38,885 nucleotides of DNA, taken from positions 1 to 38,885 of the forward strand of contig BDTS01000100.1 of the NCBI GenBank assembly GCA_002897915.1. Direction: 5' to 3'. The position numbers and the translations under genes are program-made. This DNA comes from a bacterium BMS3Bbin09 (GTDB taxonomy: Bacteria > Nitrospirota > Thermodesulfovibrionia > UBA6902). Below, in pieces: positions 1 to 38,885 of this stretch. Numbering within the stretch: position 1 is the stretch's first letter; each line of letters opens with the position of its first letter. Below the pieces are notes generated by a model. That model ran no database searches and was not told the DNA's origin. It saw only the letters and a program-made list of their open reading frames with translations.

Positions 1-63
1 TTTGTTCCGCAAATTCCCGGCCGGACAATAACCTCCCCTTTGTTTTATCATCATTATATGGAA

Positions 64-102
64 ATAAAAAAGGGCGGTCCATATCCCTATGGGCCGCCCT
101 TA
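64..102 (-). terminator. intrinsic terminator of ppdK
   Basis: Minus-strand AAGGGCGGCCCATAGGGATATGGACCGCCCTTTTTTA: long GC-rich stem followed by a T-run just after the ppdK stop. Confidence 0.85.
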
Positions 103-121
103 TTGCATAGCGTATCGCTGC

Positions 122-2866
122 TTATTTGTTTCTCTTATTCCTGATCTGTGCCTGTGCCGCGGCGAATCTTGCGATAGGAACCCTGAAAGGTGAACAGCTT
201 ACGTAGTCAAGGCCTATGTTGTGGCAGAACTCGACTGACTTCGGTTCTCCGCCGTGTTCACCGCAGATACCGAGCTTGATGTCCTTCTTGACCTTTCTGC
301 CTTTCTCTACAGCTATCTTCATGAATGCGCCAACACCGGCCTGATCGATAGAAACAAATGGATCATCTTTGAGAATACCTTCTTCTACATAGAAAGGCAG
401 GAACCTTCCAGCGTCATCCCTTGAAAGACCGAATACGGTTTGTGTAAGGTCGTTCGTGCCGAATGAGTAGAAGTCTGCGACCTCTGCGATCTTATCCGAG
501 GTCACACATGCGCGCGGAAGTTCGATCATTGTTCCGACTGTGTATGGGACCCTGACCTTTGCCTTTTTCTGGACTTCTTTAGCTACTTCGATCACAACAG
601 CCTTCATTGCTTCAAGTTCCTTCACATGACTTACGAGAGGGATCATGATCTCGGGAATGACTTTGATCTTCTTCTTTTTAAGAGCACAGGCTGCTTCCAT
701 AATAGCCTGAGCCTGCATTGCGTATATTTCAGGATAAGTCACACCAAGACGGCAGCCGCGATGTCCGAGCATGGGGTTGAACTCATGGAGAGATTCGTTC
801 TTTGCCTTGAGCTTTGCAAACGGCACTCTCATGCTCTTTGCGAGCGATTGGAGATCCTTGTCTGTATGTGGCAGGAACTCATGGAGAGGGGGATCGAGGA
901 GCCTGATCGTGACAGGCAGTCCCTTCATTTCTTTGAAGACGCCGAGGAAGTCATTTCTCTGGAACGGGAGGAGTTTTGCAAGTGCTTTCTGTCTTCCCTT
1001 AAGTGTTTCGGAGAGGATCATTTCTCTAACAACCTTGATCCTGTCAGCACCGAAGAACATATGCTCTGTTCTGCAGAGACCGATACCTTCAGCCCCGTAT
1101 TTGAGCGCTGTCCTGCAGTCGTCTGCGGACTCTGCGTTTGTTCTTACCTTGATGAATCTTGCCTTGTCGGCCCAGGTCATGAGCTCTGTGTACCATTTGT
1201 TGTGATCGGGGTTGGCCGGGTTGAGTTTGAGCCGACCTTCGTAGAAGGTTCCCTTTGAACCGTTCAGTGTGATCCAGTCGCCTTCCTTGAGGGTATTGCC
1301 GTTGACGCTCATGTTTTTCTTTTGCAGGTTTATCTGCACTTCAGAGCATCCGACGATACAGCACTTGCCCCATCCGCGCGCAACGAGTGCCGCGTGGCTG
1401 GTCATACCGCCTTTTGCTGTAAGAATTGCTTCTGCGGCGTGCATGCCGTGTACGTCTTCAGGAGAAGTCTCAGCGCGGACAAGGATCACTTTTTTGCCCT
1501 TCTTCGCCCATGCCGCCGCGTCGTCAGCAGTAAAGACGACCTGTCCCATGGCGCCGCCCGGTCCCGCAGGAAGTCCCTTTCCGAGCAGGGTGCCCTCCTT
1601 TTCGGCTAATGGATCGACACTCGGGTGAAGGAGTTCATCGATCTGGTCCGGCCTTACGCGCATTATGGCGGTCTCTTTTGATATCAGCTTGCTCTTTGCC
1701 ATTTCAACCGCCATGCGGATAGCGGCCTGTCCGTTACGTTTACCGATCCTTGTCTGGAGCATCCAGAGTTTTCCTTCTTCTATTGTGAACTCAATGTCCT
1801 GCATGTCCGAGTAATGGTTTTCAAGCCTTATTTCATAACTATGAAGTTCTTTGTATAACTTCGGCATATTCTCTTCAAGAGAAGGGAGATGCCTGGTGTC
1901 TTTGGTCTTTCCGGCCTTGTTAACCGGGTTTGGTGTCCTGAGTCCTGCGACAACGTCCTCACCCTGCGCGTTCGGGAGCCATTCGCCAAAGAACATGTTC
2001 TCGCCTGTGGCAGGGTTACGTGTGAAGGCAACACCTGTTGCCGAGTTGTCACCTGTGTTTCCGAAGACCATTGTCTGTACGTTAACTGCCGTGCCCCACC
2101 AGTCAGGGAGTTTTTCGATCTTTCTATATGCGATCGCGCGCTTGCCCATCCATGATGAGAAAACAGCGCCGACACTGCCCCAGAGCTGTTCCTCGGGAGA
2201 GTCAGGGAAAGGTTTCTTCAGTGTCTGTTTGATGATCTTCTTAAACTGGTCACAGAGTTTCATCAGATCTTCTACCGTAAGGTTCGTGTCACTCTTGTAG
2301 CCTTTTTTCTTCTTTACTGCATCGAGCGCGGACTCAAGTTTGTGACGGATACCGTCATGGTCGGTTTTAGGTTCGATACCACCACCCTTTTCCATAACAA
2401 CATCCGAGTACATCATCATCAGACGGCGGTACGCGTCGTATACAAAACGCGGGTTGTTCGTCTTTTTGATGAGTCCGGGAATAGTCTTTGTTGTAAGGCC
2501 TGCGTTAAGTATGGTCTCCATCATCCCGGGCATTGATGCACGCGCTCCGGAACGTATTGACATAAGGAGAGGGTCTTTGGGGTCTCCGAACTTCTTGCCC
2601 ATGATCTTTTCGACTTTTGCCATGGCCTTAGCTACCTGACCTTTTAGCTCCTTGGGATATTTTTGCTTGTTCTCATAAAAAAGAGTACAGACTTCAGTGG
2701 TGATCGTAAATCCTGGCGGAACAGGAAGCTTGAGCTTTTTGTGTCCGGCCATTTCAGCCAGATTGGCGCCTTTTCCTCCAAGCAGATTTTTCATGCCGCT
2801 GTTTCCGTCGGCCTTTCCAGCTCCGAAAAAATAGACTAATTTTTTTGCCATTACTACCCTCCCCAA
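122..2866 (-). CDS. ppdK: pyruvate, phosphate dikinase
   Basis: Full-length ORF; N-terminal FGAGKADGNSGMKNLLGGKGANLAEM, phospho-His region AEAILTAKGGMTSHAALVARGWGKCCIVG and C-terminal PEP-binding barrel GICGEHGGEPKSVEF are typical of PPDK. Actual start may be MAKKLVYFFG. Confidence 0.96.
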   Translation of the reverse strand: MGRVVMAKKLVYFFGAGKADGNSGMKNLLGGKGANLAEMAGHKKLKLPVPPGFTITTEVCTLFYENKQKYPKELKGQVAKAMAKVEKIMGKKFGDPKDPLLMSIRSGARASMPGMMETILNAGLTTKTIPGLIKKTNNPRFVYDAYRRLMMMYSDVVMEKGGGIEPKTDHDGIRHKLESALDAVKKKKGYKSDTNLTVEDLMKLCDQFKKIIKQTLKKPFPDSPEEQLWGSVGAVFSSWMGKRAIAYRKIEKLPDWWGTAVNVQTMVFGNTGDNSATGVAFTRNPATGENMFFGEWLPNAQGEDVVAGLRTPNPVNKAGKTKDTRHLPSLEENMPKLYKELHSYEIRLENHYSDMQDIEFTIEEGKLWMLQTRIGKRNGQAAIRMAVEMAKSKLISKETAIMRVRPDQIDELLHPSVDPLAEKEGTLLGKGLPAGPGGAMGQVVFTADDAAAWAKKGKKVILVRAETSPEDVHGMHAAEAILTAKGGMTSHAALVARGWGKCCIVGCSEVQINLQKKNMSVNGNTLKEGDWITLNGSKGTFYEGRLKLNPANPDHNKWYTELMTWADKARFIKVRTNAESADDCRTALKYGAEGIGLCRTEHMFFGADRIKVVREMILSETLKGRQKALAKLLPFQRNDFLGVFKEMKGLPVTIRLLDPPLHEFLPHTDKDLQSLAKSMRVPFAKLKAKNESLHEFNPMLGHRGCRLGVTYPEIYAMQAQAIMEAACALKKKKIKVIPEIMIPLVSHVKELEAMKAVVIEVAKEVQKKAKVRVPYTVGTMIELPRACVTSDKIAEVADFYSFGTNDLTQTVFGLSRDDAGRFLPFYVEEGILKDDPFVSIDQAGVGAFMKIAVEKGRKVKKDIKLGICGEHGGEPKSVEFCHNIGLDYVSCSPFRVPIARFAAAQAQIRNKRNK

Positions 2867-3193
2867 TGAAATTTATTTGGATTGATATTATTTACGATGC
2901 AGTACAAAGAAAATTATTTTACATAATTAACAAGCTAAATTCAAACCCAAAAAGCTTACTCTTATATAAAAAAGACTAATCATGAAAAATTTAAGGTAAT
3001 AGGGCCTGCCACCGATAATGAATTAGCGGGTATTCTTTGAGTAAAATAACACATCCTGTGTTGAATAATTGGCATTATTACAGATAATAAAAGTGCTAAG
3101 GCATATAAATATAAGGCTTTTAAGTTGGCATATTATATGCATTAATATTATAGTGTTAGAAATATACTATTATCAATGCTGGTGGAGGTTTAA

Positions 3194-4087
3194 TTGAAGA
3201 CAGGTTGTTATAGATCAGGGATAAATAAATTCAGCGCTGTTCTGCTCTCTTTCATATTTCTTCTTCTTATTACGGGGACGACTTACGCAACGGAACTGAC
3301 GATTGGTATTATCCCCGAGCATAATGTCTTTGAACAGATCAAAAAATACAATCTTATTGGCGAATATATAAAAGGTAAGACCGGGATAAGTATAAAATTC
3401 TCGTTCCTTTCCAAGTACGGCAATATTATCGAGAGCTTTGAAGCCGAAAATCTGGACGGCGCCTTCTGGGGGAGTTTTACCGGGGCAATGGCTATAAGAA
3501 AGCTTAATATAGAGCTTATTGCGAGACCGGTCAAGCAATATCAGGGTTATATATTCGTACATAAGTACAGCATCATAAAAGATCCCTCTGATATGGAGGG
3601 CATGGTTATTGCCTTTGTCGATAAGGCTACGACATCTGGATATTTATTTCCCATGGCATATTTAAATAAAGCCGGCATCAGGGACATAGACAAATTTTTC
3701 AAGAAATCTTATTTCACAGGCAGTCATCAGGAAGCAATATACGCGGTCCTTGAAAGAGAGGCAAATATCGGATGCGCCAATAACATAACATTCGATTCTC
3801 TGGCCGCTGAAGATCCCCGGGTAAATGATGAACTAGTAGTGATCGCGAAGTCACCCGACCTGCCCAATAACGGTCTTGGTCTAAGAAAGGAAATGCCTTT
3901 TGCGATCAAAGAACAACTTAAGCGTGTTCTGCTCGAAATGGACAGAGACCCGAATGGCATCAAGGTGCTGAAAGAGTTCGGTGCCGAACGTTTCATTGAG
4001 ACCAGTGAAAACGATTATGCTCCGGTATTCGATATTGCCGGAGAGGCCGGTATTGATCTTAAGAATTATGAATACACGTATAAATGA
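3194..4087 (+). CDS. PhnD-like phosphate/phosphonate-family periplasmic substrate-binding protein
   Basis: Signal peptide, then LTIGIIPEHNVFEQIKKYNLIGEYIKGKTGI and GMVIAFVDKATTSGYLFPMAYLNKAGI typical of the PhnD-like family. Confidence 0.85.
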   Translation: MKTGCYRSGINKFSAVLLSFIFLLLITGTTYATELTIGIIPEHNVFEQIKKYNLIGEYIKGKTGISIKFSFLSKYGNIIESFEAENLDGAFWGSFTGAMAIRKLNIELIARPVKQYQGYIFVHKYSIIKDPSDMEGMVIAFVDKATTSGYLFPMAYLNKAGIRDIDKFFKKSYFTGSHQEAIYAVLEREANIGCANNITFDSLAAEDPRVNDELVVIAKSPDLPNNGLGLRKEMPFAIKEQLKRVLLEMDRDPNGIKVLKEFGAERFIETSENDYAPVFDIAGEAGIDLKNYEYTYK

Positions 4088-4103
4088 GGAGAAACAGTTA
4101 TAA

Positions 4104-6992
4104 ATGAAACGTAAGATAGTTATTTCACTGTTCGCTCTTTTTCTTTTCTTCACACTCGGCGCGATCATAGCATCTATTTATATAAAGGATAATAATGCGA
4201 AGCTGGAACGCATTATCAAACTCCATGAGGTTGAACAACTGAGACGGACGCTGCTGATCAATCTCCAGACCGTCCAGTCGGACCTTTACACTGTCAAGAC
4301 CCCTTTTGAGACAAATCTCAATGCCATTGTCAAAAATGCGGCGAACCTTGAGGACGCGGCTAGTAAATGTTCTTCATGCCATCATCCGCCGAACCTCGAC
4401 AAAAAGATACTGAATGTCCAGTCTCTTATCAAGGACTATGAAAATGCCCTTAGCTACTACATAACAGTCTCAGCGAATCCCGTAAGAATGGCGGAACTGA
4501 AATCTAACGCGGCAAAAACAGGAGAGAAGCTCATTACACTTACAAAGAATATGTCCCATAATGCAAGTCAGAGTATAGAGCAATTGACTACCTATGCATC
4601 CATAAAGATAAATCACGCAAAGACAGCTCTTGTGATAACTCTTGTAGTGACCTTTGTCCTGGGCATTATTGTCGCCATAATTCTTACGAAGTCCGTGACA
4701 AAGCCTGTCAAGGAACTTGTTAATGCTACCAGGATGATCTCATCAGGGAAATTCGGGACAACGATATCCTTTAAGGATAAGACCGAGTTCGGGGAGCTTG
4801 CTAGCCATTTCAATAAGATGAGCACTGCGATCAAGGAGGGGTACGAGAAGATACAGCAGGAGACCAAAGAGCGCTGGCAGGCGGAAGAGGCGGTGATCAA
4901 ATCAGGGAAGTTTCTTCATACGATCTTTGATAGCATAAGAGACCCGTTCTGTATCATCGATAACAATTATAAGATAGTAAGGGTCAATGAGGCATACGCT
5001 GAGCTTAAGAAAAAAGAGATCAATGAGCTCGTTGGAAAAAAATGTTATGAGGCCACCCGCGGTAAGAGCAGGATCTGCGATGAATGTATAGTCAAGGCGA
5101 CGTTTCTCTCGGCCGACCCCGCTGAAAGAGCGAACCTTATAACCTATGACGACGGCACAAGGATATGGCTCGAGATCCATACATATCCTATATTTGATGA
5201 AGAGGGGAACGTATCGCATATTATTGAATATATAAGAGACATTACCGATCGTAAGCTATCGGACGAGGCCATGAGGGAAAGTGAAGAACGCTATATGCTA
5301 GCAGCCAGAGGCGCCAATGACGGTCTCTGGGACTGGAACATGAAGTCCAATGATATCTACTATTCTTCCCGCTGGAAGTCAATGCTTGGTTTTAAAGAGG
5401 GCGAGATCAAAAACAATCCGGCTGAGTGGCTCGATCGGATACATCCAGATGACCGTATGCATGTTGAAACGGAGATAGCTGCTCATATCAACGGACACAC
5501 GCCGAATTTGCAAAGCGAGCATCGTATTATGCATAAGAATGGGACGTACCGTTGGGTTCTTGTACGGGGACTTGCCGTACGTGACGCCATACTAAATATC
5601 TATCGTATGGCTGGGTCGATCACAGACATTACGGAACGGAAGATGACCGAAGAACAGCTGATCTTTGATGCGCTGCACGATGCCCTGACAGGTCTCCCGA
5701 ACAGAGTTCTCTTCATGGATCGTCTCACGCATGCGGTCGACCGTGAAAAGAGGAAGAGTAATGAATTGTTTGCAGTAATCTTTCTCGATATGGACAGGTT
5801 CAAGGTGTTGAACGACAGTCTCGGTCATACGGCCGGTGATAAACTGCTTGTCGCAATCAGCCAGAGGCTTAAAGAGGGCCTCCGGCCTGGGGACACTATC
5901 GCGCGTCTGGGCGGAGATGAATTTGCAATTCTACTTGAAGACCTTAAGGACGTGAAGGAGGCCATCCAGATCTCCGAACGGGTTCTCGAAAAACTGCGTC
6001 TTACTTTTGACTTGGACGGACAGGAGATATTTGCTACCGCAAGTCTCGGGATAGCCTTAAGCTCGAAGGAATATGAAAATCCGGAATACCTTCTGCGCGA
6101 TGCTGATATAGCCATGTACCAGGCAAAGGCCAACGGCTGTAACCGCTATGAGGTCTTTGATAATAGTATGTATGACAATGCGGTTGCCCGTCTGCAGCTG
6201 GAGACGGACCTGAGGCAGGCGATGAATCAGGAAGAGTTCAGGCTTCATTATCAGCCTATCATATCAATGAAGACCGGAAAGATCACGGGTGTAGAGGGTC
6301 TTATTAGATGGCAGCACCCGCTAAAAGGGCTCATAAATCCCGATGAATTTATCCCGACCGCTGAAGAAACCGGACTTATCGTGACTATCGGTGAATGGGT
6401 CATATCAGAGGCAGCTCATCAGTTGAGCAGATGGCAGAAAATATTCCCCTTCGATCCTCCGTTGACGGTCAGTGTGAATATTTCGAGCAAGCAACTGCTG
6501 CCTACTCTTGTAAAACATATAAAGGATGTGCTTGGGAAGACAGGCCTCGATCCAGGCAGTCTGATCCTGGAGATTACAGAGAGTATCCTTATGGAAAGTG
6601 CTGAAATGGTGGCCCCGTTGTTACTTCAATTAAAGGGACTGGGAGTTAAGCTGTATATCGATGACTTCGGAACCGGGTATTCGTCCCTTAGTTACCTGCA
6701 TGGCTTTCCTGTCGATGTATTAAAGATAGACCGTTCGTTCATCGCCAGGATAGGTTCAAATGGAGACAACCTTGAGATCGTCAAGGCAATTGTGACCTTG
6801 GCCCACAGTCTTGACATGAAGGTGATAGCAGAGGGTGTGGAGACTGAGGAACAGCTTGAAAAGCTGAAAAAATTGGGATGCGAATATATACAGGGGTTTT
6901 TCTATTCCAAGCCTCTCGAAATGAAGATGTTTGAAGACTTGTTGAAGCAATCAGGCGGTGACCTGTTAGATTACCTGAAAAACAAGAAATGA
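4104..6992 (+). CDS. membrane sensor with periplasmic CXXCH haem-c motif, HAMP, PAS, PAS, GGDEF and EAL domains
   Basis: KCSSCHH in the periplasmic region, two TM segments, HAMP, two PAS/PAC regions, RPGD-TIARL-GGDEF (I-site plus active site), and EAL domain with DDFGTGYSSLSYL and AEGVET. Confidence 0.93.
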   Translation: MKRKIVISLFALFLFFTLGAIIASIYIKDNNAKLERIIKLHEVEQLRRTLLINLQTVQSDLYTVKTPFETNLNAIVKNAANLEDAASKCSSCHHPPNLDKKILNVQSLIKDYENALSYYITVSANPVRMAELKSNAAKTGEKLITLTKNMSHNASQSIEQLTTYASIKINHAKTALVITLVVTFVLGIIVAIILTKSVTKPVKELVNATRMISSGKFGTTISFKDKTEFGELASHFNKMSTAIKEGYEKIQQETKERWQAEEAVIKSGKFLHTIFDSIRDPFCIIDNNYKIVRVNEAYAELKKKEINELVGKKCYEATRGKSRICDECIVKATFLSADPAERANLITYDDGTRIWLEIHTYPIFDEEGNVSHIIEYIRDITDRKLSDEAMRESEERYMLAARGANDGLWDWNMKSNDIYYSSRWKSMLGFKEGEIKNNPAEWLDRIHPDDRMHVETEIAAHINGHTPNLQSEHRIMHKNGTYRWVLVRGLAVRDAILNIYRMAGSITDITERKMTEEQLIFDALHDALTGLPNRVLFMDRLTHAVDREKRKSNELFAVIFLDMDRFKVLNDSLGHTAGDKLLVAISQRLKEGLRPGDTIARLGGDEFAILLEDLKDVKEAIQISERVLEKLRLTFDLDGQEIFATASLGIALSSKEYENPEYLLRDADIAMYQAKANGCNRYEVFDNSMYDNAVARLQLETDLRQAMNQEEFRLHYQPIISMKTGKITGVEGLIRWQHPLKGLINPDEFIPTAEETGLIVTIGEWVISEAAHQLSRWQKIFPFDPPLTVSVNISSKQLLPTLVKHIKDVLGKTGLDPGSLILEITESILMESAEMVAPLLLQLKGLGVKLYIDDFGTGYSSLSYLHGFPVDVLKIDRSFIARIGSNGDNLEIVKAIVTLAHSLDMKVIAEGVETEEQLEKLKKLGCEYIQGFFYSKPLEMKMFEDLLKQSGGDLLDYLKNKK

Positions 6993-7036
6993 GATTGAAA
7001 GGTGTTTTGTTGATTGGGAAGCCGTGCCTTGATCTA

Positions 7037-9070
7037 CTACTCGATAATTTTGGAAAAATTCCCCAGTGAATTAAAAATTCTCCTGACATAAGAGAGCAAT
7101 GCGAGACGGTTATTCTTTATCCCGTCATCCTTGTCCATTACAAGGACCTTTTCAAAGAATATATCGATCGGTTTTTCAAGTTTAAAGAGAAGATTAAAAT
7201 CCCCTGCAACTAAATCATTATTAACATTTTTGGCAGCTATGAATAATTCTTTCTCAGCCTCCTCGGTAAACAGACTTTCATTGACTTCACTATCCTGATC
7301 TTCTTGAAGAATATTATAGACTCTTTTTGCGGCGACAACCATGGCTGGGAAAGTCGGATTGTTCTTGAGTTCGGAAATGATGCTGATTCTCTGCTCTATG
7401 TCTTTGAGATTTAACACTAGAGTCGATAATACGGCATTGACAACATCATAGCTGTGCCCCTCTAAAATCAGGATGCCCTCTAGTCTCTGGGCAAAGAAGC
7501 GCAGGATACAATTTGTAAGTTCTGTTCTCTTTTCTTCCGAGGTTTCCAGGCCCTTAAGTGACGCCTCTATAAGTGAGTTGAGAGAATCGGGATAGTCTGT
7601 GGTCCGTAATATATGTATTATCCCGGCCGCCTGCCTCCTTAAGGCAAAGGGGTCCTCTGACCCGGACGGGATCATGTCCAGGTAAAAGAAGGAGGCGATA
7701 TTGTCGAGCTTATCCGAAAGTGAGACTATTGTACCGATCTCTTCCGAAGGCAACGAGTCCCCGGCAAACCTCGGCATGTAATGTTCATTTATTGCGGTTG
7801 CCACATCGCTCTCCTCGCCGGAAATATTGGCATAGGTCATACCCATATAGCCCTGCAGTTCGGGGAACTCACCAACTGCTCCGGTTACGAGATCGGCCTT
7901 ACAGAGCATTGAGGCTCTTTGTGCCTTTTCTTTCAGGGCGGGGTTGAGTCTGTCAGCGATATGGGCTGAGAGGGAAGATATCCTCTCTGCCTTGTCGTAA
8001 ACGCTCCCGAGCTTTTCCTGGAAGGTCACATTCTTGAGTTCTTCGATCAGGTCCCATAATTTATTCTTCTGGTCGTCTATAAAATAGAAACGGGCGTCCT
8101 CAAGTCTTGCCCGGAGCACGCGCTCCGAGCCCCTTTTAACAGTATCATTGATCGCGGTATTCATGTTGCTTATGGCAATGAAAGATGACGCCATATTGCC
8201 TTCGGCGTCTTCCATCGCGAAATATTTCTGGTGAGATCTCATGACCGTGATCAGCAGCTCTTTTGGAAGAGAGAGATACTTGTCCTCAAAATTCCCGAGT
8301 ACCGGAGTAGGGTGTTCAACAAGGTTCGTGACGGTCTCGAGCAGTTCCTCGTCCTCAATGGCTCTGCAGCCAGCTAATGACTCTATTTCCTTTATGCCTT
8401 TGGAAATCATGTTCTTCCGCTCATTGCAGTCGGCGATAACATGGTTCTTTTTTAGTAGAGACAGATACGAGCCGCTCTCTTTTATCTTCACGGCTTTCGG
8501 AGACAGGAACCGGTGCCCGTACGAGACGTCTCCGCTCTTTATCCCGTTGAGTTCGAAAGGAATGACCTTGTTATCCAATGTTGCAAGGATCCATTGTATC
8601 GGCCTGAAATATCGCAGGGAACTGTCGCCCCATCTCATGGACTTCGGGAGCTTGAGGGATGATATGATCTTTGGAAGTTCTTCAGAAAGCACATCTATTG
8701 TTGGGCTGCCTTTTTTCTCTACAGTGGCCGAGACATAGTCTCCCTTGTCGGTCTCTCTGATTGTTAGCTCGCTGACATCGATCCCCAGGGACCTTGCGAA
8801 ACCCGTGGCTGCTTTTGTCGGGTTGCCGTCCTTGTCGTAAGCCGCCTTTTTGGAAGGACCTGTTGAGCTAATGGTCCTGTCTTCCTGTTTTTCAGCTACA
8901 TCTATAAGCAGCGCCAGCCGCCTTGGCGTCGCGTATTCTGAGATCGTACCGTAGCTTATTGAAGACTCATCAAAAAATTTGGTGAGATCAGCTTTTAGCA
9001 GTTCCAATCCTTTTGGGACGAACCTTGCGGGTATTTCCTCTGATCCTATTTCTATTAATAAAGATTTCAT
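7037..9070 (-). CDS. glyS: glycyl-tRNA synthetase beta subunit
   Basis: [17 protein letters not shown] start (the ATG at 9068-9070 overlaps the glyQ stop; the track ORF start at 9223 is too long); PHRFLSP-type and [11 protein letters not shown] motifs of GlyS. Confidence 0.95.
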
Positions 9071-9936
9071 TTTTTTAACAACGGAAATTCCATTTCTTCC
9101 CGCAGTTTCATATAGCCGAGAGCGCATTTTCTGGAGAGGTTCCTGACTTTTGCGATATAAGCAGTCCTCTCGGTAACGCTTATGGCGCCGCGGGCGTCCA
9201 GCAGGTTGAAGCTGTGCGAACACTTGAGGCAGTAATCGTATGCAGGCAGGACAAGCCCCTGTTTTATCATGCTCAACGCCTCTTTTTCATATTTCTCAAA
9301 AAGACTGAAGAGCAGATCAGTGTCAGCCATATCAAAATTATATTTGGAGAACTGTATCTCTGTTTCATGGTGTATGTCACCGTACGTGATATTGTCGTTC
9401 CACTTCAGGTCGTACACATTGTCGACTTCCTGGAGGTACATGGCGATACGCTCAATACCGTAAGTGAGTTCCACGGATACGGGTTTCAGCTCAATGCCCC
9501 CCACCTGCTGAAAATATGTGAACTGTGTGACCTCCATACCATCGAGCCATACTTCCCAGCCGAGTCCCCAGGCCCCGAGTGTGGGTGATTCCCAGTCGTC
9601 TTCGACGAACCGTATATCGTGTTCGAGCAGGTTGATATTGATCTCCTCGAGGCTTTTAAGGTAAAGCTCTTGTGTGTTGGGTGGTGAGGGTTTCAGTATG
9701 ACCTGATACTGATAATAGTGCTGTAGCCTGTTTGGGTTTTCCCCGTACCTGCCGTCCGTGGGTCTTCTGGAGGGTTCGACATATGCGGTTTTCCAGGGTT
9801 CTGGTCCGAGCACCCTGAAGAATGTCGCGGGATTGAATGTGCCGGCGCCCACCTCGATATCATACGGCTGGTGGATCACACAGCCTTCTCTGGCCCAGAA
9901 GGCATGAAGCTTTAATATAAGGTCTTGTAAATGCAA
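9067..9936 (-). CDS. glyQ: glycyl-tRNA synthetase alpha subunit
   Basis: [48 protein letters not shown] is characteristic of GlyQ. Confidence 0.98.
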
Positions 9937-10039
9937 TTTTTATTAATGATTTAGGGTTTTTACAATTTTTATCAAAAAAGATTTATGAGAATAAATCTTA
10001 ATAGAAGTATGGGGCTTTGTCAAATATAAAGCTGAGTTA

Positions 10040-10069
10040 AATAGATGAAATTTCTTGATTTCATCTATT
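10040..10069. repeat. perfect 12-bp inverted repeat (6-nt loop) in the glyQ/nfu divergent region
   Basis: AATAGATGAAAT ttcttg ATTTCATCTATT. Confidence 0.8.
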
Positions 10070-10116
10070 CGTACGAAACTTATGCCTGTGGTACAAAAGA
10101 TAATTGTTGACCAAAT

Positions 10117-10132
10117 TATGATTAAAATCATA
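10117..10132. promoter_or_regulatory. palindromic FNR/CRP-like site upstream of nfu
   Basis: TATGATTAAAATCATA. Confidence 0.45.
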
Positions 10133-10179
10133 GACTTAATTTTAATATACAGTAAAATATACATCAAAGGAGAAATATA

Positions 10180-10407
10180 ATGTTAAAAGAAAAGGTTGAA
10201 GCTGTTCTGGACAAGGTAAGACCCATGCTACAGAGGGATGGAGGCGATGTTGAGCTTGTGGAGGTGCGGGACGATGGTGTTGTGAAGGTAAGGCTGACGG
10301 GTGCGTGCTCCGGATGTCCGATGTCAACAATGACCCTCAAAAACGCTATTGAGGAAACTATTAAGAAAGAGATCCCTGAAATAAAGTCAGTTGAACAGGT
10401 AAGCTGA
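10180..10407 (+). CDS. NifU C-terminal-domain (Nfu-type) Fe-S scaffold protein
   Basis: VRPMLQRDGGDVELVEV...LTGACSGCPMSTMTLKNAIEETIKKEIPEI with CXXC motif. Confidence 0.95.
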   Translation: MLKEKVEAVLDKVRPMLQRDGGDVELVEVRDDGVVKVRLTGACSGCPMSTMTLKNAIEETIKKEIPEIKSVEQVS

Positions 10408-10477
10408 TCCTGATAATATGCCCCTGACCGTATGTCCGGGGAGATAAGGTTTTAACTTTAACTGAAAGGTTTGGAAG

Positions 10478-10870
10478 ATGGAACGTGTGATCGTCTGGTA
10501 TTTAAGGATGAGTGTTATTTATTTTGTTCTGGGCGTTGTGATCGGGTTTACGCTACTCTTATGGCCGGATGAGGCGCTGTATTATATCCCTGTGCATGTT
10601 CATCTTAACCTTTTGGGTTTTATGTCAATGATGATTTATGGGGTGGGGTACCATATACTGCCTAAATTCAGCGGGGCGTTTATTCACAGCCCCAGGATTA
10701 TGAACATACAGTTCTGGGTAGCGAATGCCGGCCTCATCGGTATGGCGGTAAGCTGGCCCTTTATGTTGAGGGGTGAATCCGGGGTCCCGCTTATTGTATT
10801 TTCTTTCCTGTCCGTAGTAGCGGCGGCCCTATTTGCTTACAATATGATTAAGACTATAAAGCCGGCATGA
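10478..10870 (+). CDS. small (130 aa) polytopic protein resembling part of heme-copper oxidase (cbb3/NorB-type) subunit I
   Basis: About four TM helices; VHVHLNLLGFMSMMIYGVGYHILPKFSG resembles a CcoN/NorB helix with haem-ligand histidines. Confidence 0.65.
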   Translation: MERVIVWYLRMSVIYFVLGVVIGFTLLLWPDEALYYIPVHVHLNLLGFMSMMIYGVGYHILPKFSGAFIHSPRIMNIQFWVANAGLIGMAVSWPFMLRGESGVPLIVFSFLSVVAAALFAYNMIKTIKPA

Positions 10871-11000
10871 TCTACCAGGGCCCGATGTTGATGGGGAAAT
10901 AGATGCTGGGCCGGTCATGTAAGATTTCTTCATTTTTCTTCATATTCTCTTCGTAATTACATGATATTCTCAGGTCATGAAATAAATGATTATGAACTTG

Positions 11001-11079
11001 CCCCCTGCAGATTTGACGTCCCCTATAGTTTGATTCTCAAACTACGTAAGGGACTTTACAAATCTAAACTGCGGGGGCG
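11001..11079. repeat. imperfect inverted-repeat element, left copy
   Basis: GCCCCCtGCAGATTTG ... CAAATCTaaactGCGGGGGC with nested AGTTTGAttcTCAAACT. Confidence 0.7.
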
Positions 11080-11110
11080 GCGCAACTAAAGTTGCTTGGA
11101 GGATAATGAT

Positions 11111-11347
11111 ATGATGCATTGGGGAAACTTTGTAGGAATGGGTTCTGGAGGCTTCGGGTGGATAATCATGATTCTTTTTTGGATCTTGGTAATACTTGGA
11201 ATTGTTTACATTTTTAAACAGGTATTAGGGGGGAATACATCAGCAGCAGGAAAAGAATCAGCTGAAGATATCCTGAAGAAAAGGTATGCAGCAGATGAAA
11301 TAACAAAAGATGAATTTAAAGAAAAACTTGCCGCAATTTCGAGATAA
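11111..11347 (+). CDS. SHOCT-domain small membrane protein
   Basis: One TM helix plus C-terminal SAEDILKKRYAADEITKDEFKEKLAAI (SHOCT). Start chosen at MMHWGN after TTGGAGGATAA RBS; paralogue at 22158. Confidence 0.88.
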   Translation: MMHWGNFVGMGSGGFGWIIMILFWILVILGIVYIFKQVLGGNTSAAGKESAEDILKKRYAADEITKDEFKEKLAAISR

Positions 11348-11440
11348 CGGTAAATGTGCTTTGTATTGACAGGGGGTGAAACATGTAGTATTAAAATACT
11401 ATAGAGGTAAATATTATATTAATAAAGGAGGGGCTGTGAA

Positions 11441-11857
11441 ATGAAACGGATACTTCTCATAACAATTTTAATTATCGGTTTAACGGCAACTTATGGCTTT
11501 GCCCAGATGGGCCAGGGTCATATGGGCAGTGGTCAGGGCATGATGGGTGGCCAGAGTCAGCAGCAAACAGGCGGATCATCTTATGACAGTGGTTATCCAT
11601 GCCGACAGATGATGGGTGGTTCCGGGATGATGCGCGGCATGATGGGTGGTTCCGGAATGATGGGCGGCAAATACTCCCCGGAAGCATATAAGAAATATTT
11701 GGATGAAACAGTGGACTTAAGGAAAAAATTGCTTAACAAAAAGTTTGAATATTCAGAGGCTATAAGGAATCCTGATACCACACGAAAATCCCGCCTGAAA
11801 CTTGAAAAAGAGATGATGGATTTTCAATGGAAGATATACGAACAAGCACCAGAGTAA
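11441..11857 (+). CDS. secreted Met/Gly-rich protein (Spy/ZraP-like metal-associated)
   Basis: Signal peptide, MGQGHMGSGQGMMGG and repeated MMGGSGMM motifs, helical C-terminus. Confidence 0.8.
   Translation: MKRILLITILIIGLTATYGFAQMGQGHMGSGQGMMGGQSQQQTGGSSYDSGYPCRQMMGGSGMMRGMMGGSGMMGGKYSPEAYKKYLDETVDLRKKLLNKKFEYSEAIRNPDTTRKSRLKLEKEMMDFQWKIYEQAPE
11609..11668 (+). repeat. 30-bp tandem duplication encoding MMGGSGMMRG/MMGGSGMMGG
   Basis: ATGATGGGTGGTTCCGGGATGATGCGCGGC followed directly by ATGATGGGTGGTTCCGGAATGATGGGCGGC. Confidence 0.85.
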
Positions 11858-11872
11858 TAAAAATTATTAGTG

Positions 11873-11916
11873 CAAAAGGGTAGCTATCTTCTTTTTGAAT
11901 AGCTGCCCTTTTTTTA
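11873..11916. terminator. bidirectional intrinsic terminator between convergent genes
   Basis: AAAAGGGTAGCTATcttctttttgAATAGCTGCCCTTTTTTT. Confidence 0.85.
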
Positions 11917-12117
11917 TTCAAACACCTTATAGCCCGCGTTCTGAATGGCGCTGACAATAGCTTCCCTGTCCGCGCTGTTCTCGTCATAGGTGACCTTTGC
12001 AGAACCTATTGAGACATCTGATGAGCTTACGCCGCTGACACTGTCTACTGCCTTTTTGGCGCTCATGACACAATGCTGGCAGGTCATGCCATCGATTTTT
12101 AAGGTTATCTCTGTCAT
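11914..12117 (-). CDS. heavy-metal-associated domain protein (CopZ-like chaperone)
   Basis: MTEITLKIDGMTCQHCVMSAKKAVDSVSGVSS: HMA fold with GMTCxxC. Confidence 0.93.
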   Translation of the reverse strand: MTEITLKIDGMTCQHCVMSAKKAVDSVSGVSSSDVSIGSAKVTYDENSADREAIVSAIQNAGYKVFE

Positions 12118-12353
12118 TTTGCCCCTCCTTAATTGATTTAATAATGATTATATTCTAATCAAAACTTAATACAAAGTTGTGAATATTATATGAAATTGCA
12201 GTTTAACGATAAAAGTGTATTCATATTTACTCTAAATTTTACATATATCATAAATCAACCGGATCAATGATAAACGTTTAATGTAACTTCTTTGACTTTT
12301 ACTTGTGTATTGTTATAATCGAAGAAAAGTTAAGAAGAGGGGATAACTGAACC

Positions 12354-13421
12354 ATGAAAAAAGATCCTGTTTGCAATATGGAGGTTGACGAAAACTCTGC
12401 AATTGCCGCGGAGTGCGATGGAGTTATTCATTATTTTTGCTCTGAAGGGTGTAAAGAAAGATTTCTGAAAGAAAAAACCTGCAAAATACCGCGTACTTCC
12501 TACGACCTGATAATTATCGGTGGAGGCCCGGCAGGATTAACGGCAGCAGTTTATGCCGTTACTCTAAGAATGAATGCCTTTCTCATTACCAGGGACCTTG
12601 GGGGACAGGCAGTAGACAGCACAAAGATCGAAAATTATATGGGTTATGATTTTATTACCGGCCCTGAACTCATAGATAAATTTCAGTATCAGCTTATTCA
12701 TTCAAACTATATAGATCATGTGATGACTGAAGTGGAAAAGATCAAGCCTGCGGAAGGCGGCTTTAACGTGACCACTTCTGAACTGAAAAAGTATTTCGCG
12801 AAAACCTTATTAGTTGCAACTGGAATGACAAGACGCAGGCTTAAAGTGCCTGGTGAGGAAACGTTCCAGCGTAAAGGGGTTTTTTACGGAAACATTCAGG
12901 ACATGTCTTTTGTTTATGGAGAAGAAGTTGCAGTAATCGGCGGCGGCAACTCGGCGCTTCAGATGGTCGAAAACCTTAACAATGTTGCAAAGAAAATTTC
13001 TCTTATTTCAACTTCTAAGTTTACAGCAGATGCAGTGGTTGTTGAGCGCGTCAGTAAACTTGGCAATGTTGCCATGTTTGAAGGATACAATGTTGTTGAA
13101 TTAGTGGGAGATATAACCCTTTCCGGAGTTTCTATTCGAAAAGTGGCAACAGAGAACACTGTTAAGATACCGGCTAAAGGGGTCTTTATCGCCATAGGCC
13201 TTCAACCCAATACAGCATTGATATCCCATCTTATTGATCTCAATGACAGGGGAGAAATTATCATTAATTCTGATTGTTCAACTTCCCATGCCGGAATTTT
13301 CGCCGCGGGCGATGTTACAAATGCATTTGGAAAGAGAATCGTAATAGCTTCAGGAGAAGGGGCCAAGGCCGCATTGGCGGCAAGGCATTACATTCTCAAA
13401 CAGAAACGGAAGAACCTATGA
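12354..13421 (+). CDS. YHS domain fused to thioredoxin-reductase-like FAD/NAD(P)-dependent protein lacking the CxxC active site
   Basis: N-terminal DPVCNMEV...YFCSEGCKERF (YHS); YDLIIIGGGPAGLTAAVYA and VAVIGGGNSALQMVENL dinucleotide-binding motifs; FAAGDV near the C-terminus. Confidence 0.92.
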   Translation: MKKDPVCNMEVDENSAIAAECDGVIHYFCSEGCKERFLKEKTCKIPRTSYDLIIIGGGPAGLTAAVYAVTLRMNAFLITRDLGGQAVDSTKIENYMGYDFITGPELIDKFQYQLIHSNYIDHVMTEVEKIKPAEGGFNVTTSELKKYFAKTLLVATGMTRRRLKVPGEETFQRKGVFYGNIQDMSFVYGEEVAVIGGGNSALQMVENLNNVAKKISLISTSKFTADAVVVERVSKLGNVAMFEGYNVVELVGDITLSGVSIRKVATENTVKIPAKGVFIAIGLQPNTALISHLIDLNDRGEIIINSDCSTSHAGIFAAGDVTNAFGKRIVIASGEGAKAALAARHYILKQKRKNL

Positions 13422-14506
13422 ATAGAAGTTTTAATAAGGCAAACGGAATGATTGAAGAGGATCCAGATAACCGGAAAAGGATCTTCCTGGTATTAATTGC
13501 TGCATCCATAATATTAATTTCTTATCTTCACTATTCGACAAATCCGGGAATTCGTGATCTGCATAATGTTTTTGCCGAGCTTTATTATATACCTCTTTTG
13601 ATGTCGGCCTTTACATTTGGATTGAGGGGCGCTGTTATTGTATATATATCTATATCGCTCATCTATTTTCCCCATGTAATAATGAACTGGACCAATGCAA
13701 CCCCTTTTGTTGCAAACCAACTGCTGCATGGCCTTTTTTCAGGTACATTTGCCTTCCTTGCAGGATATCTTGTTGACCGTGAGAAGAGGAACAGGGAACA
13801 GGCGGAAAAAGACCGTTATCTTGCCGGGCTCGGTCAGGCTTCCGCAGCAATAGTCCATGACCTGAAAAACCCTCTCATTTCGATCTCAGGTTTTGCAAGA
13901 CGTTTAAATCAGGGGAAGGGTGATGTTGACACTGCATCAGAAGCGATAATCAAGTCAGCAGAGGACATGGAAAAAATAGTTCATGATGTGCTGGATTTCT
14001 CAAAACCACACAACATGGATTTCAGAGAAACGGGTATCACTGATGTTATAAACGAGGTATTGGAGTATTGTAAGATGAAGGCCGATGAAAAGGAAGTAGT
14101 TCTTTCAGTTTATCTGCCTGATGAAATTAGTACGATTTCAATTGACAGATCCCATTTACTGAGGGCGTTGATCAACCTGGTGAATAATGCTATAGAAGCA
14201 TCTGATAAAACTGGTGTGGTGGATGTCATGGCAGAGTTCGAAAAAGACAGCCTGGTGATCAGGATTAAAGACCATGGTGCGGGGATGGACAAAGAGACCC
14301 TCGAAAATATTTTCATTCCTTTTTATACAAAAAAGAGTTCGGGTACAGGACTCGGCATGGCTATTGCAAAGAAAATTATAGAAGGGCATAAGGGGAAAAT
14401 CATCATAAACAGTAAACAAGGTTCAGGGACTGAGGTAATAATAAATATGCCTCGTGATGAACGGGAAATACAGATAAACATGCGGAGAAATCGTGACACT
14501 GTATGA
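13418..14506 (+). CDS. membrane histidine kinase
   Basis: ATGA overlap with upstream gene (the track start 13274 is an in-frame overextension); four to five TM helices, IVHDLKNPL H-box, NLVNNAIEA N-box, GTGLGMAIAKKII G-box. Confidence 0.93.
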   Translation: MNRSFNKANGMIEEDPDNRKRIFLVLIAASIILISYLHYSTNPGIRDLHNVFAELYYIPLLMSAFTFGLRGAVIVYISISLIYFPHVIMNWTNATPFVANQLLHGLFSGTFAFLAGYLVDREKRNREQAEKDRYLAGLGQASAAIVHDLKNPLISISGFARRLNQGKGDVDTASEAIIKSAEDMEKIVHDVLDFSKPHNMDFRETGITDVINEVLEYCKMKADEKEVVLSVYLPDEISTISIDRSHLLRALINLVNNAIEASDKTGVVDVMAEFEKDSLVIRIKDHGAGMDKETLENIFIPFYTKKSSGTGLGMAIAKKIIEGHKGKIIINSKQGSGTEVIINMPRDEREIQINMRRNRDTV

Positions 14507-14616
14507 CCATAGTTTTGGGTGTGCTGGCGCTCATATTAATATGGACTGTTATGGGTGTCTACAAACGCAAAAAAGAGGCGTTGATCGAATCGGGAGGTAA
14601 AGGGCATGATTCCTGA
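14503..14616 (+). CDS. 37-aa single-TM small protein, translationally coupled to the kinase
   Basis: ATGA overlap with kinase stop; MTIVLGVLALILIWTVMGVYKRKKEALIESGGKGHDS: TM helix followed by positive residues; below the ORF-track size cutoff. Confidence 0.6.
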   Translation: MTIVLGVLALILIWTVMGVYKRKKEALIESGGKGHDS

Positions 14617-14755
14617 GTTATTTTATGATTTATATCATATACTTACCCCGGCTTTTATTCTTATATATAAGAAAGAGCGATCTTTGCTTAAGGACTGTGT
14701 TTTACTCATGCGGACTTAAGTAAAAGGTGATAATCGCTGTTGATAACCATTTGGT

Positions 14756-14784
14756 TTGCTATAGCAAATTAATTGTGTTATTTT
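14756..14784 (+). promoter_or_regulatory. candidate sigma70-type promoter for the riboswitch transcript
   Basis: TTGCTA - 17 nt - TATTTT; predicted start just 5' of the aptamer. Confidence 0.4.
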
Positions 14785-14790
14785 AAAGAC

Positions 14791-14876
14791 ACGCGATGGG
14801 GTTCGCTTAATTGCTCTTACTTCAGGGCTGATAACTCCTACTGATTCCATTGGATGGAATGTAGGAGCTTTTTTAT
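14791..14876 (+). promoter_or_regulatory. fluoride riboswitch (crcB motif) with terminator expression platform
   Basis: ACGCGATGGGGTTCGCTTAATTGCTCTTACTTCAGGGCTGATAACTCCTACT: hairpin GCG/CGC with loop AUGGGGUU, hairpin GCUCU/AGGGC, pseudoknot GGGGUU:AACUCC, conserved CUGAUnnCUCCUAC 3' end. Confidence 0.9.
14835..14876 (+). terminator. riboswitch-controlled intrinsic terminator
   Basis: CTCCTACtgATTCCATtggATGGAATGTAGGAGcTTTTTTA; the 5' arm reuses the aptamer CUCCUAC strand. Confidence 0.88.
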
Positions 14877-14889
14877 TTCTGGAGGCAGA

Positions 14890-16653
14890 ATGCCTGATAA
14901 TTATTCCCATTTCAAAGAAGAGCTTTTAAAGTGCATCGACGACATGCTCGTCATTGAAAATATACCGGGCTGCCCCTGTGAGGACCTCAGAGATAAGGTT
15001 AAGAATAATGTCTTTAATCTCGTAGTCCTCGGCCAGTTTAAGAGAGGGAAGACCAGCCTTATTAACGCGCTCCTCGGCGCGGAGATCCTGCCCACAGCTG
15101 TTGTGCCCCTTACCTCCATTGCGACAATTCTTAAATACGGTGAGGCGTTAAGGATCAAGGTCTTCCTGAATGACGGATCAGTAAAAGAGATCAGGCCTGA
15201 AACCCTTCCTTTATATGTAACGGAAAAAGGAAATCCGAAAAATGAAAAGGATGTCCGCGAGGTCGTAGTTACCTATCCGTCTCAATATCTTAAGGACGGT
15301 GTGCAGCTCATAGACACCCCTGGAGTCGGCTCTGTATATCACCACAATACGGACATTGCGTATCAGTATATACCGAAGTCGGATGCGGCGTTATTTCTGT
15401 TGTCCGTTGATCAGCCTGTAAGCCGGGCGGAGCTTGATTTCTTAACTGACGTAAAAGAATACTCTGACAGAATTTTTTTCCTTCAGAACAAAGCGGATTA
15501 TGTCGGACCGAAAGACCTTGAGGAATCAATCGACTTCTCCAGAAATGTCTTAAAGGAAAGCATCGATTCTGATATCAGAATATTCCCTGTTTCTGCAAAG
15601 CTCGCGCTCGACGGTAAACTGTCGGGTTCGGATGAAATCCTTGAGCGGTCTTATCTCCCCGCGTTCGAAAAGCTTCTTCATAAATTCCTTATAGAGGAAA
15701 AGGGCAGGGTGTTGATCCTTTCAGTATCAAATACACTGTTAAGGGTTTTATCGCAGGCAAGGCTGGAGCTTGAGCTTGAGATAAAATCATTGGCTAAGCC
15801 TGTAGATGAACTTAAAAAGAAGATAGAGATGTTCGAGAACAGGGAAAAAGATGTCTTGGAGGACAAAAAGGACTTTGATATACTCCTTGACGGAGAAGTC
15901 GCCCGGATTGTAAAAAATGTCCTTGATGAAGACCTTGAAAGTTTCAAAAAAGAGCTTGCCTCAAATCTGCTGCCGGGACTTGAGTCCCTGTTTGCAGACA
16001 ATAGAGACCTTTCCAGCAGGCAGCTCTATAAAGTCCTTGAAGAGTATGTCGTCAGCGAGGTAAAGAATGCCTGCAACAACTGGCGGTCAAAGGAAGACGG
16101 AAAACTCGCTGATACCTTTGAGGCTGTATGCAAGAGGTTTATCGGGAAGATATATGATACTGTTGACGGTCTCCTTAAATTTTCTTCTGATTTATTTTCC
16201 ATTCCCTTTGAGGTGTTCAGGTCAGAGGAATTATGGTCCATGAAATCACGGTTCTACTATAAATTCAGGAATGAACCCGTGTCGCTTGAGCTTATTACCC
16301 GGTCATTTACGTTCGCCCTGCCCAGGTTTATAAGCGACAGGATATTCCTTAAAAACTCAAGGGAGTTCATGCTTGAGATGATAGACAAACAGGGCGGCAG
16401 GATGAGGTTCGATTTCACCGAAAGGCTTAATAAAAGCAAATATGATTTCAGGTGGAAAATGCTCCAGAGGATCGAGACGACGATCGAGGGCATTTCCTCC
16501 GCCATCAATAAAGGAATGACTGAAAAATCAAAAGGCGAGTCCTCTGTTAGAAAAAGGAAGCAGGAACTTCGTGAAGTGATGCAAAAACTGGATACCGTTA
16601 AAGGAAAACTTATAGAGATAAAAAAGCAAGTTGAGCAGAAAAGAAATGATTAA
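14890..16653 (+). CDS. bacterial dynamin-like large GTPase
   Basis: GQFKRGKTSLINALLG (P-loop), DTPGVGS (G3), NKAD (G4), long coiled-coil C-terminus. Start MPDNYSHF after GGAGG RBS. Confidence 0.9.
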   Translation: MPDNYSHFKEELLKCIDDMLVIENIPGCPCEDLRDKVKNNVFNLVVLGQFKRGKTSLINALLGAEILPTAVVPLTSIATILKYGEALRIKVFLNDGSVKEIRPETLPLYVTEKGNPKNEKDVREVVVTYPSQYLKDGVQLIDTPGVGSVYHHNTDIAYQYIPKSDAALFLLSVDQPVSRAELDFLTDVKEYSDRIFFLQNKADYVGPKDLEESIDFSRNVLKESIDSDIRIFPVSAKLALDGKLSGSDEILERSYLPAFEKLLHKFLIEEKGRVLILSVSNTLLRVLSQARLELELEIKSLAKPVDELKKKIEMFENREKDVLEDKKDFDILLDGEVARIVKNVLDEDLESFKKELASNLLPGLESLFADNRDLSSRQLYKVLEEYVVSEVKNACNNWRSKEDGKLADTFEAVCKRFIGKIYDTVDGLLKFSSDLFSIPFEVFRSEELWSMKSRFYYKFRNEPVSLELITRSFTFALPRFISDRIFLKNSREFMLEMIDKQGGRMRFDFTERLNKSKYDFRWKMLQRIETTIEGISSAINKGMTEKSKGESSVRKRKQELREVMQKLDTVKGKLIEIKKQVEQKRND

Positions 16654-16706
16654 ATGCATAATTTTTTTTTGGAGTAGACCTTTTAAATAATCAAAGGAAT
16701 GTTCCT

Positions 16707-17141
16707 CTATTTTTCCAGCGGTATCCCTAATTTATGTAATTGAGGGAAGATAAGTGCATATATATACGTGCCCGCGATAATGCCTGTAAACGTAAACAAA
16801 GCCAGAACCTTTCCTTCGCCCAACTGGGCGAGCACGGTCCCGGGTCAGGCCCCGCTCATTCCCCACCCAAGCCCGAAGATCAATCCGCCGATAAGTGTTC
16901 CTCTGTGAAGCGGCTTTGTCTTGGCCTGGACAGGTTCACCTGAAAGAGAAGTAAGTTTTAATCTCTTTAATAAGGTCATTGAGACTGTTGCAACTCCTAT
17001 TGCTACCAGCATAGTCCACAAAAGTCTCAGATCATTAAAAAGAAACATCTCCATGAACAGGTCATAATTGGAGAATTCAGCTTTTGATAAGAATAAGCCG
17101 AAGATCATGCCCGGGAATATATATAAATATGGTTTTTTCAT
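16707..17141 (-). CDS. YeeE/YedE-type half-transporter (DUF6691-like) with in-frame UGA, probable selenoprotein
   Basis: ORF to 16845 ends ...GLGWGMSGA-UGA; the same frame continues PGTVLAQLGEGKVLALFTFTGIIAGTYIYALIFPQLHKLGIPLEK-TAG, restoring the family motif G(W)GxxGxCPG with U at the Cys; SECIS-like hairpin follows. Confidence 0.85.
16816..16831 (-). promoter_or_regulatory. bacterial SECIS-like hairpin
   Basis: Transcript UCGCCC-AGUU-GGGCGA: perfect 6-bp stem, loop G 20 nt after the UGA (16845-16847). Confidence 0.75.
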
Positions 17142-17142
17142 C

Positions 17143-17655
17143 TTAAAAAATTAACCGGTAAATGATGTTTGTTATAAGAATTGCTCCTGCAAAAAATGAA
17201 GCAGAAGCAACGAACCCCGAAGATGCAAAGTTGGGAATTCCGTTGATCGTATGAGCAGATGTGCAGCCATGTCCGATACGGGAACCCAGCCCGAGAAGAA
17301 TTCCTCCGGTCAGAAACCACAATCCTGACAATGGTATTGACGCGGTTACGGTTGAGTTGAATTTGGCAAATTCAGTAATGAGAGAGAAATCGCCTGAAAG
17401 GATCTTTGGGACTGCGGCGCCCAGTATTATCCCGATGATGAAAAAGACCCGCCAGGTAAAAATTTCCTTATAGGCTTTAGTATTTAATGCCTCAAGTTTC
17501 GTGTGAGGCACTACTATTTTACAGAAGTTGCCGTATCCGGTAGAGACGCCGAGAGGACGGTTGGCAAGGTAGTAAAAAAATGGCAGAAAAAGTCCGACCA
17601 TGGCTCCTGCAAACCACCACGGCCAGGGATCGGTCAGAAAATTTATGATATCCAC
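17143..17655 (-). CDS. YeeE/YedE family transporter, N-terminal half (sulfur-species transport family)
   Basis: GGILLGLGSRIGHGCTSAHTINGIPNFASSGF motif; 4 nt from the second half gene (TAAGATG). Confidence 0.88.
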   Translation of the reverse strand: MDIINFLTDPWPWWFAGAMVGLFLPFFYYLANRPLGVSTGYGNFCKIVVPHTKLEALNTKAYKEIFTWRVFFIIGIILGAAVPKILSGDFSLITEFAKFNSTVTASIPLSGLWFLTGGILLGLGSRIGHGCTSAHTINGIPNFASSGFVASASFFAGAILITNIIYRLIF

Positions 17656-17730
17656 AACATATTCTCCTTTGTTCTATTAATAATCATTTTACTATGTTTT
17701 GGATAAAAGGCAAATAAAATATATCGCCTC

Positions 17731-17784
17731 TTCACATATTCTTCAAAATATCTTCATTATTCATTCGCATTTCAGTGCTACATT
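17731..17784 (+). promoter_or_regulatory. candidate activator-dependent promoter with four 11-bp TTC-phased direct repeats
   Basis: TTCACATATTC/TTCAAAATATC/TTCATTATTCA/TTCGCATTTCA then TACATT 15 nt after the start of the last repeat. Confidence 0.5.
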
Positions 17785-17839
17785 AAAGGTAGAAAGAATA
17801 ATATAAATTGAAGTTAGGCGCAAAAAAAGGAGGTAAATC

Positions 17840-18028
17840 ATGGAATGGATATTTAATAACTGGATTTTGCTGCTGGTCGCAGCACTGTGCGTAGGAATGT
17901 ACTTTTGGGGAGGACACGGAAAACATGTTGAACATTCAGAAGAAGGACCTGACCATCACAAAGGGCATACAGATTCGTGTTCTTCAGATGATAGCACGAC
18001 CAAAAAAGGCGGAGGTTGCTGTCACTGA
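17840..18028 (+). CDS. small single-TM His/Cys-rich protein, probably metal-binding
   Basis: TM helix then HGKHVEHSEEGPDHHKGHTDSCSSDDSTTKKGGGCCH; strong RBS AAGGAGG. Confidence 0.8.
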   Translation: MEWIFNNWILLLVAALCVGMYFWGGHGKHVEHSEEGPDHHKGHTDSCSSDDSTTKKGGGCCH

Positions 18029-18173
18029 TTAAAGACAGTTGAACAGGATAAGAGGGGTATAGAGGTGAAGAGGCATTTGGTCCCATATTTATCTTGACAA
18101 TAACATGACTTAGTGAGAGAATTATGTTACGAATGGAGTTATTGCTTTTTATTTTATGAAAGGAGGTGAGATT

Positions 18174-18347
18174 ATGGCTCAGGATCCGGTATGCAAGATG
18201 ACTGTTGATGAAAATACAGCGGAGGGTAAGACAGAGTATAAAGACAAAACTTATTTCTTTTGCTCTGCAGGCTGCAAAGAGACGTTTGAAAAAGAACCGG
18301 ACAAGTTTACTGAAGAATCATCCGGTCATGAACACAGCCGCAGCTGA
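18174..18347 (+). CDS. YHS domain protein
   Basis: MAQDPVCKMTVDENTAEGKTEYKDKTYFFCSAGCKETFEKEPDKF; GGAGG RBS. Confidence 0.92.
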   Translation: MAQDPVCKMTVDENTAEGKTEYKDKTYFFCSAGCKETFEKEPDKFTEESSGHEHSRS

Positions 18348-18386
18348 TGCTCAAAAAATGAATGACATCAGATAATAGAGGTGAAG

Positions 18387-20795
18387 ATGAAAATAATTGA
18401 TCCTGTTTGCAAAATGACGATTGAAGATGAGGATGCTGCAGGCACATCCACTCATGGTGAACTTATCTACTATTTTTGCTCAAAGGCATGCAAGGAGAAA
18501 TTTGACAAAAACCCGGATTCATTTATCACTGAAGAGGCCCCTTCTGTAATAGCAGAGATTTCGGAAAAGGGTGAGATCTTTACCTGTCCGATGCATCCCG
18601 AAGTGAGGCAGGAAGGGTCGGGGTCCTGCCCTAAATGCGGTATGGCTCTTGAACCTGCTACCCCTTCCATAGCACCTTCAAAAACAGAATGGACATGCCC
18701 CATGCATCCGGAGATAGTTCAAAATGAGCCCGGTAACTGCCCCAAGTGCGGTATGGCTCTTGAACCGATGACTGTTTCAGAGGAGGAAGAAAAGAACCCT
18801 GAACTTATCGATATGACAAGGCGGTTTTGGGTAAGCGCTGTTCTTACTGCCCCGCTGGTAATTATGGTGATGGGCGGATTAATTATCGGTTCTAAAATTG
18901 AAAGTTTGATTCCAATGGATATACGAAGGTGGGTGGAGCTTATACTTGCCACGCCTGTTGTCCTCTGGTGCGGCTGGCCCTTTTTCGTACGTGGCTGGCA
19001 GTCAATTGTAACCCGGAACCCCAATATGTTTACCCTGATCGGGCTCGGTGTCAGCGTTGCATATGTCTACAGTGTGATAGCCGCGCTTTTCCCCGGAATA
19101 TTCCCTGCGTCGTTCCGGGGTGAGAGCGGTGAAGTAGGCATGTACTTTGAAGCCGCGGCAGTCATCGTGACGCTTGTTCTTCTCGGACAGGTCCTTGAGC
19201 TGAAGGCCCGAAGTCAAACGGGTGCGGCCATCAAGGCCCTTCTCGGCCTTGCTCCAAAGACGGCAAGACGCATCAGAGACGGGAAAGAAGAAGATATTCC
19301 CCTTGAGCATGTAATTCCAGGTGATCTGCTTCGCGTACGTCCTGGTGAGAAGGTCCCTGTTGACGGTATAGTTACGGAAGGGGCAAGCTCTGTTGATGAG
19401 GCCATGGTTTCGGGTGAGCCCATTCCCGTGTCAAAGCAGTCTGGTGATCGCGTTATCGGAGCTACTATCAATGGTACGGGCTCACTGATCATGAGGGCGG
19501 AGAAGGTTGGGGCTGATACACTTCTGGCACAGATCGTTAAGATGGTGGCCGAGGCCCAGCGGAGCCGGGCACCCATACAGAAACTGGTGGATATCGTTGC
19601 AGGTTATTTCGTACAGACGGTGATCGCTGTTGCTGTATTAACTTTTATCGTATGGGCATGGATAGGTCCTGAGCCCCGTTTTGTTTATGCGCTCATAAAT
19701 GCGGTTGCTGTACTCATAATAGCATGTCCCTGTGCCCTCGGACTCGCAACCCCTATGTCCATTATGGTTGCTACCGGAAAAGGAGCAACGTCGGGTGTGC
19801 TCTTTAAAAATGCCGAGGCCATTGAGGAAATGAGAAAGGTGAATACCCTTGTTGTTGATAAGACAGGAACGCTGACCGTTGGAAAACCCAAGCTCGTAGA
19901 AATAGTGCCTGTAGCAGGATTTGATGAAAAGGAAATTGTATATCTTGCGGCCAGCCTTGAAAAGGGGAGTGAACATCCCCTTGCAGCGGCAATTGTAAAA
20001 GGAGCTGAAGAGAAAGATATTAGTCTGACAAATACAGAGTCATTTGAGTCGATCACCGGCAAGGGCGTTACCGGCATTGTGAAAGGGCGAAAGATATTGC
20101 TTGGTAACCGCAAACTCCTTGATGATATGGGCATCGATCCGGGTGCTCTGTCCGAAAGGGCAGAGGCCATGCGCTCTGACGGGCAGACTGTAATGTTCGT
20201 TGCGGTGGACGGAAAGGCGGCCGGACTGGTTGGAGTGGCGGACCCCATTAAGGAAACCAGCGCTGAAGCAATTGCCGGTCTTCATAAAGACGGCGTCAAA
20301 GTTGTAATGCTTACCGGTGACAGCGCTACGACGGCCCGAGCTGTTGCTAAAAAACTCGGTCTTGACGATGTGGTTGCCGAGGTGCTTCCGGACCAGAAGG
20401 CTGATGCCGTTAAAAAATACCAGGATGAAGGACGTATTGTGGCCATGGCAGGGGACGGCATCAACGATGCCCCAGCGCTTGCACAGGCCCATGTCGGCAT
20501 TGCAATGGGTACTGGCACTGACGTTGCAATGGAGAGCGCCGGAGTCACACTCGTAAAAGGCGATCTCAGAGGAATTCTTCGAGCACGGCTTCTCAGCAGG
20601 GCGACGATGCGCAATATCAAACAGAACCTCTTTTTCGCTTTTGGTTATAATGCCCTCGGCATTCCCATTGCGGCGGGTGTTCTTTACCCATTTTTCGGTA
20701 TCCTGCTGAGCCCTATTATCGCGGCCGCTGCCATGAGTTTGAGTTCTGTATCTGTAATCGGCAATGCCCTTAGACTGCGGCGGGAAAAGATCTGA
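18387..20795 (+). CDS. heavy-metal (copper/silver-type) P1B ATPase with N-terminal YHS and two CPMHPE metal-binding domains
   Basis: [11 protein letters not shown]...[12 protein letters not shown]; two CPMHPE...[10 protein letters not shown] units; [27 protein letters not shown]. Confidence 0.97.
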
Positions 20796-20831
20796 TAAGT
20801 CATTAATCACGCTGAATCCGGGGGGTGAAAA

Positions 20832-21542
20832 TTGACTGAAAATTTAGTCTGGTTTGTATGGTCACTCGGTCTTCTATGTGTCTGGCTTGCTGTCTTTGCG
20901 TTCTACCGCACAGCGCGGACGCGGATACTTCGGGCAAGCCTTCTTACCATGCTGTTTGGTCTCTCTGAGCCTATTTTCGTACCCGAATACTGGAATCCGC
21001 CATCACTATTCGACCTGGCCCAAAAGACAGGTTTCGATATTGAAAGCCTGCTTTTTTCTTTTGCCATCGGCGGCATGGGGATCGTCATTTATGATCTTCT
21101 GTTTAAGGTTAAGCACGAAAAAATGGACTCGATCGAACGGCATGACCGCCATCACCGCTTCCATTTTTGGACGCTCGTTTCGCCATACATCATGTTCGCG
21201 CTCCTATACTTCCTGACGGACCTGAATCCCATTTACAGCGCGAGCCTGTCCATGTTCATCGGCGGTCTCGCGGCTTTATGGTGCAGGCCGGACCTAAAGA
21301 TGAAGATATGGGTGAGTGGCGTTATCTTTACGCTTTTCTACTTTGTGTATTTTTTCCCGCTCGTGCTGTTCTTTCCGGGGTTTGTGGAGCGCGTCTGGAT
21401 GCTCTCCGCTATTTCGGGAATCCTGATTGCCGGGGTGCCCCTTGAGGAACTGATGTTTGCATTCACTTTTGGGATGCTCTGGTCCAGTTATTATGAGCAT
21501 TTGGCATGGTACAAAATAAAAACGAAATCTGTCCATAAATAA
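20832..21542 (+). CDS. lycopene-cyclase-domain-like polytopic membrane protein
   Basis: Six to seven TM helices; C-terminal GVPLEELMFAFTFGMLWSSYYEH resembles the CrtYc/d PLEE motif. Confidence 0.65.
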   Translation: MTENLVWFVWSLGLLCVWLAVFAFYRTARTRILRASLLTMLFGLSEPIFVPEYWNPPSLFDLAQKTGFDIESLLFSFAIGGMGIVIYDLLFKVKHEKMDSIERHDRHHRFHFWTLVSPYIMFALLYFLTDLNPIYSASLSMFIGGLAALWCRPDLKMKIWVSGVIFTLFYFVYFFPLVLFFPGFVERVWMLSAISGILIAGVPLEELMFAFTFGMLWSSYYEHLAWYKIKTKSVHK

Positions 21543-21625
21543 TGCGAGGAGACCAAAGAAGCTTTATTTGGAAAAGACGAAAAAGAGGATGTTGTTTAAG
21601 GGGATTGTTACCGCATTAATATTTA

Positions 21626-21654
21626 TTGAACAATGAGTCCAGAGATTCTATAAT
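21626..21654 (+). promoter_or_regulatory. sigma70-type promoter
   Basis: TTGAAC - 17 nt - TATAAT upstream of 21685. Confidence 0.6.
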
Positions 21655-21684
21655 GAGTAAAAACAATAAAAAAGGAGGACTAAA

Positions 21685-22116
21685 ATGAAAAAAGTATATT
21701 TTATGATCTTGTTGATAAGTCTACTGGTAGTTCCATTCGTTTATGCTGAAATGGGCGGAGGCATGATGGGAGGGCAGGAAAGCCAGGAACAGATGGGAAG
21801 CAGTATGATGGATGGTCAGCAGGGGAATATGAAACAGGGCGGTATGATGCTTAAGGGACATGAGATAATGGGCGGGATGATGCTGAACATGAGCCAGATG
21901 GGCGGCCTGATGCAGAAGATGTCAGATATAATGCAGAGTAAAATAGACCCCGGCAGTATGAGTAAAATGTCAGATATTATGGACAATATGTCGGGACATT
22001 TAAAACAAATGTCCGGAATAATGAAGCAGGGTCAGGTCTCGCAGGAAGATATGCAGAAACTTCATGATCAGATGCTTGAGACACAGAAAAAAGTTGAAAT
22101 GATGCAGTTGTGGTAG
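21685..22116 (+). CDS. secreted Met-rich protein
   Basis: Signal peptide, MGGGMMGGQESQEQMGSSMM...MSQMGGLMQKMSDIM; paralogue-like to 11441. Confidence 0.8.
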   Translation: MKKVYFMILLISLLVVPFVYAEMGGGMMGGQESQEQMGSSMMDGQQGNMKQGGMMLKGHEIMGGMMLNMSQMGGLMQKMSDIMQSKIDPGSMSKMSDIMDNMSGHLKQMSGIMKQGQVSQEDMQKLHDQMLETQKKVEMMQLW

Positions 22117-22157
22117 GAAGGCAAGGTTATAGGTAGTTTTTTGAAAAAGGAGGTTTT

Positions 22158-22388
22158 ATGATGCATTGGTCTGGTGGATGGGGAATGGGAGGATTTGGCT
22201 GGATATTTATGGTTATATTCTGGGCATTGGTCATCTGGGGGATCGTCTTATTAGTTAAGGCGGTTACGGGCAGTACAAAAAGTGAGGGAAAAACAGAGAC
22301 CGCCCTGGATATCCTGAATAAGAGATATGCAAGCGGTGAGATAAATAAAGAGGAGTTTGAAGAGAAGAAGAAGGGTATTAGTTCTTAA
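22158..22388 (+). CDS. SHOCT-domain small membrane protein
   Basis: MMHWSGGWGMGGFGWIFMVIFWALVIWGIV...ALDILNKRYASGEINKEEFEEKKKGI. Confidence 0.9.
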   Translation: MMHWSGGWGMGGFGWIFMVIFWALVIWGIVLLVKAVTGSTKSEGKTETALDILNKRYASGEINKEEFEEKKKGISS

Positions 22389-22523
22389 GATATCATTGTA
22401 TTTCAATATCTGATATTGATCCCTACTCCGGCATCGTATTCAGAGTGATACTGCCTGGCTCGCAATCAGACTGGCTGTCGATGCTGGAACCACTATTGCC
22501 CCCCCTATAACTTTTTTTCTCCT

Positions 22524-22539
22524 TATGATTCAAATCATA
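22524..22539. promoter_or_regulatory. palindromic FNR/CRP-like site upstream of DUF1858 gene
   Basis: TATGATTCAAATCATA; near-identical to 10117-10132. Confidence 0.45.
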
Positions 22540-22592
22540 GACGATATTCCAGTTTTCCAGTAAATTATGATTAAGGAGTTAATTAATTTCAT

Positions 22593-22634
22593 CCCCCGCA
22601 GATTTGCCCTACTGGTCAAATCTAAGACACGGGG
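22593..22634. repeat. imperfect inverted-repeat element, right copy
   Basis: CCCCCGCAGATTTGccctactggtCAAATCTaagacacGGGG; shares GCAGATTTG/CAAATCTAA with 11001-11079. Confidence 0.65.
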
Positions 22635-22652
22635 ACAAGTAAGGAGAAAATA

Positions 22653-22877
22653 ATGACAACAAAGATCGAAGTTACCAAAGATTCTTTCATCGGGGATGTT
22701 ATCAAGGCGGTCCCCGGAGCAGAGGAGGTTATCAGGAAGTATTTTGGGAACGGATGTTTTACCTGCCCCGGAATAAACGTAGAGTCTATCGCATTTGGAT
22801 CGACCATGCATAATGTGGACCCTGAAGAGGTCGTCGCAGACATTAAGAAGCTTGTAGAGGACGGTAATGGAGCATAA
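22653..22877 (+). CDS. DUF1858 (hybrid-cluster-protein-associated redox disulfide) domain protein
   Basis: TKDSFIGDVIKAVPGAEEVIRKYFGNGCFTCPGINVESI. Confidence 0.9.
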   Translation: MTTKIEVTKDSFIGDVIKAVPGAEEVIRKYFGNGCFTCPGINVESIAFGSTMHNVDPEEVVADIKKLVEDGNGA

Positions 22878-22998
22878 GTGTCTGAATTGCGGTGTTGCCG
22901 GTGAAGAGGTCATTTTGCTCTCATGCATTTACAGGGGAGAACCGCTTTATGTATGCCTTAAATGTTTACCAGTCCTTGTGCAGAGCGCTCAGGCATAG
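22867..22998 (+). CDS. 43-aa two-CxxC small zinc-ribbon-like protein
   Basis: MEHKCLNCGVAGEEVILLSCIYRGEPLYVCLKCLPVLVQSAQA; starts inside the end of the DUF1858 gene; below ORF-track cutoff. Confidence 0.75.
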   Translation: MEHKCLNCGVAGEEVILLSCIYRGEPLYVCLKCLPVLVQSAQA

Positions 22999-23172
22999 CT
23001 GCTTTACTGTATTTTTCAGTAACCAATTTATTCTCTAACTCCCGTATTATTAAAGGTTTTATCTGTGATTTTTATGTAAAAATCGTTGACAAGCTTTCTC
23101 CGGTTGTGCTATCTTTAGAAGAGCGTTCTCAATAAATCCAATTATTTAAATATTGTTTAGGGGGAATATAGT

Positions 23173-24615
23173 ATGCCAAGGTTAGATGTGAGGTGTGATG
23201 TTGAGTTGCCGGTTAGCCTGATCATTGATAATAATGGTGGTAAAGGGGTTATAGAAACCGAATCAAAGTTCACTTCACTTAGTCTCAGCGGCGGATTCAT
23301 CAATTATGACTTCCCGGCTGCTCAAAACAAGATCGTCAGTCTGAAATATGATCTTCCGAGACATGGAGAGTTTGAGATACTGGGGGAACTGCTTCGTTTT
23401 GAAAAGGGCGGGGTTGCGACAAGATTTTTTAATATAAACAGGGACGCAAAGTTAAAACTCTGGGATTATATTAAGGATAATCTGCACGCAGACTTTTCAT
23501 GTCCTTATTGTGGAAAGGAACACTCCCGGCAGCTTAGAAAATGTGATCGATGCGGCTGGGGCCTGAATTTTCACGCGCAGGACTATATTTTCGAACATGA
23601 AAAAGAAGCGTTTATTAAGAGGCTGGATGCGAAGAGTAAGGAATTTTCGATTGAGGACATTTGCAAGGTCCTCAATTACGTGGATGTCGATATACTTGGG
23701 ATAGGGAAGAATCTCGAGATCAACGAAGAGTTCGTTGGTTCAAGCAAGGGGATGCTCAATGTCTTTTCTATGATCAGGAAGGTGGCGTCTGCTGATATTC
23801 CTGTTCTTGTGACCGGTGAAAGTGGTACTGGTAAGGGATTGACCGCGATTGCCATACATGAGAGAAGTCAGCGCAGGAACAAGGCTTTTGTCCCGATAAA
23901 CTGTGAGGCGCTTTCGGGCAGCCTCTTCGAAGCGGAACTCTTCGGCAGTGAGAATAAAATGGGTAAACTGGAATACGCTGACGGCGGGACGGTTTTTCTT
24001 GATGAGATCGGGAGCCTTTCTATAGATCATCAGGAGAAGTTTTTGAAGTTTCTTGAAGATAAGACCATTGAAGGTTTCGACGCTAAGGGAGCGAAGAAGA
24101 TTGATGTGAGGCTTGTTGCCTCAACCGGTTCAAACCTTAAGCAGGCTGTTTCGAAGGGTAAATTCAGAAAGGATCTTTTCTACAAGCTGGATGCATTTAA
24201 TAATATTCATCTTCCTCTGGTAAGGGAGAGGGATGAAGATAAGCTGATACTGGCCAGATACTTCCTTAATAAGTTCTCCAGGGAAATGAACCTCAAAAAG
24301 ACATTTTCAAATGAGGCAACGGATGCCTTGAGGAGCTATGAATGGCCCGGCAATGTAAGGGAGATCATAAACAAGGTAAGAAGGTCGGTGCTGATGTCCA
24401 TAGACATGACAATAACACCTGCTGACCTTGACCTGGATGTCCCGGCGGTTGAGATAGCGGCCTTACAGTCACTGAAGGAGGTCAGACACTCCCTTGAAAG
24501 ACAGAAACTGATAGAGGCCATGAGCTATTGCAATAACAATATTTCAAAGGTTGCAAGGGTGCTGGGTATTAGCCGGCCTTCTGTTTATAGCTTGAAAAAG
24601 AAATATAATATCTGA
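23173..24615 (+). CDS. PilZ-like / zinc-ribbon / AAA+ NtrC-type / Fis-HTH regulator lacking the GAFTGA loop
   Basis: RLDVR...LSLSGGF N-term; CPYCG...CDRCG; GESGTGKGLTAIAIH Walker A; GGTVFLDEIG Walker B; C-terminal ISKVARVLGISRPSVYSLKKKY HTH. Confidence 0.88.
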   Translation: MPRLDVRCDVELPVSLIIDNNGGKGVIETESKFTSLSLSGGFINYDFPAAQNKIVSLKYDLPRHGEFEILGELLRFEKGGVATRFFNINRDAKLKLWDYIKDNLHADFSCPYCGKEHSRQLRKCDRCGWGLNFHAQDYIFEHEKEAFIKRLDAKSKEFSIEDICKVLNYVDVDILGIGKNLEINEEFVGSSKGMLNVFSMIRKVASADIPVLVTGESGTGKGLTAIAIHERSQRRNKAFVPINCEALSGSLFEAELFGSENKMGKLEYADGGTVFLDEIGSLSIDHQEKFLKFLEDKTIEGFDAKGAKKIDVRLVASTGSNLKQAVSKGKFRKDLFYKLDAFNNIHLPLVRERDEDKLILARYFLNKFSREMNLKKTFSNEATDALRSYEWPGNVREIINKVRRSVLMSIDMTITPADLDLDVPAVEIAALQSLKEVRHSLERQKLIEAMSYCNNNISKVARVLGISRPSVYSLKKKYNI

Positions 24616-24654
24616 TCACAGCGGGACCAGTTATTTCAATAATGTTTTGGTATG

Positions 24655-24690
24655 ATGTGGGACGCTCACAGGGTGCCCCGCATTTTTTTG
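24655..24690 (+). terminator. intrinsic terminator
   Basis: ATGTGGGACGCTCACAGGGTGCCCCGCATTTTTTT after the regulator gene. Confidence 0.7.
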
Positions 24691-24735
24691 TCATCTAACA
24701 TTGACATTTAAAAGTGATTGGTTAAAAATAAGTGA

Positions 24736-25911
24736 ATGAGAAAAGTATTTATACTGTCTTTGTTATTGATGCTTTTTGTCTGCTCCAGTGAGGCATCAAA
24801 ACATACCTCTGTTCAGGACGTCCGCTACTTTTCATATAAGAGCCATACAAGGGTCGTAGTTGACTTGGACGGCCATATCGATTTTACCAGGAACCGCCTT
24901 GCCAACCCTGACCGCATTTTCTTTGATCTGAAAAACTGCTCCTTATCCAAAAACAACATACCTTCGCTTGATGTTAAGGACAATATTATTAATAACGTGC
25001 GCTTTGCCCAGTTCGACAAGAGCACTGTCAGGGTCGTGATCGACCTGAAAAACTCCAAAGACTTTTCCGCGTATTTACTCGAAAATCCTCACAGGCTGGT
25101 CGTAGATGTTTATGCAGGCGAGGCAAAAGGCGGGCTTCTACTTGAACCTCTGGAAGTTAAAAAAACGCCAGGGAACAAGTTCATGAATAATATCAGGACT
25201 GTTGTTATTGATGCGGGGCATGGTGGTAAAGATCCTGGAGCAGTTGGGTTAAGGGGGCTCCGGGAAAAGGACATTACTTTGAGTGTAGGTAAGAAGCTTG
25301 GAAAGATAATTGAAAAGAAGCATGGTGTAAATGTTATATATACAAGGACAAGGGACAGGTTCGTTTCGCTGAACAAGAGGACGCAGCTTGCAAATTCCAG
25401 TAAGGCCGACCTATTTATCTCTATTCATACCAATGCCAGCAAGAGAAGGGGCGCGAGGGGGATAGAGACATATTTTCTTAACTGGACTAACGAGGACCAG
25501 GCAATGAAGGTCGCGGCGAGAGAGAATGGTATCCCTCTCTGGAAAATGAAAAAGCAGCAGGGCGGTCTAAAGATGATACTCCAGGACCTTGCGAGGAGCA
25601 ACAAGAAGGAAGAGTCGATGAGGCTAGCCTATAATGTCCAGAATGCGATGATTAACACCCTGAAGAAGGACTATCACAGGATAGAGGACCATGGGGTCAA
25701 GTTCGCGCTTTTTTATGTCCTGGTGGGCGCCGAGATGCCTTCGATACTCGTAGAAATATCTTTTATCAGTAATCGTGATGAAGAAAAAAGGCTTGCTAAT
25801 AACAGGTACAGAGACAAGGTAGCTGAGGCGATCGCAAAAGGGGTCAATGCATACATTTCGGAATCAACACTTATTGTGCAGCCTGTTGTAAATAGTATTT
25901 CCGAGGGATGA
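24736..25911 (+). CDS. AMIN-domain N-acetylmuramoyl-L-alanine amidase
   Basis: Signal peptide, AMIN region, VIDAGHGGKDPGAVG and SIHTNAS, VEISFISN motifs of Amidase_3. Confidence 0.95.
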   Translation: MRKVFILSLLLMLFVCSSEASKHTSVQDVRYFSYKSHTRVVVDLDGHIDFTRNRLANPDRIFFDLKNCSLSKNNIPSLDVKDNIINNVRFAQFDKSTVRVVIDLKNSKDFSAYLLENPHRLVVDVYAGEAKGGLLLEPLEVKKTPGNKFMNNIRTVVIDAGHGGKDPGAVGLRGLREKDITLSVGKKLGKIIEKKHGVNVIYTRTRDRFVSLNKRTQLANSSKADLFISIHTNASKRRGARGIETYFLNWTNEDQAMKVAARENGIPLWKMKKQQGGLKMILQDLARSNKKEESMRLAYNVQNAMINTLKKDYHRIEDHGVKFALFYVLVGAEMPSILVEISFISNRDEEKRLANNRYRDKVAEAIAKGVNAYISESTLIVQPVVNSISEG

Positions 25912-25983
25912 GAGGAGAAGATATGAATTATTTGAGATGTTCCAATGTTTATAAATATATTGTCAGAATTGTGAAAAAGGCCT

Positions 25984-26619
25984 GTGGTAATTTTTAGTCC
26001 AAAGGCCAGGATACTGCTTTATATATTACTGGTAATTACCGTCTATATTTCAGGCTCTCTTGAGGTCAGCCTTTTCATTCTTCTCATTGTACTTGCTTCC
26101 GCATTCAGGGTGCCTCTATCTTCTCTTAAACGGGGTGTTTTCCCTATAACGGTCTTTATGTTTTTTACATTCATAAGTAATGTCCTTTTTCAGGAAGGAA
26201 ACGTCATTTATAATGTCTTCGGCCTCGGTATTACGGATGAAGGCCTCAGGCGCGGGGGCATGCTGACGTTAAGGCTTTTTATATTGATAGCCGGCGCAAA
26301 GGTATTGACCGCTTCGACCAGGTCAGAGGACCTGATAAACGCCATGAACGAGCTTCTTGGGCCGGTTGGGAGGATAAGCTTTGTCCAGGAACTTGTCTAT
26401 GTAATGTCGCTTACCCTCCGTCTTCTGCCGGTCATTTACAATGAGGCCCTTGAGCTTTACAGGAATATGAGGAGCCCTGATAAGGCCGGGATAAAAGGAA
26501 GGATCAAACTTTCCGTAGAATTGTTGACCACATTATTTGAGAGGAGCCTTGAGAAGGCCAAAGAGATGACGGATATTAATGAGAGATCTATGCCTGAGAA
26601 TGGAGAAAAGGGCAGTTAG
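25984..26619 (+). CDS. ECF transporter T-component (EcfT/CbiQ family)
   Basis: GTG start; polytopic with C-terminal LYRNMRSPDKAG...LFERSLEKAKEMTDINERSM EcfT signature-like region. Confidence 0.85.
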   Translation: MVIFSPKARILLYILLVITVYISGSLEVSLFILLIVLASAFRVPLSSLKRGVFPITVFMFFTFISNVLFQEGNVIYNVFGLGITDEGLRRGGMLTLRLFILIAGAKVLTASTRSEDLINAMNELLGPVGRISFVQELVYVMSLTLRLLPVIYNEALELYRNMRSPDKAGIKGRIKLSVELLTTLFERSLEKAKEMTDINERSMPENGEKGS

Positions 26620-26628
26620 GATAATATT

Positions 26629-28206
26629 TTGGCGATCGACTATTTACTTAAGAACGGGATGGTTGTTGATGGTACTGGAAGAGAACCGGTGAGGGCCGAT
26701 GTCGCTGTCGAGGGCAGCCGTATTAAAGACGTGGATGATCTTTCAGGCGCTGGTGCTACACGGACGATAGATATCGAGGGCCTTTGTGTCTGCCCGGGTT
26801 TTATTGACACACATGCGCATTCCGAATTCGTGCTGCTTGCTGATGGAAGGGCGGAAGGTAAGGTTTCCCAGGGCATAACGACCGAGATCAACGGCAACTG
26901 CGGCATGTCAGCGGCCCCTCTTTACGGTCCTGCGCTTGAACAGAGGGAGTCGGACCTTGAACAGCTGCATATTAAAGAGAGGTGGAACACCTTCCCCGAG
27001 TACTTTGAAATTCTCAAAAAGAAAAAGATAGCCGTTAATTTTGCTACACTCGTGGGTCACGGTAATATCAGGGCCTCTGTTGCGGGTTATTCGGACAGAC
27101 AGCTCTCGGAAAAAGAAATGGATGAAATGGTCCGGCTGCTTTGGGAGGCCATGGATGCCGGTGCAAAGGGGCTTTCGACCGGGCTCATTTATCCACCCGG
27201 GATATATTCAGGCACTTCAGAGATAATCAACCTTGCTCGTGAGACAGCAAAACATGGGGGTATATATGCAACTCATATGAGAAGTGAGGGTGACATGCTT
27301 ATGGAATCGATCGTGGAGGTCGTAAATATCGCGTCGGAGTCCGGAATACAGGCTCATATATCACATCTTAAAGCGAGCGGTGAAAAGAATTGGAATAAGC
27401 TTAAAGGGGTCTTTGAGACACTGGACCTGGCCGCTGAAAAAGGTCTGAAGATAACATGTGACAGATATCCGTATATTGCTTCCAGCACTGATCTTGACGC
27501 TGTTCTGCCTTCATGGGCATTTGAAGGCGGTCGCAAGGAAGAGCTCAAAAGGCTCAGGTCCGAAAGGGACAGGCTTGTCAAAGATATTCTGAAAGAGCAT
27601 CCAGAGGCTTCCGGGCGCGATTTCTGGGAGAAGATAGTCGTTTCAACATCGGGCACCAGAAATAAATGGATGGAGGGCAAGAGTATCGCGGAGATATCCG
27701 GGATCGGAAAAAAGCCGCTGATCGATACGGTCTTTGATCTGCTTCTGGAAGAGAACCTGAATGTCGGGGCCATATTCTTTCTGATGAGTGAAGAGAATTT
27801 ATGTTCCATTATGAAGCGTGATTATATGGCTGTAGGGACGGACAGCGCTGCGAGGAGTTATGACGGCGTTACTGCAGAAGGGAAGCCCCATCCGAGGGGG
27901 TTCGGGAGCTGCCCCAGGGTACTCGGTAAGTATGTAAGGGAAGATAGGATGCTGACACTTCCAGAGGCGGTCCATAAAATGACCGGACTGCCCGCGGGCA
28001 TATTCAAGCTTAAGGAGCGCGGGATACTCGCAAAAGATTATTTTGCGGACATAACTGTGTTCGACCCTGAGAAAATAATAGATACCGCTGACTTCAATGA
28101 CCCGTTCAGAAGGCCTGAAGGCATTCATTACGTATTTGTTAATGGTGAGCCTGTTCTTGCTGAAGGCAGGATAACAGGGGCCATGCCGGGGAGGGTGCTT
28201 AAATAA
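26629..28206 (+). CDS. N-acyl-D-amino-acid deacylase (D-aminoacylase) family amidohydrolase
   Basis: CPGFIDTHAHSEF, GHGNIRASVAGYSDR, YATHMRSEGD, GTDSAARSYDG motifs. Confidence 0.93.
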   Translation: MAIDYLLKNGMVVDGTGREPVRADVAVEGSRIKDVDDLSGAGATRTIDIEGLCVCPGFIDTHAHSEFVLLADGRAEGKVSQGITTEINGNCGMSAAPLYGPALEQRESDLEQLHIKERWNTFPEYFEILKKKKIAVNFATLVGHGNIRASVAGYSDRQLSEKEMDEMVRLLWEAMDAGAKGLSTGLIYPPGIYSGTSEIINLARETAKHGGIYATHMRSEGDMLMESIVEVVNIASESGIQAHISHLKASGEKNWNKLKGVFETLDLAAEKGLKITCDRYPYIASSTDLDAVLPSWAFEGGRKEELKRLRSERDRLVKDILKEHPEASGRDFWEKIVVSTSGTRNKWMEGKSIAEISGIGKKPLIDTVFDLLLEENLNVGAIFFLMSEENLCSIMKRDYMAVGTDSAARSYDGVTAEGKPHPRGFGSCPRVLGKYVREDRMLTLPEAVHKMTGLPAGIFKLKERGILAKDYFADITVFDPEKIIDTADFNDPFRRPEGIHYVFVNGEPVLAEGRITGAMPGRVLK

Positions 28207-28270
28207 TAATATAAGAAAGTAAATAGCAAATATCTTTCAATTGCTGGTAAAATACTTCAAATAAAAAACC

Positions 28271-29335
28271 ATGAAAACCGAGTGGCTATCAAAGACAATT
28301 TCTCTTGCGATCATTACAGTGCTCTTTTATCTTTTTTACAGGGTACTCAGTCCTTTCATTATCACGATAGCATGGGCCATGGTTTTGAGCATTACGTTTT
28401 ATCCGCTTTACCGGCTTTTCCTTAAATATATCAAGATACCATGGGCCTCATCTTTGCTTACACTCATAATTATACTTGTAGTGATACTAGGACCCTTTTC
28501 TTATGTAGCGAAGTCGCTCGTCCATGAGATCACTGATATATACAGCACTATTGAGGCAAAGGGTTTTGAGACGCTTACAAGGATCGAATCATCTCCGCGG
28601 CTTGCCGGTGTATTTGAAAAGGTTAGCTCGTCCAGACTGTTCGAAGGGTTTAATCTGCAGGAGAGTGCAGTAAGTACCCTGAAATCGATCGGGAAGGGCC
28701 TTGCTGAGCATACCAAGAATATTTTCAAGAACGCTTTGGTCATGATAATTAGTTTTGTTATAATGTGCATCACGATCTTTTATTTCCTGAAAGACGGTAA
28801 TATCCTTACCAGTTTCATTAAGGGTCTACTGCCGTTTACTGAAAAGGAGAAAGACAGGCTTGAGCACCGTGTAAAAGAGCTGGTCATAGCGGCCATCTAC
28901 GGGGGTCTTGCAGTTGGGGTGGCACAGGGGATACTCGGCGGGATAGCCTTTTACATGTTCGGCCTTCCGTCTCCGGTCTTCTGGGGTACCTCCATCGCGA
29001 TATTCTCGCTTTTACCGCTCTTTGGATCTACTATAATATGGCTGCCTGCAGGGATATATTTGATCCTCTCCGGTAGTGTTGCCATGGGAATAGGATTTCT
29101 TGTTTACTGTGTGCTTCTTATCACCACAATTGATAATATAATCAAGCCAATGGTAATAGGCGGCAGGACAAAGCTCCATACACTTCTTGTATTCTTCAGC
29201 GTTTTGGGGGGTATTAACTTCCTCGGTTTTCTCGGCTTTATCCTCGGGCCGCTGATAGCCGCACTGAGTCTTTCACTTCTTGAGATCTATACTTTTGAAG
29301 AGGGCGATACAGGGACAGAAGCTTCATCTGAATAG
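28271..29335 (+). CDS. AI-2E family (PerM/YdiK) permease
   Basis: LSPFIITIAWAMVLSITFYPLY, GGINFLGFLGFILGPLIAAL. Confidence 0.92.
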   Translation: MKTEWLSKTISLAIITVLFYLFYRVLSPFIITIAWAMVLSITFYPLYRLFLKYIKIPWASSLLTLIIILVVILGPFSYVAKSLVHEITDIYSTIEAKGFETLTRIESSPRLAGVFEKVSSSRLFEGFNLQESAVSTLKSIGKGLAEHTKNIFKNALVMIISFVIMCITIFYFLKDGNILTSFIKGLLPFTEKEKDRLEHRVKELVIAAIYGGLAVGVAQGILGGIAFYMFGLPSPVFWGTSIAIFSLLPLFGSTIIWLPAGIYLILSGSVAMGIGFLVYCVLLITTIDNIIKPMVIGGRTKLHTLLVFFSVLGGINFLGFLGFILGPLIAALSLSLLEIYTFEEGDTGTEASSE

Positions 29336-29350
29336 CATTCCTTTTGCGGA

Positions 29351-30706
29351 TCATTCCTGAATGCTATCTAATATCTCATCAGCGATCCTGTACCCGCTCA
29401 TAACGCAGTCATTAATGCCGATGCCTTTGTAGGCATTGCCTGTAAGGTACAGGCCGGGGTATTTCTTCATATGCTCATCGATCATTTTCAGCTTATCTAT
29501 ATGGCCGGGGATGTATTGAGGTATCGCTTTTTCCCACCTGTAGACCCTGAGCATGTCCGGGTCTTTTTTCAGGCCGAGCAGAGGTCTTAATTCTTCGAAG
29601 GCAATGTCAGAGATCTTATTATCATCATAGTCTTTCATTTCAGGGTGTTTTGCGCCCCCTATCATTGTCCGTAAAAGCACAGTCTCTCCGGATGCCCTGT
29701 TCGGGAAGATGCTCGAATCCCATAGTGTGCCGAGTATCCTGCGTTTCTCTATGCTGGGGACCAGAAAACCAAAGCCGTTCAATCCGTGTGTCAAATGCTC
29801 TTTTTTATATCCGAAGCAGACGACTGATACGTGCGGGTAGGGGATGTCCGAGAGTATTTTGGAAAGTTCTGTGTCCATGTCTTTCATCATTCCCGATGAT
29901 GCGTATGCGGGTGATGCCATGACCACGATGTCCGCGTTCTCTGTATCATTTGCGGTATGAACCTGGTATCTGCCATTCTCCATTGAAATCCCCTGGACTG
30001 GAACACCGAGACGGAGTCTCTCACCGATCTTTTGGGCAAGTGCATCAGTGATAGTCTGTGCGCCGTCATAAAAAGAGGTCAGGTTGCCTGCGGGCGCGGC
30101 CGACACATTTTCATTTTTCCTCTGTTTCTTGATCTGGATCAGTGCCTTGATGAGACTGCCGTATTCTTGTTCCAGCTCCTTTATCCTCGGGAAACAGCTC
30201 TTCATGCTCATATTGTAAGGGTCCCCTGCGTATATGCCCGAGCACATAGGGTCGATGAGCTTTTCAAGGGCCTCTTTCCCCAGACGTCTTGTTATAAAGG
30301 CAGCCACTGTCTCATCGTCAGGACCCTTTGGTGCGATTAATTCGCCAATTAGTCTGATCTTGCCGCCCCATGAAAGGAGGTCTGATTTAATAAAAGAAAG
30401 GGGTGATTCGGGCAGTGCATTGAGCTTCCCACCCGACAAGATAAAACGTTTTTTTGAATTCTCATTGCTCCTGACCGGTTCGATACCGAGGCTTTTGCAT
30501 AACTCAAGGGTCATTGGTTTGTTGTCGAGAAACCCGTTAGCTCCACGCTCGCAAAGATAACCGTCTGCCTGTTCGGTCCATATCTTTCCGCCTGGCCTGT
30601 TGTCCGCCTCGTAAACAGTGACATCAAGCTCCGGCATTTTATTCAGAAGCAGATATGCGATTGTCAGTCCGGATATCCCGCCGCCTACAACACTAATTTT
30701 CTTCAT
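29351..30706 (-). CDS. hemG: protoporphyrinogen oxidase (HemG/HemY type)
   Basis: MKKISVVGGGISGLTIAYLL FAD motif, GANGFLDNKP, C-terminal YLTGNAYKGIGINDCVMSGYRIADEI. Confidence 0.93.
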   Translation of the reverse strand: MKKISVVGGGISGLTIAYLLLNKMPELDVTVYEADNRPGGKIWTEQADGYLCERGANGFLDNKPMTLELCKSLGIEPVRSNENSKKRFILSGGKLNALPESPLSFIKSDLLSWGGKIRLIGELIAPKGPDDETVAAFITRRLGKEALEKLIDPMCSGIYAGDPYNMSMKSCFPRIKELEQEYGSLIKALIQIKKQRKNENVSAAPAGNLTSFYDGAQTITDALAQKIGERLRLGVPVQGISMENGRYQVHTANDTENADIVVMASPAYASSGMMKDMDTELSKILSDIPYPHVSVVCFGYKKEHLTHGLNGFGFLVPSIEKRRILGTLWDSSIFPNRASGETVLLRTMIGGAKHPEMKDYDDNKISDIAFEELRPLLGLKKDPDMLRVYRWEKAIPQYIPGHIDKLKMIDEHMKKYPGLYLTGNAYKGIGINDCVMSGYRIADEILDSIQE

Positions 30707-30722
30707 TAAAATTCCTTCTCCT

Positions 30723-31727
30723 CTATCCTCTGTCCCCCAGCCCTTTTTTAATTATGATCTCTTTGAGTGCTGATATAAATTTATCAGAGGTGTTGAGAGA
30801 GGCGCATCTCTTGAGATTTATCCCGTTCTTTTCCGCAAGCGCCTTGTATTGAATATCTATTTCATATAGTGTCTCGATATGGTCCGATACAAAACTGATA
30901 GGGATTATAAACAGGTTTTTACAGCCTTCTTTGGAGAGTTTGATAATTATTTCCTTAGTTGAAGGTTCGAGCCACTTTACTGGACCTGTCTTGCTCTGGA
31001 ATGAGAGGCGCCATTTCAGGTTAGTGATATTGTAGGGCTCTTGCGCAAGCCTTTCGTTCACCTTTTTGATGGTCATATTAATATGGTCGAGATAAGGGTC
31101 TCCCTCGTCGATGAATGACTGCGGCAGACTGTGGGCGCTGTAAAGGATATCGAAATTGCTCCCTCTGAATTCCTTTGCCCCCCCGGCGATCAGGTCTGCG
31201 AGAGAATCTATATATGCCGGAAAGTCGTACCATTCTTCAATATATTTAATATTAATATCTTTGCCTTTTATTGCTTGCTTAAAGTCATCAACAGAGGAGC
31301 CCGTCGTTGCCTTTGAATAGTGAGGATAAAGGCTGAGCACCACAAGCCTGTTGACACCGTCTTTGAGGATATTGTTAACGGTCTCTTTCATGAACGGGTG
31401 CCAGTAGCGCATCCCAATATAAACTTTAAAGTTGTGCGCCCCTGCGGTATGCGTCTTCAATGCCTTTTCGAGCACTTCTGCCTGCGCATTGGTGATGTCG
31501 AGGATAGGGGACTTGCCGCCTATCTCGTTGTACATTGCTGTTGCCTTTTTTGAGCGAAGTGTTGATATGAGCCATGCAAGGGGCTTTTGGAGAAAAGGTG
31601 GGCCGAGCCTTATGATCTCCCTGTCCGAAAAGAGGTTGTAGAGGAACGGGCGGACAGCCTGAAGTGAATCCGGGCCTCCGAGGTTAAGTAGAACGATACC
31701 TATAATCTTTTGATTTTTGTCTGTCAA
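30723..31727 (-). CDS. hemH: ferrochelatase
   Basis: IGIVLLNLGGPDSLQAVRPFLYNLFSD, YSAHSLPQSFIDEGDPY, FQSKTGPVKWLEP, PISFVSDHIETLYEID. Confidence 0.97.
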   Translation of the reverse strand: MTDKNQKIIGIVLLNLGGPDSLQAVRPFLYNLFSDREIIRLGPPFLQKPLAWLISTLRSKKATAMYNEIGGKSPILDITNAQAEVLEKALKTHTAGAHNFKVYIGMRYWHPFMKETVNNILKDGVNRLVVLSLYPHYSKATTGSSVDDFKQAIKGKDINIKYIEEWYDFPAYIDSLADLIAGGAKEFRGSNFDILYSAHSLPQSFIDEGDPYLDHINMTIKKVNERLAQEPYNITNLKWRLSFQSKTGPVKWLEPSTKEIIIKLSKEGCKNLFIIPISFVSDHIETLYEIDIQYKALAEKNGINLKRCASLNTSDKFISALKEIIIKKGLGDRG

Positions 31728-31748
31728 ATTTATTACCTGGGGACGGGG

Positions 31749-32981
31749 CTATTTGCTGACTTCAACACGGTTTCTGCCGTTATTTTTTGCCATATACAGG
31801 GCTTTATCAGCCTTGATGACAATTTCCTCCTGATGCATTTTTTCACGATAGGATGTGACACCAAGGCTTACGGTGACATTTGTTGTTGCCTCAATGGTCT
31901 GCCTGATCCTTTCGGCCACGTCACGGGCGCCTTCCAGATCCGTCTCAGGAAGCAGGACAAGGAACTCTTCCCCCCCGTATCTGACGGCAAGGTCGATCTC
32001 TCTCGACTCTTTCAGAAGTACTTTTGCAACATCTACGAGTGCATTGTCCCCCTTATTGTGCCCATGCGTGTCATTGTATGCTTTAAAGTGGTCTATATCG
32101 AGCATGATCACTGAGAGAGGTCTCTTGAACCTGACTGAGTTGGCAAAGTTCCTTTTCAGAATGATGGCCATAAAACGCCTGTTGGCGAGCCCGGTAAGAG
32201 GGTCGTGAAGCGAAGATCTTTTGGTTCTCTCATATAGTCTCGCATTGACTACAGCTAAACCGATCTGATCCCCGATGGACGTGAACATGCCCAATTTAGC
32301 TTCATCCATATCGAAATTTGTTTCGAGATAAAGATATAGCACGCCGACAACCTTGTTTTTAGATTTGAGAGGAATAATAATATGTCCGTGAGGTGTCATC
32401 CCGGGATATACGATGGTATGTCTGGGGTCGTCCATGCAATTTTTGGATATAATGATCGCTCCTGTTTCAGCGGCTTTTCCGCAGAGGCACTCACCGATAC
32501 TCATCTTTTTATGCGTGTTAAGAAAAGAATCAGTATGCCCAAGGTGTGAAACAAGCTTCATCCTGTTGCCTTCAAGAATGAATATCCCGCCCTTGGGTTC
32601 AACTTTGAAAATATCGATCTTTACAATGGTGGTCAGGATACTGGAAAGGAGATCGTTAAGATCTATTGTCCGGCTGATCGCCGCAGAAATCGTGAAAAGG
32701 ACGGACAGTTCCGTGTTAAGGTCTTTCATCTCCTTTGCAGCTCTAATACGCATCTGGTCTGTCCGGATAAGTTTTCTTCCTCCGACAAAGATCCCGCACA
32801 AAACCAGGACCCACATAAATACATGTACTGCTGACATGATGAGGATGTGTTCTTTTGGAATAGACCACCACAGGTTCCATACCAGTGATACTGCTACTAT
32901 TATCGTCCATACTGCTGCAACAACCCAAATGTAGGACTTGAAATGGCTGTGGAACAAGTTTTTGTTATCGTTTTCAGTCAT
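31749..32981 (-). CDS. membrane GAF-GGDEF diguanylate cyclase
   Basis: Two TM helices, GAF region, DPLTGLANRR, REID-LAVRY-GGEEF (I-site plus active site). Confidence 0.92.
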   Translation of the reverse strand: MTENDNKNLFHSHFKSYIWVVAAVWTIIVAVSLVWNLWWSIPKEHILIMSAVHVFMWVLVLCGIFVGGRKLIRTDQMRIRAAKEMKDLNTELSVLFTISAAISRTIDLNDLLSSILTTIVKIDIFKVEPKGGIFILEGNRMKLVSHLGHTDSFLNTHKKMSIGECLCGKAAETGAIIISKNCMDDPRHTIVYPGMTPHGHIIIPLKSKNKVVGVLYLYLETNFDMDEAKLGMFTSIGDQIGLAVVNARLYERTKRSSLHDPLTGLANRRFMAIILKRNFANSVRFKRPLSVIMLDIDHFKAYNDTHGHNKGDNALVDVAKVLLKESREIDLAVRYGGEEFLVLLPETDLEGARDVAERIRQTIEATTNVTVSLGVTSYREKMHQEEIVIKADKALYMAKNNGRNRVEVSK

Positions 32982-33055
32982 TTATAACTTCCTCCAAACA
33001 GATTATATTAACGAACATGCTGGACCTGTATTTATTCTGCGCCGTCATTCGATGT

Positions 33056-34297
33056 TTATTTCTCTAATACCTTTAAGAATATCTCGACTATCTGCGGATC
33101 AAATTGGGTCCCGGCGCACCTCTTGAGCTCTACAATTACAAATTCTCTTTTGAGGCCGGAACGGTATGGTCTGTCAGATATCATTGCATCATATGAATCG
33201 GCAACACAAAGTATTCTGGCAAGAAGAGGTATATCATCACCCTTAAGTCCATCGGGGTAACCCATTCCATCCACCCATTCATGATGTGACCTGATTATGG
33301 AAATAATTTTATCAAATCCTTTTATTGGTTTTAACATTTCTTCCCCTTTAGCGGGATGCATCCTGATCAAAGTATTTTCATCTTCATCGAGCATATCCGG
33401 CTTATCGAGAACCATATCGTATGCCCCTATCTTCCCTATATCATGCAGCAGAGACGCTGTTTTCAGGGTTTCAATGTCTTTGTCCATAAGGTTCATTTCT
33501 CTGGCTATTGAAACAGCAAGCTCTGTAACATTCAATGAATGACCTCTCGTCCATGGACTTTTGGCATCTATTATGTTTGATAAAGCAACAACAAGGCATT
33601 CATAGATATCTTTTTGCTCTTTATATGCAGCGTCGAGGTCCTTGAGCATATTAAAAAAGGCGTTTTTTGACTGGGTGATCTTTATTTCTTTTTTCCGGAT
33701 GTCTGTAACGTCGACCAATACGTGAATATAAGTGGTAGTATAAGTACCCTTATGTGTCAAAGGGGTGATGCTTTCAATGTAAATTTTGCCGTTGTCGTGG
33801 TCATAGAAGTCAGCTGATTCCGTTTTATTTGTCTTCAGCACCTTTTTGATGGGGCAGTCTATTATGGGGTCTATCTGCTTGCAAACAGTGGTACCGCATT
33901 TCATGCTGGAAATCAATTTATGAAAAGGTGCGCCCGAAATATCCGTAATATAGTTGTTTGCCCTGATAATGTTTAATTTATTATCAGTGATGAAGACGCC
34001 ATAGGGTATTGAATCAAATGTCATCCGCCATTCATTTGCGGCCTGTTTTAATTGGTTCTCGGAAAGGATGGTTTTGTCGAGCAGTTTTTTTCTTTCGTTT
34101 ATCAGATAGGCTGTTATGGTTGAGCCGATCGGGGCACTCAGGATAATCATGCGGATGATAATATCCATAGGTTCTTCAGGAAAGATGAAGTTCCTGAACG
34201 AAATAAAGGGGTGAAAGGCATACTCATTAAGTGAAAATGTTATAAGGACAACCCACCCGCAAAGAGCAATAAAAATAGCAAGCATGTGTTCTCTCAT
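33056..34297 (-). CDS. membrane PAS / HD-GYP phosphodiesterase-family protein
   Basis: SLLHDIGKIG HD motif, MHPAKGEEML, HHEWVDGMGYPDGL GYP motif. Confidence 0.93.
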   Translation of the reverse strand: MREHMLAIFIALCGWVVLITFSLNEYAFHPFISFRNFIFPEEPMDIIIRMIILSAPIGSTITAYLINERKKLLDKTILSENQLKQAANEWRMTFDSIPYGVFITDNKLNIIRANNYITDISGAPFHKLISSMKCGTTVCKQIDPIIDCPIKKVLKTNKTESADFYDHDNGKIYIESITPLTHKGTYTTTYIHVLVDVTDIRKKEIKITQSKNAFFNMLKDLDAAYKEQKDIYECLVVALSNIIDAKSPWTRGHSLNVTELAVSIAREMNLMDKDIETLKTASLLHDIGKIGAYDMVLDKPDMLDEDENTLIRMHPAKGEEMLKPIKGFDKIISIIRSHHEWVDGMGYPDGLKGDDIPLLARILCVADSYDAMISDRPYRSGLKREFVIVELKRCAGTQFDPQIVEIFLKVLEK

Positions 34298-34300
34298 ATA

Positions 34301-35581
34301 CTAATCTTCCTTTTTTAAGTCTAAAATTATCTCTTTCAGTTCAGCCATTTTCAATTCTCTTCCAATTGCCATATCATAAAACTCTTCAAGTTCTTCAACC
34401 CTTGCCTTAAGTTCATTTTCCAGGTTTGCTCTCTCGGAAACATCTCTGACTCTCAGTCTTGCCCCGAGAAATTCTCCATTGTAGTCATACATAGCCATTA
34501 AGTACAGCACAATATCTATTTTGTGTTTGTTTTTCCTGATGGCTTTGGCGTTGTCTATGATCATTGAACCTTCATGTATAAGTTTTTTCATTATAACCTC
34601 TGTGTCTTCCCATCCTTCAAGCCTGTATATATCACTGAAGTGCTTGCCGATAATTTCTTCTCTCGAAAAACCAAGAAGTTCATGTCCCTTCTTGTTGGAA
34701 TAAATAATGATGCAGTCTGTGTCTATGGAATGGATCATATCAGATGATGATTCGACAACTTCCATGAATTTTCTTTCAGATTCTCTTAACTGTTGTTTTA
34801 ATTCCTTTTGAGCATCCTCAAGTTTAGTTCGTATTTCCCAGTTGAATATCTTGAGCATACCGGCCACTGCCCATGTGGCGGCAATTGCACAAATTGCGCG
34901 GAACACTTGAACCGGAATCTTGACTGTAGAGAAAAATGAGTTTGTATTCAGCCAGTTAGAAGGGAAAAAATCTGCTTTGGGAACAACGAGACCGCCTAAT
35001 ATACCATAAATAATAAAAGCCATACTTCCAATTAAAAAATATTTTCTTACGTTTAACGGTTCTAATATTTTTCTATTGGCCGAGTAATATAAAGAAAAGC
35101 CTGAACCGATAAGAAGGCCTCCTATGAGACCCAGAAAATATCTTGTATTGATGCTGCCGATCTTCCAGAAATCATTTGATATAGCAGCAGGAATCAGTAT
35201 GAATATTCCGAGTAAAGGCAGGAGCCACCAGACTAACAGACCGGACAATTTTGTCTGCCAGCCAGAAGAAGATGATATGGATAAACGAAAAAGCCTTCTG
35301 CCGAATTCAAACAGGAAAACATAAGAAGTAATGAGTGCAAACCAGCGGACTACATCCAGAAGATCGCTTCTTCCCTTAATAATCGACCACATATCCAGAA
35401 GCTCATTTGATCCGTGGGTCAGACCAAAGCAGGCTAAAAGCCACAGGGTATTGGCGATAGTAAATTCACTGTCTCCCTTTGGGTGAACGAGGATCACTAT
35501 CCCCATTACTATAAACGCAAGGCCGTAAATAAAGAATACAATATCCAGGTTGCCTTGAAACCATTGAGTGATAAAGTCCAT
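34301..35581 (-). CDS. polytopic membrane PAS sensor without recognisable output domain
   Basis: About seven N-terminal TM helices, PAS region MIHSIDTDCIIIYSNKKGHELLGFSREEIIGK, C-terminal coiled coil. Confidence 0.85.
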   Translation of the reverse strand: MDFITQWFQGNLDIVFFIYGLAFIVMGIVILVHPKGDSEFTIANTLWLLACFGLTHGSNELLDMWSIIKGRSDLLDVVRWFALITSYVFLFEFGRRLFRLSISSSSGWQTKLSGLLVWWLLPLLGIFILIPAAISNDFWKIGSINTRYFLGLIGGLLIGSGFSLYYSANRKILEPLNVRKYFLIGSMAFIIYGILGGLVVPKADFFPSNWLNTNSFFSTVKIPVQVFRAICAIAATWAVAGMLKIFNWEIRTKLEDAQKELKQQLRESERKFMEVVESSSDMIHSIDTDCIIIYSNKKGHELLGFSREEIIGKHFSDIYRLEGWEDTEVIMKKLIHEGSMIIDNAKAIRKNKHKIDIVLYLMAMYDYNGEFLGARLRVRDVSERANLENELKARVEELEEFYDMAIGRELKMAELKEIILDLKKED

Positions 35582-35609
35582 CTAATATTTTATCATTAGA
35601 AGCATAATA

Positions 35610-36653
35610 TTATCTTGCGCTTAGCCTGTGGACCATTTCTACCAGTGCAATGACATTCTCGGGCGGGGTCTGGGGGACGACTCCGTGGCCGAGGTTAAAG
35701 ATGTGCCCGCGGGCGGATGACCCTCTGTTCAAGACGTCCTTTACCCTCTCTTCCGTTTTTTCTTTGGGGAGGAATAAAGAGAGCGGGTCAAGGTTACCCT
35801 GGACCACAACGTCACCACCGAGTCTTTTTATCGCGGCGTCCAGATCGATCTTCCAGTCAATGCCGTATACATCGGCCCCGGAGGTCTTGATCTCTTCAAT
35901 CAGGCCTGCTGTTGAACCAACGAAATAGATCACCGGCACTGACTCGCCGCGGCCCTTCATCCACTCCTTCAGGTCCTTGATGATCTTCTGAACATAAGAT
36001 AATGCGTGTTTTCTGAAGTCAGCCGGGCAGAAAATTCCGCCCCACGTATCGAATATCTGCACGGCCTGCGCGCCTGCGGCTATCTGGGCCTTCAGATACT
36101 CTGTGATCGTTGCAGTTACTTTATCCATGAAGGACTTATAGAGTGCGGGGTTCTGGTATATCATCATCTTGGTATTGAGGAAGTTTTTAGATGTCCCTCC
36201 CTCTATCATGTATGTGGCGGTTGTGAAGGGTGCACCTGCAAAGCCTATCAAAGGCACTCTGCCCGCAAGCTCTTTTCTGAGTAAACGGATCGTGTCCATA
36301 ACAAATCCCATTGTATCTTCAGGGTCGGGAACGAACAGCTTGTCCACTGTCTCTTTGTCCCTGACAGGATCCAGCATAGGGCCCCTGTTTTCCTCAAACG
36401 AGAGATTCTGTCCCATTGCTTCACACGGAATAAGTATATCTGAAAACATTATGGCGGCATCTACATTTAATCTATCTACTGGTTGGATCGTCACCTCTGC
36501 CGCAAGTTCAGGAGTCTTACACATTGTGAGGAAGTCTGCCTTGCCCCTTATTGCGCGGTATTCGGGCAGGTATCTCCCTGCCTGCCTCATGATCCAGACA
36601 GGTGTATGTGAAACTTCTTCTCCTTTGCAGGCCTTCAAAAATGTATCATTCAT
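35610..36653 (-). CDS. hemE: uroporphyrinogen decarboxylase
   Basis: VWIMRQAGRYLPEYRAIR, GFAGAPFTTATYMIEGG, FDTWGG, NLGHGVVPQTPPENV. Confidence 0.98.
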   Translation of the reverse strand: MNDTFLKACKGEEVSHTPVWIMRQAGRYLPEYRAIRGKADFLTMCKTPELAAEVTIQPVDRLNVDAAIMFSDILIPCEAMGQNLSFEENRGPMLDPVRDKETVDKLFVPDPEDTMGFVMDTIRLLRKELAGRVPLIGFAGAPFTTATYMIEGGTSKNFLNTKMMIYQNPALYKSFMDKVTATITEYLKAQIAAGAQAVQIFDTWGGIFCPADFRKHALSYVQKIIKDLKEWMKGRGESVPVIYFVGSTAGLIEEIKTSGADVYGIDWKIDLDAAIKRLGGDVVVQGNLDPLSLFLPKEKTEERVKDVLNRGSSARGHIFNLGHGVVPQTPPENVIALVEMVHRLSAR

Positions 36654-36847
36654 TATTCCTCCAAATTGTAATTACGATTTCATAATTAATTGACGCAATA
36701 GAAATTGGGAATTGTTGAGAAATATTCTATCTCGACAACTTCCATAGGGTTTTCTGCTTTAAGTTCTCTTTTACAGTACAGGCTTAGACTTAATCATACA
36801 TTATAACTTCTTGTCGATTTAGAAATTTTGAGACAGTTTCCCATTGC

Positions 36848-37933
36848 CTATTTCTTATTTTCTTCAGCTTTTCTGATCTTGTACGGGATATATCCGCAGA
36901 AGGGCTCTTCGTCCAGATAATCGCCGGTCACGGCGTATGCCCTTGCCCTGCAGCCGCCGCAGACGTTTATATATTCGCAGGAACCGCACTTGCCCTTGTA
37001 TTTCTTGAAATCTCTCATCTGCAGAAAAAGCTCAGAGTTTTCCCATATATCCTTGAAGGACTGTTCCCTTATGTTCCCGCCGGACTTTGGGAAATAACTG
37101 CAAGGCAGGACGTTGCCGTCAACGTCTATAAGAGCAATGACCTGTCCGGCTATGCATCCCTTGGCTCCGCCTGTCGAGAACTTGAGGCTCCTGCGCTCGA
37201 ACTTCTCCCCGTCCTTTTTCTGTTTCTGAAGTATCACCCTGTAATAGTGGGGCGCGCATGTTGGCCTTACGAGCAGGTCCTTTTCCTCTTTCTCCATTTC
37301 ATAATGCCATTCGAGCAGTTCTTCATAATCTTCTTTTGAGATCAATTCGTTCATCATATCCTCACCCCTGCCGGTAGGTACTATCATGAACATGTACCAT
37401 GCGGTGGCGCCGAGCTTCTTGGCGAGTTTGTAGACCTTGGAAATCTCGTCCTGGTTTCGTTTTGTAAAAGAAGAGTTTATAAGGAACTTGATGCCGTGTC
37501 TGTTGAATAATTCAGCAGCGTTCATGACGCCGTCAAAGGCGCCTTCCTGATTTCTAAAATTATCATGTACTGCAGCTGTTGAACCGTCCAGACTGAGTGA
37601 TACCATCTTGATCTCTGCCTCTTTCATCTTAAGGCAGTTCTCTTCAGTTACGAGCGATCCGTTGGTTGCCAGACACATGCGCAGGCCCTTATTGGTCCCG
37701 TATTTCGCGATATCAAAGACATCACTTCTCAACAGGGGTTCTCCGCCCGAAAGAACAATGACAGGTTTTGCATAACCAGCTATGTCGTCAAGAACTCTAT
37801 ATGCTTCTTCTGTCGGGAAGTCTGGATGCCCCTTGGCCTCCATCTCGGATGATGAACGGCAGTGCACGCAATTGAAGTTACACCTCCTTGTTATCTCCCA
37901 CGCTATCCATTTTGGCTCGAATTCTCTGATCAT
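36848..37933 (-). CDS. radical SAM/SPASM protein, AhbD/NirJ-like (haem biosynthesis family)
   Basis: [15 protein letters not shown] radical SAM Cys motif; SPASM region [31 protein letters not shown]. Confidence 0.85.
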
Positions 37934-37977
37934 TAAATTTTCTATTTTTCTAATGGTTAACTTCTCAGACTGTTATT

Positions 37978-38885
37978 TTATATGAATCTAACAAAAACTT
38001 CATTTGACAATAAGAGCCCTTTTTGAGTGAGTCTGATATTGGTCTCATGCGAGCACTCCGAGCCTGCCTGCCTGCCGACAGGCACATTGGTCACGACCAG
38101 TCCGGCCTCCTGCAGCTCATGTATCTCTTTATCATAAAGTACTGGAAGGTTCATGTTGTAACGCCTTGAAAAGGCATCTATATTTATGCCTGCGGTCTTT
38201 CGGAGGCCGAGAAATATTGCCTCGGAAATGGCCTTTTCATGGGTTATTACCTCCGAGTGCTCGACAGGGCTTTTCTCTTCCGAGACAAGCCTCAGGTATT
38301 TGTCGAGATCGGACGTATTATACGACCTTGTATCATTTACAAAGGAGTGGGCACCTGTTCCGGCAGCGTAATAATCGCCCCTGTCCCAGCAATTGAGATT
38401 GTGCCTGCTGAAAGAGCCGGGCAGGGCGAAGTTCGATATCTCGTAATGGAGATAACCTGCTGACATTAGATATTTGATCGTATATTCATACATCTCGATG
38501 ATCAGCTCTTCATTGAGCATATCCTTCCTCCCCTTATCTAAGGGGAGGCGAAAGGAGGGGTTATTAATCTTCTGATGTAGTTGTGTGCCTTCCTCTACAG
38601 TCAGTTCATAAGCGGATATGTGGTCAGGCTTCAGACTGACTGCCTTTTCGAGCGTCCTCTTCCATGATTTAATATCCTGTCCCGGTATCCCGTATATCAG
38701 GTCTATTCCGATGTTCTCAAAGCCCGAGTCCCTTGCAAGCCTGACCGCCTCTTCGGCTTCAGACCCTGTATGTATCCTTCCGAGGAATGTTAGTTCATCA
38801 TTATTGAATGACTGGAACCCGATGCTTATTCTGTTTATACCGGCTGATCGTATACTTATAAGCTTGTCCCTGTCCAGTGTCCCCG
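37978..38885 (-). CDS. HemW/HemN-like radical SAM protein, 5'-truncated by window edge
   Basis: Frame is open from 38520 to the window edge: LISIRSAGINRISIGFQSFNNDELTFLGRIHTGSEAEEAVRLARDSGFENIGIDLIYGIPGQ...HISAYELTVEEGT; the track ORF only begins at an internal Met. Confidence 0.92.
   Translation of the reverse strand, partial: GTLDRDKLISIRSAGINRISIGFQSFNNDELTFLGRIHTGSEAEEAVRLARDSGFENIGIDLIYGIPGQDIKSWKRTLEKAVSLKPDHISAYELTVEEGTQLHQKINNPSFRLPLDKGRKDMLNEELIIEMYEYTIKYLMSAGYLHYEISNFALPGSFSRHNLNCWDRGDYYAAGTGAHSFVNDTRSYNTSDLDKYLRLVSEEKSPVEHSEVITHEKAISEAIFLGLRKTAGINIDAFSRRYNMNLPVLYDKEIHELQEAGLVVTNVPVGRQAGSECSHETNIRLTQKGLLLSNEVFVRFI
38062..38084. repeat. second, different palindromic element within hemW-like coding sequence
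   Basis: gcctgccTGCCTGccgaCAGGCA; translated as VPVGRQAG. Confidence 0.6.
38523..38562. repeat. palindromic element within hemW-like coding sequence
   Basis: CCTCCCCTTA tc TAAGGGGAGG followed by cgaaaggaggggtt. Confidence 0.75.

Follow-up and report, generated by a model that had tools for sequence, protein, structure and literature searches.

Fluoride riboswitches ahead of genes for dynamin-like GTPases: one leader analysed in detail and the recurrence of the pair in relatives

We report a fluoride riboswitch of the crcB-motif family directly upstream of a gene for a bacterial dynamin-like GTPase in a 38,885-nucleotide stretch of DNA from bacterium BMS3Bbin09 (contig BDTS01000100.1; here, the window), and the recurrence of this pair in relatives from several phyla. 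Regulation of the dynamin by fluoride is very likely, with fluoride binding by the window copy and induction being inferred. An ordinary transcriptional fluoride-ON riboswitch serving a dedicated fluoride-response dynamin is probably the best explanation; the RNA is an ordinary member of RF01734, and it is the conserved dynamin branch of the regulon that appears new. Few bacterial dynamins have a clear inducing signal, and for this reason little is known of their physiological roles. A fluoride-specific RNA that would control a dynamin gene across phyla states such a signal, and the long-standing question of their purpose becomes directly testable with sodium fluoride.

The leader and its predicted switch

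The features of the locus are as follows, all on the plus strand and in window coordinates.

14783 to 14847: fluoride riboswitch aptamer (crcB motif, RF01734), a full-length cmscan match of 36.7 bits
14793-14795/14804-14806: P1 hairpin GCG/CGC, read from the sequence; P1 covaries in 37 homologues
14798 to 14803: pseudoknot 5' strand GGGGUU, read from the sequence; pseudoknot 100% paired in 37 homologues
14813-14817/14824-14828: P3 hairpin GCUCU/AGGGC, read from the sequence; five covarying pairs
14833 to 14838: pseudoknot 3' strand AACUCC, read from the sequence; its CUCC is common to the terminator
14835 to 14874: intrinsic terminator, arms CTCCTAC (14835-14841) and GTAGGAG (14861-14867), T6 at 14869-14874; hairpin of -15.1 kcal/mol
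14881 to 14885: Shine-Dalgarno sequence GGAGG, read from the sequence
14890 to 16653: BDLP/IniA-type dynamin-like GTPase, 587 aa, by Pfam Dynamin_N and by PDB sequence and fold matches

RF01734 was the sole match in a scan of the window against all of Rfam, covering model positions 1-64 of 64 (gathering score 34; E 9.5e-7 against all Rfam), and a genome-wide search placed it in single copy in the 1.85 Mb draft genome. To avoid circularity, a hold-out covariance model (R2) was built from 15 riboswitches that do not precede dynamins, and this model scored the window aptamer at 50.1 bits (E 1.5e-11). An earlier note, made without database searches, had identified a fluoride riboswitch here; that identity held, the Rfam match being above the cut-off, and its coordinates for P1, the pseudoknot, the GCUCU/AGGGC hairpin and the terminator arms were exact. 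The identity and anatomy of the RNA are thus shown, and selective binding of fluoride, with Mg2+, by this copy is inferred from RF01734 membership, that is, from sequence alone.

One could suspect that the leader is a decayed riboswitch without function, or that the match arose by chance, as the score is just 2.7 bits over the cut-off and in the RF01734 alignment C faces U at the outermost P1 pair of the consensus. However, the pseudoknot, P3 and terminator pairs are all intact, the hold-out score is as given above, and the leaders of the nearest relatives share this architecture and show compensating changes in it, which makes this explanation very unlikely; a chance match was rejected by score, anatomy and linkage. 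Because the score is near the cut-off and one P1 pair is mismatched, the aptamer may possibly bind with only modest affinity.

The terminator has an inner stem ATTCCAT/ATGGAAT, and the whole leader folds more stably than its shuffles (z -3.1). Since the same CUCC belongs to the pseudoknot strand and to the terminator arm, the two structures are mutually exclusive. The terminator ends 15 nt before the dynamin ATG at 14890, nearly the 14 nt first estimated. The longest ORF in the dynamin frame opens at 14854 with an ATG within the terminator, and the start preceded by a Shine-Dalgarno sequence is that at 14890. The dynamin has its transcript to itself, since the gene that follows, from 17141 on the minus strand, is convergent. 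A promoter scan found no convincing strong sigma-70 promoter upstream of the leader.

On its anatomy and the established behaviour of RF01734, the leader is very likely a fluoride-ON transcription switch acting by antitermination, fluoride binding and induction being inferred. Without fluoride, CUCCUAC would pair with GUAGGAG and transcription would halt at the U-run ahead of the dynamin; fluoride, with Mg2+, would stabilise the aptamer and keep AACUCC in the pseudoknot, the terminator would be blocked and the dynamin expressed. The earlier proposal that ligand binding blocks termination is supported by the CUCC overlap in the window and by aptamer-overlapping terminators in homologous leaders, while its dependence on fluoride remains an inference.

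Known RF01734 riboswitches, found upstream of crcB and eriC-F and ahead of the ppaC-uspA-eno-gpmA-crcB operon of Enterobacter cloacae FRM (PMC5533749), have the same aptamer and the same logic of terminator overlap, but in the window the target is a dynamin-like GTPase. The targets named by Weinberg 2010 are mutS, K+/Cl- transport and formate hydrogenlyase, with no dynamin in the main text. The pairing had seemed undescribed to the earlier note; we likewise found no paper joining fluoride riboswitch and dynamin in the open-access literature searched, and an entry in supplements or in Baker 2012 is not excluded.

Recurrence of the pair and conservation of the switch

The genome survey that the earlier note had proposed, for such riboswitches upstream of dynamins, found them at 8/8 close orthologs, 58/78 assessable named loci, 18/20 loci from the phylum taken to be Desulfobacterota and 16/29 Bacillota loci. 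That note had held that homologues consistently lacking the element would refute the idea; the opposite was found, and most have it. The linkage is therefore shown as a recurrent one. The genomes are mostly metagenome assemblies, taxon names follow the record titles, and the cross-phylum percentages come from samples.

Among 61 related genomes, close orthologs occur in eight, with the riboswitch directly upstream in seven and at the operon head in one; the seven other orthologs are 63-75% identical to the window dynamin. The operon of G052 runs riboswitch - CPA2 antiporter - UspA - dynamin - HAD-like - MFS. Fluoride riboswitches also occur in many genomes without this dynamin, so it is not essential to the fluoride response.

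The named-genome scan took the best 80 loci from at least 542 relatives in the dynamin family, two of which are truncated by contig ends. With R2, a riboswitch was found ≤260 nt upstream in 49 of the 80 and at the operon head in 7 more (56 of 78 assessable); two longer operons, L120 and L140, raise the linked loci to 58, of which 49 are direct and 9 operon-headed. Both had been candidate exceptions, and this was rejected once the riboswitch was seen to head a long operon in each: riboswitch - CPA2 - UspA - enolase - P-type ATPase - dynamin in Thioalkalivibrio (L120), and riboswitch - formate-hydrogenlyase-like operon - dynamin in L140. Cultivated carriers of the pair include Thioalkalivibrio denitrificans ALJD (L120) and Desulfotomaculum copahuensis LMa1 (L144), in the latter with the riboswitch immediately ahead of the dynamin. 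Two loci with no riboswitch detected (L096 and L127) have fluoride-type neighbours and little upstream sequence present. Rfam supports 11 of 12 divergent riboswitch-dynamin cases, among them ones from Bacillota and Parcubacteria; the remaining one, L141, scores weakly with both the Rfam model and R2. Linkage holds at 37-40% identity across phyla, and by a rough estimate chance would place a riboswitch ≤200 nt ahead of a given gene with a probability of 6e-5 per genome.

The protein family is present in 31/296 genomes of the window's phylum, in 38/297 of the phylum of G339, which we take to be Desulfobacterota, in 27/300 of Bacillota (the phylum of G333) and in 1/287 of the phylum of G334, the seed genome alone. 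RF01734 lies upstream on the same strand at 18 of the 20 loci examined in the G339 phylum. In Bacillota it is directly upstream at 12 of 29 loci, and 0.5-1.4 kb upstream at another 4.

The family tree has long branches and the distribution is patchy, which suggests transfer, and the pair could have spread as a passenger within mobile fluoride-resistance clusters while the dynamin serves another purpose such as phage defence; a weak similarity to the LeoA/LeoBC defence dynamins would agree. We consider this unlikely, however, since for most members a riboswitch lies immediately in front of the dynamin gene itself, in many cases (the window included) as a one-gene unit that belongs to no cluster, and since the linkage persists at the low identities given above. 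Identity as a defence system was itself rejected, the LeoA/LeoBC similarity being weak.

Covariation was assessed in 37 aptamers from family loci, one row of which (L072:314-417) precedes another gene; the alignment was fitted to P1 and P3 of the model and not to the pseudoknot. Paired cells make up 97% and two-sided changes occur in 12 of 15 pairs, well in excess of both shuffled and slid controls. The pseudoknot is paired throughout, with compensatory changes at 4 of its 6 pairs, and P1, P3 and pseudoknot all covary in the dynamin-family leaders. In 39 of 50 direct leaders a terminator overlaps the 3' end of the aptamer with its 5' arm, the rate after shuffling being 6%; a stricter criterion gave 24/50, and the looser scan, with its own shuffle control, was used instead. 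Covariation and overlap are both shown. Some Desulfobacterota leaders appear to rely on another hairpin further downstream.

In the tree, 15 of the 22 riboswitch-less named loci form one clade without any riboswitch-linked member (16 rows, 15 without a riboswitch and 1 truncated by a contig end); two more such loci, L122 and L130, were not included in the tree. This paralogous clade is mainly from Desulfobacterota, several members follow coaD, and its loci include L101, L103, L105-L110, L112-L115, L117 and L118 (Syntrophobacteraceae and others). Loss of the element in Syntrophobacteraceae homologues was considered and rejected, the apparent lack being that of the one clade. G341 carries a coaD-clade member (L106) together with a second family gene (L198) directly behind the genome's only riboswitch. 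A permissive Rfam search found no riboswitch at 8 loci without the element, and at a further 5 gave only one, ahead of other genes. No riboswitch was found at 14 loci of distant dynamins of the same lineage, and plasmid-borne relatives were remote dynamins only, none spanning 80% of the query. The existence of a clade without riboswitch shows that the protein can serve in non-fluoride roles.

As a separate observation, in Desulforhabdus sp. TSK (L197, 2264-2785) the genome's only fluoride riboswitch lies ahead of a short ORF and, after this, an MFS gene; the ORF contains a dynamin-like N-terminus, MADYDLLKQGLLTT, and is possibly the remnant of a lost riboswitch-controlled dynamin.

The dynamin and its putative role

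The 587-aa protein matches Dynamin_N (PF00350, 98.4 bits). Its nearest PDB entries by sequence are BDLP (2j68, E 2e-25) and IniA (6j72, E 2e-17), with the bacterial dynamin pair 5owv also among the nearest solved structures. An AlphaFold2 model from an alignment of 43 relatives (mean pLDDT 79.5, pTM only 0.59) has a GTPase head followed by a long helical neck and trunk, and in a fold search BDLP (2j69 best, E 7e-22) and IniA were the top matches; TM-scores were moderate, probably owing to the uncertain neck/trunk orientation in the model. G1 (P-loop GQFKRGKT), G3 (DTPG) and G4 (NKxD) are kept in nearly all of 74 family proteins and are all intact in the window dynamin. Dynamin fold and intact motifs are thus shown. 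No transmembrane segment was found in the protein; residues 443-469, at the tip position between conserved F436 and P478, are modelled with low confidence.

Nostoc BDLP (2j68/2j69), the best structural and sequence match, has in common the GTPase and the long helical bundle but differs in being only about 18% identical in the fold alignment, in that no transmembrane segment was found in the window protein, and in the predicted fluoride control of the latter. Mycobacterial IniA (6j72) is a close fold match and likewise a stress-inducible bacterial dynamin ('isoniazid inducible' in the PDB), but it is drug-induced and of low identity to the window dynamin, and to our knowledge is not under a fluoride riboswitch. 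By analogy, DynA of Bacillus subtilis, a dynamin in membrane surveillance under stress, offers the best guide to the inferred function: it clusters in nisin-treated membranes, where it is believed to be drawn to sites of damage (PMC8844932). It differs in consisting of two fused dynamin units (NCBIfam model, 1187 positions) and is not known to have a link to fluoride.

The riboswitch-controlled dynamin is the only close family member in its genome, which also has one distant dynamin-like frame of 754 aa; it is therefore not a spare of a housekeeping gene and resembles a dedicated response gene. The genome encodes a separate CrcB, around whose gene no riboswitch was found.

The main rival is dosage compensation, in which the dynamin is itself fluoride-sensitive and the riboswitch raises its amount, as proposed for enolase and pyrophosphatase. 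Together with AlFx or MgFx, GDP locks GTPases in a complex that resembles the transition state. In favour of this rival are the intact GTPase motifs and the enolase and H+-pyrophosphatase genes near some family members. Against it, the controlled copy is the only close one in the genome, the dynamin is accessory (31/296 genomes of the phylum), and a position behind a terminator is more in keeping with a response gene than with a housekeeping enzyme whose amount must be raised. We regard it as unlikely.

The preferred reading is that of a dedicated response dynamin, belonging to a coherent BDLP/IniA-like subfamily that would be deployed in fluoride stress beside exporters, the CPA2 antiporter, UspA, enolase and pyrophosphatase. 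The dynamin would most likely oligomerise on the inner membrane, its GTP turnover stabilising or repairing the membrane or organising membrane complexes, while fluoride/HF would perturb ion and proton gradients. It is probably a standard and previously overlooked part of the fluoride response in many bacteria, with induction and tolerance inferred. A membrane-protective role is as likely as not: the membrane action is inferred by homology, with which the fluoride-linked membrane role proposed in the earlier note is compatible, and the contribution to tolerance is inferred as well. A bolder reading, for which the balance is equally fine, is that a dedicated fluoride-response dynamin family exists in several phyla, in which a fluoride-induced GTPase stabilises or remodels the membrane, distinct from export and enzyme replacement. 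If true, fluoride would be toxic in part through the membrane, in addition to inhibiting enzymes.

Neighbouring genes and further loci

Operon and cluster mates of the dynamin include Na_H_Exchanger (CPA2 antiporter), Usp, MFS, enolase, cation P-type ATPase, H_PPase, CrcB with a DUF190-like partner, and NADHdh-type and formate-hydrogenlyase-like subunits. CrcB, CPA2 antiporter, UspA, enolase and H+-pyrophosphatase are textbook fluoride genes. A fluoride-induced operon made up of such genes confers resistance on Enterobacter cloacae FRM (PMC5533749), and its kinds of companion gene (uspA, eno, pyrophosphatase, crcB) also occur in the dynamin-related clusters. The suggestion that the dynamin is the sole target held for the window genome only, as relatives also switch antiporter, UspA, CrcB and MFS genes.

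L199 (G340:C18, 1689-12997) is a dense fluoride island of six fluoride riboswitches in ~11 kb, one of them ahead of a dynamin; several are divergent back-to-back pairs, as also seen in L136, L137 and L246-L249. Fluoride clusters in L048 (G037:C21, 6218-13796) and L092 (70-8716) contain conserved unknowns near riboswitches, namely an AAA_16 ATPase, HEAT-repeat proteins, a 140-aa protein and a short coiled-coil protein, and related clusters contain a HAD-like domain with similarity to a portion of P-type ATPases. Such unknowns are possible candidates for new fluoride-response genes.

On the minus strand of the window, 16707-17141 encodes a half-transporter of the Sulf_transp (YeeE/YedE-like) type, with a TGA at 16845-16847 breaking its frame within the motif GWGMSGA-U-PGT. 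Relatives have Cys at this position. If the TGA is read as selenocysteine, the frame is open and yields a protein of 144 aa; a strong tRNA-Sec (74.1 bits) is present in the genome, and the half-transporter is likely a selenoprotein.
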